Source: Saprospiraceae bacterium
GTDB lineage: Bacteria; Bacteroidota; Bacteroidia; Chitinophagales; Saprospiraceae
Assembly (NCBI GenBank): GCA_027488935.1
Contig: JAIYAP010000072.1
Coordinates: forward strand, 1-61,916
Length of the DNA: 61,916 nt
Direction: 5' to 3'
The position numbers were made by a program, and so were the translations under genes. This document shows positions 1 to 61,916 of the stretch, piece after piece. Under the pieces are notes generated by a model, which did not search any database, was not told the origin of the DNA, and saw only the letters and a list, made by a program, of their open reading frames with translations. How positions within the stretch are numbered: position 1 is the first letter of the stretch; each line of letters begins with the position of its first letter.

Positions 1-357
1 CGAAAATCCCATATCTGAATTGGCTGAATTTCCAAAAGGGTCTTCCAATTTAAAATAAACACTACCACCACCCAAAAGATCCGTTGGAAAACCATTGCTC
101 GAAATCCCTACACTCAATACACCGGCCTGGTTGGTACCATCGTTTCTTTCAAGTTTAAATTGAGGAGGCAGCTGACCGGGGTTAGTACCCGTAAACAGGT
201 GTAAGGCAGCATTGGTAGGATTTGTTGTGCCAATGCCGATAAGGTTTGAAACTGGCGCATTAGGAATTGTAGTTCCTGGACCAGAAATTTGTGCCACAGC
301 ACCAGTCATTGAGACTGCTACTATGGATAAAGTCGACAAAAAAAGTTTGAGTTTCAT
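1..357 (-). CDS. Secreted protein, N-terminal fragment (runs off the left edge)
   Basis: An open frame of 119 codons starts with ATG at 357 and continues past position 1. The first ~22 residues (MKLKLFLSTLSIVAVSMTG...AVAQ) form a classical signal peptide. The mature part begins with a glycine-rich stretch carrying the motif GIGTTNP, which recurs in Bacteroidota secreted proteins that resemble phage tail fibres. The protein encoded at 23021-24166 has the same motif (VGIGTSSP), so the two are probably paralogues. The rest of the protein, including any C-terminal anchor or sorting domain, lies outside the window. The coding call is firm; the function is unknown. Confidence 0.75.
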   Translation of the reverse strand, partial: MKLKLFLSTLSIVAVSMTGAVAQISGPGTTIPNAPVSNLIGIGTTNPTNAALHLFTGTNPGQLPPQFKLERNDGTNQAGVLSVGISSNGFPTDLLGGGSVYFKLEDPFGNSANSDMGFS

Positions 358-598
358 AAATATGATTTTTTTTGAGTTCCCTACTCTCTGAAAGGCTTTT
401 CGGGTTCCGCCTTATTTAAAGATTTTTTAATGTTTACATAGGGTCGTTCACGGAAAATCTGCCAGGAGCATGACCGGCAAATCCTGAAATCTGCCGATCG
501 ATGCCCACTAGCATTAACAAAGTCAAAGAAGGTTGATTGGGGTAGGATGGGGTGTTATGGTTTTTTGGCGCAAGTTTATTGTGGGGAATATTAGCCTA

Positions 599-1375
599 TT
601 AGTTTGGCTTGGTATCACTGTTCGAACACTGCATTATTTTAGTGTCCGGGTTGATGTTTCCTGTCCCTTTGATGATTGAAAACGAAATGGTCTGGGCGCT
701 GTTATTTACGCTAATGATCATGTCATACTGCGTTACTGTGCCGCGTTTAAAAGTGATGGTTGTGCCACTATCGGAGGCCGTTAAATCTTTCCCGCAGACA
801 TGGACCTTTAGATTTCCTTTGCCGCCAATTTCGTAGTTGATCGATACCCAATTCCCATCAATTTTCAAATTTAAAATGTTCTTATCCACGGTTGGAATAG
901 GTACTGTGAATGTCGGATTTGAAGCGGTAACTACTTGTTGATTGGTACAACGGATGCAGTCTTTACTACTAGAATCAGTATTTGGAACTAATTCGACCAA
1001 AACATCCATTACAATAAATGAATGGATGATAACATCCACGGGGCAAACTTGGAGCGAAGGATTCAAATAATCCATTTGAATACGGACCTGTTCGTTATTT
1101 CCTGGAATTGCAACAAAAATGGTTTGTCCAGCCTGGATAGTATCCGTTAAAATTGTTACATTTCCGGGTACACTTGATACCCTTAATTTGATTGCAGCAT
1201 TTCCACCTAAAGTGTCTGCCTGAATGTAAATACCGCCCGGAACCACCGTAAACGTTGGCACAGGGGGCGTACAATCGCAATTTGGGGGTTCCGGGTGTTG
1301 ACACAATTTTAAATAAAGCATGAGTGCCAGCAATAATGCCAGCAAAAGCAGCAAAAATTTTGAACCTGATTTCAT
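599..1375 (-). CDS. Hypothetical membrane-anchored extracytoplasmic protein
   Basis: 258 residues from an ATG at 1375. Residues 8-24 are a run of leucine/alanine forming one membrane segment or uncleaved signal anchor, followed by Cys25 and a Pro/Cys-rich stretch (PEPPNCDCTPP). The remainder is rich in Thr, Val, Asn and Ile with alternating hydrophobic residues, suggesting beta-sandwich folds exposed outside the inner membrane. A pair of cysteines (CIRC) lies mid-protein and CGKD further on. The residues before Cys25 (YLKLC) do not make a good lipobox, so a lipoprotein is possible but not supported. It is transcribed divergently from the 1492 gene. I do not recognise a family. Confidence 0.7.
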   Translation of the reverse strand: MKSGSKFLLLLLALLLALMLYLKLCQHPEPPNCDCTPPVPTFTVVPGGIYIQADTLGGNAAIKLRVSSVPGNVTILTDTIQAGQTIFVAIPGNNEQVRIQMDYLNPSLQVCPVDVIIHSFIVMDVLVELVPNTDSSSKDCIRCTNQQVVTASNPTFTVPIPTVDKNILNLKIDGNWVSINYEIGGKGNLKVHVCGKDLTASDSGTTITFKRGTVTQYDMIISVNNSAQTISFSIIKGTGNINPDTKIMQCSNSDTKPN

Positions 1376-1491
1376 TGTTTGATTTTTTTGTTAAATGCTG
1401 GGACAAAGATGAATACATCCGTACGAACAATGTTGTTACAAAATTTCCCATTTTTACCGGAGCAAACGTCACCTTTTTTCCTTTTTAAAGT

Positions 1492-2946
1492 ATGCTGAAA
1501 TCCGACCTTGTAGAAATATTATCTGTTTTTACCCCCCTTGAACAAAAACGATTGCGGGATTTTTTCAATTCGCCATACAGCAATCCATACTACCCATCGC
1601 CCGCCGCATTGCGGTTAACGGAGCATATCTTTAAAGCGTTAGAATCGGAAAATTCAGAAGATTTGCATAGAGAACAGCTCTATGAAAAGGTTTTTCCAGG
1701 TGAGCCTCCCGTTTTTAATAAATTAGAAAAACATGCGTCTACCGCCTTAAAAACTGCGCGTAAATTTGCCCAATTAGAGGCGCTTGAAAAGTTGAGAACC
1801 GAACCTTTTGATCATTACTTATTGGCCGCTTTTTACCAGGAAAAAGCAATGCAAGCACCTTTTGAGCACGTTTATGCGAAATTAAAATCGTGGAAAAATC
1901 AAAAAAAACAGTGGGGACATTGGGAATATTGCGTTAACTGGCTGATAGAAGAAACCCATCGTGCTTATCAAAGTGAGTTTTTTCAAAAAAAAGATTGTAG
2001 CTATTTACTGGATTCCTTGCAAGCATTGGAAGACCTATACCTCAGTGAGCGTTACTTTTATACCGTAAATATTTTGAATTTTAATCGCATAACCCCTTCT
2101 ATTCCAATCGACCACCAGCATCGACTGCTTGATGCACTGCAATATCCCAAAGATGCCCCTTACAGATCTACCGCGGTAGGTCAACTTTTCCAACAAGCCA
2201 ACTATCTGATTACGACTCAAGATGTTGATGTCGAAAAGGTCTCTGCGTTTATTCAAATGCTTCATCGTGAAGTTGCCGCCTTAAATCCGGTACATTTTAA
2301 CCATCTGGAAGTTTATGCGATAAATTATTGTGTAAATCATAATGCAAAAGACCCCCGTTTTTTACCACTCTTATACCGCCTGCTTAAACAGCGGGTGGAA
2401 AGCAAACGCACCTTTTATCAGGGACGTATTGCAGCAAGCGAATTTCAAAACATCGTAAAAACAGGGCTCGTGTGCCGCGATTTTGAATGGGTGCGCGCAT
2501 TCATAGAAGAAAATCGCGACAAAATCACCGGGAGCGATAACCCCGAAGAACTATACCGCTACAACCTGGCCAACTACCTTTTTTATACAAAAGAATACGA
2601 CCAGGCATTGAAAATATTACTTATTGCCGACTACGACGAACTTACTTATAAAATATCGGCTAAAATATTGGAGATCAAAATTTTGTACGAAACAGAATCC
2701 GATGTTCTGCCCGCCAGAATTGATGCGGCAAAAATCTTTTTTTATAGGGAAAAAAGCCTGAACGAACAAAGAAAAGCCCAATACTGCGGTTTTGCCGATT
2801 TTATGCGCCGCTTGATCCGGCCCCAAACGGCTGTTAGCCCCCAACGGCTTTTAAAACTGAAAGAAGAACTTGAAACACCGCCTACAATTGCCGAAAAGTA
2901 TTGGGTGGCAGAGAAATTAGAGGCGCTGTTGCTCCCCAAAAAATAA
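1492..2946 (+). CDS. Conserved hypothetical protein, helical repeat type
   Basis: 484 residues from an ATG at 1492. There is no signal peptide or membrane segment, so it is predicted cytoplasmic. The N-terminus (LTPLEQKRL-like region, residues 12-25, then FFNSPYSNP) and the regular amphipathic helices rich in Leu, Ala, Tyr, Glu and Lys suggest an alpha-solenoid resembling TPR proteins, but no canonical TPR repeats were identified by eye. Proteins with this N-terminus are familiar from Saprospiraceae genomes and have no assigned function. It is divergent from the 599-1375 gene and followed by a 232-base gap with nothing recognisable. Confidence 0.75.
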   Translation: MLKSDLVEILSVFTPLEQKRLRDFFNSPYSNPYYPSPAALRLTEHIFKALESENSEDLHREQLYEKVFPGEPPVFNKLEKHASTALKTARKFAQLEALEKLRTEPFDHYLLAAFYQEKAMQAPFEHVYAKLKSWKNQKKQWGHWEYCVNWLIEETHRAYQSEFFQKKDCSYLLDSLQALEDLYLSERYFYTVNILNFNRITPSIPIDHQHRLLDALQYPKDAPYRSTAVGQLFQQANYLITTQDVDVEKVSAFIQMLHREVAALNPVHFNHLEVYAINYCVNHNAKDPRFLPLLYRLLKQRVESKRTFYQGRIAASEFQNIVKTGLVCRDFEWVRAFIEENRDKITGSDNPEELYRYNLANYLFYTKEYDQALKILLIADYDELTYKISAKILEIKILYETESDVLPARIDAAKIFFYREKSLNEQRKAQYCGFADFMRRLIRPQTAVSPQRLLKLKEELETPPTIAEKYWVAEKLEALLLPKK

Positions 2947-3178
2947 GCTACACCCCCTATCCAATAAGGGGCATGGCCTGTTTCCGCCGCGCGTTGGTCT
3001 GTACGCCTGAAGTGCTCGATGGTTCATCGTGGAGCGTGATCTTCGTGCTACCCACGCTTAATCCCCCTGCAGAGTGTTGGTTGTAAAAAAACAAAGATGG
3101 AGCGTTGTGAAATATTATGCATTGTAAAAGTGAAGACCACGCGAGGCAAAAATGCTTTGTTCTCGCTCTACACGTCAA

Positions 3179-3457
3179 TTAAATCCTTATGTGTCTACTG
3201 TCTACTTCATCTATTTTATAACTAACAACATTTTCATTCCCCTCCAGCGAACGATTTATCCAGGTTGCATTTTTTTCATCCACAACAATAAAGATGACAT
3301 TTTCGCGCGCGTCCAGTTCGAGCAACTCTTCAAAACTAAAAGCCCTCGCTTCCGTATAGGTCAGAACCTGCGCATTTGTGTCCTGAATAGTTTCAGCGGA
3401 TAACAGGGTTTTGCCATCAGTACCGGGCACAAGCAAAATAGAAAAGACATTGTTCAT
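3179..3457 (-). CDS. Small hypothetical protein (92 aa)
   Basis: 92 residues from an ATG at 3457. It is soluble, with no signal peptide. It alternates predicted strands (FSILLVPG, VIFIVVDEK, NVVSYKIDEV) and short acidic helices (ARAFSFEELLELDAR), consistent with a small alpha/beta fold. A perfect TAnnTTTG -7 element lies 67 bases upstream, which supports a real gene. No neighbour shares its strand closely enough to suggest an operon. I do not recognise the family, and a non-coding interpretation cannot be excluded. Confidence 0.55.
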   Translation of the reverse strand: MNNVFSILLVPGTDGKTLLSAETIQDTNAQVLTYTEARAFSFEELLELDARENVIFIVVDEKNATWINRSLEGNENVVSYKIDEVDSRHIRI

Positions 3458-3829
3458 ATAAAGTTAACCTGCTATTGCTGGCGCGCGTTTTAAATGCGCC
3501 AGTATGGTGAATTGATTGTTCCGCAAAGTTACATTTTTAAACACACGCTCATTGACTTTTAGTTTGTTTTCGCATTATTCGGCTTATTAGTCGAAGTTTT
3601 TAGCCATGCTTGGTGTTCCCGTCTTTTGCTTCAGCACGGATCTCAGCCGCCGCGCCTGGGCATCAGTTGTTGACTAATGGCGGTGGGATTGAACGTGGAA
3701 CACCACGCGTGGCGGAATTTCCCGTTCGGATTTTGGTTTCACTCGATGTATAAAGGGGAAAGAAACGGATGGAAGGATCTGGCCAGGCGGGATTGAGTGG
3801 CCAATGGGGCATACCAAACTGCCATGTAT
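3458..3829. other. Intergenic region without a recognised gene
   Basis: About 370 bases. It holds the minus-strand promoter at 3524-3531, a 6-bp GC-rich inverted repeat (TGGCGC / GCGCCA, 3479-3484 and 3496-3501) and, at its right end, the start of the duplicated segment described at 3811-4038. No convincing coding sequence or RNA was seen in the remainder. Confidence 0.5.
3524..3531 (-). promoter_or_regulatory. -7 promoter element for the 3457 gene
   Basis: On the minus strand this reads TAACTTTG, a perfect match to the Bacteroidota -7 consensus TAnnTTTG. No matching -33 TTTG was assigned. It would give a leader of roughly 60 bases to the 92-residue gene. Confidence 0.4.
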
Positions 3830-4038
3830 TTAGCGGTCGGTTGGCAATAATGCCTTATTCTTTGCTTTATTCATATTTATCTGAGCGATGGTCTGCTTAG
3901 TCCGCTCTTGGATAAGATGCATTTGTTCGAGGATAGGCAGGTGCTTTATTTCCTCGTATGCCTTGTCTTTCCATTCCCAAACGGAAATTTGTGCTTTTGA
4001 TACTTTAATTTCCATAATCTGTTAATTCTGTTGGTGTG
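3811..4038. repeat. Duplicated segment, copy A (partner at 7896-8123)
   Basis: About 228 bases that align nearly end to end, with scattered substitutions, to 7896-8123. The duplicated block carries the 61-residue small gene and, upstream of it on the minus strand, the last ~8 codons of a PIN-domain gene (encoding ...TPTELT-YGN). The PIN tail is intact in copy B but is only a remnant here, because the upstream gene at this locus is an MNT nucleotidyltransferase. Similarity fades left of about 3811 and right of about 4038. Confidence 0.8.
3830..4015 (-). CDS. Small toxin-antitoxin-associated protein, copy A (61 aa)
   Basis: 61 residues from an ATG at 4015: a short strand-like N-terminus (MEIKVSKAQ), an aromatic WEWKDKAYEE segment, then one or two amphipathic helices ending in a basic tail. 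By eye it is identical at 55 of 61 positions to the protein at 7914-8099. It follows the MNT nucleotidyltransferase gene by 56 bases on the same strand, whereas the second copy overlaps a PIN-domain gene. A small partner or antitoxin-like role is inferred from context only. The ATG is embedded in a remnant PIN reading frame (TATGGAAATTAA), as in copy B. The family is unknown to me. Confidence 0.65.
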   Translation of the reverse strand: MEIKVSKAQISVWEWKDKAYEEIKHLPILEQMHLIQERTKQTIAQINMNKAKNKALLPTDR

Positions 4039-4071
4039 GTTAATCTTACCTGATAAATATGCCGGAGGTAT

Positions 4072-4380
4072 TCAATTGGCAATTTGGACATACTCAACGC
4101 TATTTAAAATATGTGGGCCTATATACGGGCTTAAGCCACCCATTGTAACTACCTCCACTTTATACCCTTTGAAAATAGTATCCAACAGGTCGCAAATGGC
4201 CATAAAATTATCAAATGTCTCTTTATCCTGTTGAAAGTCAATGAGGATGTCTATATCACTTCCGCTCGTTTGCTCTTGTCTTGCAAACGAGCCAAACAAT
4301 CCAATTTTGCTAATCCCATGTTGACGAATAAGCAAGCTGTTCAATAAAATTTCATCTTTTATGTGCTTTTTTGATAGCAT
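4072..4380 (-). CDS. Minimal nucleotidyltransferase (MNT-type, toxin-antitoxin-like)
   Basis: 102 residues from an ATG at 4380. The motif GLFGSFARQEQTSGSDIDIL matches the GSxA(R)-x-SDxD signature of polymerase-beta-like minimal nucleotidyltransferases: the Gly-Ser binds nucleotide phosphate and the two Asp bind metal. A third candidate acidic residue lies in the strand YKVEVVTM. Family members (MntA-type) usually pair with a HEPN RNase toxin and silence it by AMPylation. No HEPN gene is adjacent here; the next gene is the 61-residue protein instead. A perfect -7 element lies 17 bases upstream. The enzymatic class is clear; the biological partner is not. Confidence 0.8.
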   Translation of the reverse strand: MLSKKHIKDEILLNSLLIRQHGISKIGLFGSFARQEQTSGSDIDILIDFQQDKETFDNFMAICDLLDTIFKGYKVEVVTMGGLSPYIGPHILNSVEYVQIAN

Positions 4381-4396
4381 TATGATAAATTTTTAC

Positions 4397-4404
4397 CAAA
4401 AATA
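4397..4404 (-). promoter_or_regulatory. -7 promoter element for the MNT gene
   Basis: On the minus strand this reads TATTTTTG, matching TAnnTTTG exactly, with its last base 17 bases before the ATG at 4380. Confidence 0.45.
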
Positions 4405-4482
4405 CGGCTTTTTTCTTAATCCGAACCCTTTTTAGCGTTTCTCTATGGTAGCTGGCTGGGAGGGTGCCAGCGAAGCAACCCC

Positions 4483-6057
4483 CTAAATCACAAGCAACTT
4501 CTTAGAAATAACCGCCCCATTCACCCGAATACTATAAAAATAAGTACCCGCCGGCAGGTCTTTCTTACGGTAAGTCACCGCGTGTGTACCCGCAGGATAG
4601 TTCCCTTCCAAAATCGTGTGCCTTACCTTGCCATTTATATCGGTAATCTGGATCAATATAGCGCCTCCCTCTGAAGTGAACGTGAACGTGGTCTCCTCAA
4701 CAAACGGATTTGGATCGTTCTGGATGGCAATTTTTGAACGCTCGGGCAGTTCGACGCCTACCATCGGCGCCTTGAAAATGGGCAAGATCGGGTAGTCATT
4801 ACCTAATGCCGTCTCAGGATCAGGCAACCCAAACCAATCTTTTAAGGCACTGGCGTAAACAGACCTGAAATCATGTTCCATGGGTATGTCTTCCGAGGGG
4901 CCAACTTCATCTGGAATCATTGGATTGTTCCCGATGATGCCGGGTATTACATTTTTGCCAAAGACAAACATGGGCGCACCTGCACCATGGTCCGTACCAA
5001 TGCTGCCATTGGAAGCGATGGTGCGTCCAAACTCGGAAAACGTCATGCCAGCTACCCGATCATCTATATCCAACAGTTGGAGATCATCCTGAAAAGCGCC
5101 GATCGCCTCCGAAACCTTGCGCAAAAGGTCTGCGTGTTTACCATAAATCGTTCCTTCCGTTTCATTTACCTGCGCGCTGTGGGTATCAAAACCATCGAGC
5201 GATACCACATAAATGGGTGTGCGCAAGCCACCACTGATCAATTGGGCTACGATCCGCAATTGATCGGCCAAATTGTTTTCGCCCAGCACAGGGTATTGGG
5301 TAGACAGGTTTTTGCCAAGGTCGGCGGCATTTTTGATGGATGCGTAATACGTCTGTGCCTGTTGGGAGACCAACCTTAAGAAGGAGAGTTCTTGTCCGTA
5401 AGGCGTATTGGGTGTCGGCTCTGTTTGATCATTGACAAATTGATAATAGTACTGCGGGTCGGAAATAGCGACCCCCATGGGAAGCCGATTGCCCATCAAA
5501 GCCAAAGAAACGACGGAACCAATTTGAACCGCTAAGGGATCGGGATGGTCAAGGTTGGGATAACCGTCCGGGAAGTCTGGATGCAAATTTTGCAAATATC
5601 GGCCAGCCCATCCGGTACCTAAATATTCATTTGCATCCGAACCGGACATCCATATATCGGTCGAACGGAAATGCGAATAGTCCTGATTGGGGTATCCTAC
5701 GTTTTGTACAATGCTTACTTTGCCTTCATTATAAAGGTTTTTGACGTCACTAAAAGCAGGATGAACCGCATTTAGGCTGGTGCCATCCAGGCCTAACACC
5801 TTGCTTTCAGGTATAAGGATATTTTGGCGCACGGTCGCCAGTTTATCATATTGATCCATCGGAATCAGGGTATTGAGCCCATCATTTCCGCCGGTTAACT
5901 GGATCAACACCAGGACGCGGTTATGTTCATTGGTACATCCCGCCAACGATTTGAACATGGGCGCGTGCGAGATGGGATTCAGCGCAAATCCCTTGTATTT
6001 GAATCCAGACCAGGCCGCAGCAGCACCCGCATACTGGAGAAAATGTCTTCTTTTCAT
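4483..6057 (-). CDS. DUF1501 domain protein with T9SS sorting domain
   Basis: 524 residues from an ATG at 6057. The N-terminus (MKRRHFLQYAGAAAAWSG) looks like a twin-arginine signal. The body is a DUF1501 (sulfatase-like fold) domain with characteristic blocks QLTGGNDGLNTLIP (about residues 51-65), SLDGFDTHSAQ, FSEFGRTIASNGS and GTDHGAGAPMFVFG. The last ~80 residues (NDPNPFVEET ... GTYFYSIRVNG ... KKLLVI) form a type A T9SS C-terminal sorting domain, predicting outer-membrane translocation and surface attachment or release. It lies 26 bases downstream of the DUF1800 gene, and the two families are almost always paired. The substrate is unknown; the family is thought to act on extracellular material. 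Confidence 0.92.
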   Translation of the reverse strand: MKRRHFLQYAGAAAAWSGFKYKGFALNPISHAPMFKSLAGCTNEHNRVLVLIQLTGGNDGLNTLIPMDQYDKLATVRQNILIPESKVLGLDGTSLNAVHPAFSDVKNLYNEGKVSIVQNVGYPNQDYSHFRSTDIWMSGSDANEYLGTGWAGRYLQNLHPDFPDGYPNLDHPDPLAVQIGSVVSLALMGNRLPMGVAISDPQYYYQFVNDQTEPTPNTPYGQELSFLRLVSQQAQTYYASIKNAADLGKNLSTQYPVLGENNLADQLRIVAQLISGGLRTPIYVVSLDGFDTHSAQVNETEGTIYGKHADLLRKVSEAIGAFQDDLQLLDIDDRVAGMTFSEFGRTIASNGSIGTDHGAGAPMFVFGKNVIPGIIGNNPMIPDEVGPSEDIPMEHDFRSVYASALKDWFGLPDPETALGNDYPILPIFKAPMVGVELPERSKIAIQNDPNPFVEETTFTFTSEGGAILIQITDINGKVRHTILEGNYPAGTHAVTYRKKDLPAGTYFYSIRVNGAVISKKLLVI

Positions 6058-6083
6058 GATCGATCGTGTTGCATCGGGTGCGC

Positions 6084-7781
6084 TTAAATGAGTTGATATT
6101 CGGCGAGGTTCATGATGTATTTGTGCAGGAACATAAGCCTGGACTGCACGGTTTCCATCGCCATTGGATCGTTTGGATTGGCCAGGTAGGCGTTCCAGGC
6201 ATCCGTCCAGTAATGGTCTTCGGCCTGCCCGGAAAGCAGAATACCTTTCATGATTAATTTTTTTTGTACCGGTATGTCCATCGGTAACAGGATGCTCAGC
6301 AGTTCGTCAATCAAAACATCGGGTTCGCCAGGATCTGAAAATTGGGCAGCCGTGGCGATGTGGTTTATTTTGATGGAGGCATTGTTTCCGTTATAGGCAT
6401 ACAAGGACATGATATCGGTGAATACATTCCGGTTGCGCATGGTCGCCCCAGAAATCCAGTTTCGATGGTACGCCGGTGCCTGGCGGAAAGGCGGCCATCC
6501 CGCTACATTGGGCGGTTGTCCGAGCAACATTTGAAGTTCGTTGTTGTAATAATTCAGGTACAACATAATCACCCATTCGTCGTAGGGTTCAGGATATAGC
6601 TCGTCCATGACAAAATTCCGCATCAGGCCCATTGTGAGGTCGAGCGGTGTTTTGATGTAACATCCTTTGTTGTAGGCGTCGAAAAAATGTTCGCTGAGCA
6701 AGAGGGTCCGCATCACCGGTTGGATGTCGTAGTTATTATCCCGGAATAGTTGAGCAAGCGGCGCAATGATTTCATCTTCAACCGTTTGGTCTATTTTATA
6801 ATATACAAAAAAACGATAAATTTTTCTACAAATATAGGTCGCAATTTCTTCTTTTTGGAAGATCATGTCCAGCATGGCATCCAATTCTGCTGCCCCGTCC
6901 CCCTGCCCTGCGATCACGGTGTTGTTGTAAAAGGAAGAAAACGGTTTGTCTGCTTTGTCGTGGCTGGGTTCATCGAAAAAAGAGGCGCCGATCAACGAAT
7001 TGACCTTCCAACCGGTGAGCACCCTGGCTGCTGCGCGCACGTCATCTTCGGTATAGGTATTGGCGGATTCTTTGCCGATGGTAAACAACTCTTGTAATTC
7101 ACGGGCAAAGTTTTCGTCGGGCGCGTCTACTTCATTCAAATAGCCATTCAGGAAATAGAGCATGGCCGGATCAATCGCCACCAACTTGACCAATTCCTTA
7201 AAATTGCCCAATGCATTCGATCGAAGCAGGTGGTTGTAGCGATACAAAGCCCTTCCTTCAAACACAATATCCGCTTGAATCGGGAAGTGGTTGTACCAAA
7301 ACAGGGTCATTTTCTCGCGGATGTCGGCACCGGACTCAACGGCCTGTTTCAGCCACCAGCCACGCCACGATTCTATGCGGTATCCTTCGTTGTCGGGCAG
7401 GGGTTTTGCGTCTACCCAGGTCGCTCCCAAAGGAATAAAGGGGTCTGTAAAATCAGGGTTGTTGTAATTGTTTACAGGCGGGTCGGGCAGCGCGGGCGGC
7501 GTGAGGATGGCATCCACGGCTTCCGCTGCGTTGCTGAAAGCGGTAAATTGATCAAGGTGCTCCTTTTTTATGCCAAAAGTAGCGCGTCGCAATAAATGGG
7601 CCGCGTGCGCCTTGGTCCATGGACCTGCGTACGGCGTCAATCCACCGGACAAGGTAAATTCCGTTTCCGGAAAATCCGTAAGTGCATCATCTGCTTCAGA
7701 AGGGGGCACCAAAGTAACCTGTGGGTGGGTGCCACGAAGTTTTTGAAAGAATGCGCTGCGGGGGTAGGAGGGTTTAGGCAT
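6084..7781 (-). CDS. DUF1800 domain protein
   Basis: 565 residues from an ATG at 7781. It contains the DUF1800 hallmarks: AHLLRRATFGIKKEHL near residue 60, LFWYNHFPI, then NFARELQELFTIG and RVLTGW. The family is widespread in Bacteroidota and Planctomycetota and is nearly always followed by a DUF1501 gene, as here (26 bases). No clear signal peptide is visible at the chosen start, although many relatives are treated as exported; an unusual export route or cytoplasmic location are both possible. Its biochemical activity is not known. It is the first gene of a two-gene operon. Confidence 0.92.
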   Translation of the reverse strand: MPKPSYPRSAFFQKLRGTHPQVTLVPPSEADDALTDFPETEFTLSGGLTPYAGPWTKAHAAHLLRRATFGIKKEHLDQFTAFSNAAEAVDAILTPPALPDPPVNNYNNPDFTDPFIPLGATWVDAKPLPDNEGYRIESWRGWWLKQAVESGADIREKMTLFWYNHFPIQADIVFEGRALYRYNHLLRSNALGNFKELVKLVAIDPAMLYFLNGYLNEVDAPDENFARELQELFTIGKESANTYTEDDVRAAARVLTGWKVNSLIGASFFDEPSHDKADKPFSSFYNNTVIAGQGDGAAELDAMLDMIFQKEEIATYICRKIYRFFVYYKIDQTVEDEIIAPLAQLFRDNNYDIQPVMRTLLLSEHFFDAYNKGCYIKTPLDLTMGLMRNFVMDELYPEPYDEWVIMLYLNYYNNELQMLLGQPPNVAGWPPFRQAPAYHRNWISGATMRNRNVFTDIMSLYAYNGNNASIKINHIATAAQFSDPGEPDVLIDELLSILLPMDIPVQKKLIMKGILLSGQAEDHYWTDAWNAYLANPNDPMAMETVQSRLMFLHKYIMNLAEYQLI

Positions 7782-7895
7782 AGGTCAAATTTGTTATATG
7801 GCTCATAGCTACCAGATAAATGGTCTTTTATGGTGCCAATCAATATTTATCGATCCCGGGCTGCCTCTCTTGTTGGTGCTATCGTGTAACATCCA

Positions 7896-8123
7896 TGCCA
7901 AACCGCCCTGTGTTTAACGGGCATTGGGCAAGGATGCCTTGTTCTTTGCTTTGTTCACATTTATCTGAGCGATAGTCTGCTTAGTGCGCTCTTGAATAAT
8001 GAGCATTTGTTCGAGGATAGGCAGGTGCTTTATTTCCTCGTATGCCTTGTCTTTCCATTCCCAAACGGAAATTTGTGCTTTTGATACTTTAATTTCCATA
8101 GCCTGTTAATTCTGTTGGTGTGA
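7896..8123. repeat. Duplicated segment, copy B (partner at 3811-4038)
   Basis: The second copy of the ~228-base duplication. Here the end of the PIN gene and the 61-residue gene are intact and overlap, so this copy is probably closer to the ancestral arrangement. The two copies are about 4 kb apart, in the same orientation, and bracket the DUF1501/DUF1800 operon. Confidence 0.8.
7914..8099 (-). CDS. Small toxin-antitoxin-associated protein, copy B (61 aa)
   Basis: 61 residues from an ATG at 8099, differing from copy A (3830-4015) at about six positions (residues 33, 34, 48, 56, 59 and 60). The start codon lies inside the last codons of the PIN gene (11-base overlap), implying translational coupling. 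Its small size, charged amphipathic helix and tight coupling to a predicted RNase suggest an antitoxin or accessory partner. Antitoxins more often precede the toxin, however, and I recognise no DNA-binding motif. The role is an inference. Confidence 0.7.
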   Translation of the reverse strand: MEIKVSKAQISVWEWKDKAYEEIKHLPILEQMLIIQERTKQTIAQINVNKAKNKASLPNAR

Positions 8124-8580
8124 TGATACGGAGCGGGTGAATATAACCAAGTTCGTAATTTTTAGCCAATATCCGACGCTCCCTGTTGATATTAGCCAAG
8201 TGTTTGAAATTCCAGCTTACCAAATAATCGATCTTAGCTACTACGCAAAAAGCAACATGTAATGCATCAAACAATTTCTTGGGAGGCATGATTCCTGTAT
8301 CGAGGTACATCTGTGCCAGAAAACCAATCTCATCTATTTTTTCAACCGGTAAAACTTCAATAGGATAGTCCTCGACCACTTTCAACAGTTTATTCCGTTC
8401 TTCCTCGTTACTGGTCTGGTTAATCTCAGCAATTACGTATTCCGTCACATAGGTATCATAGAGTCCTAATTTGATGAAATTGTCGAAAAAATCCACAGTA
8501 ATTTCTTTCTTTTCAGGTGCATCATCTGCAAAAAGAAAGTTGATAGCCGATGTATCCAAATATATAGTTGACTTGGTCAT
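8089..8580 (-). CDS. PIN-domain protein (VapC-like RNase)
   Basis: 163 residues from an ATG at 8580. The opening IYLDTSAINFLF supplies the first PIN Asp (YLDTS), KKLFDALHVAFCVVAKIDYL supplies the second conserved acidic block (DALH), and DYLVSWNFKHLANI gives the usual third block. Family members are Mg-dependent RNases, many being toxins of VapBC systems. No VapB-type antitoxin lies upstream; instead the small gene 7914-8099 overlaps its 3' end. It has a promoter element so close to the ATG that the mRNA may be leaderless. PIN assignment is confident; toxin function is likely but not shown. Confidence 0.88.
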   Translation of the reverse strand: MTKSTIYLDTSAINFLFADDAPEKKEITVDFFDNFIKLGLYDTYVTEYVIAEINQTSNEEERNKLLKVVEDYPIEVLPVEKIDEIGFLAQMYLDTGIMPPKKLFDALHVAFCVVAKIDYLVSWNFKHLANINRERRILAKNYELGYIHPLRIITPTELTGYGN

Positions 8581-8584
8581 CTTG

Positions 8585-8592
8585 CAAATTTA
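8585..8592 (-). promoter_or_regulatory. -7 promoter element for the PIN gene
   Basis: On the minus strand this reads TAAATTTG (perfect TAnnTTTG), ending only four bases before the ATG. Transcription would start at or next to the start codon, predicting a leaderless message. Confidence 0.45.
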
Positions 8593-8645
8593 AGGATAAA
8601 AAGTGGAATTGCTAACGGACTTTTTAGTGGACACCCCCCCACCCC

Positions 8646-11264
8646 CTACCTCCCAGGATACCCCACCTCCCCCTTCACCGAAAACCAAATCACCCGGTTC
8701 ATCAAATCATCATTGCCCGTGTCAATCCCTTGCGCGGTGTTTTCGGCCGATTTTTGGGCGTAATACAAAGCCTTTCCTTCCAAACCCGACAAACTCGGGT
8801 TCATTTCATCCAATTTGATGAGGTTGGGCAGGAATTGATAGTTCCCCGCTTGTGGTTCGTTTTTAAAACAATCGAACATCGGCAAGGCGGTCGCGTCGAT
8901 GGTGGTCATGGGGGGCAGGCCCAGGATTTGTTCAATGGTGCGCAGCATGGAGGTTTGGTTGTAGGCGGTGTGTACCATCCCCACGCCCTGGCTGTACGCG
9001 CTCACCACCATCGCGCCGCTGCGGTAGGCCGAAAGGTGGTCCCAGCCGCCCTGGGAATCGTCTTCGGTGATGAAAATGACCGTGTTGGCCCAAAAACGGC
9101 TTTTCGTTACGGCTTCGATGATGCGGCCTAAGGCTAAGTCGTTATCCGCCACCATGGCGCGGGTGGTGGGGAAGCCCGGACTGGTACCTGCCGTGTGGTC
9201 GTTGGGCAGCGACATCAGCAGGAGGGCCGGCATACTGTCGCCGAGCTGGGCTTCCCAGGCTTTTAATTCGGCAATAAATGCGTCGGCCCGCAACTGGTCG
9301 TTGATGCGCGGATTGTCGTAGCCCGGAAAGTTTTGCGATAAAATGGGCCGCACTCGGGAGATGGTGGAGGTGTTTTTAAACACAAAGGGCTCGTTTTTGC
9401 GGTACAAGTGGTAAATATCGCTCCAACTCAGTTTTTCATCAAATTCGGTATAACAGGCCTCGCCATAGATGCGCGCGCTTTTGCCATGGTCCAACGCGTG
9501 GTTCCAGATAAAGCCTTCCTGGGTGTACACCATCGCATCGTACTGGCGGTGCGGATAACTGCGGAACCAGGCGCGCACGTTTTTTTGCACATAATCGGAT
9601 ACAATGCCCGCGTCGGTCCACTGGTGCCCTTCGGCGGAGGATTTGCCGGAAACCTGGTAATTGTCGAGCAAATTGTACTGCAAGGCCAATCTATGCTGGT
9701 TGGGCGTCACGGAATCGCCAAAAACACACATGGATTTCAGGCCACGTCCAACCGGCAAATCGCCATACACCTGGTCGTAGGTGCGGTTTTCTTTGATGAT
9801 GTACAAGACGTGTTGGAACACCGAGGGCTCGCCAATACGCTCGGGCACCGGACGCGGGGCAACATTGGGGCGGGGCGCCTGGGTGCTGAGTTCGGCCCGC
9901 ACTACCTGACCCAGTTTTTTTACCTGGCGCGTATATTTAGCCAATCGTTTGGCATTCGGCACTTTGATAATCGACAAAGAGGCGTATTGCTCATGGGCAT
10001 TGTGGGCGCCTTTGAACTTTTTGCCCAGCAAAGGAAATTCTTTGCGGATGCTGGCGGTTCGGTTGTGCGTGCCCGCGCCACGTGCCTCTAAATTGGCTAC
10101 ATACAAGGTGTTGTTTTTGCACAACAGGCCGGAAGGATAGGCTTCGGTCGGAATAAAACCCAACAACAAAGGCGTATCGCCCAGCTGTACGACCGCCACG
10201 GCATGGTCGAGGCCATTGGATACATACAAGGTTTCACCCAGACTATCCAGCGCCAGACCATTCGGGCTGCTGCCGCTCCAGCCGCCTTGCGCCTGGAGCA
10301 GTCCGACGGGAATGGTATGCAGCACTTTATCGTTCGCTACAATGATTTCTGAAATATAATCGCTGTTGCCATTGGCGACATATATTTTTTGTTGGTCGGG
10401 GCTGACAACTAACGCATTGGGGTGCAAGCCCACCTGAATTTCGGTGATGGAATTGCCGGTGCTCACGTCAAAAACCGATACCGTGCCTTCCGCAATTGCG
10501 CCCGTACGCGGAACGGTATAGGCAGATCCCCAGGGCACCCCGGCGGTTTCCAGGGCTGGATCGGTGGGTTTGGGTCCGCCCCAGTTGCTTACATACACTT
10601 TGTTTTGGGCAATTTTTACGCCGAAGGGTGCAACGCCGGTATCGACCGTCCACATCACCTTTCGGTCGGAAAAGCGGATTTTCGTCAATTGGTCGTTGCC
10701 GTTGAGCACCACATACAGGTATACCACCCCGTTTTCGGTCTGTACTTCCACTTCATTGGGCAAGGAATTGGGCGCTGGCGCTTTCGCCGGGATGTTCAGC
10801 ATTTCCACTTTTTCAATTTTGCCGGCATTCCATCGGGCAATCATCACGCCCGAGGGGTCGCGCTCGCGGCAGGCAGCGCCCCACACGACATAAGTTTTGC
10901 CTTGCTCCACAAAGGATTTGATCCCGGAAAAAGTGCTCATACAATCCTGGTAAGCGGGTACGTCCCCAAAGGTCCAGCGGGCAATCAACTTGTTGTTCGT
11001 GCGATCCAGGATGGCGATCCCGTAACGGTCTTCGAGCACCAAATAACGGGCATCGGGCATCAGCGCTACATCCAGCGTATGGTTTTCCAGGCGCGGGTCG
11101 CCATAGGTAACCACTTTCCCGGCGGAATGCACCCCGCGGTTGTAGGGCATGGTGATGGGTTTGCCAGCGGCGGCCTGGGGTAAATCATCGGCGTCGACTT
11201 GCGCGAAGACCGCATAAGGAAGGAAAAAGAGTGCAAACGGCAGCAAACGAGAGCGAAGCGACAT
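8646..11264 (-). CDS. Secreted YVTN beta-propeller / phosphoesterase-family protein
   Basis: 872 residues. I choose the ATG at 11264 because it begins a clean signal peptide (MSLRSRLLPFALFFLPYAVFAQ) and a perfect promoter element lies just upstream; an in-frame extension to 11351 would cross that promoter. Residues ~30-450 are beta-propeller repeats of the YVTN type (for example SPDQQKIYVANGNSDYISEI and LYVSNGLDHAVAVVQLG). The C-terminal half begins LYIIKENRTYDQVYGDL, the signature of the phosphoesterase family related to phospholipase C/acid phosphatase, with EGHQWTDAG, SLPNDHTAGT and FITEDDSQGGWDH supplying likely metal ligands. There is no T9SS domain. Likely periplasmic; the substrate is unknown. 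Confidence 0.88.
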   Translation of the reverse strand: MSLRSRLLPFALFFLPYAVFAQVDADDLPQAAAGKPITMPYNRGVHSAGKVVTYGDPRLENHTLDVALMPDARYLVLEDRYGIAILDRTNNKLIARWTFGDVPAYQDCMSTFSGIKSFVEQGKTYVVWGAACRERDPSGVMIARWNAGKIEKVEMLNIPAKAPAPNSLPNEVEVQTENGVVYLYVVLNGNDQLTKIRFSDRKVMWTVDTGVAPFGVKIAQNKVYVSNWGGPKPTDPALETAGVPWGSAYTVPRTGAIAEGTVSVFDVSTGNSITEIQVGLHPNALVVSPDQQKIYVANGNSDYISEIIVANDKVLHTIPVGLLQAQGGWSGSSPNGLALDSLGETLYVSNGLDHAVAVVQLGDTPLLLGFIPTEAYPSGLLCKNNTLYVANLEARGAGTHNRTASIRKEFPLLGKKFKGAHNAHEQYASLSIIKVPNAKRLAKYTRQVKKLGQVVRAELSTQAPRPNVAPRPVPERIGEPSVFQHVLYIIKENRTYDQVYGDLPVGRGLKSMCVFGDSVTPNQHRLALQYNLLDNYQVSGKSSAEGHQWTDAGIVSDYVQKNVRAWFRSYPHRQYDAMVYTQEGFIWNHALDHGKSARIYGEACYTEFDEKLSWSDIYHLYRKNEPFVFKNTSTISRVRPILSQNFPGYDNPRINDQLRADAFIAELKAWEAQLGDSMPALLLMSLPNDHTAGTSPGFPTTRAMVADNDLALGRIIEAVTKSRFWANTVIFITEDDSQGGWDHLSAYRSGAMVVSAYSQGVGMVHTAYNQTSMLRTIEQILGLPPMTTIDATALPMFDCFKNEPQAGNYQFLPNLIKLDEMNPSLSGLEGKALYYAQKSAENTAQGIDTGNDDLMNRVIWFSVKGEVGYPGR

Positions 11265-11290
11265 GATCTTTAAGATAAAGGTGTGTTTCG

Positions 11291-11298
11291 CAAAGGTA
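11291..11298 (-). promoter_or_regulatory. -7 promoter element for the propeller/phosphoesterase gene
   Basis: On the minus strand this reads TACCTTTG, with a TTTG (11322-11325) 23 bases further upstream as a possible -33 element. It fixes the downstream ATG at 11264 as the more likely start. Confidence 0.5.
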
Positions 11299-11802
11299 CC
11301 GGTATAGGCTATATGTAAAAACAAAGAATGGTTAAGTTTTGGGAAAGGCATCCATGCCGTTTATGGTCAACGCAAAGTGGTTAAGAAAACAACCTGGATG
11401 TTAATCCATTTAAATCTTGGTATAAAGCGATAAAAACAACGCCATCTTTAGTCGCTGCACTTCCCCATGCTAATCGTTTATAAAAAATGGGTGAAAATCC
11501 GGGTAATCCGTGGTTGCATTATGCTGCGGGTGGTCTTCACGTGCGTACAGGTACAAGCGCGTCCGAAGCCAAACATCCAGTTTTGTTAAAATTTTACATT
11601 TGCTGATAATTTAACATTGCGGTTTCGCTAATACCATTATATTTGAGACACAATTAATCCCCGTGCCATTTAGCCCCCTTACTGCGTATTTAACTGCTAA
11701 AATAGCACACAAGTCTAATCGTAATTGCTAATTAAATAGGATTAATCACCCTGAGATAATGCGCAAAACAACGACCCTTATCTTATTAAAATAAATCTAT
11801 CC
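11299..11802. other. Divergent intergenic region
   Basis: About 500 bases between two divergent genes. It holds the minus-strand promoter at its left edge and two TAnnTTTG matches on the plus strand (TACATTTG at 11595-11602 and TATATTTG at 11638-11645). No open frame or stable RNA structure stood out. If the 11638 element is used, the downstream gene has a leader of about 150 bases. Confidence 0.4.
11638..11645 (+). promoter_or_regulatory. Candidate -7 element for the 11803 gene
   Basis: TATATTTG, a perfect TAnnTTTG, with TTG at 11617-11619 18 bases upstream as a possible -33 element. The distance to the ATG (about 157 bases) is long, so the assignment is tentative. Confidence 0.3.
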
Positions 11803-13926
11803 ATGCGTACACCCTACCTTCTTTTCATCCTTTTACTATCCGCCCAATTTGTCTCGGCACAACCATATTTCGCACGATATTATAAATTCCCTGACGGATT
11901 GGGAAATGTCATTCAGTGCATCCAATTGTCAGGCGATTCCTTATTGTTCCGTATGAATTCTTTTGATGCTGATCCAAGCACGATAGAAACCAGAATGGCT
12001 ACCATGAATATCCATTCCAGTCAATTCAACGAGGACACTTATTTGCCGAATATTGAAGCAGGGAATTCCATGGTGAAAGACGAAGGTTTTTACCTTTTGC
12101 CTAGTGAGGATAGGGATAGCTTAAAATTTATTATTTTGAATCGTCTAAGCAACAATTTTTCTTTTATTGATTCTGTACACTTAAAGATTGCCGGTAGTGC
12201 TTATTATTATTACCTTGGTAAAACCATTCTATATAATGACAAATACATAGTTACCGGGATCGCTCAAAATTCAACCGGTTATGCTATTGGGCGAACCGTT
12301 ATTTTTATTCTCAATAAGGATTTAACCCTCTTTGATACCCGGGTAATAGAACCAGTGCGGCAGTTAATCAAACCACGGGATTTGGCGATTAATCCGGTGG
12401 ATGGACGCTTGTACTTATCGTTGGTTTATGACAATTTTGACAAACAAGACTCAACGTCTGTACCTGCGCCCCAATATCAAAAAGTCGTATCACTTGATTC
12501 AAGTTTTCAAATCAATGATTTCTGGGATTCAGAGGCGTATTATGGGGGATATGCTGAAGCGGCACCGATCGCATTTTCTCCAACGGGTACCTTGTATAGT
12601 TTTTTTACTTATGATAGTTTCGATAATATCATTGCCATCGATCCAACCGGCCAGGAAATTTGGAAAACGCCCCTTGATTCATTCATCGTTGTTGGCCCGA
12701 CTACATTATGGCTCACAGCCAGGAGTTTTTCAATTCAGGATATGATTGTTGCCTCAAATGGTGATGTTTTGTTAACGGGGAGTGCTACCGACACTAAATA
12801 TAATATTGGTTTGTCATCATTTTTGGCACGGTTGCGGCCGGATGGGAAAATAAAATGGACGAAAATATTCCGTGCCAACAATCTGTTTTCCTTCCAGAAC
12901 TATGGCTATGCATCCGGATTTATTCAGGTGCTAGAGCAACCTGATGGAAACATCGTGGCAGGAGGCGGAGTACAAGTATATGATCAAGTTTTATCGCCTG
13001 AAACGCCTCCGAGCAACGAGGCATGGCTGCTGCGCGCAGATAGTAATGGCTGCATATCGCCTGCCTGCGGGTATATTCAGGATGCGGTTCAAAAAACAAA
13101 CTATCTACCCATCGTAACCCCCGCCAACGAATGGACCGTAGAACATGCCGAGTTGTTCAAAACTTCCCGCCGGAAATACCGCTTTGCACCCGATTCGGTG
13201 TTGGTCAATGGAAAATACTGTTATGAATTGAAATACGAGGATAGTTTCTTCGGCGCACATTCCACAAACCGATTTTACCGCGAGGAAAACGGCATCGTTT
13301 ATACCAGCAATGGGGAGGTGGTATACGATCTGAACCTCGGCACACTGGATACGATGCTGTATTATTATTACCCTAACCAGTACACGCGAACGGTCACAGC
13401 GGTAGGAACGGTGGTTTTTAACGACAGTCAGCCACGAAAAACCCAAAAGGTGGAATGCCCGAACACTCCGGACTTTCAGATCGCAGACCCGATTACCATT
13501 GTGGAAGGCATGGGGGATCTTGAAGATTTTTTCCACGCGCCCTTCCATTGTATTAATCCGCTTGACGGCCCATCTGATTATATCGTGTGTTTTTCAGTGA
13601 ATGGCCAAATTGTATACATGAAGCCAGGAGAAAGCTGTGACCTCACCGCAACCACCCTCCCTGACAATCATACCCGTATTTCCGTCTATCCGAATCCGGC
13701 CGACGAACGCCTTTACATCGATATTCCTGCTTTAGTCGCAGAATCGGCCTATCAACTACGAATTTACAACACGCTGGGCGCCTGTATATTAACCCCCAAA
13801 ATGGCCACATCCGGCGGTTTGTTGACGGTGGATATTGCGCGCTTATTGCCAGGTAGTTATTGGGGCATGCTGCTGGGTGCAGATGGAAAAACTTTTCCTT
13901 TTGCGTTTATTAAGAAAGGGGAATAA
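11803..13926 (+). CDS. T9SS-secreted protein of unknown function
   Basis: 707 residues from an ATG at 11803, starting with a signal peptide (MRTPYLLFILLLSAQFVSAQ). The middle is rich in aromatic residues, Asp, Ser and beta-strand patterns reminiscent of a large beta-propeller (repeated phrases such as SFLARLRPDGKIKWTK and LEQPDGNIVAGGG resemble the self-narrating repeats of secreted Bacteroidota proteins). The C-terminus from about residue 625 (RISVYPNPADERLYIDIP ... LLPGSYWGMLL) is a type A T9SS sorting domain. It is followed by a strong hairpin terminator. Along with the next two genes it forms a run of three separately organised T9SS cargo genes. Confidence 0.85.
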   Translation: MRTPYLLFILLLSAQFVSAQPYFARYYKFPDGLGNVIQCIQLSGDSLLFRMNSFDADPSTIETRMATMNIHSSQFNEDTYLPNIEAGNSMVKDEGFYLLPSEDRDSLKFIILNRLSNNFSFIDSVHLKIAGSAYYYYLGKTILYNDKYIVTGIAQNSTGYAIGRTVIFILNKDLTLFDTRVIEPVRQLIKPRDLAINPVDGRLYLSLVYDNFDKQDSTSVPAPQYQKVVSLDSSFQINDFWDSEAYYGGYAEAAPIAFSPTGTLYSFFTYDSFDNIIAIDPTGQEIWKTPLDSFIVVGPTTLWLTARSFSIQDMIVASNGDVLLTGSATDTKYNIGLSSFLARLRPDGKIKWTKIFRANNLFSFQNYGYASGFIQVLEQPDGNIVAGGGVQVYDQVLSPETPPSNEAWLLRADSNGCISPACGYIQDAVQKTNYLPIVTPANEWTVEHAELFKTSRRKYRFAPDSVLVNGKYCYELKYEDSFFGAHSTNRFYREENGIVYTSNGEVVYDLNLGTLDTMLYYYYPNQYTRTVTAVGTVVFNDSQPRKTQKVECPNTPDFQIADPITIVEGMGDLEDFFHAPFHCINPLDGPSDYIVCFSVNGQIVYMKPGESCDLTATTLPDNHTRISVYPNPADERLYIDIPALVAESAYQLRIYNTLGACILTPKMATSGGLLTVDIARLLPGSYWGMLLGADGKTFPFAFIKKGE

Positions 13927-13931
13927 CTGGA

Positions 13932-13976
13932 GAAGAAAAGCGACAAAAACATCAAAAGTCTTTGTCGCTTTTCTTC
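13932..13976 (+). terminator. Intrinsic terminator after the 11803 gene
   Basis: A perfect 16-bp inverted repeat (arms 13932-13947 and 13961-13976, GAAGAAAAGCGACAAA and its complement) begins six bases after the stop codon; T-rich sequence is built into the right arm. Confidence 0.75.
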
Positions 13977-14036
13977 CCAATCCAAAACGTTTATTTAATC
14001 TGTGTAAATACACTGCCTATTTTAAATTTCAATCTC

Positions 14037-15698
14037 ATGAAGCACCTTATTTTTTTGTTATTAATCCCTATTCTTTTTACAGCAACCTTGTATGCTCAAG
14101 TTCCAGATTCCACTTTTGGAGTGCCGAATTCCTTTGAAGGCCCAGGTACGTCTTGGCCTGCTGTAACAGGCAGTGATTTTGGCGGAAGAGAGGATCGTTG
14201 TTTTTCCACCATGTATTTACCAAGCGGGAAAATCATTCAAGCAGGCCTATCACAAGGAAATAATGAGCTTGATTTTGCTTTGGTGCACCTGTTGCAGGAC
14301 GGTACTTTTGATTCACTTGCCGGATACCAAGGGCAAATCAGGATCGATTTAGGGTATCAACACGATAGTTGCCTTGCCGCAATTTTGTATGATCAAGAAC
14401 AGATTGTAATGGGAGGGTGTGTAAGTTTGCCTGGGGGAAAAGGGTATATAAACCTGCTTACCCGCGTGGATACAAATGGTCAAATTGATTTCACCTTTGG
14501 CAACAATGGCAAGATGGAAATTGATTTACCAGCCAACAATGAAATGATTACTAAAATGATTGGACTCCATGATGGCCAAATCTTGATTGCCGGTAATGCA
14601 TTTTATGGTACGTCCCTTGATTTTCCTGATTCAACTGCTGTTTTTGTAGGACGTTTATTGCCCAATGGTCAGGTGGATAGCACCTTTGGTAAGCATGGTT
14701 TTTTATATTGTCGATATGAATACACTTGCAAATCTTCGTTGTTGGGCGACATTGCTGTAGACCATAAGGGGCGCATCATTTTAAGTGGCGGTTCATATAG
14801 CCCATATCCAGGCGTAATAGGCAATGAAAATGGTTGCACAAGCTATATCTATGTGCACCGTTACCTGAATAATGGCCAGCCTGATGCCTCTTTTGGCAAC
14901 CAAGGGCAAGTGGAGTTGACCTTTAAACAAGGCCGTGCTACCTCCATTTTTATTGAAAATGATGATCGAATATTGGTTGCTGGTATGGTTACCAATTTTT
15001 TGTTATCACAACCTGTTTATACGTTATTAGTCCGATTACTTCCTAATGGTTCACCTGATATTTCTTTTGCTGATGGTGGATATTTTGTAAAATATATTTT
15101 GGGCGTTTCAAGTTCGACAGAAATTTTTGAAATTATTAAGATAAAGGAAAAGTATTATTGTGGATTTGTAGATGAAGCCAACGGAGATCACGTTTTTTTT
15201 GGAATAATTCGGTTCAAAGAAATGGGGGTCATTGATTCCTTATTTGGTATCAATGGTATTTTTTCTAATTTATTTTGGCTCCCACTTCCTTTATATTATA
15301 TGAATGAAATTCATACGATTGATTCAAACAGTATATATCTAACTGGGTATTATAGCTTTTTAAGTCAGGATAATATGTTCATAAGTAAAGTAAATATTCG
15401 TAATGCCATTTCGTTTACGCAACAGCCTGGCGACAGTTTTGATAATATCCATTTTTTCCCAAATCCTATTACAGGAGCAGCGTTTTTTTTAGAATGGAAC
15501 AGTACTGTATCTGAAGAGATGTCTATCTTATTGACGGATTTACAAGGACGCATCCTAATAAATAAACAAATAATGATGCAAACAGGTATCAATAGCATAG
15601 ATTTACCATCAGGCCTTCAAAACGGGGTTTATTTTTTGTCCATCAAAGGAAACGGGTTTTCTCAAGTGGAAAAGTGTGTGATACAAAAGGGGGATTAG
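14037..15698 (+). CDS. Delta-60 repeat protein with T9SS sorting domain
   Basis: 553 residues. The ATG at 14037 is chosen because it begins the signal peptide (MKHLIFLLLIPILFTATLYAQ); an in-frame ATG at 13962 lies inside the preceding terminator. At least five copies of the delta-60 repeat signature are visible: NGQIDFTFGNNGK, NGQVDSTFGKHGF, NGQPDASFGNQGQ, NGSPDISFADGGY and MGVIDSLFGINGI. These units form beta-propeller-like surface structures. The last ~75 residues (IHFFPNPITGAAFFLEW ... LQNGVYFLSIKGNG) are a T9SS sorting domain. Extracellular location is predicted; the ligand is unknown. Confidence 0.88.
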   Translation: MKHLIFLLLIPILFTATLYAQVPDSTFGVPNSFEGPGTSWPAVTGSDFGGREDRCFSTMYLPSGKIIQAGLSQGNNELDFALVHLLQDGTFDSLAGYQGQIRIDLGYQHDSCLAAILYDQEQIVMGGCVSLPGGKGYINLLTRVDTNGQIDFTFGNNGKMEIDLPANNEMITKMIGLHDGQILIAGNAFYGTSLDFPDSTAVFVGRLLPNGQVDSTFGKHGFLYCRYEYTCKSSLLGDIAVDHKGRIILSGGSYSPYPGVIGNENGCTSYIYVHRYLNNGQPDASFGNQGQVELTFKQGRATSIFIENDDRILVAGMVTNFLLSQPVYTLLVRLLPNGSPDISFADGGYFVKYILGVSSSTEIFEIIKIKEKYYCGFVDEANGDHVFFGIIRFKEMGVIDSLFGINGIFSNLFWLPLPLYYMNEIHTIDSNSIYLTGYYSFLSQDNMFISKVNIRNAISFTQQPGDSFDNIHFFPNPITGAAFFLEWNSTVSEEMSILLTDLQGRILINKQIMMQTGINSIDLPSGLQNGVYFLSIKGNGFSQVEKCVIQKGD

Positions 15699-15763
15699 CT
15701 TTGTTTTGTGCCGCAAGAAGCCTGCGCGCCTACTACGCGCCACCAGGATTAATTAATAACCAC

Positions 15764-15799
15764 TATGCACCTTTGTTATTTAAATAGCAAAGGTGCATA
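15764..15799. repeat. 36-base near-perfect palindrome
   Basis: TATGCACCTTTG at 15764-15775 pairs perfectly with CAAAGGTGCATA at 15788-15799, and the central TATTTAAATA is itself palindromic, so almost the whole element is self-complementary. There is no T-tract. It lies 65 bases after one T9SS gene and 13 bases before the next ATG, so it could be a transcription-stop, an operator or an mRNA leader structure for the downstream gene. Confidence 0.7.
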
Positions 15800-15812
15800 T
15801 TAATTTATTCCT

Positions 15813-17564
15813 ATGAAATTTCCATTCGCATTTTACCTAACATTTTGCCTAATATTCCAAGAGTTAAAAGCTCAGCGCAATGATAATACTTGGTATTTAG
15901 GATACCCAGGAAATGGAGAAATATTTGGGCCAAGTAAAGTTACTTTTGACGATGGCTCTTTTTATATAAAAAAGGATACAAGCTTTTACAGAGGAATTGA
16001 TGACAGCAACAATACAATTATCTCGGATAATGATGGAAAATATAAAGCCTCATTTAATGGATTTTGGATTAATGATAGCTCTGGGAAATTAATGTCAAAT
16101 GGTGATTCTATCTGGTATGAAACGCTCCCTTATTTATATGGATATTCAGATGATGACATCCCACAAGGTGGTATGTTTTTACCTTGGCCAAACCACCCTG
16201 ACAGCATTTTATTATTTTATACGAGCCAAGGTAATGCTGCCTGGCCTGCATCAGTCGATCTTGCAAGTCTAAATCTTTTCTTTGCAACAGTAGGGAAATC
16301 CGCTAATAATGGGAAAGGGGCAGTATTAGAAAAAAGACATACAGTTCTTAATGACACCATACAATATGGTCGATTAAGTGCTGTACAGCATGCGAATGGA
16401 AGAGATTGGTGGATACTTATTAATGAACGAAATAGCAATAGATTTTATCGTCTACTACTTGATCCTTATGGTGTTCATAAGTTAGATTCTCAGATCGTTT
16501 CACTACCGGTCATTGATGGACTGGGCCAATCTGCATTCTCACCTGATGGAAACTTCTATGCAATAAAAAGTTCTGTGGGGGCAAATATTGGCAACTTTTT
16601 TGATATTTTTAGTTTTGACCGTTGTTCTGGCTACCTAAGCAATCAATATCAAATAAACAAAGATGGCTCTTCTGTTGGAGGATTGGCATTTTCTCCTAAC
16701 TCTAGGTTTCTATATGTAAGTTTTTTAACAGAAATATATCAGTATGATTTAAACTCAAATAACCTAGACTCTTCTAAAGTAGTTGTTGGTGTATATGAGC
16801 CTCCATCAAGTGGCCTTCCGACAACTTTTTTTACGATGCAATTGGCTCCGGATAATAAAATTTATATGTGCGCCACTAATGCAATTAATTATTTACATGT
16901 AATTCACAATCCTGATAATTATGGCATGGAGTGCCAATTCCAACAAAGAGGTATATTATTACCTACCTATAATTATACCTCTGTAAGCTATAGCCCATAC
17001 TTTCGACTAGGCCCCCTTGACAACACTCCTTGTGATACCTTAGGAATGAACAATCTTCCGGTCGCTTGGTATCGCTACGAACAAGATACACTAGATTTTT
17101 TGAAAGTAAACTTTTTCGACCTATCTTATTATGAACCTACCACCTGGTCTTGGGATTTTGGTGATGGCTTAACCGTTGATGATGAACGGTACCCTGTACA
17201 TCAATTTGACAGTGCCGGGATTTACCAAGTATGCCTCACCGTAAGTAACCCTAACGCAAGCAATACCCATTGTAAAACGATCTATTTAGGTGTGTCTGCA
17301 ACAGAAAACCCGGTACTTCAAAAACAAATAGAAATTTCACCCAACCCTTTTAACACCCATTTAGATGTAGCTCTAAACTTAAATCTTCACTTACCTATCT
17401 TCCGCCTTTTTGATCAAACAGGTCGAATTGTACTTGAAAAGCGCATATCATTTGGTATTTCAGAGATTGAAACAGATATGCTACCGCCTGGAATTTATTT
17501 TTGGGAGGTAAGATCGCCGACTGAGATGCTTAAATCAGGAAAATTAGTCAAAATTAAAAACTAA
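15813..17564 (+). CDS. PKD-domain T9SS-secreted protein
   Basis: 583 residues from an ATG at 15813 with a signal peptide (MKFPFAFYLTFCLIFQELKAQ). Residues ~60-420 contain propeller-like phrases (LAFSPNSRFLYVSFLTEIYQ, AFSPDGNFYAIKS, LAPDNKIYMCAT) typical of WD40/PQQ-like repeats. A PKD domain follows at about 440-490 (TTWSWDFGDGLTVDDERYP, HQFDSAGIYQVCLTVSN), and the C-terminus (ISPNPFNTHLDVALN ... PPGIYFWEVRS) is a T9SS sorting domain. This propeller-PKD-sorting layout is common in gliding or particle-attached Bacteroidota. The exact role is unknown. Confidence 0.88.
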   Translation: MKFPFAFYLTFCLIFQELKAQRNDNTWYLGYPGNGEIFGPSKVTFDDGSFYIKKDTSFYRGIDDSNNTIISDNDGKYKASFNGFWINDSSGKLMSNGDSIWYETLPYLYGYSDDDIPQGGMFLPWPNHPDSILLFYTSQGNAAWPASVDLASLNLFFATVGKSANNGKGAVLEKRHTVLNDTIQYGRLSAVQHANGRDWWILINERNSNRFYRLLLDPYGVHKLDSQIVSLPVIDGLGQSAFSPDGNFYAIKSSVGANIGNFFDIFSFDRCSGYLSNQYQINKDGSSVGGLAFSPNSRFLYVSFLTEIYQYDLNSNNLDSSKVVVGVYEPPSSGLPTTFFTMQLAPDNKIYMCATNAINYLHVIHNPDNYGMECQFQQRGILLPTYNYTSVSYSPYFRLGPLDNTPCDTLGMNNLPVAWYRYEQDTLDFLKVNFFDLSYYEPTTWSWDFGDGLTVDDERYPVHQFDSAGIYQVCLTVSNPNASNTHCKTIYLGVSATENPVLQKQIEISPNPFNTHLDVALNLNLHLPIFRLFDQTGRIVLEKRISFGISEIETDMLPPGIYFWEVRSPTEMLKSGKLVKIKN

Positions 17565-17619
17565 TTTTTTGGGTTTATTTGCTCGACAATGCATCTATTG
17601 CCGAATCCCTACACCCATT

Positions 17620-18450
17620 TTATTTCGCCCCAACCGTAAATTTTCCCGTATACACCAAATAGCCATCTTCCTGGCGTTCGATGGTAAAATAATAAAGGCC
17701 GGGCTTCATACTAAGTTTGGCGGATAAAACAAACGCCCATTGGCTGGTGGCCCGACTTTCGCTACTAATATTAGGATTCAGGGTGAACACAGGCTCAGCA
17801 TTGGGCTGGTTGGTGTAAATTTTAAGCAACAAGGGGAATCGTTGGGTATCCGAACTTGCGCCGACAGTCCCCTTGAAAAACAGCGTAACCTTGCCGTTAT
17901 AAAGTTTTAAATCTGCGCCAATACGAGGGGTTGCCAACTCCGCCGCACCATTTGTAGCCCGTAGATTGCCGCCGACATGATCTTCAAACGCACGGTTGAT
18001 GGCAAAATCGGCTGGATTGGCCATGGCAATGGGGCGTTCCTGCTGTTCAGTCGCGATAGTTGGCGTGTCCTGCGTGGCAACCGGCTCACTGGCAGGAGTT
18101 TGGGGGGGTATTATTTCTTGTTTAGGCGTATTGGGCACTGGTTCAGACGTAAGGGTAAACCAAGTCCAGCCGGCCCAACCAAACAGTAAAATCAATAAAA
18201 CGACAAGCGGCCATTTAAATCGTTCGAAAAGATTCGGTTTAGGGGCCGTTTGTGTGATTTCGCGCATCAGGTCGCGGAGTTGCAGCTTTTTCGGATCTTC
18301 AAATTCCGCTTGCAACTGGCGGTGCAATTCCACTTCGGCCCGAAAGGCCGGATCGGTGGCCATTTGGGCTTCCACCGCCTCCTTTTCCACTTTGGAGAGC
18401 GCGCCGCTGAGGTATTGTTCTATACGTTCTTGTATATCGAAATTTTCCAT
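17620..18450 (-). CDS. Anti-sigma factor-like membrane protein
   Basis: 276 residues from an ATG at 18450. The N-terminal ~75 residues (IEQYLSGALSKVEKEAVEAQ, then PAFRAEVELHRQL) match the cytoplasmic region of Bacteroidota anti-sigma proteins, which lacks the zinc motif of classical ZAS domains. A single membrane helix (WPLVVLLILLFGWAGWTWF) follows at about 85-103, then a Pro/Thr-rich linker and a C-terminal beta-rich periplasmic domain. It lies six bases downstream of the ECF sigma gene on the same strand, so the two form an operon and it probably sequesters that sigma factor. The periplasmic domain is the likely sensor. Confidence 0.82.
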   Translation of the reverse strand: MENFDIQERIEQYLSGALSKVEKEAVEAQMATDPAFRAEVELHRQLQAEFEDPKKLQLRDLMREITQTAPKPNLFERFKWPLVVLLILLFGWAGWTWFTLTSEPVPNTPKQEIIPPQTPASEPVATQDTPTIATEQQERPIAMANPADFAINRAFEDHVGGNLRATNGAAELATPRIGADLKLYNGKVTLFFKGTVGASSDTQRFPLLLKIYTNQPNAEPVFTLNPNISSESRATSQWAFVLSAKLSMKPGLYYFTIERQEDGYLVYTGKFTVGAK

Positions 18451-18456
18451 GATTCA

Positions 18457-19017
18457 TCAAGATTTTTGAAGTTCTTCAAATGCTGCGTCGTTTTTAATCA
18501 GTTCGACCAGCCGGTCTTTGCATTGCGATTTGCGGCGACGCGCATACCCTTCGCTGGCAAATCCCATTTCCTCGGCAATTTCCTCCATGCTCCTTTTTTG
18601 AAAGAAGAGTACGAGTACTTTCTGACAGTCGGCACCCAATAAGTGCAAGGATTTGTAAAAAAGATTACCCCGCTCAAGTTGGAGCAGGTCCACTTCTGCA
18701 GATTCGTCGCGTATGTATTTGGCTTGTTCGGGAATTGTTACCGCTTGTGCCGATTTTTTTTGCCGCCGCGACATCCAGAGGTTGCGGCACACGCCATGCA
18801 GAAAGGTGCTGAACTTGCTGGTGAGTTCGAAACCAGGCTTTTGGGCTTTTTCATAGATCACCACCACGGCGTCCTGGAATATGTCTTTGGCGTCGTCTTC
18901 GGTACCACCGTGGTCGAGGATGAGCCGTCGGATCATCGGAAACAGCTTGGCGTACATCCGGGTCAGCACGATCCGGTCGCCCGAAAGAATAGCGGATAAA
19001 TAGTGTTTGTCTTCCAA
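18457..19017 (-). CDS. ECF-type RNA polymerase sigma factor
   Basis: 186 residues. Region 2 is seen at EDDAKDIFQDAVVVIYEKA with the preceding MYAKLFPMIRRLI, and region 4 at CQKVLVLFFQKRSMEEIAEE, then ASEGYARRRKSQCKDRL as the DNA-reading helix. No upstream in-frame ATG exists before a stop; the best start is TTG at 19017 because it gives the usual N-terminal LSGDR lead-in, while the first ATG would cut into region 2. A perfect -7 element lies 34 bases upstream. The anti-sigma gene follows after six bases. The CHAT-TPR gene upstream, on the same strand, is a plausible functional partner. Confidence 0.9.
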   Translation of the reverse strand: MEDKHYLSAILSGDRIVLTRMYAKLFPMIRRLILDHGGTEDDAKDIFQDAVVVIYEKAQKPGFELTSKFSTFLHGVCRNLWMSRRQKKSAQAVTIPEQAKYIRDESAEVDLLQLERGNLFYKSLHLLGADCQKVLVLFFQKRSMEEIAEEMGFASEGYARRRKSQCKDRLVELIKNDAAFEELQKS

Positions 19018-19051
19018 AATGGTCGGTGTTGTTGGCGGGATTTTCTCTGGG

Positions 19052-19059
19052 CAAAAATA
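19052..19059 (-). promoter_or_regulatory. -7 promoter element for the sigma factor operon
   Basis: On the minus strand this reads TATTTTTG. TTTG at 19082-19085 lies 22 bases further upstream. The element sits just downstream of the CHAT-TPR stop codon, suggesting the sigma/anti-sigma pair can be transcribed separately. Confidence 0.5.
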
Positions 19060-19067
19060 GGAGTTTA

Positions 19068-22000
19068 TTATTCAATCAACACAAACCCGGCCCAATCAAA
19101 AGCCCCCGGCCTTTTTTCCCGCATGGTGCGTTGGGTGGTTTGAAACGCATCCGGCACCGTCTGTTGATCGGACAGCCAATGCTTGTAAAAGGTAGTCATG
19201 AAATCTTTCGTGCTTTGATCGTCTACCTTCCACAAAGACATAATGAGGTATTTAGCGCCGGCAATTTTGAAAGCGCGTTGCAAGCCAAACACCCCTTCCT
19301 TGCCAACGATATCGCCTAAGCCCGTTTCGCAGGCGCTCAATACCACGAGTTCCGTGCCGGAAAGGTTCATTTGGCTGATTTCGTAGGCCGTGAGGATGCC
19401 ATCTTCCTGTCCTTCCGGGTGTTTGCCGGTGAGCCAGGTTTGTTTGGCCCCAGCCATCATAAGCCCCGAGCGGATCATGGGGTGTTCGGACATTTTGAAC
19501 GCAGGTGCCTGACCCAAACCCCCGAATGATTTTTGATCTTTTTTGACCGGATCGGGGAAAAAATACCCGTGTGTGGCAAGGTGTATGATGCGCGGAGCGG
19601 GTGCGCCGAGGCCCAGTTGCCGGAAGGAGGCTTCGGTAGCATAAAAACCAGTGTCGACTTGCGCGTGTATACCTGCGCGTGAAAGCATTTGAGCAATCTC
19701 GCGCACTTCTGCGGCGGTGGCGGGCAAATAATCGAGGACGCCACCGCGGCTGGTGCTGGCGCTATCAGGATGGAAAGGCAGGATATTGGCTTCTTGAATG
19801 CCGCTTGAATTGATGTCCCGGTTGGCCAGGGCGAGGGTCATGCTATCAGCGTCATAACGGATGCCGCCCGCGAGGTAAGCATCATGAGCGGTGGTGGTGC
19901 TCGTATTTGGCAGCACTAATTGGCGGGTGCTACCCAGCAATACGAGACTGTGGTTATCGCCGAAGGTTTTGCCGTTGGTATTTGAGATGGCGGCCAAATT
20001 GATGCGGTGTAACAGGCCAGAGGGGGCAAAATAGATGGTTTTGCTGTCTTTGAGCGCGGTTTCGAGCGGCTGCCAAATGCGTTCATAGAGGGATTTTTGT
20101 TTGTTTGTTGTTGTTTTTTGAGCGTATAGGGCATTGATTTTAAGGAAATTATTGCCGCCAGTGGCACCCTTTAAAAGCGGAATCAATTCCTTTTCGTTAA
20201 AAAGTGAGATAAAAACAGGTGCATCATCTGCCTTCAGAATCAGTGCGCCATATAAAGTACTGTCGGTTGGCTCAGTCAGTTGATATTTGTAATGTACAAA
20301 TTCAATAGCGGCTTCTCCAGGTTTAAGCGCCTGCTGTACGTCCTGCCATTTTACTTGCCGGATGGCATCTCCATAACCCTTCACCTTTTGGATCAATTCT
20401 TTTTCAATTGAGTTGGCGTTATCTTCCAAAATAGCCAGTTGTAAACTGTCTCGTTCCAAGCTTGGTTTGGTGTATTCTGCGGAAAGACGGCGACGCAAGG
20501 CGTTTAGCTTGTTTTGTAAATCGGCTCCTTCTGAACTGCTCTTTGCGAGTTTGTTTACGCGTTGTGCATTATTGAGCAAAAAGCCTTTTTGAAATAAGGT
20601 ATGGTCATAACAAAGTGCTGGCAAAATAGCAGCTTGTTTATTCCCTACCGTACGTTCTTGCAGAAAAGATAAAATCGAGTTCCCGTTAGATTGAAAATAA
20701 ACGGTGTAATTGCTTAATTCGCTTTCCGAAAGAAAGGATGTACTTTGCGAAAGCCGATGTTGGTCGGTGTTCAAAATTTCCTCCCAAAGTAGCTCAGATG
20801 CTGAAAAATTATTTGTGAGTTCATAATATAATGCAATCCCCTTCTGGCTTTCAATGTAAAAAGGATGTTGCGTCCCAACCGATTTTTCAAAAATGTCTTT
20901 CGCTTCTTGACAAAGCGGCAGAATGGCATTTAAATCTCCTTTTTTCAAATAATACCGAGCATTTGTCAACAAAATATTCGCGTAGACTGGGTGGTCCTTG
21001 CCCAAGATTTTTGCTGCAATGGCCTTACCTTCTAAAAAAAGTGGTTCGGCTTTTTCAAATTTCCCTAAACTGGCATATAACCCTGCACGTCCATTGATAC
21101 TTAGAGGATATATGTCGGGAGGATTATCTGATTTTTTATTTTCAAAATAATTTTGGGTTTCAGTAAACAAGTTTTCTGCCTGTTCATACTTGCCAATATC
21201 TGTATATACTAAAGCTAGGTTTAATTTATTGGACCAATAATTTGGTTGATCTTCATAATTTTGCCTTGTTTGCCAAACTCTAATTGATTCAATATATTGG
21301 GACTCAGCCTTGTTAAAGTTACCCATTGAATAACAAATACCTGCCTGGGTTGTGAGGCTTCTGGCGTAATCGGGGTGATTTGTTCCCAATTCCTGCTTCA
21401 TGATTGTTTGTGATAATTCTATGTACTGTACTGCTTTTTCATAAAGGCTCATTCTTTTGTATAAACTGGCAAGGTTCCCTAACGAATATGCGTATTGAAT
21501 ACTATTTTTCCCGTATACTTTACCCCTAAGTGCAAGGCATTCCTGATGAAAATCTTCTGCTTTTTCATAATTTCCAAAGCCAGAAAAATGAATATTTCCC
21601 AATGTGTTTAAGAAAAATATACGATCTCCGTCTGTATTTCTATTTGATTTGTCCAGCACCGATAATGCTTGCATAGAGATCTGCTCAGCCTGTTCAAAGT
21701 TCTTTTTCATAAGATATACATGTGCCACTAATCTCATGCTTAACATATAAATTGGATCTGTTTTTTCAAGTATCCTTTCCCTGATTTCTAATGCATTAAG
21801 GTGATAGGCCAATGCCTGTGTAAGATTTCCCAATCCTAAATACAAGTCGCCCAGATTAAACAAGGTTTTTGCATAGCCTGGATGATCTTTCCCAGATACT
21901 TTTTCCCGAATCTCTAAAGATTCGAAGTAGGCCTTTTCTGCACCTGAATAGTCTTTTTTTCTCTCCAAAAGATAACCTTCATTGTGACAGATTGCGGCAT

Positions 22001-22223
22001 ACCAGGCAGTTGTTTGCCCCAGTTTTTCTTCCACAATTTGCTTGGCAATTGAATTTACCGCAGCGGCCTGCTCATAGTCCTTTTGATTTATTCGATCTGT
22101 ACAAACGGCTAACAGACTATCTACCAATCGAATGGCAAGTGTATCCTGGGCGCTCGAAGGGGTTTGCTGGCCCATTGCCCAAATTGGAGCGAGCACAAGT
22201 AGAAAAAGGAAAATGGTCTTCAT
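19068..22223 (-). CDS. CHAT domain protease with tetratricopeptide repeats
   Basis: 1051 residues from an ATG at 22223. An N-terminal signal peptide (MKTIFLFLLVLAPIWAMGQ) predicts export. Residues ~50-480 are TPRs of about 42 residues (recurring YEQAE, FEKAEPLFLEG and LGKDHPxYA phrases typical of the TPR_12/kinesin-light-chain type). The C-terminal ~350 residues are a CHAT caspase-like domain: IIHLATHGYFF supplies the catalytic His (about residue 880) and VVLSACETGLG the catalytic Cys (about 963), followed by GVFGLQRAFKIAGAKYLI and SLWKVDD. The protein is upstream of and co-oriented with the ECF sigma/anti-sigma pair. This linkage recurs in Bacteroidota, and its substrates are unknown. Confidence 0.92.
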   Translation of the reverse strand: MKTIFLFLLVLAPIWAMGQQTPSSAQDTLAIRLVDSLLAVCTDRINQKDYEQAAAVNSIAKQIVEEKLGQTTAWYAAICHNEGYLLERKKDYSGAEKAYFESLEIREKVSGKDHPGYAKTLFNLGDLYLGLGNLTQALAYHLNALEIRERILEKTDPIYMLSMRLVAHVYLMKKNFEQAEQISMQALSVLDKSNRNTDGDRIFFLNTLGNIHFSGFGNYEKAEDFHQECLALRGKVYGKNSIQYAYSLGNLASLYKRMSLYEKAVQYIELSQTIMKQELGTNHPDYARSLTTQAGICYSMGNFNKAESQYIESIRVWQTRQNYEDQPNYWSNKLNLALVYTDIGKYEQAENLFTETQNYFENKKSDNPPDIYPLSINGRAGLYASLGKFEKAEPLFLEGKAIAAKILGKDHPVYANILLTNARYYLKKGDLNAILPLCQEAKDIFEKSVGTQHPFYIESQKGIALYYELTNNFSASELLWEEILNTDQHRLSQSTSFLSESELSNYTVYFQSNGNSILSFLQERTVGNKQAAILPALCYDHTLFQKGFLLNNAQRVNKLAKSSSEGADLQNKLNALRRRLSAEYTKPSLERDSLQLAILEDNANSIEKELIQKVKGYGDAIRQVKWQDVQQALKPGEAAIEFVHYKYQLTEPTDSTLYGALILKADDAPVFISLFNEKELIPLLKGATGGNNFLKINALYAQKTTTNKQKSLYERIWQPLETALKDSKTIYFAPSGLLHRINLAAISNTNGKTFGDNHSLVLLGSTRQLVLPNTSTTTAHDAYLAGGIRYDADSMTLALANRDINSSGIQEANILPFHPDSASTSRGGVLDYLPATAAEVREIAQMLSRAGIHAQVDTGFYATEASFRQLGLGAPAPRIIHLATHGYFFPDPVKKDQKSFGGLGQAPAFKMSEHPMIRSGLMMAGAKQTWLTGKHPEGQEDGILTAYEISQMNLSGTELVVLSACETGLGDIVGKEGVFGLQRAFKIAGAKYLIMSLWKVDDQSTKDFMTTFYKHWLSDQQTVPDAFQTTQRTMREKRPGAFDWAGFVLIE

Positions 22224-22291
22224 TTTATTAAATCTTTAGGGAGATGTACTGCTGATAGAAAGTGCCGCGGTGTAACATTATTCGTCCTTAG

Positions 22292-22299
22292 CAAATATA
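22292..22299 (-). promoter_or_regulatory. -7 promoter element for the CHAT-TPR gene
   Basis: On the minus strand this reads TATATTTG, 69 bases upstream of the ATG at 22223. Confidence 0.4.
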
Positions 22300-22417
22300 C
22301 ATATGTCACGGCCATATCTGCTTCAGATACATCCTAAAACAAGTGCTAAAGCATGTTAATTTTTTTACATGGCAGGCACATTAACATCATTTTAAACATT
22401 TAAACATTTTTACAATC

Positions 22418-22858
22418 ATGACAAACAATCGCTTAATCACTTCCCAATTCAAAACGCTGGCATACCTGCTGTTATGCATCGCGCTTCCGGTCTTTTTCAT
22501 CAGCTGCTACAAAGAACCCAAAGGCGCAGAAGTTTTAATCAATTCAAAAAACGAGGATCTATTTGTGTATTTGAAAAAAGGAGAAAGATTTCCTTTCCAA
22601 TTAACGGCAAAAAAAGGAGATGAAGACGATCAACTTAATGCATTGCGCTATATGATCAAGTATGACAACGACCCGACTATTTATGTGGATCAGATTGATC
22701 TTTACCAGACGCTTGAAGGCGGGGATCGCAATAAATATGATTATAATTGGTCCGTACTGGCGCGCAATGTGGCGGGGAAAGAGGACCATATCTTTTCTTT
22801 TGAAACTCAGAGGGGTGTTTGGACAGATAGAAAGGTTACGCTTTTTGTGCAAGAGTAA
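22418..22858 (+). CDS. Small lipoprotein
   Basis: 146 residues from an ATG at 22418. The hydrophobic segment LAYLLLCIALPVFFISC ends in a Cys-containing lipobox-like sequence (FISCYKEPKG), so it is probably a lipoprotein anchored in an envelope membrane. The mature part is about 115 residues, charged, with beta-strand patterns ending VTLFVQE. The next gene, 162 bases downstream on the same strand, encodes a tail-fibre-like secreted protein; whether they work together is not known. No family recognised. Confidence 0.7.
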   Translation: MTNNRLITSQFKTLAYLLLCIALPVFFISCYKEPKGAEVLINSKNEDLFVYLKKGERFPFQLTAKKGDEDDQLNALRYMIKYDNDPTIYVDQIDLYQTLEGGDRNKYDYNWSVLARNVAGKEDHIFSFETQRGVWTDRKVTLFVQE

Positions 22859-23020
22859 TGTGTTTTTTTGAAAGTGCATGTAACATGTTGAGCACTTAAC
22901 AAATCAATCTTCAGCCACCATCATAACAGGCTTTTCACAAAATGTGCGGATTGAAATACATCCCCACCTTCACTAAAATCAACACAACACATTTTTTTCA
23001 ACCTTTCAATTTTAAAAATC

Positions 23021-24166
23021 ATGACCAATATTCGTTTTGCTTCAATTGCTTCCGGTACGCTGTTTTGCTGCCTTTTTCTTGCTTTTTCAGCGTCTGCACA
23101 GTTTACCCAAAACAACGTTACAAAAAGCATTTCTACAAATACTGTTTTTAACGCCATAACTACGGCCAACGTTGGTATTGGCACCTCCTCGCCCATGCAA
23201 AAACTGACGGTCTTTACACCGCCAAACAGTTATGGCATCTCCCAAACAGACGGAAACATTAAATTTTCGACGTACATCGGCGGCCAAGCCAATGGCGCCT
23301 ATGTCGGCACCATCAGCAACCACCCATTGCACTTTTACATCAATAATGGCGTCGCCCAGATGACCGTGGCGACAAACGGCAATGTTGGTATTGGCACGGT
23401 TGCCCCAATCAGCAGACTCGAAATTGCGGGCCAAAACGCCCTGATGATGCGCGGTTATGAGCCCTTTTTAAATCTACGGGATGAAAATTGCGGCCAAACA
23501 GGACGTATTCAGTTTGTAGGCGGCGCATGGAACTTCCACAAAATTCTTGCAAATGGCAATGTGAGCTACCAGATGACGGTGGCAGATAATGGGAATGTCG
23601 GCATCGGATCAACTGTCCCCAAAAGCAAATTAGAGGTGGTCGGTCAAGACGGTATTTGTTCGCGTGGGTATGAACCATTTATAACAATAATTGATGACAA
23701 CAGCGGCAAATCTGCACGGATTCAAGCTGCGCATGGCGACATCAACTTCTTTAAAGGCGTTCCCAGTGGCCAGGGCTGGAACAACTATATCCCTCAGATG
23801 GTCATTAAGGACAACGGCATTGTAATGATTGGTACTTTAAAAACACCAGTTGGCTATAAACTCGCTGTAGGCGGCAAGGTCATCTGTGAAGAAGTAAAAG
23901 TTCAGTTGCAAAACGCCTGGCCCGATTACGTATTCGAAAGTGATTATGTACTCCCAAGTTTGGAAGAAGTGGAACAACATATAAAAACCAACAAACACTT
24001 ACCGGGTATTCCTTCGGCATGTGCATTGGAAACAGACGGCATCAGTGTTGGAGCGATGCAAACCAAAATGATGGAAAAGATTGAGGAATTGACCTTATAC
24101 CTGATCGACCTTAAGAAAGAAAACACGACACTTCGCCAAGAAATTGAGATTTTAAAACAAAAGTAA
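23021..24166 (+). CDS. Secreted tail-fibre-like protein with C-terminal coiled coil
   Basis: 381 residues from an ATG at 23021, with a signal peptide ending ...FSASAQ. Three repeats of a GNVGIG(T/S)-P-S-LE type motif (VGIGTSSPMQKLTV, VGIGTVAPISRLEIAG, VGIGSTVPKSKLEVVG) resemble trimeric phage tail fibres. The C-terminal 100 residues contain WPDYVFESDYVLPSLEEVEQ and HLPGIPSA, a block shared by many Bacteroidota surface proteins, followed by a coiled coil (KIEELTLYLIDLKKEN...LRQEIEILKQK). A trimeric surface adhesin is likely. The left-edge gene (1-357) appears to be a paralogue. There is no T9SS domain. Confidence 0.8.
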   Translation: MTNIRFASIASGTLFCCLFLAFSASAQFTQNNVTKSISTNTVFNAITTANVGIGTSSPMQKLTVFTPPNSYGISQTDGNIKFSTYIGGQANGAYVGTISNHPLHFYINNGVAQMTVATNGNVGIGTVAPISRLEIAGQNALMMRGYEPFLNLRDENCGQTGRIQFVGGAWNFHKILANGNVSYQMTVADNGNVGIGSTVPKSKLEVVGQDGICSRGYEPFITIIDDNSGKSARIQAAHGDINFFKGVPSGQGWNNYIPQMVIKDNGIVMIGTLKTPVGYKLAVGGKVICEEVKVQLQNAWPDYVFESDYVLPSLEEVEQHIKTNKHLPGIPSACALETDGISVGAMQTKMMEKIEELTLYLIDLKKENTTLRQEIEILKQK

Positions 24167-24176
24167 ATAACTGCAC

Positions 24177-24212
24177 AGCAGGAAGAAAAACATCCTGCTT
24201 GATCGTTGTTTT
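24177..24212 (+). terminator. Probable intrinsic terminator after the tail-fibre-like gene
   Basis: AGCAGGA (24177-24183) pairs with TCCTGCT (24193-24199); a T-run follows within about 10 bases. It is a short stem. Confidence 0.45.
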
Positions 24213-24235
24213 TTCACTTTTAACTGAATTTGATC

Positions 24236-25906
24236 ATGAAAAACATATCATTAGCATTCCTTCTTTTTGTTGGAATCGGGATGCAATCCTTTGCGCAGAC
24301 CGTAAGCGAAGCAATCGCCAAGCAGGTTGCTACCAATTATTTCAATCAGGTAACCAGTACTGGAAAAATTGACTTAAAGGCCGTGAATATGAATAATTCA
24401 ACGAGCACCGCTTTTCGGAGCGCACAGCCGGCCTTTTATGTATTTGTTCCGCAGGATAAACCTGGTTTTGTAATTGTGTCTGCCACCGAATCTACTTATC
24501 CAATTTTGGCGATTTCTGACAAAAGCACATTCCCGACAGATGATTTACCGCCAGCCGTGGAATACATTTTAAATGAATATCGTGCTCAAATTGATGAAAT
24601 CAGGGCAAATAATTTTGTTGCTGATCCTGAAATCAAGCAAGCTTGGAGTATGCTAACTTCAAATCAATCGGCCAGCACGACCCAAACCGTACTTCCCGAG
24701 TATTACCTGAAAACCGAATGGGGGCAAGGGGATCTTTATAATACGTTTTGCCCATTGAGTATTTACGGACCCCGAGGGCTCACTGGATGTGTTGCTACTG
24801 CATTGGCGCAGGTCCTAAAATTTTGGAACTATCCGGTGGTTGGAAAAGGAGGGTATGTTGCTTATGAGGATAATGATCCAAGTGACAGTATCTCCGGCAT
24901 TTTCGGTGCCCCAATCGGTGGTTATGTTTATAATTGGAAAGATATGCCCAATAAGTTGGATGGTTCAACGAGCAATATTCAGAATAACTCTGTTGCCAAT
25001 TTGATGTACCACTGTGGTGTGGCTGTAAAAATGGATTATGGTGTAAGCGGAAGTGGCGCTTTTACTAAAGATTATGCCTACGCTTTAGAAAAATATTTCG
25101 GATTTCTTCCCGGGGTAAAATTGGATAAAAAAGATAGTTATAGTGAAAAAGATTGGGCCAGTAAGCTCAGAACCTGGTTGGATGCAGAAGGTCCAGTTCT
25201 TTATGATGGTGGAGCGCATGCATGGGTTTGTGATGGATATTTTGGTGAATATTTATTCCACATGAACTGGGGTTGGGGTGGTCAAGCGGACGGCTATTTC
25301 TTGCTTAACAGCCTGAATCCATCAAATAAAAATTACACAAACGGTCAACAAGCGGTCCATAATCTGCGCGTGCAAGGTTGCCTGCCGTTTCATAAATCAA
25401 ACACTGCTTTTGTGTTTCCCGCAAGCGTGGAAGTGGGAAATTACATCCAATATTGGGGGACAGTATATCCATCGGCTACAGTAAACTTTAGTGCATTTAA
25501 CAGCATCACACTCACTCCAGGTGCAACAATTTCTCAAGGTAGCACTTTTCGAGCATGGATTGAAGGATGCAATGGGAGCTTTACCGATGACGGTGCAGAG
25601 GATCGTAGCGATATTCCTGCCGATGAAACTACAACTACGGAAACTTCTAATCTGAACATTTTCCCAAATCCATTTAATGGTGCAACAACGATCGCATTCA
25701 ATCTACCCCTTGATCAATCTGTTGATCTCAAAATTTTCAACATGGACGGCAAGGTCGTTGAGCAATTGTTGCAGCCTGGGACCATCCAGCACGCGGGGGC
25801 GCATCAAGTGACGTTCAATGGAACGAACCTTCCGAATGGCGTTTATTTTGTGTCATTCGTATCTGTAGATCTTAAGGAAATTAAACGTATAGTTTTGGTG
25901 AAATAA
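24236..25906 (+). CDS. C10 family cysteine peptidase (streptopain-like) with T9SS domain
   Basis: 556 residues from the ATG at 24236, preferred over a TTG two codons earlier. Signal peptide (MKNISLAFLLFVGIGMQSFAQ), then an inhibitory Spi-type propeptide (residues ~22-130, including VSEAIAKQVATNYFNQV and FVPQDKPGFVIVSA). The peptidase core carries the catalytic Cys at about residue 185 (GLTGCVATALAQVLKFW) and the catalytic His at about 328 (GGAHAWVCDGY), followed by NWGWGGQADGYF. A T9SS sorting domain occupies the end (FPNPFNGATTIAFNL ... GVYFVSFVSVD). It is predicted to be secreted as a zymogen and matured by propeptide removal. It acts outside the cell, probably in nutrient acquisition. Confidence 0.93.
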   Translation: MKNISLAFLLFVGIGMQSFAQTVSEAIAKQVATNYFNQVTSTGKIDLKAVNMNNSTSTAFRSAQPAFYVFVPQDKPGFVIVSATESTYPILAISDKSTFPTDDLPPAVEYILNEYRAQIDEIRANNFVADPEIKQAWSMLTSNQSASTTQTVLPEYYLKTEWGQGDLYNTFCPLSIYGPRGLTGCVATALAQVLKFWNYPVVGKGGYVAYEDNDPSDSISGIFGAPIGGYVYNWKDMPNKLDGSTSNIQNNSVANLMYHCGVAVKMDYGVSGSGAFTKDYAYALEKYFGFLPGVKLDKKDSYSEKDWASKLRTWLDAEGPVLYDGGAHAWVCDGYFGEYLFHMNWGWGGQADGYFLLNSLNPSNKNYTNGQQAVHNLRVQGCLPFHKSNTAFVFPASVEVGNYIQYWGTVYPSATVNFSAFNSITLTPGATISQGSTFRAWIEGCNGSFTDDGAEDRSDIPADETTTTETSNLNIFPNPFNGATTIAFNLPLDQSVDLKIFNMDGKVVEQLLQPGTIQHAGAHQVTFNGTNLPNGVYFVSFVSVDLKEIKRIVLVK

Positions 25907-25945
25907 CATTTAAAATAAAAGGGGTATGTAATCTTGTATTATTAT

Positions 25946-25990
25946 AAAAGAGGCCGTCTCACAAGAAAATTGCTTGAGACGGCCTCTTTT
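25946..25990. terminator. Bidirectional intrinsic terminator between convergent genes
   Basis: A perfect 16-bp inverted repeat (AAAAGAGGCCGTCTCA at 25946-25961 and its complement at 25975-25990). The A and T tracts at the two ends allow termination from both directions, serving the C10 peptidase gene (+) and the hydrolase gene (-). Confidence 0.85.
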
Positions 25991-25995
25991 TGTCC

Positions 25996-26817
25996 TCAAA
26001 CCCGCGCCAACATCCACCCCAATCCCGACTCAAACACCTGTTCCTGCTCTTTTTCATTGTGTATCTCATGGTACAAGCCCGGCCATTCCTGAAAAGTAAC
26101 ATCCCCCGTCACCCGAGTCGAAAATTCACGGGTAGCCGGCGCAGAAGTAAGCCGATCCGCGCCACCATGCATCAACAGGGCAGGGATGGGCATGGGGCCG
26201 CTGTATTTATTGAGCCAGCCAGCGCCTTCCAACAGGGCAATGCCGCCTGCCGCGCTCACCCGGGAGTGTACGAGGGGATCGTTTACATATTTTTTTACGA
26301 CTTCCGGGTCGCGGGATACAAATTTGGCGTGTACCCCATTGGGTAAGGTCAAATTAGGCATAAAACGCTTGAGCAAGTACCCGGCCGCAACTTTCAAGGC
26401 GGGCGCTTCGAAGGCTAAGCGGATCCAGGGACCGGTCGTAACAATGCCTTTCAAATCGGGTTTCCGGCGCAATACATAATTCAAGGCTACATTGCCGCCC
26501 ATCGAATGTCCGTATAGAAAAACAGGCAAACCGGGGTATAAATCTTTTGTTTTTTCTAAAAACTGCCCCAAATCGTCCATCAGCACCTCGATGCTCGCCG
26601 CATGGCCGCGGGTGCCTTCGCTTTGTCCGTGTCCCTGCTGGTCATACAAGGTTACCGCAAATCCGTGGGCATTGAACCAGTGCGCAACATGATCGTAGCG
26701 GCCTAGGTGCTCGCCTTGCCCGTGTACGAGTGCGATCACGGCTTTGGGCAGGTCTACCGGCCAGTTGCGGGCAAAAATTTGTAATCCTTCGGCGTTTTTC
26801 CAGTGTAAGTCTTGCAT
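25996..26817 (-). CDS. Alpha/beta hydrolase, monoacylglycerol-lipase-like
   Basis: 273 residues from the ATG at 26817; a longer frame to 26868 would overlap the upstream gene. The fold signatures are ALVHGQGEHLGRYDHVA (oxyanion loop), LYGHSMGGNVALNY (nucleophile elbow GHSMGG with Ser), LLMHGGADRLTS (catalytic Asp) and GLYHEIHNE (catalytic His), all typical of serine-aminopeptidase S33/lysophospholipase enzymes. No signal peptide, so cytoplasmic. It starts one base after the stop of the OmpA-family gene, implying an operon. The substrate is probably a lysophospholipid or monoacylglycerol. Confidence 0.92.
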   Translation of the reverse strand: MQDLHWKNAEGLQIFARNWPVDLPKAVIALVHGQGEHLGRYDHVAHWFNAHGFAVTLYDQQGHGQSEGTRGHAASIEVLMDDLGQFLEKTKDLYPGLPVFLYGHSMGGNVALNYVLRRKPDLKGIVTTGPWIRLAFEAPALKVAAGYLLKRFMPNLTLPNGVHAKFVSRDPEVVKKYVNDPLVHSRVSAAGGIALLEGAGWLNKYSGPMPIPALLMHGGADRLTSAPATREFSTRVTGDVTFQEWPGLYHEIHNEKEQEQVFESGLGWMLARV

Positions 26818-26818
26818 G

Positions 26819-28342
26819 TTAGGGTAGATAAGTTTTGCCTTTGCGTGAAAAAAGCACCATCCGCGCATCTTTGTGCGTCGGTTTTACTTTTTCGGTGAAA
26901 TAAGCGCTCGCTTTTTGCGCAGCCCCGAGGTTGCAAAGAAAATAACAGAATTTGCCGTCGGTGTCTTTTTGCCAAAAAATATTTTGATTGCCCCGCAAAG
27001 CCGGATGGTCGGCCGGGGCTTCTTTTTCCGAACGCAGCATTTCAATGGCATATCCACTGTAAGTAGTGGGTAGCGCACTGATTTTAGGCAGGGCTTTTAA
27101 CTGGGTTTCGCCGTATAAAACAGGATCAACGGGCGCGCCTTTTCCCTCTATGCCCCCGATTTTGGGCTCGGGTTTATTCACTTTTTGATCCATTTTTTCC
27201 TTTTTTGCCCGCTCTTTTTCTTTTTTTGCCTGTTCTTCGGCCAACACAATTTGCTCCAGGGAAGGCCAGGTCATGGATTCCAGCGCCTCGCCCGACACCC
27301 CGGTGATTTTCAACTCGGTCCGCCGATTTTGCTGGTGGGCTTCTTCGCTGCATTCCACGCCGTTTTTGCAGCGGTTCACCAATTCTGTTTCACCATAACC
27401 TTTGGAGCTAATGCGCGCACTGTCTACGCCTTCGCTTACAATATAGGCCACAGCAGCAGCGGCCCGGCGCTCCGACAATTGCAGGTTGTAGGCATCGTTA
27501 CCCCGCGTATCGGTATGCGAACCGAGTTCGACACTCAAACCCGGATTGTCTTTCATCAGGGTCACCACTTTATCCAATTGTTCTACGGCGTCTGCGCGGA
27601 TGTCCCATTTGTCAAAATCGTAGTAAATATTGTTGATTTTGATGCGTTTATTGATTTTGGCTTTGTCTAATTCGATGTTGGTGACGAGGGTGCCCATGGT
27701 ATTGTTGGCCGTCAAATTATCGGTCACGCCTGGCGTCATGGATTTCACGCCATCCACGCACAAAATACAACCTTTGATGTTGACGTATGTTTCTATACGT
27801 TTGGCAAGGTATCCGGGTTTGCGAATCAGCATGGTATAATGGTTGCCCGGCTCAAAGGTGTGCTGAAAAAATGCTTCCGGATGATTTTTGAGTACCAATT
27901 CGGGTTGGCCTGTGGTGCGGTTAAAAATTTCGATGGTTGCACCCAGGATGGCATCTACAATTTGATCGGGGTTGTCGCGCGATTCGGCGATGGAAACATC
28001 AAACAGATAGCCCGGCTTGCGGGAAAGTTCTATTTTGAGGTATTTTTTCTCTTTTTTCAGTTCAATGGTGTCCTGACGATCGAAAAAAACATCCTTTCGG
28101 GTGGAAATGCGGTACATGCCGGGTTCGAGTGCAACGCTGAAATGTCCGAGCGAATCAGTGGTTAATTCGGCTTTTACACTGTTTTCGGGAAATGCATAAA
28201 CGCTGACTTTGGCTTGTTGCAGGAAGCCGCGGTTGTTTTTTTCAAATACATATCCTTCCAAAGTAGATTGGGCTTGGGCAGACAGGGCGAATAAACTCCA
28301 GATTAACAGTAATGTGGTTACATTGAAACGATACATCGTCAT
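26819..28342 (-). CDS. OmpA-family outer membrane protein
   Basis: 507 residues from the ATG at 28342 (another ATG two codons on at 28336). A promoter element at 28364-28371 argues against the longer frame to 28411. Signal peptide (MYRFNVTTLLLIWSLFALSAQAQ), then two carboxypeptidase-regulatory-like beta-sandwich regions (LEGYVFEKNNRGFLQQAKV; SLGHFSVALEPGMYRIST). An OmpA peptidoglycan-binding domain follows at about 235-360 (NIYYDFDKWDIRADA, ELGSHTDTRGNDAYNLQLSE, RRAAAAVAYIV, NRRTELKI). The last ~130 residues have a charged linker and a SPOR-like ending (YAIEMLRSE ... GKFCYFLCNLGAAQKASA). It links envelope layers to peptidoglycan. Confidence 0.9.
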   Translation of the reverse strand: MTMYRFNVTTLLLIWSLFALSAQAQSTLEGYVFEKNNRGFLQQAKVSVYAFPENSVKAELTTDSLGHFSVALEPGMYRISTRKDVFFDRQDTIELKKEKKYLKIELSRKPGYLFDVSIAESRDNPDQIVDAILGATIEIFNRTTGQPELVLKNHPEAFFQHTFEPGNHYTMLIRKPGYLAKRIETYVNIKGCILCVDGVKSMTPGVTDNLTANNTMGTLVTNIELDKAKINKRIKINNIYYDFDKWDIRADAVEQLDKVVTLMKDNPGLSVELGSHTDTRGNDAYNLQLSERRAAAAVAYIVSEGVDSARISSKGYGETELVNRCKNGVECSEEAHQQNRRTELKITGVSGEALESMTWPSLEQIVLAEEQAKKEKERAKKEKMDQKVNKPEPKIGGIEGKGAPVDPVLYGETQLKALPKISALPTTYSGYAIEMLRSEKEAPADHPALRGNQNIFWQKDTDGKFCYFLCNLGAAQKASAYFTEKVKPTHKDARMVLFSRKGKTYLP

Positions 28343-28363
28343 AGGTTTCCATTTTTTGTTGTG

Positions 28364-28371
28364 CAAAGATA
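28364..28371 (-). promoter_or_regulatory. -7 promoter element for the OmpA/hydrolase operon
   Basis: On the minus strand this reads TATCTTTG, 22 bases upstream of the ATG at 28342. Confidence 0.5.
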
Positions 28372-28445
28372 ATCCAATATGAATGCCGATCTGTTGCTGA
28401 ATTTCGTTCATTTTTTAGAATTTTGCGCCGCACTATGGGAGTTAT

Positions 28446-28577
28446 TTCGCGCAGATGTTGCGTAGATTGGTTTCGCGTAGATTGGTTTCCCGCAGATGTT
28501 GCGCAGATTGGTTTCGCAGATGTTACACAGATTTTTCTGCGTAACATCTGTGCTTTTTTTCTGCGTAACATCTGTGC
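28446..28577. repeat. Cluster of CGCAGATGTTGCGCAGATT-type repeats with hairpins
   Basis: About 130 bases built from variants of CGCAGATGTT and GTAGATTGGTTTCGC, with CTGCGTAACATCTGTGC present twice as a direct repeat (28537-28553 and 28561-28577). CAGATGTTAC (28517-28526) and GTAACATCTG (28541-28550) form a 10-bp hairpin followed by a T7 run. It separates the divergent OmpA and fmt genes. Reading frames through it, including an in-frame N-terminal extension of fmt, are artefacts of the repeat. Confidence 0.75.
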
Positions 28578-28630
28578 GAAATAAAAAGTGCGGCTTTTTG
28601 CAATTCGTTTATTTCCAAAACAAGACCACC

Positions 28631-29548
28631 ATGCGCATTATCTATATGGGGACGCCCGATTTCGCCGTGCCTTCCCTCGAAATTTTATTGGACCACGGTT
28701 ACGACGTATGCGGGGTGGTCACGGCTACCGACAAACCCGGCGGCCGGCAAGGCATCATGGAGTCGGCGGTGAAGAAATTTGCGGTGTCGCGTGGATTAAA
28801 CGTATTGCAACCCGAAAAATTGAAAAATCCGGAGTTTTTGGACACTTTGCGTGCCTTAAATGCCGATCTGCAAGTGGTGGTCGCCTTTCGCATGCTGCCG
28901 GAAGTGGTTTGGAACATGCCCCCCATGGGAACGATGAACCTGCATGGCTCTTTGCTGCCCAAATACCGCGGCGCAGCCCCCATCAATTGGGCCGTTATTC
29001 GGGGCGAAAAAGAAACGGGCGTGACCACTTTTTTATTGAAACACGAAATTGATACGGGCGATTTGCTGTTTCAAGAACGGATTCCCATTGGTCCGGACCA
29101 AACCGCCGGCGAGTTACACGATCAAATGATGCAAATTGGGGCAAAATTGGTCCTAAAATCAGTACAAACCCTCGAACGCGGCGATGTACACCCGATTCCG
29201 CAACCCGATTTGGAAGCCACGCATGCGCCCAAATTATTCCACGAAACGGGTAAGATCGATTTCCACCAAACCACAGAAACAGTGCATAACCTCGTACGCG
29301 GCCTCAGTCCTTATCCCGGTGCCTGGACCGTGTTGGATGATAAAACGGTGAAAATTGTGCGTACCGAACGCAGCAACGAAACAGCCGCTGTGCAACCCGG
29401 ACAATATTATTCAGATGGTAAAACTTATTTGAAAATCAGCACCTTGGATGGATTTATCAAAATACTGGAGTTGAAAATGGAAGGAAAACGCCAGATGAAT
29501 GTCCGAGAATTTTTAAATGGATATAAAGGAAACTGGTTGACAATGTAA
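28631..29548 (+). CDS. fmt: Methionyl-tRNA formyltransferase
   Basis: 305 residues from the ATG at 28631, where the family's N-terminus starts (MRIIYMGTPDFAVPSLE). It transfers the formyl group of 10-formyl-tetrahydrofolate to initiator Met-tRNA. The catalytic block is intact: MNLHGSLLPKYRGAAPINWA with the conserved Asn and His, and the Asp of EIDTGDLL. The C-terminal ~95 residues (VRGLSPYPGAWTVL ... EGKRQMNVREFLNGYK) are the tRNA-binding OB-like domain. The length is normal. The usual partner def is not in the window. A frame extension upstream runs through repeat DNA and is rejected. Confidence 0.96.
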   Translation: MRIIYMGTPDFAVPSLEILLDHGYDVCGVVTATDKPGGRQGIMESAVKKFAVSRGLNVLQPEKLKNPEFLDTLRALNADLQVVVAFRMLPEVVWNMPPMGTMNLHGSLLPKYRGAAPINWAVIRGEKETGVTTFLLKHEIDTGDLLFQERIPIGPDQTAGELHDQMMQIGAKLVLKSVQTLERGDVHPIPQPDLEATHAPKLFHETGKIDFHQTTETVHNLVRGLSPYPGAWTVLDDKTVKIVRTERSNETAAVQPGQYYSDGKTYLKISTLDGFIKILELKMEGKRQMNVREFLNGYKGNWLTM

Positions 29549-29675
29549 TAGAAATGTATATGTTTTATTTAAATTAATCTACGACCAATGATCGGGCTGC
29601 ATACATATACACCCCACCATGAAATTTTTTTTAAAAAAAATGATAGCAATACTTTTAAAATCCAAACAATAGCAT

Positions 29676-29683
29676 TACTTTTG
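29676..29683 (+). promoter_or_regulatory. -7 promoter element for the candidate small RNA
   Basis: TACTTTTG, a perfect TAnnTTTG, about 105 bases before a strong terminator and with no protein gene between. No -33 TTTG at the usual distance was seen. Confidence 0.4.
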
Positions 29684-29687
29684 TTCT

Positions 29688-29790
29688 GGCGATAAAGCAT
29701 TATACGATTTGCCTTATCGATCAAGACACAGCAAGAAGGTTTTTAGAAGGATGTCAATACACGCCCGCTGTAAAGTGGGCGTTTTTTTTT
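29688..29790 (+). ncRNA. Candidate small RNA (about 100 nt)
   Basis: Between a TAnnTTTG element and an intrinsic terminator lies ~100 bases without a usable open frame. The 5' part can fold: GATAAAGCA (29691-29699) pairs with TGCCTTATC (29710-29718) with one mismatch. A purine-rich single-stranded linker (GCAAGAAGG...) follows, and the molecule ends in a 9-bp stem with a GTAA tetraloop and a T9 tract. It does not resemble tmRNA, 6S or SRP RNA as far as I can tell. The exact 5' end is inferred. Confidence 0.4.
29761..29790 (+). terminator. Intrinsic terminator
   Basis: ACGCCCGCT (29761-29769) pairs with AGTGGGCGT (29774-29782), one G-U pair, around a GTAA tetraloop, followed by a T9 tract. 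It could end the candidate small RNA and any read-through from fmt. Confidence 0.8.
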
Positions 29791-29829
29791 GCCCCTACCC
29801 GAACTAAGTTGGGGTAGGGGCAAAAAAAA
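29783..29829. terminator. Bidirectional terminator hairpin
   Basis: GCCCCTACCC (29791-29800) pairs with GGGTAGGGGC (29812-29821), and the flanking T and A tracts extend the stem to about 18 bp. It can stop transcription from either side. The minus-strand lipoprotein gene ends about 155 bases further right. Confidence 0.7.
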
Positions 29830-29984
29830 GACCTGGCCGAAGGGACAGGTCGTGATTTCTGAATCGATTATTAGAAATTTTCACGAGATTATAAGCCGAC
29901 TGGGAAAGGCGTCAACTGTCATATTAAAGACAAATACCGTGCCAAAGTCTAAATTTCGTGCTCAGAAACCAAAATATATATCTC

Positions 29985-30866
29985 CTAGAGTTTCTCTTTA
30001 GGGCTATCATGCCACCATTCTTCCCCATCCCAGAAATTATCCCATCCTAAATTGCGGTATTTTGGATTGATTTCGATTTCGCGTTCGCCGTATGAGAAGT
30101 CCTGAAGGATATCATTGGCAAACCGGAACAGATCGCGCGACCACAAAACGGGCTTTTGCAGATCCGCTTTTTTATACGAAATCCATTTGCCATCAAAGCG
30201 GTAGCCGCTGCCTTTGGCGGGGGTGTCGTTGGTGAAAAACCACAATTGGGTCTGGTTGTTGGCCATTAGGCCATAATCCATGGTAAAATCGCCTACAAAC
30301 GAACCGCTGGTCGCTAAGATGCTGTCCTCTTTCAAGTCGAAACGGCCGGAAGCAGCGTACATTTTTTTAATTTCCATGTCCTGTATGTTTTCAGGATCAA
30401 TGTTGGGGTCAAAAAACTGCTCTAATTTGTTGAATTGGATGGTGCCTGCAAACGTGCTGATCGTCTTTTTGAAGCGATTTTTGCCTTTTACATGGTACAT
30501 GGAAGGGTCTTTGGCGTCCCGAATTGCTTCTGTGAAAACAAACTCGATGCGGTAACGGTCATTGCCGTAAAAACCATTGTCTGGATAATCCAGGATAAAC
30601 AAAGAGTCCAGGCGCAGGCTTGCAAGCAGCGTATTCCGTTCAGTGTCGGTTAGGATCCTGAAAATACTGGGCTTAATGGGGGCCGTGGTGTCGCTGCGCA
30701 AGGTGTCGGCTGCTTCTTTGTGGGTAAGCAAGGGAACTGCCGTCGCGGTGAAGGCTTCGGGGGCTACGTTTTGTTTGCTATTGTTGGGTTTACACTGCCA
30801 ACAAAGGGCGGCGCAGCAGATCAGTGCGATGCCGATGGGTAAAAAGATGCGAATTGGTTTCATCAT
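29985..30866 (-). CDS. Hypothetical lipoprotein
   Basis: 293 residues from an ATG at 30866. The signal region (IFLPIGIALICCAALCWQC) ends in a cysteine followed by KPNNSK, consistent with a lipoprotein, although several cysteines could be the anchor. The mature protein has a beta-rich middle (YRIEFVFTEAI, VKGKNRFKKTISTFAGTI, SFVGDFTMDYGL) and ends with a Trp-rich tail (GWDNFWDGEEWWHDS). It starts 24 bases after the DUF2306 gene, so the two form an operon. No family recognised; an envelope role is likely. Confidence 0.75.
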   Translation of the reverse strand: MMKPIRIFLPIGIALICCAALCWQCKPNNSKQNVAPEAFTATAVPLLTHKEAADTLRSDTTAPIKPSIFRILTDTERNTLLASLRLDSLFILDYPDNGFYGNDRYRIEFVFTEAIRDAKDPSMYHVKGKNRFKKTISTFAGTIQFNKLEQFFDPNIDPENIQDMEIKKMYAASGRFDLKEDSILATSGSFVGDFTMDYGLMANNQTQLWFFTNDTPAKGSGYRFDGKWISYKKADLQKPVLWSRDLFRFANDILQDFSYGEREIEINPKYRNLGWDNFWDGEEWWHDSPKEKL

Positions 30867-30890
30867 ATTAAGTTTTGATCAAAATTGCGT

Positions 30891-31589
30891 TTATGTAGCG
30901 TGTGGTAGCGGCTTGGCAAAAACGGTTTGAATCCACCATCTGCCCAATCCTCCATAAATTAAACATTCAGCCAGCGCTAAATTGCCCACCCAGGAAAGCC
31001 AGGTGACGGTCACATAGGTTTCGATGGGTTTGGTTTCGAACCAGTAATACATGAAATAACTTTCGGTACGCAAACTCATGGCCGCGAGCGTGACGGCAAA
31101 ACTACGGATCATCATATCGGCATGCGACTGATAACGCCGTTTGCTAATTTCCCGCCAGGCAACAAAGGTTAAGGCCCACCAAACAATACATTGCAAGGTA
31201 AATCCCACCTTGGCGGGCAACCCTCCATTGGCATAAAAGGCCAGGATGAGTCCGGAGGGAGCGGCAAACAAAAGAATGGTTGCGATGTATATTTTCCCTA
31301 AAACACGGTGTGCCGCAGGATAATGCCGCACCAATGCTGGGAAAAACTGAAACAATCCGCCCACCAGCACCACCATACTGCTGGTAATGTGTATGTAAAA
31401 GGCGTTGATGAAATGCGGTTTATCCAATACCACATCGGGTTTGGTGCCCAAAAAATGAATGGCATGTTCAAAACTGAAATAGGGGAGTACTTTGCCCAGC
31501 ATAACCCACGCAAAATACAAAATTGCCAGGGTACATACTCCTGTGAGCGCGTATCTGGCAATTTTGTAAAAGGAGTACGTTTTTTGCAT
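30891..31589 (-). CDS. DUF2306 family integral membrane protein
   Basis: 232 residues from an ATG at 31589. Six or so hydrophobic helices (for example YALTGVCTLAILYFAWVML and IHITSSMVVLVGGLFQFFPA) alternate with polar loops containing HRVLGKIY and the histidine-bearing YQSHADMMIRSFAVTLAA. This layout matches DUF2306, whose conserved His residues suggest a heme- or metal-related or electron-transfer role that has not been demonstrated. It is the first gene of an operon with the lipoprotein gene and has a perfect -7 element and an inverted repeat in its leader. Confidence 0.85.
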   Translation of the reverse strand: MQKTYSFYKIARYALTGVCTLAILYFAWVMLGKVLPYFSFEHAIHFLGTKPDVVLDKPHFINAFYIHITSSMVVLVGGLFQFFPALVRHYPAAHRVLGKIYIATILLFAAPSGLILAFYANGGLPAKVGFTLQCIVWWALTFVAWREISKRRYQSHADMMIRSFAVTLAAMSLRTESYFMYYWFETKPIETYVTVTWLSWVGNLALAECLIYGGLGRWWIQTVFAKPLPHAT

Positions 31590-31608
31590 TTGGCGCTTAA
31601 TTTGACGC

Positions 31609-31616
31609 CAAAGATA
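31609..31616 (-). promoter_or_regulatory. -7 promoter element for the DUF2306 operon
   Basis: On the minus strand this reads TATCTTTG, 20 bases upstream of the ATG. A 7-bp inverted repeat (TTTGGCG 31589-31595, CGCCAAA 31606-31612) overlaps it and reaches the start codon; it could be an operator. Confidence 0.45.
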
Positions 31617-31656
31617 CGGATTTCCCGTATGCTAGTTTAATGGTAATATTGGCTGC

Positions 31657-32418
31657 TTAGAACGCAAAGTTGACGGTCATATTAAAGCGGTAACCAGGTA
31701 CGATAATACCACCCACGCGGGCTTTTACCTCGTCCCCATCAATCACGGCCGCCAGGTTGTTGCCAATGATCGGAATATCGTTGATCACTTCCTGCACCTG
31801 GTCGCGGAACATGCTGATGTCGTTTTCAGGATCGTTGGTTTTGTAGCGCAAGGTGCCGCGCATCCATTTCACATCCACCGCGGCAAAGGTGATGTCCATG
31901 GTCATATAAGGCCCCATGTTAAACTGTACACCTGCGGATCCGCCGATGCCCACGCCGCCCAGGGTGCCGCGAATGGTAGTTGTGCTGTTGTTGCTGGCTT
32001 TTTCGAGGTTTCTGCTCAAATCATAACGGGTGTAGCGCGCATAAGGAGCCAGGTAAAAACCGCGCGGTTTGTCGCGACCGATATAAAAGCGGTTTTCCAG
32101 AACGAAATTGAGGTTCGTAAATTCATTATTGATCGTAGTGCCCTCCGAAACATCCACATTGTCGGCAACCACATTCGGAACCCGGGTAGTAAGCGGAACG
32201 CTGGCCAATAAAGACAGGGATTTGTTGTTGGCATAGGCCCATTCACCGCGCACATTGAATTTTCCAAATCGGGTCAGCAAACTGATCGGGGCAATACCTA
32301 CCGCGAAGCGCTTATAATCATCGTCGGTGTTGTTGTAGTTGGTACGACGTTGTGCATGGGCACTTACTCCAAGCAACAATAAAAAAAACAGGGCAACATA
32401 ACTGGGTTTGATCTTCAT
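31657..32418 (-). CDS. Outer membrane beta-barrel protein
   Basis: 253 residues from the ATG at 32418, which starts a signal peptide (MKIKPSYVALFFLLLLGVSAHAQ); a longer frame to 32451 crosses the promoter element. After a basic/Asn/Asp-rich spacer, alternating amphipathic strands (FNVRGEWAYANNKSLSLLAS; FVLENRFYIGRDKPRGFYLA; YMTMDITFAAVDVKWMRG) end in the terminal phenylalanine of an outer-membrane barrel (YRFNMTVNFAF). It is probably an 8-10-stranded barrel. Function unknown. Its monocistronic context and leader inverted repeat are notable. Confidence 0.82.
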   Translation of the reverse strand: MKIKPSYVALFFLLLLGVSAHAQRRTNYNNTDDDYKRFAVGIAPISLLTRFGKFNVRGEWAYANNKSLSLLASVPLTTRVPNVVADNVDVSEGTTINNEFTNLNFVLENRFYIGRDKPRGFYLAPYARYTRYDLSRNLEKASNNSTTTIRGTLGGVGIGGSAGVQFNMGPYMTMDITFAAVDVKWMRGTLRYKTNDPENDISMFRDQVQEVINDIPIIGNNLAAVIDGDEVKARVGGIIVPGYRFNMTVNFAF

Positions 32419-32428
32419 ATTCTGATTG

Positions 32429-32452
32429 TGTTTGCGAATAAACGCAAACATA
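32429..32452 (-). promoter_or_regulatory. -7 element and overlapping inverted repeat for the barrel gene
   Basis: The minus strand carries TATGTTTG (plus positions 32445-32452), 27 bases before the ATG at 32418. A perfect 8-bp inverted repeat (TGTTTGCG 32429-32436 and CGCAAACA 32443-32450) overlaps this element, a suitable place for a repressor site or 5' UTR hairpin. Confidence 0.5.
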
Positions 32453-32476
32453 ATGCCCCAAATTTCAAGTACGCGG

Positions 32477-33004
32477 TTAAGGTTCCTTTAAAGTAGCGTT
32501 ATCAAAAGCATAATCGCAATGAACAACCAATCTAATGGGTGCAAAACGGATCATTCCGCCAATATGGCCTTCATCGGCGCCGAAAACATCGGTCTGGATC
32601 TTTGCTTTTCGGATCAATCCTTGTCCGCGGTACCATTTGTAACCCCGGGCGCCTACGTTGGGGCCGGATACGCTGCCCACTGGTTCATCTATTAAGATGG
32701 TGCATTGTTTGCATTGCTCGAGCGCCTGTACAGGATAATTTTGTTCAAAATGACCCACAATCGTACTAAAATCGTTCGCTTTTTCGGTAAAAACGATATC
32801 GCCAGATACTTTTAACACCGTACCCTCCAACATTGCTTTAACGTTGCAGCGCCAGTCTCCCAGCCCATACGTGTCTCCATCGCCTTTGGTTACTTTATCC
32901 GCTGTAATGTTGGCATCCGGAATTTGGTATAAAAAGACCGTTTGAGCGGAACCGGTGTAGTTTCCGACAAGTAAGCAAAACAAGAGGCGCAATTTAGTCG
33001 GCAT
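32477..33004 (-). CDS. Hypothetical secreted protein
   Basis: 175 residues from an ATG at 33004. A short signal peptide (MPTKLRLLFCLLVGNYTGSAQ) precedes a beta-rich domain with a CKQCT pair and a conserved-looking GARGYKWYRGQGLIRKA loop. It is divergent from the gasdermin operon and ends 58 bases before the next minus-strand gene's start. I see no recognised domain. The cysteine pair could form a disulphide in the periplasm. Confidence 0.65.
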   Translation of the reverse strand: MPTKLRLLFCLLVGNYTGSAQTVFLYQIPDANITADKVTKGDGDTYGLGDWRCNVKAMLEGTVLKVSGDIVFTEKANDFSTIVGHFEQNYPVQALEQCKQCTILIDEPVGSVSGPNVGARGYKWYRGQGLIRKAKIQTDVFGADEGHIGGMIRFAPIRLVVHCDYAFDNATLKEP

Positions 33005-33115
33005 GGGTAAAGAATAGATGTAGAATGATTAGAACAAGTCTATTGAACGAAGGTTTTGGGTACGTACGCATAAAATCTATTAAAAAAAGCAGGTAACCAT
33101 GTAATTAAAATAAAA

Positions 33116-33123
33116 TATCTTTG
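33116..33123 (+). promoter_or_regulatory. -7 promoter element of the gasdermin operon
   Basis: TATCTTTG, a perfect TAnnTTTG, 23 bases before the first ATG at 33147. No clear -33 TTTG precedes it, which may mean weak basal transcription or an activator. It is followed by A/T-rich leader sequence. Confidence 0.5.
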
Positions 33124-33146
33124 CCAGAAATCAACCCAATTTTAAG

Positions 33147-34124
33147 ATGTATTCAAATGAGTTGCAGTCAAATCTTCGTGTACTGATTAGCGCTAATAAA
33201 ACGGATGTCGCACTAGAAGAACTTTCCAAAATATTAAGTGGTAATCCCGATTTAGGCGATCAAGTGATCTTGTTGCGCGGAAGATGGTCGGACGGTAAAC
33301 GTCAATTCAACATGGGTTTGATTGATTTTGAAGATTGGGGCCGTATTCAAAGCCGGGTGAATTATGCGCTGTTGGAATTGATTTCCTCCATCGGTCGAGA
33401 TGAGCATTTAAGTAAGACGGCAGAAACGGTGATCACAAACAAGGTGGTTGAAAGCCAGTTGAATTATGGAAATGACCGTCAACCCTATGCCGCCAACCAG
33501 GAACCTGCATCAAAAGTCAAGCGCATTTTGTTTATTTCGGCCAATCCCAAAAGCCAGGCGGTGTTGCGCTTTGGAAAGGAAATCAGGGAAATCAAAGAAG
33601 CATTAGCCGATCAATTGCGGGAAAATACCTACGAATTTATAGATGAGCAAGCGGTTCAGCCGGATGAAATATTGAAACTATTGCGCCGCCACCAGCCAAC
33701 GATTTTACATTTGTCTTTGCACAATGATAAAAAAGACGGATTAGTTTTTGAAGATGTAAATGGCAATGAATATCCTATTTCTACCGATATTTTTTCGAGT
33801 TTTATTGAATTAATTAATGCGAAAGAGTGTGTTATTGAGTGCGTTATTCTCAATTCTTGCAACTCCGTACAACACGCTTCTTCCGTTTCCCGATTTGTAC
33901 GCTGTGCCATTGGTATGAAAGATTTTATGCCCGATGATGCTTCGGTGGCTTATGCGAAGGGTTTTTACGAATATATTAATGCAGGGGAAGGCTTCGATGA
34001 TGCACACAAGTCGGGAGTGATCCAATTGAAGATTTTAGCCCAACGTTTGGATGCCGGTTTGCCTACACCCTTGTCGGAAATTCCCGTGAAATTTTCAGTT
34101 AAAGACGACCCCACCCATGGCTGA
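33147..34124 (+). CDS. EAD11-CHAT protease (gasdermin operon, first protease)
   Basis: 325 residues from an ATG at 33147. Residues ~5-82 match effector-associated domain 11 (EAD11): LRVLISANKTDVALEELSKI, then VILLRGRWSDGKRQFNMGLI and INYALLEL-type end (VNYALLELISS). EADs are adaptors that bring immune-type effectors together. After a linker (~85-123), residues 125-300 form a CHAT caspase-like domain: KRILFISANPKSQAVLRFGK, LHLSLHNDKKDGLVFED with the catalytic His at 192, and VILNSCNS with the catalytic Cys at 238, then DFMPDDASVAYAKGFYE. It is predicted to be an active cytosolic protease. Its stop overlaps the start of the next gene by 8 bases, and the third gene is a gasdermin, its probable substrate. 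Confidence 0.9.
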   Translation: MYSNELQSNLRVLISANKTDVALEELSKILSGNPDLGDQVILLRGRWSDGKRQFNMGLIDFEDWGRIQSRVNYALLELISSIGRDEHLSKTAETVITNKVVESQLNYGNDRQPYAANQEPASKVKRILFISANPKSQAVLRFGKEIREIKEALADQLRENTYEFIDEQAVQPDEILKLLRRHQPTILHLSLHNDKKDGLVFEDVNGNEYPISTDIFSSFIELINAKECVIECVILNSCNSVQHASSVSRFVRCAIGMKDFMPDDASVAYAKGFYEYINAGEGFDDAHKSGVIQLKILAQRLDAGLPTPLSEIPVKFSVKDDPTHG

Positions 34125-34734
34125 TAAAAAGCGTATTTTGTTTTTGTGCTCGCTTCCAAAAGACGCCAATGTGCTGCGGTTTATTGATGAAATTGGAGAA
34201 ATTGAAGACCGACTCTTAACCGGGCAAAACAGGAATGAGTTTGATTTTCTACCCAAATTAGCCATTAAGCCCGGAAATTTGCGGCAAGTAGTGACCGGCA
34301 CGCCCGGAGCAACGCCTCCATTTATCATTCATTTTTCCATGCACGGCGATAAAAACAATGGCTTGGTATTTTCGGATACCAAAGGAGGAGAAGCCTTTCA
34401 ATCGGCAGAATACTTTTTACAATTATTTGATACGGTGGTGAACGGTTTTGATGTAAAAGTGGAAGGTTTAATCTTCAACGTTTGCCATTCTTTAGTATTC
34501 GCGGAAGATTTAAAGCGTTTTGTGAAGTTTAGTGTAGGTGTCAACGATTTCATTCCGGATGATGCATCGATTGCTTTTTCGAAAGGATTTTACGGCTCCT
34601 TGTTCGATGGTTGGGATGAGAAAAAAGCGTTTGCAGCGGGGCAAGATGCCATCATGGAATGGAAAGCTGCGAACAATATCGAGGAAACCGATGGCGGAAT
34701 CCTCTATGAAAAACGATTCCAATTATTTAGTTAA
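34117..34734 (+). CDS. CHAT protease without adaptor (gasdermin operon, second protease)
   Basis: 205 residues from an ATG at 34117, overlapping the upstream gene by 8 bases. It consists of a CHAT domain alone: KRILFLCSLPKDANVLRF, HFSMHGDKNNGLVFSD with catalytic His 76, FNVCHS with catalytic Cys 123, and DFIPDDASIAFSKGFYG. It is clearly paralogous to the upstream protease (shared KRILF, GLVF, PDDAS-A-KGFY), a tandem duplicate that lacks the EAD. The dyad is intact, so it is probably active; it may act as a second cleaving enzyme, be activated by the first, or regulate it. The gasdermin gene follows after 33 bases. Confidence 0.88.
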   Translation: MADKKRILFLCSLPKDANVLRFIDEIGEIEDRLLTGQNRNEFDFLPKLAIKPGNLRQVVTGTPGATPPFIIHFSMHGDKNNGLVFSDTKGGEAFQSAEYFLQLFDTVVNGFDVKVEGLIFNVCHSLVFAEDLKRFVKFSVGVNDFIPDDASIAFSKGFYGSLFDGWDEKKAFAAGQDAIMEWKAANNIEETDGGILYEKRFQLFS

Positions 34735-34767
34735 CAACCCATTTTTCAACCTAACCTTACTTGCCTC

Positions 34768-35556
34768 ATGTCCATTAAAGAAATGCTGGAAGCCCAGGGC
34801 TTTTTAAGCGTCGCGCTTCCAAATGCGGAAATCAGCCCACTTCAAATTTTGCAAAAAAGCGATCATGGTCTTAAAAGGCTCAATGACCGCATTAATTTTC
34901 TATTTGAAAGTTCCCAAGCCGCGCCACCACCCGTTAAAAAGGATATTCCGGTTGCCAGTATCAACGGAACCTTTACCTTGACCATGGATATCAATACCAG
35001 TTTGAGCTTTTTGGAGGCATTAAAAAATCTAATTGGGATCAACCTGGCGCTCAAATTTGAATATAAAAACGATGATCAGTTGGTGTTTGCTTTCGAATCG
35101 CCCACCATGGATGAGATTACCTCTTTTGGCGAACTGGATCGTTTTATGAACTCTTCGGTTGTGGTGGATGGCAATTTTGGTGATTTGCTGAAGTCCGACG
35201 ATTTTTATGTGATAACTGCCACGCTAAAAAGTAAAAAGTTTTCGGTCGGCATTGTAGATACCAGCGTCCACACAGGGGGAATTGATTTACCCAATATTAA
35301 AGGCTTGCTTGAATCGGACCTTACCCTTGATCGGAATAAAAATGAAAAACGCGGTATCAATTACGAAGGCGATGTTCCGTTGGTTTTTGGCGTACAGGCA
35401 GCCCGGATCCTTTATGATAAGCCCGGTATTGCTGGTTTATTTGGCAAAAAAGGCACATTTAGCATAAAAGAAGTAGCAGGATTGATCGTTCGCTCCTCCG
35501 AGGCAGTACCAATTGATTTGTTAAAAACAGCAGATCAAACGTTACGGCTGGATTAA
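34768..35556 (+). CDS. Bacterial gasdermin (pore-forming cell-death effector)
   Basis: 262 residues from an ATG at 34768. Bacterial gasdermin features seen: an N-terminal MLEAQGFLSVALPNAEISPLQ block (IxPLQIL, residues 17-28), LKRLNDRINFLFE, ASINGTF-type strand, the central strand-rich body (FYVITATLKSKKFSVGIVDT) and the conserved GDVPLVFGVQAARILYD (201-217). The length is right for the family. Family members are held inactive by a short C-terminal peptide that caps the pore-forming body; cleavage by an adjacent protease releases it and membrane pores kill the cell, limiting phage. Here ~20 residues follow about R242 and could be that inhibitory peptide. Unlike members with a palmitoylated N-terminal Cys, this protein has no cysteine at all. 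The two upstream CHAT genes are the likely activators. Confidence 0.87.
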   Translation: MSIKEMLEAQGFLSVALPNAEISPLQILQKSDHGLKRLNDRINFLFESSQAAPPPVKKDIPVASINGTFTLTMDINTSLSFLEALKNLIGINLALKFEYKNDDQLVFAFESPTMDEITSFGELDRFMNSSVVVDGNFGDLLKSDDFYVITATLKSKKFSVGIVDTSVHTGGIDLPNIKGLLESDLTLDRNKNEKRGINYEGDVPLVFGVQAARILYDKPGIAGLFGKKGTFSIKEVAGLIVRSSEAVPIDLLKTADQTLRLD

Positions 35557-35599
35557 GAGCGGATTTTTATTCTAGCCCCGAGCACCTATCTTTACCCCC

Positions 35600-37075
35600 A
35601 TGTTTACCCGCCCGTCCATTCGCATGTACCTTGTCAGTGCCCGTATCCTCGCGTGTGCGCTGTTCGTGTACATGCTCCTGCGGGCAAACCTGATCGGTTT
35701 TACCCACGACGAGAGCGCCTCTTTTTTGGGCTTGATTCATGTGCCCATGTATGACTTGTTTTTCGATAAAAACAACTGGGGTACGGCCAATAACCACCTG
35801 CTCAATACCTTATGCATGCAGTTGGGCATGTATTTATTTGGTCCGCAGGAATGGGCCTTGCGATGGGGGAGTTTGTTGGGCGGTTTTTTGTTTTTGCGGT
35901 ATGCCTGGCGCTGGTCGGCCTTGTATCGTGCTCCGAATACGCCCGATTTTTTAGCCGCTTTTGCACTGCTGAGTTTACAACCCTTTTTACTGGAGTTTTT
36001 TTCGTTGGCGCGGGGGTATGGATTGTGTATTGGACTGGAAATGGCGGCCCTTTTTTACTTTTTTCGTTGGATAAAAGAACAAAGCGCCTGGGATCTGTTG
36101 CGTGGGTCGCTTGCATTGAGTGTGGGCATTTTAGCAAATTTTACCCTGCTGGATGTGCTGGCCGTGTGGTTGTTCGCCGTGGTATTCGCCTATTATCTAT
36201 CCAATCCTGCTGCGTTTTCGCTGTTTAAGGCCTTGCGCTTGCTGGTGATACCCATGATCCCGGTGGTTGTTACGGCGGCCCTGATTTTCCAGCCCATGCG
36301 ATGGATTCGTGCAAATGGCGAATTCGAATGGGGCCCCGTTTCCTTTTGGGAAACCTGGCGCGTTTTGTTGGAACACTATTTTTTCAATCCTTTCCGACCA
36401 GCGATGATCGGCAAAGTATTGATTGCGGTATTGGGTACGGTCGGTTTTTTGGGGATGATGCGCTTGATGATTAAATGGTTCCGTAAAGCAGGGGTGCAAC
36501 ATTATGCTGCGTTATTCTATGCGGTTGTACTTACGGTAGGGACGATGCTCGTCACCATTTTGCAACATATCTTGTTGGGTGCCAATTACTTGATTGGTCG
36601 TACGGCCTTATTGTTTTACCCGCTGTTGTTTGTTTTACTGGTATTGTTTCTATTGGAATGGACGCAAAAAACAGGCAAAAAAACAGGACTTTGGGCGTTT
36701 TCGATCTTTGCCTTGGTCAATTTTTGCGCCAGTGCAAACTTGTTTTTTAGTCGGGAATGGCGGTATGATGCCAATGTCAAAGCGGCCATAGAGGAGTTGG
36801 GCCGCTTTGACACCCGGTACAAAAAAATAAATTACGGGGTGGGCTGGAAAAACGCACCTGCTACCCAGTTTTATCAACAGTTTTATCAGCCAACACGGCA
36901 AGTGCAGTATTTTGAGCCCGTCTTATACGACCATGGTCACAATGACGTTCAATGGTTTATGGAGCATGATTTTGATTATATTTATGTTTTAAAAGAATTT
37001 GAAAGTCAAATTTCATCTAAGTATTTTTTGATACATTCATATTCGCAAGGCGGCTTATATCGGCGCAAGCCTTAA
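35600..37075 (+). CDS. Integral membrane GT-C glycosyltransferase-like protein
   Basis: 491 residues from an ATG at 35600. About ten membrane helices (for example PMIPVVVTAALIFQPM and LLFYPLLFVLLVLFLLEWT). The first extracytoplasmic loop has the acidic motif GFTHDESASFLGL typical of the ArnT/PMT (GT39) fold, where Asp/Glu bind a polyprenyl-phosphate sugar donor, and FFSLARGYGLCIG follows. It probably transfers a sugar to an envelope acceptor. The gene starts 43 bases after the gasdermin gene but has its own near-consensus -7 element (TATCTTTA at 35587), so it is probably not part of that operon. Confidence 0.8.
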   Translation: MFTRPSIRMYLVSARILACALFVYMLLRANLIGFTHDESASFLGLIHVPMYDLFFDKNNWGTANNHLLNTLCMQLGMYLFGPQEWALRWGSLLGGFLFLRYAWRWSALYRAPNTPDFLAAFALLSLQPFLLEFFSLARGYGLCIGLEMAALFYFFRWIKEQSAWDLLRGSLALSVGILANFTLLDVLAVWLFAVVFAYYLSNPAAFSLFKALRLLVIPMIPVVVTAALIFQPMRWIRANGEFEWGPVSFWETWRVLLEHYFFNPFRPAMIGKVLIAVLGTVGFLGMMRLMIKWFRKAGVQHYAALFYAVVLTVGTMLVTILQHILLGANYLIGRTALLFYPLLFVLLVLFLLEWTQKTGKKTGLWAFSIFALVNFCASANLFFSREWRYDANVKAAIEELGRFDTRYKKINYGVGWKNAPATQFYQQFYQPTRQVQYFEPVLYDHGHNDVQWFMEHDFDYIYVLKEFESQISSKYFLIHSYSQGGLYRRKP

Positions 37076-37149
37076 AGTATTGCCACGAAAATGTGTTAAA
37101 AAGTAGTAAACCTTTATGGAAAGGGCGTGTTTGAGTCGAAAATTTTAGC

Positions 37150-37947
37150 ATGAACAAACATATAATTCAACTTCAGTCCGCCATAGCGCCTTACCGTGCA
37201 CAAATTGTTTCCCATCCTGTTTATCAGCAAATAGAAGATTTAGAAGATCTTCAATTGTTTATGCAGCACCACGTTTTTGCGGTTTGGGATTTTATGTCTT
37301 TATTAAAATCGCTGCAACGTAATCTGACCTGTGTCGATTTGCCCTGGGTGCCCGTGGGTACTGCTTCTACCCGTTATTTGATCAATGAAATTGTAACAGG
37401 CGAAGAAAGTGATGTGGATCAGCATGGTAAACGTTTGAGCCACTTTGAGTTATACCTGGAATCGATGGAGCAGGCGGGTTGCGATACGACCGTGATCCAT
37501 CAGTTTATCAAGGCCATTCGCGCAGGTGTTTCTATTCCGGATGCTTTGACACAAGCGGCTGTACCTGAATCGGTTGCGGCATTTGTAAACAACACATTTG
37601 AAACTATCCACACGGGTAAAGCGCATGTACAGGCGGCCGTGTTCACCTTCGGGCGCGAGGATTTGATTCCGGATATGTTTATCAGTTTTATCCAGGAACT
37701 GAAAAAACAGTTTCCCGATAAAGTAGATATTTTCCAATATTATATTGAGCGGCACATTGAGGTAGATGGCGATCACCATGCACATTTGGCGTACGCTATG
37801 ACGGAAGAATTGTGCGGGGATGATGCGGCCAAATGGGAAGAAGCCACCCAGTATGTGATCGGGGCGTTGCAGGCACGGATTGGGTTGTGGGATGGCGTAG
37901 GGACAGGTCGAGACCTGTCCCTACACCAGACCGCGATCTATCCATAA
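37150..37947 (+). CDS. DUF3050 protein (heme-oxygenase-like fold)
   Basis: 265 residues from an ATG at 37150. The sequence is DUF3050: [66 protein letters not shown], and later [17 protein letters not shown] with [15 protein letters not shown]. The fold is a helical bundle like heme oxygenase/diiron oxygenases, and the conserved His residues suggest metal or cofactor binding; the reaction is unknown. The final ~17 codons run through a copy of the intergenic GTAGGGACAGGTC palindrome, so the ending [15 protein letters not shown] is repeat-encoded and not part of the conserved domain. Confidence 0.9.
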
Positions 37948-38028
37948 ATCAGGCCGCAATCTGTCCGAATTGAATTAATTGGAATGTAGGGACAGGTCTC
38001 GACCTGTCCCTACGCGACCTGTCCCTAC
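37897..38028. repeat. Cluster of GTAGGGACAGGTC palindromes
   Basis: Copy 1 (37897-37924) and copy 2 (37986-38013) are 28-base palindromes of the form GTAGGGACAGGTC-NN-GACCTGTCCCTAC. They are followed by a half copy (38016-38028). The sequence between has degenerate relatives (CGATCTATCC, GCAATCTGTCC). GGGACAGGTC also occurs at 29842-29851. The layout resembles a dispersed REP-like intergenic element. Copy 1 lies inside the DUF3050 coding sequence. Confidence 0.85.
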
Positions 38029-38086
38029 ATTTGGAATCATTTTTGTTCCTTTGCCTAATCCTTTTTATCCAAACCCATCCCTCCAA

Positions 38087-38545
38087 ATGCAATACCAAGT
38101 AGCCACCGCCGACGATTATATCAATGCCCTGCCAGAAGACCGCAAAGCGCCCATGCAGGCCTTGCGCAAGGTTATTTTGGAAAATTTACCCCCCGGATTT
38201 GCTGAAACCGTCAGTTATGGCATGATCGGTTATGTGGTTCCGCACAGCTTGTACCCAAATGGCTACCACTGCGATCCGAAGCAGGCATTGCCATTTGTAA
38301 ACATTGCCTCCCAAAAGAACTTTATCGCGGTGTATCACATGGGTATTTATGCCGATACGTCCATGCATGACTGGTTCGTAAGCGAATATCCCAACTACGT
38401 AAAAACCAAATTAGACATGGGTAAAAGTTGTATCCGGTTTAAAAAACCGGAGATCATTCCATATGAATTGATTGGCATGTTAATGTCCAAAATGACCGTG
38501 GAGGATTGGGTGGGGTGTTATGAATCGATTTTGGAATCGCGATAA
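38087..38545 (+). CDS. DUF1801 family protein
   Basis: 152 residues from the ATG at 38087; a longer in-frame extension starts in the palindromic repeats and is rejected. It has the DUF1801/YdhG-like pattern: DYINALPEDRKAPMQALRKV, then ENLPPGFAETVSYGMIGYVV, FVNIASQKNFIAVYHMG and MGKSCIRFKKPEIIPYELI. Homologues form small soluble alpha/beta proteins that bind iron or other ligands in some species, but a specific activity is not established. Cytoplasmic and monocistronic. Confidence 0.9.
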   Translation: MQYQVATADDYINALPEDRKAPMQALRKVILENLPPGFAETVSYGMIGYVVPHSLYPNGYHCDPKQALPFVNIASQKNFIAVYHMGIYADTSMHDWFVSEYPNYVKTKLDMGKSCIRFKKPEIIPYELIGMLMSKMTVEDWVGCYESILESR

Positions 38546-38616
38546 TTTTCCCCACATTATTTGTTTTTTAAAACCGTAAAACGTTCCTTAGCGCAATCAT
38601 TTCACGAAATTGCGTT

Positions 38617-40365
38617 ATGTCCGATTTTCAAATAAAAACGACCCCCACCGTATATGATGTCATCATCGTTGGCTCTGGTGCCGGCGGGGGCATGGCTGCA
38701 TACGAACTCACCAAAGCAGGCGCCAAAGTGTGTTTGCTGGAGGCCGGCCAAAATTTTGATCCAGCCGATCCCAAGTACATTACCCAAATGAAATGGCCCT
38801 ATCAATCGCCACGCAGGGGTGCGAGCACGCGCTACCGGCCTTTTGGCGATTTCGACGCGGCGTATGGCGGCTGGGATATTGAGGGCGAACCTTACACAAC
38901 CAAAGACGATACAAAATTCCGTTGGTTTCGCTCGCGCATGTTGGGCGGACGGACCAACCACTGGGGCCGCATTAGTTTGCGCTTTGGTCCACAGGATTTC
39001 AAACGCAAAAGCATCGATGGCCTTGGGGAAGACTGGCCAATTTCTTACCAGGATGTAGCGCCGTTTTATGACGAAGTAGACCGACTCATTGGCGTGTTTG
39101 GCACCAATGAGAACCTGCCGAATGACCCGGATTCGATTTTTTTACCGCCTCCGAAGCCGCGTTTGCATGAAATGATGCTCCAAAAAAACAATAAAAAACT
39201 GGGCATCACCACCATTCCTTCGCGCCTCAGTATCCTCACCAAAGCGATCAACAACGACCGGGGCGCTTGTTTTTATTGCAGCCAATGCGGTCGGGCTTGT
39301 ATGGCTTATGCCGATTTTTCGTCGTCGTCCTGCCTGTGCAAGCCAGCAATGAAAACCAATAATGTGGATGTGGTCTATTTCGCCATGGCCCGCGAAGTAC
39401 TGACGGATGCCAAAACGGGCCTTGCGACCGGCATTTCATATGTGGATACCCTCACAATGGAAGAAAAAACCGTAAAAGGCAAGATCGTGGTGTTGGCGGC
39501 CTCTGCCTGCGAATCGGCGCGCTTGCTACTCAATTCCAAATCGGCGCGTTTTCCGGAAGGATTGGCCAATTCATCGGGTGTTGTCGGCAAATATTTGCAC
39601 GATTCGACGGGTGCATCGCGGGGCGGCATTGTGCCGATGTTGTTTGACCGGAAGCGCTACAACGAAGATGGAACCGGTGGTATGCACGTGTATTCGCCCT
39701 GGTGGCTCGACAATAAAAAACTCGATTTCCCGCGTGGTTATCACATCGAATATTGGGGCGGTATGGATATGCCCGCTTATGGTTTTGGCTGGGGCATTGA
39801 GGAAGAAAACGGCTTGTTTCCAGGCCGCGATGGTCAACCGAAAGAGGCCGGTGGTTACGGCGCAGGTTTGAAAGATGATTACCGCCGTTTTTACGGGGCC
39901 TATATTGGCATGGCCGGTAGGGGAGAAGCGGTCGCCCGAGAAGATAATTATTGCGAAATTGATCCGGAAAAAGTGGATAAATTTGGCATTCCGGTGTTGC
40001 GTTTCCATTACAAATGGTCGGATTATGAGCGTTTGCAGGCTAAACACATGCACGATACGTTTGAGCAAATCATGCACGAAATGGGGGCGGTGCCTTTGGG
40101 TAAAAAGCCCACTGCGGAGCAGGATTATGGGTTAAATCTACCAGGTGAAATCATCCACGAGGTAGGCACCATTCGGATGGGCGACGATCCCAAACGTTCG
40201 GCGCTCAACAAATGGCAGCAGGCACACGACGTGAAAAACCTGTTTGTGGTAGATGCTGCGCCTTTTGTTTCGCAAGGGGATAAAAACTGCACCTGGACCA
40301 TTCTCGCCTTGTCGATGCGTGCTTCCCGCCATATTGTGGAAGAACGCAAAGCCGGTAAACTTTAA
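38617..40365 (+). CDS. GMC-family oxidoreductase (large subunit of a membrane dehydrogenase)
   Basis: 582 residues from an ATG at 38617. The FAD-binding GSGAGGGMAAYE motif is at residues 19-30, and the GMC C-terminal signature includes IIHEVGTIRMGDDP (catalytic His) and FVVDAAPFVSQGDKNCTWTI. A cysteine cluster (GACFYCSQCGRACM) lies near residue 220. This form resembles the catalytic subunit of gluconate/alcohol dehydrogenase complexes. It has no signal peptide; the next gene, 25 bases downstream, encodes subunit 3 with a Tat signal, so the complex is probably exported folded, with the large subunit riding along. The substrate is a sugar or polyol, not specified. Confidence 0.92.
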   Translation: MSDFQIKTTPTVYDVIIVGSGAGGGMAAYELTKAGAKVCLLEAGQNFDPADPKYITQMKWPYQSPRRGASTRYRPFGDFDAAYGGWDIEGEPYTTKDDTKFRWFRSRMLGGRTNHWGRISLRFGPQDFKRKSIDGLGEDWPISYQDVAPFYDEVDRLIGVFGTNENLPNDPDSIFLPPPKPRLHEMMLQKNNKKLGITTIPSRLSILTKAINNDRGACFYCSQCGRACMAYADFSSSSCLCKPAMKTNNVDVVYFAMAREVLTDAKTGLATGISYVDTLTMEEKTVKGKIVVLAASACESARLLLNSKSARFPEGLANSSGVVGKYLHDSTGASRGGIVPMLFDRKRYNEDGTGGMHVYSPWWLDNKKLDFPRGYHIEYWGGMDMPAYGFGWGIEEENGLFPGRDGQPKEAGGYGAGLKDDYRRFYGAYIGMAGRGEAVAREDNYCEIDPEKVDKFGIPVLRFHYKWSDYERLQAKHMHDTFEQIMHEMGAVPLGKKPTAEQDYGLNLPGEIIHEVGTIRMGDDPKRSALNKWQQAHDVKNLFVVDAAPFVSQGDKNCTWTILALSMRASRHIVEERKAGKL

Positions 40366-40390
40366 TTCAACGATTCAAAATTATACCGCG

Positions 40391-41035
40391 ATGAAACGTC
40401 GTAACTTATTGAAAGGCATTGGATTAGGCTCCTTGAGCCTGGTGGGTTTGAATGTGCCTGCAAAGGCCGCTGAACTGCTCTATCCAGCCATTACGCCCAC
40501 ACCAGAAGTAGAGAAAAAAGACCCGGTGTTTGAGCAATTTGGGCGTACCGAACATGAAAAAGCGCGCGATGCCAAAATCTTTGCCGAGCAGTTTTTTACC
40601 AAACATGAAATGCAAACGATCACCGTCTTGGTGGACATTATTATCCCGAAAGACACACATTCGGGCAGTGCCTCGGAGGCGGGGGTGCCTGCATTTATTG
40701 AATTTATGGCAAAGGACCGTCCGGAAGAGTTTCAAACCCCTTTGCGTGGTGGCTTAAGTTGGCTGGATAACCAAGCTAAACGCCGTTTCGAAAAGACATT
40801 TATTGAAATCAGCGATGCGCAACGCATTGAAATTGTGGAAGATATCGCCTATCCGAATCGGAAAAAACCAGGCATGAGCCAGGGTGTTGTGTTTTTCAAC
40901 CTGATGCGCAATTTGACAGCTTCCGGGTTCTGGACGAGCAAAATAGGTATTCAAGATCTTGGTTATCAAGGCAATGTACCGAATCAATGGGACGGTCCGC
41001 CAGCGGATGTGTTGAAGCAGTATGGGTTGGGGTAA
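40391..41035 (+). CDS. Gluconate 2-dehydrogenase subunit 3 family protein
   Basis: 214 residues from the ATG at 40391. Tat-type signal (MKRRNLLKGIGLGSLSLVG) with the twin Arg. The mature part (FFTKHEMQTITVLVDIIIPK, EAGVPAFIEFMAKDRPE, PLRGGLSWLDNQAKRRF) matches the gamma subunit of gluconate/sorbitol dehydrogenases. It follows the GMC gene with 25 bases between and probably carries the catalytic subunit through the Tat pathway. No cytochrome c subunit gene is adjacent, so electrons must pass to a partner encoded elsewhere. Confidence 0.9.
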   Translation: MKRRNLLKGIGLGSLSLVGLNVPAKAAELLYPAITPTPEVEKKDPVFEQFGRTEHEKARDAKIFAEQFFTKHEMQTITVLVDIIIPKDTHSGSASEAGVPAFIEFMAKDRPEEFQTPLRGGLSWLDNQAKRRFEKTFIEISDAQRIEIVEDIAYPNRKKPGMSQGVVFFNLMRNLTASGFWTSKIGIQDLGYQGNVPNQWDGPPADVLKQYGLG

Positions 41036-41089
41036 ACGGCTCATCTTGATTTAATCCAATCTTAATTTTCAAAATTTTAATGCTTGAAA

Positions 41090-41596
41090 ATGAAATTACG
41101 CCTTCTGTTTTTGGCCGTCCTTGTGTTGGGTGGTATTCAATATAGCTGTGCCCAAAAAACCTTCCCAGATCAATGCCTGGGCCAATGGAAAGGCATGATG
41201 TATATTTATAGTCGCAGCAAACTGGTAGACAGTGTTTTAGTGCGTTTTACCGCAGCGCCTACCGCCCAACCGGACGCCTGGACCTGGAAAACGGAGTATA
41301 TTTCTGAAAAACTGCCCATGGTAAAAGATTATGTGCTCCGGGTGAAGGATGCTGCCAAGGGCCGTTATGTAACCGACGAGGGCGAGGGCATTGAACTCGC
41401 AGAATACGTTTTCGGCAATAAAATGTATTCCGTTTTCGAAACCGGGGGCATTTTGCTTACATCGTCGTACGAATTACGCGGGTCTGAACTCATTTTTGAG
41501 GTGACTTCTGGCGAAAAATTAGAAGCAACCAACGAGGAAGTCACGAATTATTCCACCAACAACTTGCAAAGGGTCGTGTTGCGGCGCGAAAAATAG
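41090..41596 (+). CDS. Small secreted beta-rich protein
   Basis: 168 residues from the ATG at 41090; a TTG two codons earlier is less likely. Signal peptide (MKLRLLFLAVLVLGGIQYSC) with a cysteine at the end, so a lipoprotein is possible. The mature protein is short, strand-rich (QWKGMMYIYSRSKLVDSVLV; TWKTEYISEKLPMVKDYVLR) and lipocalin-like in pattern. It lies 54 bases after the dehydrogenase subunit gene on the same strand, but no functional link is visible. Family not recognised. Confidence 0.65.
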   Translation: MKLRLLFLAVLVLGGIQYSCAQKTFPDQCLGQWKGMMYIYSRSKLVDSVLVRFTAAPTAQPDAWTWKTEYISEKLPMVKDYVLRVKDAAKGRYVTDEGEGIELAEYVFGNKMYSVFETGGILLTSSYELRGSELIFEVTSGEKLEATNEEVTNYSTNNLQRVVLRREK

Positions 41597-41633
41597 CCAT
41601 CCGTCGGACCTTGCCAAATTGCCCAAGCCGTAT

Positions 41634-41641
41634 TATCTTTG
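41634..41641 (+). promoter_or_regulatory. Promoter -7 element for the cyanophycinase/kinase operon
   Basis: TATCTTTG, with TTG (41611-41613) 20 bases upstream in the -33 position. The ATG at 41662 lies 20 bases downstream. Confidence 0.6.
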
Positions 41642-41661
41642 CTGATATACCAAGCGGCACG

Positions 41662-42729
41662 ATGAACCAGATACGTTTTATAGTTTTTTTTCTGCTGAGC
41701 GCTGCTTTGGCCAGTGATGCGCAAACTTACCAGCGTTTTATTATCGGCGATTCGACGGATGTGACGCCCCCCACATCGGGTGGTATCGTGTTGATGGGCG
41801 GCGCGACCGAAAATGATGCCGCCATGCGCTGGTTTTTACAACAAACGGGCGGCGGCGATATCGTCGTGTTGCGCGCCAGCGGCGGGGATGGCTACAACAA
41901 TTACCTGTTTTCGGAACTGGGCGTTTTTGTCAATTCGGTCGAAACCATCCTGACAACTTCCCGCAATGCAGCGAACGAGGCTTATGTTGCCCAACAAATT
42001 CGCAACGCGGAAGGCTTGTGGATTGCAGGCGGCGACCAAAGTAATTACCTCAATTTTTGGAAAGATGGGCCGGTCGAAGCAGCCATCCAATATTTAATTT
42101 CAGAAAAAAAAGCGCCCGTCGGTGGTACCAGTGCGGGTATGGCCATCCAGGGGCAGGCCTATTTTGCGGCCTACCACAAAACCATTTTGTCGGCCGCCGC
42201 TTTGGCCAATCCGTATGATAAAAATGCGACGATTGGCTACAACGATTTTTTACAACATGCTGATTTGAAATCAGTTATTACAGATACCCACTACGATCAC
42301 CCCGATCGGAAAGGCCGTCATGTTGCCTTTATGGCCCGTTTGATGCAGGATTTTCAAATGGTTCCGAAAGGTATCGCCTGCGAAGAATATACAGCCGTTT
42401 GTATCGATACAGCGGGCTGGGCGCGGGTGTATGGCAATTATCCCGAAAAACAGGATTTTGCCTATTTTATTCAGGTAAATGGTGAAATTGCGGGCAACAA
42501 GCCCCAGCGCTGCGTCTCTAAAAAGCCATTGGAATGGTCGCAAAACCACGCGGCTTTGAAGGTATGGAAAGCACCTGCCACGCCGAATGGATCCACGCGG
42601 TTTTTTCTCCGCGATTGGAAAACGACCCAGGGAATTGCCGGTTTTTGGGAAAACTGGTGGGTAGAAAAAGGCGTATTGCACCAAGCGCCGGGCACCGCAA
42701 TTGAACAAGAACTGAACAAAAAACCGTGA
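41662..42729 (+). CDS. Cyanophycinase-like exported peptidase (S51 family)
   Basis: 355 residues from the ATG at 41662, which begins a signal peptide (MNQIRFIVFFLLSAALASDAQ). The S51/type 1 glutamine-amidotransferase-like fold is indicated by GGIVLMGGATENDAAMRWF, LWIAGGDQSNYLNFW and the nucleophile motif APVGGTSAGMAIQG with Ser157, followed by TDTHYDHPDRKGR. Cyanophycinases cleave multi-L-arginyl-poly-aspartate; the signal peptide suggests extracellular substrates. The C-terminal ~100 residues are family-typical and there is no T9SS domain. The stop overlaps the GTG start of the kinase gene, so the two are translationally coupled. Confidence 0.85.
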   Translation: MNQIRFIVFFLLSAALASDAQTYQRFIIGDSTDVTPPTSGGIVLMGGATENDAAMRWFLQQTGGGDIVVLRASGGDGYNNYLFSELGVFVNSVETILTTSRNAANEAYVAQQIRNAEGLWIAGGDQSNYLNFWKDGPVEAAIQYLISEKKAPVGGTSAGMAIQGQAYFAAYHKTILSAAALANPYDKNATIGYNDFLQHADLKSVITDTHYDHPDRKGRHVAFMARLMQDFQMVPKGIACEEYTAVCIDTAGWARVYGNYPEKQDFAYFIQVNGEIAGNKPQRCVSKKPLEWSQNHAALKVWKAPATPNGSTRFFLRDWKTTQGIAGFWENWWVEKGVLHQAPGTAIEQELNKKP

Positions 42730-44681
42730 AAAAATCAGCAAGTAGACCAAAAAGTAACGGTTTGATCGCACCCGGTGTGCGCAAACCCAAAGCAAAACCG
42801 GCCGTTAGTGAAAGCACTGGGCCGGTTATCCAGCAGCGCATTTTATGTAAAAAATTATCCCGTTGGATCTTTACCGATTTTGAGCAGGCCAAACTTGCGC
42901 TGGACCAGTTAGAAAAGACCATTACCACCAAAACCCCGCATGATGTTCAATTAAGTTACCAACGCAGTGCTTCTTTTTTAGAAAACCAATGGCATCGGCT
43001 GGAGTCGGCGCTGGCGCATGCGCGCCGGGCCATCAGCATCAGTGAATCAGTATCGGACACGGCTGCTTTGATTGAATTATGGTCGGATTTGGCTGCAATT
43101 CAACTCAATAGCCGGGATTGGGCAGCCTCGCAGGAGAGTTTGGACCGTGCCCGACATTACGTCGATGAACAAACATTGCCGTCTTTACGCGCGCACATCG
43201 CCTGCCGCGAGGGCTTTATGCACCTGCACACGGGCAACCAGCGCCAGGCCTTGGTTTGTCTCATGGAAGCCGAGCGCAATTTGTTTCCGATGCTGGATGA
43301 AAGTTCGGGTTTAAAGGATTTTTACCTATTGACCCTGGTTTTGAGCGGATTAGGGGATTTATATGAGCGTTTGGATGAAAAGGAAAAAAGTTTGGATGCG
43401 TATCGACGGGTGCTGCCCATTGTAGAGGCACATGGATTGCGGCCGCGTTTGGCCTGGCATTATTTAAATGCAGGTCGTTCGGCTTTGGCGGGTAAAGATG
43501 CGGATCAGGCCGGATTTTGGTTCGAAAAAGTACTGGAATACGCTGGAGAGGGCGATGCAGAGGCAAAAACCCATGCTTTGGGCAATTTGGGCATCCTGGC
43601 TTTGATGGAAAACAATGCACAAAAGGCTTCCACCATGTTCGACCAGGCGGCGGCACAATACGAACCACCCGCCAAACAATCGGATTTTACCAATTTGTCC
43701 AAAATAGAAATCTGGCGTTCGGGTATTTTTCGGCAATCGGGCGAACTGGCGGAAGCGGAGCAACACCTGTTGGAAGCCTGGAAAATAGGGCAGGAGGGGC
43801 AGGATAAATACCATTTGGCACAAGTTGCCCAACAAATAGCCGCGTTGAATGCGGGAAGGTCGGCTTTTCAGGCGGCGTACGAATGGCAACAACGTGCAAC
43901 CCAACTCAACCACGAATATTTTGATGCATTGCGCGATTATGAGCGGCGCGAATTAGAAGCACGCTACCAGTTGGAGCGGAGCCGCCAGGATGCACAAATG
44001 GCGCGTTTGCGGGTAGCAGGGCTGCAATTGCGGGCGTTGCGGGCACAAATGAATCCGCATTTTATGTTCAATGCGCTTAATGCGATTCAGGGATTAATTA
44101 CCTCCAACCGCAACAGCGATGCAGAGTCGTATTTGGCCAAATTTGCAAAAATGATGCGGCACACCCTCGATTATTCCGATTTGGAGGTCGTGACCTTAGA
44201 GCAAGAGATCGAGTTTTTAGAGCGGTACTTGGATATTAACCGGAAGTTGCGTTTCCGGGATCGATTGAATTTTCAAATTATTCCACCCGTCGGGGTTGAT
44301 TTGGATGATTTGCATGTGCCGACCATGATTTTACAGCCTTTTGTTGAAAATGCAATCGAACACGGCTTGCGGCCGCGGCAGGAGGGCAATTTGCAGATCA
44401 GTTTTACGCTGGGAAAAGATGAAAATACCTTGCTTTGTACCATTACGGATGATGGGGTGGGGTACAACAAAGGCCGGGAAAAGCAATCGGGGCAGCATAT
44501 TTTTCAGAAACATCGCTCGCGCGGAATGGAAATTACCCGGGAGCGCCTGAGTTTGATTCATCAAATGCAAAAGACCGGCGCCACGCAATTTATTGCAATC
44601 ATAGACCTTGGGGTGGAGAGCAATGGGGCGCAATCGGGCACCCGGGTGGAGGTGCTGCTGCCGGTTACCGACCCTGTTTGA
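42726..44681 (+). CDS. TPR-containing sensor histidine kinase, LytS/YehU type
   Basis: 651 residues from a GTG at 42726 that overlaps the preceding stop (GTGA); no alternative ATG exists until far inside the protein. Residues ~60-390 are TPR-like helical repeats, and 400-435 form a coiled coil (LEARYQLERSRQDAQMARL). The kinase module follows: LRAQMNPHFMFNALNAIQGL with the phospho-acceptor His, and LQPFVENAIEHGL plus TITDDGVGYNKG as the ATP-binding site. There is no membrane segment, so it is cytosolic. The usual LytTR response regulator is not adjacent. The coupling to a cyanophycinase-like gene is unexpected. Confidence 0.92.
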   Translation: MKKSASRPKSNGLIAPGVRKPKAKPAVSESTGPVIQQRILCKKLSRWIFTDFEQAKLALDQLEKTITTKTPHDVQLSYQRSASFLENQWHRLESALAHARRAISISESVSDTAALIELWSDLAAIQLNSRDWAASQESLDRARHYVDEQTLPSLRAHIACREGFMHLHTGNQRQALVCLMEAERNLFPMLDESSGLKDFYLLTLVLSGLGDLYERLDEKEKSLDAYRRVLPIVEAHGLRPRLAWHYLNAGRSALAGKDADQAGFWFEKVLEYAGEGDAEAKTHALGNLGILALMENNAQKASTMFDQAAAQYEPPAKQSDFTNLSKIEIWRSGIFRQSGELAEAEQHLLEAWKIGQEGQDKYHLAQVAQQIAALNAGRSAFQAAYEWQQRATQLNHEYFDALRDYERRELEARYQLERSRQDAQMARLRVAGLQLRALRAQMNPHFMFNALNAIQGLITSNRNSDAESYLAKFAKMMRHTLDYSDLEVVTLEQEIEFLERYLDINRKLRFRDRLNFQIIPPVGVDLDDLHVPTMILQPFVENAIEHGLRPRQEGNLQISFTLGKDENTLLCTITDDGVGYNKGREKQSGQHIFQKHRSRGMEITRERLSLIHQMQKTGATQFIAIIDLGVESNGAQSGTRVEVLLPVTDPV

Positions 44682-44735
44682 CCTAAACTTAACAATTACT
44701 TTATATTGAGGTGCATTCACCTTAGGCCTGCAATG

Positions 44736-44743
44736 TAATTTTG
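44736..44743 (+). promoter_or_regulatory. -7 promoter element for the phosphate transporter gene
   Basis: TAATTTTG, a perfect TAnnTTTG, 34 bases before the ATG at 44778. Confidence 0.5.
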
Positions 44744-44777
44744 CCCGATTTTTAAACACTTTCAAATCCGAAAACGA

Positions 44778-46229
44778 ATGGTATTAGCCTTTATTAGCGA
44801 TTTACCCGCTTACGCATCAGTTTTACTGATCATTTGCCTTGTTGCTGTGTGTTTATTTGAGGCAATTAACGGGTTCCATGATACGGCTAATGCCGTTGCC
44901 ACCGTAATTTATACCAAAACCCTCACGCCCAATGTTGCGGTTGTATGGTCAGGTATCATGAATTTTCTCGGGGTGTTTTTTGGTGGTATGGTAATGGCCT
45001 CCATTTTGTCCGTTTTCGGAGGCAGTGGTGGCGATGGCGGTATTGCGGTTGCCATGGGCATTGTAAAATTGATGCCTTTGAATGAAATGATGGCCAGTGA
45101 AATGAATGCAACCATCGCCTTGGTGCTGGCTGTTTTATTGTCTGCCATCATTTGGAACCTGGGCACTTGGTATTACGGGATTCCTTGTTCAAGCTCGCAC
45201 ACGCTGATTGGTGCCTTGTTGGGTGCTGGTTTTGCCTTTTCCACTATTTACAAAGATGCGAAAGTAAACTGGAGCAAAGCGGGTGAAATTGGTTCTTCCT
45301 TGTTGATTTCTCCGCTTTTTGGCTTTAGTTTGGCCATTTTGTTGATGTTTTTGTTGCGGTCTTTCGTGAAAAACAAGGCTATTTTTAAAGAGCCTGACAC
45401 CAAAAAGCCACCGCCGTTCTGGATTCGGTTGGTATTGATCCTTACTTGTACTTTGGTAAGTTTTTTCCACGGTTCCAATGACGGTCAAAAAGGCGTTGGT
45501 TTGTTGCTGGTGGTGATGATGGCCTTTATGCCTTTACAGTTTGCTTTCAATCCGTCGCTGGATCAGCAAGTTTTAAAAGAATACACTTTGAAAATGGAGG
45601 CGCAACTGAACCGCGAAGCCAGTACAACCAAACCGGAAGACCATCCGGAAGTATTGCAGGCTTTTGCCGCGCAAGCGGGCAAAGTGGCAACGCAATTAGA
45701 TACCCTGGATCGCAATAACAAAGATGAAATTTTGGCGGTGCGCAAAAACGTTCAGGATTTGAACAAAGCCTTGAAAGGCGCAGTCGAAGGAAACGTGATT
45801 CAGGATAAAGAAACCCGTAAGATTGTAAAAGCCGAAATCAAAAAATTGAGCGAATCGTATGAGTTTGCCCCAACTTGGTTGATCGTATTGATTTCAATTT
45901 GTTTGGGTGTTGGTACAATGATCGGTTGGAAACGTATTGTGGTGACCATTGGTGAAAAAATTGGCAAGAGCCACCTCACGTATGCGCAAGGCGCGAGCGC
46001 GGAGTTGTGCGCAGCGGCTACCATTGGCGTGAGCACTGGATTGGGCTTGCCTGTTAGTACTACCCACGTATTATCGTCGGGTATTGCGGGTACGATGGTA
46101 GCACAAGGCGGGGTACAAAACCTGCAGCGCAAAACCATCATGAACATTGCCCTGGCCTGGTTGCTCACTTTACCGGTGTCTTTCTTGTTGGCAGGTGGCT
46201 TGTTTTTCATCCTGCGCGCAATTCTTTAG
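44778..46229 (+). CDS. Inorganic phosphate transporter (Pit family)
   Basis: 483 residues from an ATG at 44778. The Pit signature is repeated in both halves: INGFHDTANAVATVIYTKTL (about residues 34-53) and, in the second half, FFHGSNDGQKGVGLLL; GVSTGLGLPVSTTHVLSSG is the other conserved block. About ten membrane helices. Between the halves, residues ~255-375 form a long charged soluble segment (KEYTLKMEAQLNREAST ... KAEIKKLSESYEF) that would lie in the cytoplasm and could be regulatory. Monocistronic with its own promoter and terminator. Function: proton- or metal-coupled phosphate uptake. Confidence 0.92.
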   Translation: MVLAFISDLPAYASVLLIICLVAVCLFEAINGFHDTANAVATVIYTKTLTPNVAVVWSGIMNFLGVFFGGMVMASILSVFGGSGGDGGIAVAMGIVKLMPLNEMMASEMNATIALVLAVLLSAIIWNLGTWYYGIPCSSSHTLIGALLGAGFAFSTIYKDAKVNWSKAGEIGSSLLISPLFGFSLAILLMFLLRSFVKNKAIFKEPDTKKPPPFWIRLVLILTCTLVSFFHGSNDGQKGVGLLLVVMMAFMPLQFAFNPSLDQQVLKEYTLKMEAQLNREASTTKPEDHPEVLQAFAAQAGKVATQLDTLDRNNKDEILAVRKNVQDLNKALKGAVEGNVIQDKETRKIVKAEIKKLSESYEFAPTWLIVLISICLGVGTMIGWKRIVVTIGEKIGKSHLTYAQGASAELCAAATIGVSTGLGLPVSTTHVLSSGIAGTMVAQGGVQNLQRKTIMNIALAWLLTLPVSFLLAGGLFFILRAIL

Positions 46230-46251
46230 TCTGTAATTATTGTCGCTTTAT

Positions 46252-46303
46252 ATGCGCATGTCGAAATAACTGGTCACACAGTGTTTCGGCATGCGCATTT
46301 TTC
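46252..46303 (+). terminator. Intrinsic terminator after the phosphate transporter
   Basis: ATGCGCATGTCGAAA (46252-46266) pairs with TTTCGGCATGCGCAT (46284-46298), one T-G pair, followed by TTTT. Confidence 0.75.
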
Positions 46304-46305
46304 GT

Positions 46306-46313
46306 TAAGTTTG
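46306..46313 (+). promoter_or_regulatory. -7 promoter element for the P-domain protein gene
   Basis: TAAGTTTG, a perfect TAnnTTTG just after the terminator and 75 bases before the chosen ATG at 46389. Confidence 0.5.
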
Positions 46314-46388
46314 CATGCATTTGAACGCTGCACATTTGCTAAGTTGTCAAATTCCGTTGTTATTTTGCCAATCATCAAACCAACCGCG

Positions 46389-48794
46389 ATGTTAAAACCT
46401 TCCACCTTCCTCGTTTTCTTTTGCTTATTGACTTTGTGCGCACAGGCGCAAATGAGCGTCACGGATGCCACGACCGCGCCGTATGATAATTTGCAAAATC
46501 TAATAAAAAACAACCTTACCGGCGATGGCATTGAACTGCTGGAGGTGTTGTATATTGGCGAATCGAGTGCGACTGGTTTTTTTACAGAAGGGGATAGTGC
46601 CATCCAATTATCACGCGGTTTGATCCTGACAACCGGACGCGCCGCTTCCAATGGGACTACTTTTGGGGCCAATGGCTTGGGTGAAAATTTTGCTACCTAT
46701 CAAAATACTTCCGGCACCCCGGATACGGTGTTGTCACAAATCGCTTCTGGACCGCTTTTCGATCGTACCGTTTTTAAAATTCGCTTCAAACCGCTCAGTG
46801 ATTCGATACGCTTTCGATACGTTTTTGCTTCAGAAGAATATCCAGAGTATGCCTGTTCTCAATTCAACGATGTATTTGGCTTTTTTCTTTCCGGACCAAA
46901 TCCTAACGGAGCGCTATATTCGAATTTTAACATTGCATTGATTCCGGGAACCAATTTGCCAGTTTCCATTAACAACCTCCATCCATTCAATGCTTTAAAT
47001 GGGAATTGCCCGCCTTTAAACGTTCAGTATTACCATGATAACAACCAGAAGGCGCGCCAGCCGGTATATGATGGCTTTACCGATGTATTTATTGCAGAAG
47101 CGGCCGTTACACCCTGTGCAGAATATGAAATGTACATCGCGATTGGAGATGTGAGCGACGGTATTTACGATTCTGGTGTGTTTTTAGAGGCCAACAGCTT
47201 TTTCAGTCGGCCACTGCTCACCAACGGTTTTGAATCGGGCTTGAACATCATTCCGGAGTCGGCAACGGCAAAGGCGACCACCATCCAATTAAATCAGTTG
47301 CCCGCTGCGTTGCTGCCCCTTGAAATTATCTTGAACGGTACCGCCACCAACGGCCTTGATTATATCGCCGATGTGCCGCTTGGACTTATTTATAACCCGG
47401 ATACCACCCTTGCCCTAAGTTTTCAACCCATTCCCGATTCACTTACGGAAGGCTTAGAAACCATCGAAGTAACCGTAAAAGGGCAATTTTGCTTCGAAAA
47501 GACCTTCACTTTGTACCTCGCCGATCCGGATAGTCTGACCAATGATTCCTTGATCGTTGTGTATCCAGGCTTTGCAGGTGATTCGGTGCTTTTGCTGGCT
47601 GCGCCGACCTATTTATCGGGAAAAACCTGGACGTTTGCCAATAATGCCGCAAAAGCCATTGCGCCTGCATTTACCCAGGTTACTTCCGACATCACCATCA
47701 GCGGTATTCCGATCGACCTGATTTCGGATAAAAATGTCGTGGAATCGGTGTTGATCAATATAGAACACGGTTGGGATGATGACCTGGATATTTACCTGTT
47801 GGCACCCGGCGGGAAATTTTTGGAATTGAGCACCGATAATGGTTCCAATGGTGACAATTATACCAATACCTGTTTCAAACCAACGGCTACTGCATCGATT
47901 ACGGGCGGGCAGGTATTTGCTCCAGCCAGTGCAGCACCGTTTACTGGTGCATTTCAGCCGGAAGGGTTGTGGTCAGATTTGAAAGGTGCGCCCGTAAATG
48001 GCACCTGGAAACTTTCCATGATGGATGATAAAGAATCGCAACAAGGCACTTTGCTCAACTGGTCGATCAGCATCAAAGGTGCCTTGTTGGGCAATTATAC
48101 CTATTTATGGAGCACCGGCGATACCACCCCTTACCTCAAAGTGGCCCAACCGGGTACCTATAAAGTGAAAATTGAAAACCAGGTATCGGTTTTAGAAAAG
48201 ACTTTTTTGGTGCTTCCGTTTGGGGTTTATAGTCAGGTGCCATTGTATGCTTGTCCAGGAAATTCAGTGACTTATCAAGGCGTAGACTTCAATGCCAGCC
48301 ATCCAGCCGATACGTTTACTTACCAGTTGCCAAGCGGGGCTGATTCAACGGTTTTTGTGCAGTTTCAGGAATATCCCAGCACACAGGATACCTTGGTGGT
48401 GATTTTGCAATCGGGTGAAACTTTTACGTTCAATGGCATGGAACTGGATTCGGCGGGCGATTACACCTTCGTTTTGACCAATCAATTTGGTTGTGACAGC
48501 ACGATTGTGGTCGATGTGAATATCCTGCTGGGGACCAATAATTTGAAAGATGCTGCCGAGGTGCGTATTGTGCCACAGCCTTTAAAGGATCAAGCACAGG
48601 TATTGCTCAACCCGGAATGGCCCTTTAATAAACTCTTTATTTATGCCAGCACGGGACAGTTGGTGCATCAACAAAACGTAACACAGGGCGCATCCGCCAT
48701 CACGATAGATCTTACGCGCCAACCCAAAGGGGTTTATACGTTGGTGCTGGAGGGGCCGTTGGGTCGGGCGGTGACTAGCTTTATCAAACAATAA
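46389..48794 (+). CDS. Choice-of-anchor L / P-domain protein with T9SS sorting domain
   Basis: 801 residues from the ATG at 46389, where a signal peptide starts (MLKPSTFLVFFCLLTLCAQAQ); an in-frame extension to 46281 overlaps the terminator and promoter. The N-terminal domain (NLTGDGIELLEVLYIGESSA; RFRYVFASEEYPEYACSQFN) is the choice-of-anchor L type. Residues ~430-580 contain a proprotein-convertase P domain (ESVLINIEHGWDDDLDIYLL ... GTWKLSMMDDKESQQG), and the last ~75 (VRIVPQPLKDQAQVLLN ... PKGVYTLVLEGPLG) are a T9SS sorting domain. A large cell-surface or secreted protein, probably calcium-stabilised. Confidence 0.88.
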   Translation: MLKPSTFLVFFCLLTLCAQAQMSVTDATTAPYDNLQNLIKNNLTGDGIELLEVLYIGESSATGFFTEGDSAIQLSRGLILTTGRAASNGTTFGANGLGENFATYQNTSGTPDTVLSQIASGPLFDRTVFKIRFKPLSDSIRFRYVFASEEYPEYACSQFNDVFGFFLSGPNPNGALYSNFNIALIPGTNLPVSINNLHPFNALNGNCPPLNVQYYHDNNQKARQPVYDGFTDVFIAEAAVTPCAEYEMYIAIGDVSDGIYDSGVFLEANSFFSRPLLTNGFESGLNIIPESATAKATTIQLNQLPAALLPLEIILNGTATNGLDYIADVPLGLIYNPDTTLALSFQPIPDSLTEGLETIEVTVKGQFCFEKTFTLYLADPDSLTNDSLIVVYPGFAGDSVLLLAAPTYLSGKTWTFANNAAKAIAPAFTQVTSDITISGIPIDLISDKNVVESVLINIEHGWDDDLDIYLLAPGGKFLELSTDNGSNGDNYTNTCFKPTATASITGGQVFAPASAAPFTGAFQPEGLWSDLKGAPVNGTWKLSMMDDKESQQGTLLNWSISIKGALLGNYTYLWSTGDTTPYLKVAQPGTYKVKIENQVSVLEKTFLVLPFGVYSQVPLYACPGNSVTYQGVDFNASHPADTFTYQLPSGADSTVFVQFQEYPSTQDTLVVILQSGETFTFNGMELDSAGDYTFVLTNQFGCDSTIVVDVNILLGTNNLKDAAEVRIVPQPLKDQAQVLLNPEWPFNKLFIYASTGQLVHQQNVTQGASAITIDLTRQPKGVYTLVLEGPLGRAVTSFIKQ

Positions 48795-48820
48795 AAAAAC
48801 GCTTTGACCCATTTTTAAAG

Positions 48821-48924
48821 GGTTCCACGGAGAAGCTTGGAGGTATGGAGTTACACGGAGTTAAGAGGGTGCCGCCTTTTTTTCTCCGTGTAACTCCATA
48901 CCTCCAAGCTTCTCCGTGGAACCC
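48821..48924. repeat. Long inverted repeat (arms of about 40 bases)
   Basis: Left arm 48821-48860 (starts GGGTTCCACGGAGAAGCTTG) and right arm 48884-48924 are complementary along almost their full length, with one bulged base in the right arm. The loop is 23 bases and contains a T7 run. It lies 27 bases after the stop of the P-domain gene and could terminate its transcript. The sequence resembles dispersed intergenic repeats rather than a plain terminator. Confidence 0.85.
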
Positions 48925-49076
48925 CTTCCCCTCTCCCTCCCTCCCCCCACTTTTGCCTAATTTAGGCATTTCATATGTTTTTGTTTAGCATTTAGATATT
49001 TTAAGCACAACCATCTTACACAAAACCTGTTAAGTAAAACTGTTAATCAACTATTCTAACCAGTTAACTTTAAAGA

Positions 49077-52000
49077 ATGAAACAACTCTCCTTCCTATTG
49101 CTTGTGCTTTTGTGCTCGGCAATTACGGCGTTTTCGCAAACGGCCAAGGTTCAGATCATTCACAATTCCCCCGAACCCACGGTGGATGTGTATGTGAATG
49201 GCAGCCTTGCAATCAATGATTTCACGTTCCGCTCCGCAACGCCTTTTTTGGATTTGCCAGCCGGCATTCAACTTTCCATCGCAGTAGCGCCTGGCACCAG
49301 TGCCTCGGTAGCAGAAGCAATCGCCACCTTTGATGTTACCTTCGAATCGGGTAAATCTTATGTAGTTGCTGCCGCAGGTATTGTAGGGAATGCTACAACA
49401 CCGTTCACCTTGCAGGTAAATGATGCAGCAAAGACGGCTGCAACCAATGCCAATCAGGTAGATGTAGCCGTACTACATGGCGCACCAGGTGCTCCAAATG
49501 TAGATGTAGATGCCGTTTTTGTGGCCAACAATGTGATTTCCAACCTGGCTTATGGTCAGTTTACGTCTTATCTGTCCTTAGATACCGCAGTGTATGATTT
49601 GGCAGTGCGTGCTGCTGGTTCTCCTACAACCGTTGCTTCTTACCGCGCTGATTTGTGTACCCTCGGTGGTGGCGCTGCTACGGTTTTTGCCAGCGGCATT
49701 TTGGGTGGTAGCCCTGCTTTTGGTTTGTTCGCGGCTTTGCCAAATGGTACCGTAATCGCTTTACCGATCACGCCAACAGCGAATGTTCAGATTGTACACA
49801 ACAGCCCGGCTCCAACCGTGGATGTATATGTGGGTAACACCCTTTTGCTCAATAATTTTGCTTACCGCACCGCGACGCCTTATGTGACCGTTCCAGCCAA
49901 CCGCAATTTGACGGTAAGCGTTGCTTTGGATTCCAGTACTTCTGTTGCTTCGGCTATTTACAACCAAAACGTAAATTTTGCTACTGGTAAATCATACGGT
50001 GTATTTGCTTCAGGTATTGTTGGTAATGCGACAACGCCATTTACCCTGCTCGCCAATGAGGCGCGCCTGGTTTCTGTAGATACGAACAATGTAGAAGTGA
50101 ATGTTTTACACGGCTCAACCGATGCTCCAGCAGTAGATGTAGATGCCGTTTTTGTTGCAAATAACGTAGTAGCCAACCTTGCTTATGGCAATTTTTCAGG
50201 CTATTTGTCTTTGCCACCTGCAAAATATGACCTGGCAGTACGCGCTGCAGGCACTACGCCTGTGGTGGCTTCATTCCGTGCTAATTTGAGTGGATTAAAA
50301 GGAAAATCTGCGACCGTTTTTGCAAGCGGCTTGTTGGCAGGAACACCTGCTTTTGGCTTGTTTGCGGTGTTGGCGGATGGTACCGTTTTGGCACTTCCTG
50401 CAACACCTACCGCGCAATTACAGGTAATTCACAACAGCCCAAGTCCAACCGTAGATGTGTACGCTGGCAATACCTTGTTGTTGAATGATTTTGCATATCG
50501 CACCGCTACTGGTTTTGTAACTGTTCCAGCCGATATTGATATTCCGGTGGGCGTTGCTTTGGCTTCCAGCGCTTCTGCGAATGACGTGATTTACACGCAG
50601 AATATCAACTTAAGCATAAATGGTACCTTTGTAGCGTTTGCCAGCGGTATTGTTGGCGACCCAACAACCCCGTTTGTCTTGTTGGCAGATGCAGCACGTA
50701 CCGCAGCGATCGACCCAACTAAAGTGGAGTTTGCAACATTGCACGGTGCAACCAATGCGCCCGCAGTGGACGTAGCCGTTGTAGGTGTTGGTAACATCAT
50801 TAATAATTTGGCTTATGGTGAATTTTCACCTTACCTCGCAGTAGATCCTGCCAGTTACGATTTACAGGTAAAAGTAGCAGGTACTAGTACTGTAGTTGCT
50901 ACCTACACTGCCGATTTGAGCGGCTTGACAGGTGGTGCTGCCCGTGTATTTGCGAGTGGTTTGGTAGGTGGCAGCCCTGCTTTTGGTTTGTTTGCTGCTT
51001 TACCTGATGGTACGGTGATTGAGTTCCCGCCAGCAAATGTTCCTGCTCCAACTGCCCGCTTGCAGGTTATTCACAACAGCCCTTCTCCAACTGTAGACGT
51101 ATATGTCAACAACGATTTGTTGCTTGATAATTTTGAATATCGGAAAGCGACCTCATTTATTGATGTACCTGCAGGTCAAGTGTTAAACATCGGTGTAGCA
51201 CTCGGCACCAGTACCTCTGTTAATGATGTAATTGCTAATTTCCCGGTCACTTTTGAAGAAGGCAAAACATACATTGCTACTGCTTCAGGTATTGTAGGAA
51301 ATGCTACAACACCCTTTACCCTGATTCTGAACGATGCCGGCCGTGAGGCTGCTGGCAATGCTGCCCAAGTGGATGTAGCCGTTTTACACGGTGCTACCAA
51401 CGCACCTGCAGTAGATGTAGACGCCGTATTTGTGGCAAACAATATAGTAAGCAACCTGGCTTATGGTCAGTTTACGCCTTATTTGAATCTTGCCCCGGGC
51501 AAATATGATTTGGCAGTTCGTGCTGCTGGTTCGCCTGCAGTTGTGGCTACTTATCGCGCCGATCTGAGCAGTTTGGCAGGTGGCGCAGCGTATGTATTTG
51601 CGAGTGGCTTGCTGGGTGGCGATCCTTCTTTTGGTTTGTTCGCTGCTTTGCCGAATGGAACCGTTTTGCAATTACCTCTGACGCAAACAGCGCGCTTGCA
51701 GGTAATTCACAACAGCCCAAGTCCGACGGTAGACGTATATGCTGGGAATACCTTGTTAATCAATGACTTTAAATATCGTACTGCAACCCCTTTCATTGAT
51801 GTGCCTGCGGACATCGAAATTAAAATTGGGGTAGCTTTGGGCAATAGCCAGTCTGCGAATGAAGTATTGGTCACTTTTCCAGTAACCCTGGAAGTTGGCA
51901 AAAAATACATCGCAACTGCATCAGGTATTGTAGGAAATGCTACAACACCATTTACCCTGATTCTGAACAATGCAGCCCGTGAGGCAGCTGGCAACGCTGC

Positions 52001-54506
52001 CCAAGTGGATGTAGCGGTATTGCACGGTGCTACCAATGCGCCTGCAGTAGATGTAGATGCTGTGTTTTTGGCAAACAACGTGGTAAGCAACCTGTCTTAT
52101 GGTCAGTTTACGCCTTATTTGAATCTTGCTCCGGACCTTTATGATTTTGCAGTACGTCCTGCTGGTTCACCTGTAGTGGTGGCTACTTATCGCGCCGATT
52201 TGAGCGGTTTGGCAGGTGGCGCAGCGTATGTATTTGCGAGTGGCTTGTTGGGTGCTAATCCTGGTTTTGGTTTGTTTGCTGCTTTGCCAAACGGCACCGT
52301 ACTTGAACTGCCAATTACACCAACCACCAAGGTGCAAATTATTCACAACAGTCCAAACCCAACGGTAGACGTATATGCAGGCAATACCTTGTTGCTCAAC
52401 AACTTTGCTTTCCGTACTGCAACGCCGTATGTTGATATTCCAGCCAACCGCAACTTCGCGGTGGCAGTAGCGCCAGCCAATAGCACATCGGTAGCCAATG
52501 CAATTGCTTCGTTCCCGGTTAATTTCCAGACAGGTAAAAACTACACGGTTTTTGCTTCCGGTATTGTGGGTAATGCAACCACGCCATTTACCTTATTGGT
52601 GAATGACCAGGCACAATTGAATGCAGCACCAGGTTTTGTTGCTGTAAGTGTAGCCCACGGTTCGCCAGATGCCCCAGCAGTTGATGTAGCGGAGCGTTTG
52701 TTGGGTACTTTAGAATCCAACATCAGTTATGGACAAATTCGTCCGTACCAAAATTTGACACCCGATCTGTATTTCATTGATGTGAATTTGCCGGGTACCA
52801 GCACCATTGTAGGAACCTTCCTGGCCGATCTTTCTGGTTTGGACGGTGCGGCGATTCGCGTGTTTGCAAGTGGTTTGTTGGGTGGCACGCCTGGTTTTGG
52901 CCTGTTTGCTGCTTTGAGCACCGGTCAGGTGGTAGAATTGCCTTTCGCTCCTGCAGCGCGGGTGCAAATTATTCACAACAGCCCAGAGCCAGTGGTGGAT
53001 GTATACGTAGGAAGTACAAAAATTCTGGACGATTTTGAGTTCCGCACGGCTACACCATTCTTCTATGTTCCTGCAGAAACAGCCCTAACCTTAGGTGTTG
53101 CTCCAGCAAGCAGTCAATCAGTGAACGATGTAATTGCTTCATTCCCAGCAACTTTTACAAATGGTAAAACCTATGTAGTGGTTGCAAGTGGTTTGGTTGG
53201 TGGAGCACCGGCCTTCAATTTGATCATAAACGATGCTGGTCGCGAGCGGGCAGTAGACCAAAATGCAGTAGAATTGGCTGTATTACATGGAGCACCCGAT
53301 GCGCCAGCGATTAATGTTTCCAATTATGCAGATGGTGCAGCGTTATTAACAGACTTTTCTTACGGCGAATTTACTGGTTATGTGACGTTCCCAACGGATG
53401 TTGTGTTGCTGGATTTGGCACCAACCGCTGCCCCAAATCAGTCTTTGGGTGTATGGGGTGCTGATTTCACCGATGCAGCAGGTTTGGTAGGTGTTGTATT
53501 TGCCAGTGGTTTGGTAACAGGCGATCCTGCGTTTGACCTTTGGGTTGCTTTGCCGGATGGATTCACCACACCGTTGCCTTCTTTTGCGCGCGCACAAGTG
53601 ATCCACAACAGCCCGTCACCAACCGTTGACGTGTACCTGGATGATGAAAGAATATTGGATGATTTCAACTACCATGATGCAACCGGTGTAGCATTGCTCC
53701 CAGCGGGTGTACCATTTAATTTGGGTGTAGCACCAGGTAACAGCACATCTGAAAACGATGCTATTTACAATTTGCCTGTAGCAAATGGTTTAGATCGCAG
53801 CAAGTTTTATGTGATCATGGCTGCGGGTGTAGTTGGCAACGCTGCCAAACCTTTCCAGTTGTATATCAATGAAAATGGTCGTTACCGTGCAACAGCGGCG
53901 GGCAACACTGATTTGGCGGTATTCCATGGTTCACCCGATGCGCCAGAGGTAGACGTTACTTTGCCAGGCGGTATCGTGATATACGATAACATTGCTTTTG
54001 GTGAGTTTACGGATTATTTGAGTGTGCCTGCTGCGCAATATACCATTCAAATTACACCTGCTAACGACAATAACACGGTGGTGAAGACCTACATCGCAGA
54101 TGCAACGACCTTTGCAGGAGAAGCAGCAATTTTGTATGCTTCCGGGTATTTGACGGATCAGCCAAAATTTGAAGTGTGGGCCGCATTTGCAGATGGCACA
54201 ACCTTCCCATTGCCAGAAGTATCGGCTACCAACGAATTGACCAGCAAACTGGAAAGCTTGCAATTGTCGCCTAACCCAACTTCAGATGACTTAAACATTC
54301 AGTTTGAGCTGAAAGAAGCGGAAGCTTTGCGTTATGGTGTACGCGATAATTTGGGCCAATTGATCCTCGAAGGTGATTTTGGTACTGTACAAAATGGAAC
54401 ATTTGCCCAAAAAATTCAAGTGGGTAATTTGAATTCCGGCGTGTACCAACTGGAAATTCGCTCTGATGCAGGTGTACAATCCCGCAAATTTGTGGTAGTG
54501 CGCTAA
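49077..54506 (+). CDS. Giant DUF4397-repeat protein with T9SS sorting domain
   Basis: 1809 residues from an ATG at 49077. Signal peptide (MKQLSFLLLVLLCSAITAFSQ), then eight tandem units of about 212 residues beginning near residues 23, 235, 446, 659, 872, 1083, 1294 and 1504. Each unit has two related halves: one starting with a phrase like AKVQIIHNSPEPTVDVYV and one with VAVLHGAPGAPNVDVDAV, followed by FASGILGG.PAFGLFA. These are DUF4397 (Ig-like beta-sandwich) domains. The C-terminal ~85 residues (LQLSPNPTSDDLNIQFEL ... GVYQLEIRSDAG) are a T9SS sorting domain. It is predicted to be a long extracellular fibre, perhaps adhesive or structural. Monocistronic. Confidence 0.92.
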   Translation: MKQLSFLLLVLLCSAITAFSQTAKVQIIHNSPEPTVDVYVNGSLAINDFTFRSATPFLDLPAGIQLSIAVAPGTSASVAEAIATFDVTFESGKSYVVAAAGIVGNATTPFTLQVNDAAKTAATNANQVDVAVLHGAPGAPNVDVDAVFVANNVISNLAYGQFTSYLSLDTAVYDLAVRAAGSPTTVASYRADLCTLGGGAATVFASGILGGSPAFGLFAALPNGTVIALPITPTANVQIVHNSPAPTVDVYVGNTLLLNNFAYRTATPYVTVPANRNLTVSVALDSSTSVASAIYNQNVNFATGKSYGVFASGIVGNATTPFTLLANEARLVSVDTNNVEVNVLHGSTDAPAVDVDAVFVANNVVANLAYGNFSGYLSLPPAKYDLAVRAAGTTPVVASFRANLSGLKGKSATVFASGLLAGTPAFGLFAVLADGTVLALPATPTAQLQVIHNSPSPTVDVYAGNTLLLNDFAYRTATGFVTVPADIDIPVGVALASSASANDVIYTQNINLSINGTFVAFASGIVGDPTTPFVLLADAARTAAIDPTKVEFATLHGATNAPAVDVAVVGVGNIINNLAYGEFSPYLAVDPASYDLQVKVAGTSTVVATYTADLSGLTGGAARVFASGLVGGSPAFGLFAALPDGTVIEFPPANVPAPTARLQVIHNSPSPTVDVYVNNDLLLDNFEYRKATSFIDVPAGQVLNIGVALGTSTSVNDVIANFPVTFEEGKTYIATASGIVGNATTPFTLILNDAGREAAGNAAQVDVAVLHGATNAPAVDVDAVFVANNIVSNLAYGQFTPYLNLAPGKYDLAVRAAGSPAVVATYRADLSSLAGGAAYVFASGLLGGDPSFGLFAALPNGTVLQLPLTQTARLQVIHNSPSPTVDVYAGNTLLINDFKYRTATPFIDVPADIEIKIGVALGNSQSANEVLVTFPVTLEVGKKYIATASGIVGNATTPFTLILNNAAREAAGNAAQVDVAVLHGATNAPAVDVDAVFLANNVVSNLSYGQFTPYLNLAPDLYDFAVRPAGSPVVVATYRADLSGLAGGAAYVFASGLLGANPGFGLFAALPNGTVLELPITPTTKVQIIHNSPNPTVDVYAGNTLLLNNFAFRTATPYVDIPANRNFAVAVAPANSTSVANAIASFPVNFQTGKNYTVFASGIVGNATTPFTLLVNDQAQLNAAPGFVAVSVAHGSPDAPAVDVAERLLGTLESNISYGQIRPYQNLTPDLYFIDVNLPGTSTIVGTFLADLSGLDGAAIRVFASGLLGGTPGFGLFAALSTGQVVELPFAPAARVQIIHNSPEPVVDVYVGSTKILDDFEFRTATPFFYVPAETALTLGVAPASSQSVNDVIASFPATFTNGKTYVVVASGLVGGAPAFNLIINDAGRERAVDQNAVELAVLHGAPDAPAINVSNYADGAALLTDFSYGEFTGYVTFPTDVVLLDLAPTAAPNQSLGVWGADFTDAAGLVGVVFASGLVTGDPAFDLWVALPDGFTTPLPSFARAQVIHNSPSPTVDVYLDDERILDDFNYHDATGVALLPAGVPFNLGVAPGNSTSENDAIYNLPVANGLDRSKFYVIMAAGVVGNAAKPFQLYINENGRYRATAAGNTDLAVFHGSPDAPEVDVTLPGGIVIYDNIAFGEFTDYLSVPAAQYTIQITPANDNNTVVKTYIADATTFAGEAAILYASGYLTDQPKFEVWAAFADGTTFPLPEVSATNELTSKLESLQLSPNPTSDDLNIQFELKEAEALRYGVRDNLGQLILEGDFGTVQNGTFAQKIQVGNLNSGVYQLEIRSDAGVQSRKFVVVR
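49142..54220. repeat. Eight tandem DNA repeats inside the DUF4397 gene
   Basis: The units are about 630-640 bases long, beginning near 49142, 49779, 50412, 51053, 51691, 52325, 52956 and 53586. Units 4 and 5 are the most alike (long identical stretches such as GTAGATGTAGA... contexts), while units 7 and 8 are divergent. This suggests recent internal duplication in the middle and an older array at the end. Antisense open frames inside it merely mirror the repeats. Confidence 0.85.
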
Positions 54507-54540
54507 TTGACTATAATTACTTTTTAAGACAAATACGTCA

Positions 54541-54588
54541 AAAAGGTGTTTCGAAAGACTGCAAGGTCTTTTGAAACGCCTTTTTTAT
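54541..54588 (+). terminator. Intrinsic terminator after the DUF4397 gene
   Basis: GGTGTTTCGAAAGAC (54545-54559) pairs with GTCTTTTGAAACGCC (54566-54580) with two mismatches/wobbles, followed by TTTTTT. Confidence 0.75.
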
Positions 54589-54665
54589 TTAATTTCGGTA
54601 TACCTTTTGCATCTTTGCGGTAAAATTGCACCCTTTTTTACGCACTTCACCTAAAATTGAGGCTT

Positions 54666-55166
54666 ATGATCCGTTCTTTGGTCAAACTTGGGCTTGTTTT
54701 GCTCGTTTGTATACTGGTTTACAATTATTTTTTCGGCACCACCGAAGAAAAAGCCCAATCACAGTTGGTTTTTGGAAAAGCGCGTGAATTAGTCGTAGCG
54801 GGCGCCAATGTTCTGAAAGGCGAAAAACAAAAATTTGATGCCGGGAAATACGATCAGGTCATGGATCAATTGGGCGATGCTTACAAAGCGATTCGGGACA
54901 ATGCCAAGTTTCTGGATACCAAAGTGGTACAGGAACTGGAAAACCTGGAACAACGAAAACAGCGCTTGCAGGAGGATTTGGACGAAATTCAGCAGCAAGA
55001 GCAGCCTGTTCAACCCAAAAAAGGCATCAAGGCGAATCCCAAAACGGAAGAACAAATGGCCGGTAAAGCAGCTGATCTGCAGCGACAAAAAGATCAATTA
55101 CAAAAAGAAATGGAAAAATTGTTGCGCGATTCGGATCGGCTGATTCAAGACGCACAGGCGCAATAA
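54666..55166 (+). CDS. Membrane-anchored coiled-coil protein
   Basis: 166 residues from the ATG at 54666 (a TTG three codons earlier is not favoured). Residues 1-25 contain one membrane segment (SLVKLGLVLLVCILVYNYFF). The rest is almost entirely charged heptad-like helix (ELENLEQRKQRLQEDLDE ... DLQRQKDQLQKEMEKLLRD), a long coiled coil in the periplasm or cytoplasm. No catalytic motif. It is followed 112 bases later by the TerC gene. Family not recognised. Confidence 0.75.
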   Translation: MIRSLVKLGLVLLVCILVYNYFFGTTEEKAQSQLVFGKARELVVAGANVLKGEKQKFDAGKYDQVMDQLGDAYKAIRDNAKFLDTKVVQELENLEQRKQRLQEDLDEIQQQEQPVQPKKGIKANPKTEEQMAGKAADLQRQKDQLQKEMEKLLRDSDRLIQDAQAQ

Positions 55167-55278
55167 TTGTCAGCCGCAAGCCATATTTGTCTTTTTCATT
55201 ACGCGATTCATCGAAAAGCCTACAACCTTGCAGAAGCTATGCTGTTTTGCATTCCCGAGTTATTATTAATCAACGTAC

Positions 55279-56043
55279 ATGACTGAAATTTTTCAACATA
55301 TTTTGGGAGAGGATTGGAACGGCGGACTGTTCATCATTTTGAATCTGATTCTGATTGAGAGTTTGTTATCGGTAGACAATGCTGCGGTACTGGCTACCAT
55401 GGTACTGGATCTTCCGCCATCCGAACGGCCACGCGCATTGCGTTATGGCATTATTGGAGCCTATGTATTCAGAGGGCTTTCCCTTATTTTTGCTTCCTGG
55501 CTGATCAAAATCTGGTGGCTCAAGCCTTTGGGTGGTTTTTACCTGTTGTATCTCGCGTACAGCTATTTTTTCACCAAAGCGACGCCAACAACGGATGACG
55601 ATTTGTTGAACAAAGAAGAAAAGTGGTTTTATCGCTTTACCAGAGGCTGGATGAACAAGTTTTGGGCTACCGTCATAGCCGTAGAGGTGATGGACCTTGC
55701 TTTTTCGATCGACAATGTCTTTGCTGCGGTTGCCTTTACCGACAACATCTATTTGATTTGTATTGGGGTATTTATTGGCATTTTGGCCATGCGTTTTGTG
55801 GCCAACTGGTTTGTAAAATTGCTGGAACGATTCCCGTTTTTGGAAACCAGCGCTTTTCTAGTGATCGCGATTTTGGGGATTAAATTGTCCTTATCCGTGG
55901 TATGTCATTTTTGGAAGGGGCATCCCTGGGCCGATTTCATAGAAAGTGAGACCGCCGATTTGCTGGTGTCTATCATGACCGCCTCCTTCTTTTTTATTCC
56001 AATCATAACCACCAGGATGTTTGGCTGGCCGGGAAAACGTTAG
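55279..56043 (+). CDS. TerC family membrane protein
   Basis: 254 residues from an ATG at 55279. About seven membrane helices with the two TerC signature acidic motifs, LIESLLSVDNAAVLATMVL and VMDLAFSIDNVFAAVAFTD, the latter supplying the metal-binding Asp/Asn in the family. Homologues are linked to tellurite resistance, manganese export or membrane-protein quality control; no other ter gene is nearby. It ends nine bases before the M16 peptidase gene, so the two may be co-transcribed. Confidence 0.9.
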   Translation: MTEIFQHILGEDWNGGLFIILNLILIESLLSVDNAAVLATMVLDLPPSERPRALRYGIIGAYVFRGLSLIFASWLIKIWWLKPLGGFYLLYLAYSYFFTKATPTTDDDLLNKEEKWFYRFTRGWMNKFWATVIAVEVMDLAFSIDNVFAAVAFTDNIYLICIGVFIGILAMRFVANWFVKLLERFPFLETSAFLVIAILGIKLSLSVVCHFWKGHPWADFIESETADLLVSIMTASFFFIPIITTRMFGWPGKR

Positions 56044-56051
56044 TTGGTTGC

Positions 56052-57287
56052 ATGGTACATTTTTCTAGAAAAATTTTGTCGAATGGGTTGCGTGTGCTCG
56101 TACACGAGGACCGTTCTACGCCCTTGGTGGCTGTAAATATTACTTACGATGTTGGTTCGCGCGATGAAATGGCCGATAAAACGGGTTTTGCCCATTTATT
56201 TGAGCATTTAATGTTTGCAGGCAGCAAAAACGTAAAGGATTTTGATGATCCCTTGCAGCGTGCAGGTGGCGAAAACAATGCCTATACCACCAACGATTAC
56301 ACCACTTTTTACGAAATTTTGCCCGCTGAAAATATAGAAACAGCCCTATGGCTCGAAAGTGACCGCATGATGGCGCTGAGTATCACCCAGAAGGCCTTAG
56401 CGGTGCAACGCAAGGTTGTGGTGGAAGAATTTAAAGAAACCTGTCTGAACGAACCGTATGGCGATGCCTGGCATCATCTTTCCGATTTGTTGTATAAAGT
56501 GCATCCGTACCGTTGGCCCGTGATTGGTCTTTCGCCGGAGCACGTGGAAAATGCCACCATTGAAGATGTGCGTGCTTTTTATCAAAGTTGGTATTGCCCC
56601 AACAATGCTGTTTTGTGCATTGCAGGAAATATTGATGTACCCACTGCAGAGGGACTTGCCGAAAAATGGTTTGGCAATATTCCAGCACGCGTGGTACCGC
56701 CTCGTAATTTACCCGTGGAGCAGCCTTCCCAGGCACCACTTCGGCTCGAAGTAAAGGCCAATGTGCCCGTTCCTGCGGTTTACCTGGCATTTCGTATGCC
56801 TGCCCGCTTGGATCCTGCATTTTACCCGGTCGATTTATTGTCGGATGTATTGGCGCAGGGGCAGTCATCGCGGCTTTACCGGCGTTTGTTGCGCGAAAAG
56901 CAATTGTTTTCTCAAATTGATTGTTATGTTACCGGCAATACCGACCCGGGCTTGCTGGTGATTGAAGGCCGTCCGGTAGATGGCATTACACCTGATCAAG
57001 CCCTCGCGGCAATATGGGAAGAACTGGAAATTTTGCGCGCAGCTCCGATTGAAACCCGGGAATTGCAAAAAATTCAACACCGTTTTGAAAGTACGGTTGT
57101 GTTTTCGGAAACCAGTGTGCTAAATAAGGCCCAAAATCTGGCGTTTTATGAAGTATTGGACCGTGCAGAGTTGATGAACGACGAAACGGCCACTTATTTG
57201 GCGGTTACCCCCGAGCAATTGCACCAAACCGCCCAAACGCTCTTTCAGCCAAACAATTCGGCAACCCTGATTTACGTTCCAACGTAA
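56052..57287 (+). CDS. M16 family zinc metallopeptidase
   Basis: 411 residues from an ATG at 56052. The inverted zinc motif HLFEHLMF (His48, Glu51, His52) is intact, and QRKVVVEEFKETCLNEPYG supplies the downstream Glu ligand and family block. The C-terminal half (VYLAFRMPARLDPAFYPVDL; GQSSRLYRRLLREKQLFSQI) is the second M16 domain, typical of PqqL/mitochondrial-processing-peptidase-type enzymes. No signal peptide is visible. It begins nine bases after TerC and ends ten bases before the DUF5723 gene, suggesting an operon. Acts on peptides; substrate unknown. Confidence 0.92.
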   Translation: MVHFSRKILSNGLRVLVHEDRSTPLVAVNITYDVGSRDEMADKTGFAHLFEHLMFAGSKNVKDFDDPLQRAGGENNAYTTNDYTTFYEILPAENIETALWLESDRMMALSITQKALAVQRKVVVEEFKETCLNEPYGDAWHHLSDLLYKVHPYRWPVIGLSPEHVENATIEDVRAFYQSWYCPNNAVLCIAGNIDVPTAEGLAEKWFGNIPARVVPPRNLPVEQPSQAPLRLEVKANVPVPAVYLAFRMPARLDPAFYPVDLLSDVLAQGQSSRLYRRLLREKQLFSQIDCYVTGNTDPGLLVIEGRPVDGITPDQALAAIWEELEILRAAPIETRELQKIQHRFESTVVFSETSVLNKAQNLAFYEVLDRAELMNDETATYLAVTPEQLHQTAQTLFQPNNSATLIYVPT

Positions 57288-57297
57288 ATCCTTTTTG

Positions 57298-58830
57298 ATG
57301 CTTCATTTTAATAATTTTATAGTTGGATTTTTACCCTATGTGGCTAAAAATCTATTTTATCCACTTTTCCTGTTGTTTTGTTTGTGTTATTTTCCAGGAT
57401 ACGGACAAGCGCAACTTGGAATGCGTTTAGAGCGCTTTGCGGGTATCCAAAGTGCTGCACTGAATCCCGCCAATACCCGTTTCAATCCGTGCTCCTGGGA
57501 TCTTCGCCTGGCTGGAGCGGATGTTTTTTTTCAAAATAATTATGGATTTGTTCGAAATGCAGGGGTTATACAACTGCTGCGCACGCCTGAAGCGCTTGTT
57601 TCGGTATTAGATACGACGAAAGGTGGTCAATTGCCGCCAGATGCTTTGGTACAAGACTTTTTTGGAAGCCGACAATCGTTTTTTGGGGTGTTTCAGGCGC
57701 AGATCAGCGGTATCGCTTTTAGTTTTCGCGTAGGTGCACACCATACGGTCGGTGTTGTGAGTGGCATTCGGGCTGGCGGTGGTGCTTACCGGTTGCCAGA
57801 GATCTTGAATTACCCGGTCGTCAGCAATTTACCCCGTGGAGAAGTCAATGTAATTCCCAAATTGAGGGTAGCAGGCATGGTCTGGAGTGAAGCCGGGCTG
57901 CATTATAGTTACAGCAACGACGAGGGCGACTATCTGCTGGCTTTTGGTGTTACGCCCAAGTTATTATGGGGGTATGAGGGTTTCTTTGTTCGGGCGAATA
58001 CGGCGTTTGATTACACCCAACGCCGGGGCGATACCCTCGCGTTTGCCCGCGCCCGCTGGGAATACGGTTTAACAACTGATCAGTTAACTGCGGAGCCTTC
58101 AGCCATCCGTCCGCAGGTAAATGGGCATGGATTTGGGGTAGATCTTGGATTTAGCATTGCAGCGCCCTTAGAAACAGGCTTGACGGACTATTTTTGGCGA
58201 TTGGGCGTTGCATTATTGGATGCAGGCCAGGTGCGCTTTAAACAAAATGCGGTCAAACATTTAATAGAATTTGATCAAACCGTGGTGGTAGTCCCTTCCG
58301 ATTTTCCGAATCGTACCAACCTGGATCAAATGATGAAGGATGCGAGTAAGGCTTTTTTAGGAGATACCTTGGCCTCCCTGCAAGGACCGGCTTTTTCGAT
58401 CGGCTTACCTACCGCCCTGTCCTTTCAGGCAGATCTGCGCCTGATGCAAGGAGTCTATCTTGGCGCTGTATGGATACAACGCATGCCTTTGATGGGCAAC
58501 AGTGTACGTCGGCCCAATACCGTCGCCTTGATTCCACGTTTTGAGCATACATGGTTTTCGGCCTCGATGCCGATCAGTTGGAGTGACGGGCAATTTTTAC
58601 GGGCAGGTTTTGCGGCACGCTTAGGTTATCTGACACTTGGGACAGACAATCTGTTGAGTTTTACAGGGCAGGCTAAATTGACGGGAACTGATTTTTATAT
58701 AGGGCTAAAAATCAATGGCTTTAAGGTTAAATGGAGCAAGTTGGGTATAAAACTACCTAAATACACTAAAAAAAGCCGGTATGGCCCGAACGTTTGGCAA
58801 CGTATGCGTATAAAATGTTATGATTTTTAA
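57298..58830 (+). CDS. DUF5723 family outer membrane protein
   Basis: 510 residues from the ATG at 57298 (a TTG one codon earlier is not favoured). A long signal region (FYPLFLLFCLCYFPGYGQAQ) is followed by the DUF5723 pattern GMRLERFAGIQSAALNPANT, LRLAGADVFFQNNYGFVRN and an extended set of amphipathic strands (for example GIAFSFRVGAHHTVGVVSG). The C-terminus carries basic, aromatic residues (GLKINGFKVKWSKLGIKLP). Likely a beta-barrel of Bacteroidota outer membranes whose function is unknown. It follows the M16 peptidase gene by 10 bases. Confidence 0.85.
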   Translation: MLHFNNFIVGFLPYVAKNLFYPLFLLFCLCYFPGYGQAQLGMRLERFAGIQSAALNPANTRFNPCSWDLRLAGADVFFQNNYGFVRNAGVIQLLRTPEALVSVLDTTKGGQLPPDALVQDFFGSRQSFFGVFQAQISGIAFSFRVGAHHTVGVVSGIRAGGGAYRLPEILNYPVVSNLPRGEVNVIPKLRVAGMVWSEAGLHYSYSNDEGDYLLAFGVTPKLLWGYEGFFVRANTAFDYTQRRGDTLAFARARWEYGLTTDQLTAEPSAIRPQVNGHGFGVDLGFSIAAPLETGLTDYFWRLGVALLDAGQVRFKQNAVKHLIEFDQTVVVVPSDFPNRTNLDQMMKDASKAFLGDTLASLQGPAFSIGLPTALSFQADLRLMQGVYLGAVWIQRMPLMGNSVRRPNTVALIPRFEHTWFSASMPISWSDGQFLRAGFAARLGYLTLGTDNLLSFTGQAKLTGTDFYIGLKINGFKVKWSKLGIKLPKYTKKSRYGPNVWQRMRIKCYDF

Positions 58831-59131
58831 TAGGCCTAAAAACAAACAAGCCGGAGGAGCATCCCTTTCGGTAAAAGACCAAATTCTCCCCAGACTGGCC
58901 TTCTTCCATATGGTAAACCCAACCGACTTGCCTTGCCAATAACATTGACACTTGAACAAGTCGCCAGCAGCATTTGCTGACAACAAAATGAATCGTTATA
59001 AATTCGAGTGCAAATAGACGACTATAGGGGGTTATTGTCAAATTTACAGCTCGGACATTAGCTCGGACAATTACCGATAGGGCCTTAAAAACGATTTTAT
59101 TGTAGATTTGCCGAGTAAACGGCGTTATGCG
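58831..59131. other. Intergenic region before the TPR-HTH gene
   Basis: About 300 bases. It holds GCTCGGACA in two close copies (59049-59057 and 59061-59069) and the -7 element at 59103-59110. Short minus-strand frames in the region were not judged real because they run into the end of the DUF5723 gene and lack promoter or family support. Confidence 0.4.
59103..59110 (+). promoter_or_regulatory. -7 promoter element for the TPR-HTH gene
   Basis: TAGATTTG, a perfect TAnnTTTG 21 bases before the ATG at 59132. The tandem GCTCGGACA words about 40 bases upstream could be an activator site. Confidence 0.5.
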
Positions 59132-60994
59132 ATGAAATATACTTCCTCCTTTATATTGCGGGTCATTTTGAGTTGCCTGTTAGTGTTGCTTGTCTTGGCA
59201 CTTTATTTCAGCCAATGCAGGAAGACTACTGTACAAACTTCGATTAATTTTTTTAAATCACCCCAATTCAGAGGTGACTTTATCAAGTATTTACCATCTG
59301 ATAACATAGATTCGGCAGTAATTCTTATCAAAAAATTAGTTCCTGCTCCATTTCAAACCTTGGCTTGTCAACGCCTTTATTACAATCTTAACGAGGAAGC
59401 CAGTATCGATTTGCGCTTACAGCACCTTGATTTGTTTGATCAATACATAAAAAACGATAGTCTAGCGGCATTTGTGCAAATGGTTCGGGGAGAATTGTTT
59501 ATTGAAATGGCGCGTTTTGAGGAGGCTTTGCAATGTTTGGATACTTGCACTGCCTTGAGTTATAAGATACAACATCCTGTACAAGCGGCAGATGCCAAGC
59601 GGTTTAAGGCGAGGGCCATCTTACTTCAGGGTGGTTATCCGCAAGCAATTCAATTATTGTTAGAAGTTTTTGATGTGTACCAGCAATTTCCGGGGCGTGA
59701 TCTCGATCAGCGCTTCAATGTTCGAATAGATTTAGGGAATGCTTATCGGGCCGCAAAAGACTTCAGAGAAGCACTGAAATGGCATGAGCAAGCATTGCAG
59801 TTGATTTCAAAAACTAGGGGAACAAAACACTTCCAATTCACCGGATTCCATACCATCACCACGGAAAAGATTGCCGAAGATTATCTAGATCTAAACATGC
59901 CAGATTCGGCACTTTATTTTGCGAATCAATCTTTATTAACTCGTAATCAGTATAATATTACGTACGACCAGACTGCCTCAGAATTATTATTTTCTAGAAT
60001 TTATTTAGAAAAGGGGGATTGTAATTTATCCTTGGTACACCTTAGAAAAGCGGAGCAAGCCAATGTGCAAAAAGGGAACATGATTAAAAAAATTAAAATT
60101 TATAGCGCCTTAGGAGAAAGTTATCTGTGTTTAGGGCAGTTGGATTCGTCCCAATATTTTCTAAAAAAATGTTTGACAAGCCGTGATACTGGTTTGTTGG
60201 CTTCCGTACATGAACAATTGGGCAACATTGCTATGAAGCAGGGGGATTTGGCCCTCGCTTTGAAGGAGATGACGCTCAGTCGGCAATTCCACGATGCCAG
60301 TTTTAATGTTGAAAAATCCAAACTTCTCGCTTACCAAAATGTGCGGATTGCTTTGGCTCAAAAAGAGTTGCAAATTGCCAGTATTGAAAAACAGCGCAAA
60401 CAAACCTTACTCATTTCTTTCCTAACATTAACCGGATTGGTTTTGGCTACAGGGGTTGCATTTCTTTTATTGATTAGCCAGCGTAGAAAACAATTTATCT
60501 ACAAACAAGAGCGAGAGTTATTTGAAATGCGCGAAAAACTGCAACAACGTGCGCTGGAACAATCGCAGCAGGAATTGATGGCGCAACAAGCGCAACTCCA
60601 TCACTCTACCTTGCTGCTGGAATTGAAAAACCAATTGATTGACGAATTAGAATCCCGATTATCAAATGCCGCTGATGCGATGGAAACAACGGGCATGCCT
60701 GAAAAGGACCTGCGGCGTATGCGCATTTTGACGGATGCGGACTGGCAGCATTTTTTGGAACGTTTTGAGCAAATCACGCCAGGCTTTGTTTTTCGTTTAA
60801 AGGCTGCTTTTCCCACCTTAACCCTGGCCGAAACCCGCTTGTTTTTATTGGTCAAACTCTATTTTGATAGCCGGGAAATATCGGATGCAACGGGCATTTC
60901 GCAAGAATCTGTTTGGCGCGGCAGACACCGTTTGCGTAAAAAATTAGGCTTGTCGGAAGCCATAAACCTGGATGAATACATTCAGTCTTTTTAA
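59132..60994 (+). CDS. Membrane-anchored TPR regulator with LuxR-like HTH
   Basis: 620 residues from the ATG at 59132 (a TTG further up is not favoured). An N-terminal membrane segment (LRVILSCLLVLLVLALYF) precedes tandem TPR helices (residues ~60-410), a second membrane helix (LLISFLTLTGLVLATGVAFL) and a long coiled coil. The last ~85 residues (DADWQHFLERFEQITPGFVF; LTLAETRLFLLVKLYFDSRE; EISDATGISQESVWRGRHR) form a LuxR-like helix-turn-helix. This TPR-transmembrane-HTH layout is a common Bacteroidota regulator in which periplasmic TPRs may sense a protein or nutrient. No obvious target gene adjacent. Confidence 0.88.
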   Translation: MKYTSSFILRVILSCLLVLLVLALYFSQCRKTTVQTSINFFKSPQFRGDFIKYLPSDNIDSAVILIKKLVPAPFQTLACQRLYYNLNEEASIDLRLQHLDLFDQYIKNDSLAAFVQMVRGELFIEMARFEEALQCLDTCTALSYKIQHPVQAADAKRFKARAILLQGGYPQAIQLLLEVFDVYQQFPGRDLDQRFNVRIDLGNAYRAAKDFREALKWHEQALQLISKTRGTKHFQFTGFHTITTEKIAEDYLDLNMPDSALYFANQSLLTRNQYNITYDQTASELLFSRIYLEKGDCNLSLVHLRKAEQANVQKGNMIKKIKIYSALGESYLCLGQLDSSQYFLKKCLTSRDTGLLASVHEQLGNIAMKQGDLALALKEMTLSRQFHDASFNVEKSKLLAYQNVRIALAQKELQIASIEKQRKQTLLISFLTLTGLVLATGVAFLLLISQRRKQFIYKQERELFEMREKLQQRALEQSQQELMAQQAQLHHSTLLLELKNQLIDELESRLSNAADAMETTGMPEKDLRRMRILTDADWQHFLERFEQITPGFVFRLKAAFPTLTLAETRLFLLVKLYFDSREISDATGISQESVWRGRHRLRKKLGLSEAINLDEYIQSF

Positions 60995-61055
60995 ACTTTA
61001 CCCAAACTTAAAAATCGGCCTGCTCAATCCATTATAACTTGCTCCCAAAAAACAA

Positions 61056-61823
61056 ATGGAGCAAACATCTGCAACACCCAACAAAAAAAGCCGTCCATAT
61101 TACAAAATTATTGACGGCAAACGCTTCGACCTGGCCCTGCTGAATCAGGTCGACACCTACATTTCCAGCGCCAGCGGCAACGCCTTGTCGGAAGCCGAAG
61201 TGCGTGCCATTGGTGAAGCCATCAAAGACAGCCACCAGGTTACTCAAATTGAGAAAAACACGCTGGAATACATCCGCAGCAATTACCCACTCAGCGCAAA
61301 AGCGGCTAAATGGTGGGATGAAAACATCAAAATCAGCGACAACCTCCAACAACGTATTTTTTTGATCAAAACCCGTCAACGCGTACCCGGCCTGACCATC
61401 GAATTTGATCAAAAAGAACGCTTTCGCCAAACCAATTTCGGCAACAACAAACTGGTTTTTGAAGAAGCACTCGCAAAAGCCCTGGCTACCCTGCTGGCAT
61501 CTAAAAATGACGCAGAAACACCTTATAACTTAGTAAACGAACTTTTTAGCAATATCCCCGCCGAAGCACCCGATCGCGAAGACCAGGTCATGGATCAAGT
61601 ACGGATTTTTTTCAATACCGGTCGCCTGGGTTTGTTGCCCGAATACGACCTGAATGACCCGGAATCCTGGGAAAACTTGCCCTACAGCATCCCCGAAGGC
61701 AACGAATTAGTAGAAGACAACTGGATTTTTGTGCTTTCTTTGCCCGATTTGTCCGACCATATTTATTGGGCAATTGTGGATCGTACCGGTGAAAAACCGG
61801 CTTATGCTTACGGATTTAACTAA
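61056..61823 (+). CDS. Hypothetical soluble protein
   Basis: 255 residues from an ATG at 61056. No signal peptide or membrane segment. The N-terminal ~100 residues are helical (ALSEAEVRAIGEAIKDSHQV; TLEYIRSNYPLSAKAAKWWD) and the C-terminal part (WIFVLSLPDLSDHIYWAIVD) is strand-rich; there are no recognised motifs. It follows the TPR-HTH gene by 61 bases on the same strand. A tandem repeat begins five bases after its stop codon. Confidence 0.7.
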   Translation: MEQTSATPNKKSRPYYKIIDGKRFDLALLNQVDTYISSASGNALSEAEVRAIGEAIKDSHQVTQIEKNTLEYIRSNYPLSAKAAKWWDENIKISDNLQQRIFLIKTRQRVPGLTIEFDQKERFRQTNFGNNKLVFEEALAKALATLLASKNDAETPYNLVNELFSNIPAEAPDREDQVMDQVRIFFNTGRLGLLPEYDLNDPESWENLPYSIPEGNELVEDNWIFVLSLPDLSDHIYWAIVDRTGEKPAYAYGFN

Positions 61824-61827
61824 ACTG

Positions 61828-61916
61828 GAGGTGACATCTCCCCGAGGTGTCACCTCCCCGAGGTGACATCTCCCCGAGGTGACATCTCCCCGAGGTGTCA
61901 TCTCCCCGAGGTGTCA
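61828..61916. repeat. 16-base tandem repeat at the right edge
   Basis: About 5.6 copies of GAGGTGACATCTCCCC, with variants GAGGTGTCACCTCCCC and GAGGTGTCATCTCCCC, starting at 61828 and running off the window. Each unit contains a short palindrome (AGGTGTCACCT in copy 2; AGGTGACATCT in others is near-palindromic). Confidence 0.9.

Follow-up and report, generated by a model that had tools for sequence, protein, structure and literature searches.

Gasdermins are pore proteins of the kind that burst inflamed human cells, and PMC9612521, in one of its passages, describes the cues that switch bacterial gasdermins (bGSDMs) on as a major open question. Here we ask how a bGSDM might be activated by a locus in which two CHAT genes lie directly upstream of the gasdermin gene. 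The locus comes from a Saprospiraceae bacterium (assembly GCA_027488935.1, contig JAIYAP010000072.1) and lies in a 61,916-nucleotide stretch of DNA, the whole of which was analyzed and is referred to as the window. The original prediction was of a gasdermin cell-death operon with two CHAT proteases, and operons pairing gasdermins with proteases were said to be an established type of defence. PMC9079055 and the relevant passages of PMC9612521 support the latter statement, and the Fig 2 legend of PMC9612521 lists CHAT among the bGSDM-operon proteases.

The locus encodes proteins of 325, 205 and 262 amino acids, designated P0001, P0002 and P0003 (Table 1). Their coordinates agree with the predicted compact operon, with an 8 nt overlap between P0001 and P0002 (a spacing of -8) and a gap of 33 nt between P0002 and P0003. 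The predicted promoter element at 33116 fared less evenly. The call relies on TAnnTTTG, which we take to be the consensus of the Bacteroidota-type -7 element, and TATCTTTG is indeed found there, at the same place in the sister MAG G419 and, as TACCTTTG, in G404; however, such motifs occur in the window only at chance level (57 found vs. 61.6 expected). A sigma-70-type promoter scan of the window was also at chance (5 found vs. 5.9 expected). The downstream membrane-protein gene at 35600-37075 was weighed as a possible fourth member of the operon but not included; it lies 43 nt from the gasdermin gene here vs. 143 nt in G419.

Table 1. Features of the gasdermin locus, in window coordinates
Feature	Position	Strand	Basis
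P0001, EAD11 (residues 6-82) plus CHAT caspase-like protease (residues 117-286), presumed initiator	33147..34124	+	Pfam; dyad H192/C238; purifying selection
P0002, CHAT caspase-like protease without EAD11, presumed executioner	34117..34734	+	Homology to CHAT half of P0001; Foldseek; dyad H76/C123; purifying selection
P0003, bacterial gasdermin (bGSDM), 262 aa, cysteine-free	34768..35556	+	NCBIfam; PADLOC; PDB match
TATCTTTG, candidate Bacteroidota-type -7 promoter element	33116..33123	+	Conserved in place in G419 and G404
R242-S243 codons of P0003, predicted cleavage site	35491..35496	+	R then G/S conserved near C-terminus; would free 20-residue peptide (35494-35553)

The gasdermin call for the third gene was borne out by profile searches. 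P0003 matched NCBIfam NF051890 at 129.5 bits (curated cut-off 100) over positions 3-203 of 203, and the PADLOC bGSDM model at 142.9 bits. By itself it also matched the solved bGSDM 7n51 in a sequence search of the PDB (E 7.8e-13), and a profile that included it found 7n51, 8sl0, 7n52, 9v2s and 7n50. Its AlphaFold model, built from two sequences only (P0003 and the sister copy), had a pLDDT of 28, and the identification rests on sequence profiles, of which the match to the pore-forming domain indicates that P0003 is most likely a bacterial gasdermin. A short C-terminal peptide in place of a large C-terminal domain fits by length, with 20 residues following the candidate cut. A search of phages with P0003 gave no match, and a search of plasmids gave a single distant one (Gloeothece, 23%).

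For the two upstream genes, an EAD11-fused CHAT protease followed by an adaptor-free one had been predicted, and both assignments held. P0001 matched Pfam EAD11 at 57.5 bits (cut-off 26) and Pfam CHAT at 34.9 bits (cut-off 24). P0002, which like P0003 had no match in a Pfam scan, was assigned through its homology to P0001 (32-36% identity, varying with the alignment) and through its AlphaFold model (pLDDT 70, pTM 0.72), whose best Foldseek match was the SAVED-CHAT filament 8tl0 (E 1.7e-13, TM 0.74), followed by a C11 protease and, more weakly, by caspases. In a PDB sequence search, the CHAT profile likewise matched 8tl0 and nothing else. The His-Cys dyads were located at the predicted positions and align in the two proteases, and H76 and C123 of P0002 are invariant across all 10 aligned sequences. 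Thus, P0001 and P0002 are predicted to be CHAT cysteine proteases with a caspase-like fold and a His-Cys dyad. Plasmid records containing P0002-like CHATs numbered 47, and those ranking highest carried SAVED, TIR, EAD1 or CHAT annotations.

Comparison with G419 showed that changes in all three genes are mainly synonymous (synonymous/non-synonymous: 16/4 in the EAD11 part and 12/1 in the C-terminal part of P0001, 28/6 in P0002 and 56/16 in P0003), which argues that all three are real, constrained genes. The predicted conservation of the three-gene order was found in G419, where the CHAT-CHAT-gasdermin order is divided between two contigs, but nowhere else; it is the two-gene pair of CHAT and gasdermin that recurs more widely. 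All seven family-sample gasdermins scoring above 140 bits (four of which were in the query alignment) adjoin a CHAT of the same family as P0001 and P0002, as does the G331 gasdermin from the order sample. Other bGSDMs of the same taxonomic order adjoin Peptidase_C14 proteins (3/3 scanned). In the phylum sample, the gasdermin alignment matched 3 of 395 genomes, the other two, apart from the present one, through short proteins of a different type. A related operon may exist in G404, whose EAD11-CHAT ends one contig while the flanking gene starts another, but no gasdermin was found in the assembly.

The arrangement of an EAD11-CHAT and an adaptor-free CHAT beside a gasdermin had been suggested to be unusual. 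Among the eight CHAT-bGSDM loci found, only those of this species and G419 carry two CHATs, whereas the other six, two of them on contigs of ~7 kb, carry one. The partners elsewhere are EAD11-CHAT, a weak TIR or LRR-Roc-COR (each either with EAD11 or lacking it), or an unidentified partner. The tandem alone is not unique, because locus L128 has an EAD11-CHAT (EAD11 at 25.9 bits vs. the cut-off of 26) followed by an EAD-less CHAT, with no gasdermin in the 10 kb covered.

A signature at the active site further connects the two CHATs to gasdermins. The residue preceding the catalytic His is Leu, Val or Met in 9 of 10 gasdermin-linked CHATs vs. Gly in 65 of 70 others (1/70 non-Gly, Thr), and both P0001 and P0002 have the gasdermin-type residue; this count, like the CHAT tree, omits L183 of G461, a weakly matching CHAT-like protein without a Pfam match that has the ordinary Gly and adjoins a cysteine-bearing bGSDM. 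The exception within the count is the CHAT adjoining the G448 gasdermin, which has the ordinary Gly. This position may thus serve as a marker of gasdermin-partner CHATs. The residue following the His is Asn in P0001 and the usual Gly in P0002. In the CHAT tree, 7 of 8 distinct gasdermin-linked CHATs, including P0001 and P0002, fell in one clade (98/97). In the gasdermin tree, the CHAT-linked gasdermins did not form one clade; together with three short proteins and G598 they made up a group of 12 without internal resolution (93/92, three label changes). That one CHAT arose from the other by recent duplication was considered and not adopted, given their divergence and the lack of sister support, although a sister grouping was not rejected (p-AU 0.142).

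The C-terminus of P0003 offers a candidate cleavage site. R242|S243 coincides with an R|[GS] that is conserved some 20 residues before the end, and passages of PMC9612521 report that bGSDMs are cut following a Leu or an Arg, ~20 residues short of the C-terminus. Of the 8 CHAT-linked bGSDMs, 7 have an R followed by G or S at 19-25 residues from the end (the remaining one has K-D) vs. 1 of 33 others, in a band picked after seeing the data; with 10-32 residues the figures are 7/8 and 10/33.

P0003 contains no Cys and therefore lacks the usual palmitoyl anchor. Its place among bGSDMs stands nonetheless, since a palmitoylated cysteine is reported for most, not all, of them. Within the first 15 residues, Cys was present in 31 of the 41 bGSDMs compared, i.e., in 2 of 8 CHAT-linked ones vs. 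29 of 33 others. An overlooked start further upstream, which would supply a cysteine, was considered and rejected: there is an in-frame TGC two codons 5' of the ATG, also present in G419, yet the stretch between this TGC and the upstream stop contains no ATG, GTG or TTG. No cysteine is encoded in the in-frame codons just 5' of the starts of the G331, G586 and G443 gasdermins, and the G448 gasdermin has an in-frame cysteine codon 11 codons upstream of its start.

EADs have been proposed, in passages of PMC7159879 and PMC8195603, to recruit effectors homotypically. EAD11 was matched 19 times across 18 ORFs of the genome, i.e., 18 copies besides P0001, and none was linked to the operon as a sensor. 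Eight of these ORFs were scanned and include fusions to a kinase, a trypsin with a weak TIR, FGE and iSTAND (EAD11 there 25.6 vs. the cut-off of 26), and one of the eight adjoins an nSTAND1-FGE gene. Within the own genome, the P0001 EAD11 scored best against the protein adjoining that gene, at 33% identity (range for own-genome copies, 18-33%; C68b is also at 33%), and no cognate copy stands out. The nearest relatives are instead the G404 EAD11-CHAT (58%) and, at 43-49%, EAD11-TIR proteins from genus mates, a kind not represented among the 19 own-genome copies. The sole EAD11 match on the P0001 contig in the own-genome search is P0001 itself; EAD-coupled conflict systems are described as often, though not invariably, encoding a cognate EAD within the operon. 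A literature search found no paper on EAD11 by title or abstract start.

Altogether, we consider it probable that this is a bacterial gasdermin cell-death operon in which an EAD11-CHAT, clustered by an EAD11 sensor, opens the gasdermin directly and/or through the second CHAT. The short C-terminal tail of P0003 would keep it inactive, and P0001 would be the receptor-proximal protease, its EAD11 joining, like with like, a sensor or platform that also carries EAD11 and is encoded at another genomic locus. Crowding of P0001 would turn its protease on, and active P0001 would then cut the gasdermin itself and/or cut and activate P0002 as executioner. Cleavage after R242 would free ~20 residues, and the N-terminal part of P0003 would form pores without a palmitoyl anchor, leading to cell lysis and most likely to aborted phage infection. 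The activation order, cut site, pore formation, cell death and phage defence are all inferred. Points against this mechanism are the absence of an operon-linked sensor, the low EAD11 identities within the genome, the low pLDDT of the gasdermin model, the Gly of the G448-linked CHAT and of L183, the gasdermins not being one clade, the Asn of P0001 and the missing cysteine of P0003.

The strict form of this mechanism is a two-step caspase cascade, in which an adaptor-bearing initiator CHAT, clustered on a sensor, would turn on an executioner CHAT lacking the adaptor, and the latter would open an anchor-free gasdermin after Arg; we put it forward tentatively. Such an operon would be a split form of the LRR-Roc-COR-EAD11-CHAT single chain that adjoins the same gasdermin type in a relative, and the single-chain relatives, with LRR-Roc-COR or a weak TIR before the protease, suggest the front part that the split version would hand to a sensor in trans. 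Alternatively, both CHATs could cut the gasdermin, as two subunits or redundant enzymes, e.g., a CHAT-CHAT heterodimer with P0001 docking to the sensor. This is a comparably possible reading, and it overlaps the direct branch of our preferred mechanism, so the two are not exclusive. Both CHATs carry the gasdermin-partner residue and lie within the gasdermin-linked clade, the gene overlap suits co-translation, and the residues after the catalytic His differ; on the other hand, a single CHAT suffices in the six other loci, and P0001 is probably no mere dock, because His and Cys are intact in both CHATs and P0001 is strongly constrained.

It is less likely that one CHAT cuts the gasdermin and the other a different target, such as a regulator. 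The 32-36% identity and unsupported sister grouping (though not rejected, as noted above) would suit this, as would the CRISPR-linked protease CalpL, which cuts an anti-sigma factor according to passages of PMC11417357, but both CHATs have the residue typical of gasdermin-linked CHATs, and the operon has no obvious second target gene. Finally, we regard it as very improbable that the operon is a remnant, decaying or silent, that has lost its killing activity. The cysteine-free gasdermin would fit decay, as would the patchy presence of the locus (within the genus, the family sample matched only this genome and G419, and direct searches of 5 genus mates gave no match in 4 of them). However, synonymous changes exceed non-synonymous ones in all three genes, there are no stops, and the dyads and promoter-like element are conserved. 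The N-terminal cysteine is missing in 6 of 8 CHAT-linked gasdermins, so its absence does not reflect decay of this copy.

We take the SAVED-CHAT protease of type III CRISPR (8tl0) to switch on a second caspase-like protease, and we know of no gasdermin target for it. Its structure is the closest solved fold to P0002 and, by the entry title, its CHAT protease is active as a filament; its sensor is a SAVED domain, in contrast to EAD11 here. The bGSDM systems with caspase-like proteases of Runella, Vitiosangium and Bradyrhizobium (Johnson et al. 2022, via PMC9079055 and passages of PMC9612521) resemble the present one in gasdermin sequence, short C-terminal tail and a caspase-like protease in the operon, but the latter has two CHATs, one with EAD11, and a cysteine-free gasdermin. 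The candidate P1 Arg and P1' Ser differ from the Leu247 and Gly of Runella, and strong toxicity of the Runella system depended on the gasdermin cysteine that P0003 lacks (PMC9079055). The Lysobacter enzymogenes bGSDM operon likewise has more than one protease, and mutation of the second disrupts defence (PMC9079055); its proteases are trypsin-like and its genes four, whereas ours are CHAT proteases among three genes. EAD-coupled conflict systems, as described in passages of Kaur et al. (2020, PMC7159879; 2021, PMC8195603), share the fusion of an EAD to a caspase-like effector and the many copies of one EAD per genome; EAD11 is not named in those passages, and PMC8195603 never uses the word gasdermin.

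As judged from its sequence, the operon is an unusual version of a known bacterial gasdermin system, with a doubled CHAT and a gasdermin without a lipid anchor. A single protease module accompanies related gasdermins, its front end changing from relative to relative (EAD11 alone, weak TIR or LRR-Roc-COR), and the window contains a split, doubled form of it. The locus offers testable pieces, namely a candidate cut site, a CHAT marker residue and a gasdermin that would need to work without palmitate, and it may represent an initiator-executioner caspase pair in bacteria.

The window makes up an entire contig (C55) of a 6.28-Mb genome in 88 contigs, and the family assignments of the original prediction, i.e., an EAD11-CHAT protease (P0001), a second CHAT protease (P0002) and a bacterial gasdermin (bGSDM; P0003), were borne out. 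Pfam recognized the EAD11 and CHAT domains of P0001. P0002 gave no match in the Pfam scan; its assignment comes from alignments with the CHAT half of P0001 (32-36% identity) and from its predicted fold, which matched SAVED-CHAT (8tl0) and, more weakly, caspases. A profile of ten CHAT proteins, P0001 and P0002 included, had 8tl0 as its sole match in the PDB (E 1.2e-27). P0003 scored above the curated cut-off of the NCBI prokaryotic gasdermin model and also matched the PADLOC bGSDM model and PDB 7n51. The His-Cys dyads were found in the sequence where they had been placed (H192/C238 in P0001, H76/C123 in P0002). In 1-kb steps across 33000-35500, the G+C content was 0.40-0.43, and the inspected flanks ranged over 0.41-0.51; this indicates a foreign origin weakly at best.

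In a sister MAG (G419/L002), one contig carried the second half of P0001 together with P0002 and P0003, and the EAD11 half of P0001 lay on a separate contig, where its upstream flank was that of the window; every part compared differed from the window mainly by synonymous changes. A P0003 match was present in one of five genus mates searched directly (G419), and the window genome and G419 were the only genus members with a gasdermin match in the family sample. A flanking gene (35600-37075) was found at >50% identity only in these two and G404 among 42 genus genomes. bGSDM matches occurred in 17 of 396 order-sample genomes (14 above the cut-off). In the family sample of 398 genomes, the gasdermin query alignment A1 matched 32 and P0001 at least 91.

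Eight bGSDMs were found to have a neighboring CHAT of the P0001/P0002 family. Seven of them (window, G419, G448, G376, G477, G586 and G443) are all of the family-sample gasdermins above 140 bits in the A1 search; A1 consists of five CHAT-linked gasdermins, whose high scores follow by construction, and those of G477, G586 and G443 lie outside A1 and were recovered by searching with it. The eighth, G331, came from the order sample. The next-best family-sample gasdermin (G598) had no adjoining CHAT of this family, and phmmer found no P0001/P0002-like CHAT in 14 other order-sample gasdermin loci, five of which have a gene of 964-1290 aa adjoining the gasdermin (Peptidase_C14 in all three scanned). 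Two CHATs were present only in the window and G419 among the eight loci.

Operon of the window and CHAT-family partners of the eight linked gasdermins
Genome	Feature	Coordinates	Strand	Length (aa)	Basis
Window	Three-gene operon	33147-35556	+	325 + 205 + 262	ORFs
Window, G419, G448	EAD11-CHAT
G477	TIR(weak)-EAD11-CHAT				TIR below Pfam cut-off
G376	TIR(weak)-CHAT				TIR below Pfam cut-off
G586	LRR-Roc-COR-EAD11-CHAT	L175:371-5132 region		1068	CHAT from P0001 match and own CHAT profile; none listed by Pfam
G443	LRR-Roc-COR-CHAT	L176:1582-6310 region		1025	CHAT from P0001 match and own CHAT profile; none listed by Pfam
G331	CHAT-matching protein			546	CHAT 23.9 bits (cut-off 24)

The G586 and G443 partners, LRR-Roc-COR chains with a CHAT-like end, have an inflammasome-like single-chain layout, and both loci contain an FGE-sulfatase-domain gene. 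At L039:6720-11459, a 1290-aa protein adjoining a cysteine-bearing gasdermin joins a protease and a cell-wall enzyme in a single chain (matches to Amidase_2, to Peptidase_C14 and, weakly, to GDSL lipase). A distant bGSDM on a Gloeothece plasmid (L173:7974-8930), annotated as hypothetical, has a cysteine at position 2; type III CRISPR genes are ~5 kb away.

Most bGSDMs carry a palmitoylated N-terminal cysteine that helps pore formation, according to reviews (PMC9079055, PMC9612521, PMC12547243). P0003 contains no cysteine. With starts picked by script and the weak or partial matches of G392, G149 and G439 excluded, 31 of 41 distinct bGSDMs had a cysteine among residues 1-15, namely two of the eight CHAT-linked proteins and 29 of the 33 others. 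Arg followed by Gly or Ser 19-25 residues before the end was found in 7/8 CHAT-linked bGSDMs versus 1/33 others, this band being picked post hoc (3/33 others for 18-26, 10/33 for 10-32); the remaining CHAT-linked protein, that of G586, has Lys-Asp instead. Cleavage of bGSDMs after Leu or Arg, ~20 residues from the C-terminus, is described in PMC9612521, and the Runella bGSDM is cut after L247, with Gly next (PMC9079055). Because the Arg-Gly/Ser position is conserved and agrees with this reported distance, P0003 is predicted to be cut between R242 and S243.

In the gasdermin tree, the CHAT-linked bGSDMs did not form their own clade; they belonged to a 12-member group (93/92) whose remaining members were three short proteins and G598, and inside it the branching was mostly unresolved. 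Gasdermin-like proteins of 233-234 aa at L178:5462-6163, L179:5161-5862 and L051:47-751 lack cysteines and have a shorter C-terminus, which raises the question of how an inactive state would be maintained; no CHAT of the P0001/P0002 family was found in those loci.

The CHATs were compared across 80 distinct domains from the window and 94 loci (a subset of P0001 family-sample matches chosen for CHAT-half coverage, supplemented by related loci). The position preceding the catalytic His held Leu, Val or Met in nine of ten CHATs sharing a locus with a bGSDM, two of the ten being G419 near-copies, versus Gly in 65 of 70 CHATs with no bGSDM in the locus, as judged from 1.5-3 kb flanks or the locus extent, so that a farther gasdermin would be missed. 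The single exception among the ten (G448) has Gly; the five non-Gly cases among the 70 are one Thr and four without the His. A weakly matching CHAT-like protein of G461 (L183), which has no Pfam match, adjoins a cysteine-bearing bGSDM and has Gly before the His, was excluded from the count and the tree. In the CHAT tree, which also omitted the partial G419 copy of P0001, seven of eight distinct gasdermin-linked CHATs formed one clade (98/97; eight of nine rows counting G419 P0002), and the Leu/Val/Met-versus-Gly contrast is therefore inflated by kinship. The tree has long branches; after removal of the three longest rows, the split of the clade CHATs from the rest stayed (97/95). A single clade of all nine gasdermin-linked rows was not rejected (p-AU 0.347).

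CHAT-like domains seemingly lacking the catalytic Cys or His were seen at L127:4670-6463, L197, L198, L200 and L224; three have an EAD-like region by our own profile, and one is fused to pentapeptide repeats with an intact EAD-CHAT adjoining. They are possibly decoys, regulators or misalignments.

The Fig 2 legend of PMC9612521 already lists CHAT proteases, LRR genes and FGE-type lectin genes as components of bGSDM operons. Among the literature matches listed, which comprised titles and abstract openings, few subscription papers and no bioRxiv preprints, there was no description of a gasdermin with EAD11 or another EAD, or of tandem CHATs with a gasdermin. In another lineage, L128:3575-5246 holds a tandem of an EAD-CHAT (EAD11 25.9 bits, cut-off 26) and a CHAT that lacks an EAD; the 10-kb locus contains no gasdermin.

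In the G586 partner, a sensor-like LRR-Roc-COR region, EAD11 and a protease share a single chain encoded next to the gasdermin, and the window operon looks like a split form of such a chain. P0001 would be the receptor-proximal protease, and P0002 is a further, free-standing CHAT. A cascade running from P0001 through P0002 to the gasdermin is plausible; it is about as likely that both proteases act on the gasdermin directly. One of two precedents for two-step action is SAVED-CHAT, which activates a further caspase-like protease. The other is the Lysobacter gasdermin operon, in which defence fails when the second trypsin-like protease is mutated (PMC9079055). SAVED-CHAT is filament-forming, as stated in the title of PDB entry 8tl0.

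The window genome has 19 EAD11 occurrences in 18 ORFs. A Pfam scan of ten ORFs from EAD11 loci, eight being EAD11 ORFs, gave partners that include nSTAND1-FGE (adjoining gene), FGE, trypsin with a weak TIR, iSTAND next to an AAA ATPase, and a protein kinase. An EAD11-CHAT of G404 has the EAD11 closest to that of P0001 (58%). EAD11-TIR proteins of seven genus mates share 43-49% with it (Pfam recognized the TIR in both proteins scanned), and no own-genome copy was as close; the best-scoring, a C34 protein beside nSTAND1-FGE, shares 33%, as does C68b. The EAD11-TIR proteins at L186-L192 in genus mates are ~270 aa long, with EAD11 among the nearest kin of P0001's. At L141:205-2962, genes for a TIR protein (28.5 bits, cut-off 28), a non-specific DNA/RNA endonuclease and an EAD11-CHAT (EAD11 called without a Pfam scan) lie consecutively, pairing an EAD-CHAT with a different killing output.

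EADs are proposed to bring effectors to core components through homotypic contact (PMC7159879, PMC8195603). Two own-genome systems, an EAD11 protein adjoining the nSTAND1-FGE gene (L055:937-5291) and an EAD11-iSTAND fusion with an adjoining AAA ATPase (L071:6253-8261), are candidate cores for EAD11 effectors. Since EAD11 is many-copied in this genome and EADs are proposed homotypic recruiters, the most economical reading is that P0001 would be recruited by an EAD11 sensor encoded in trans.
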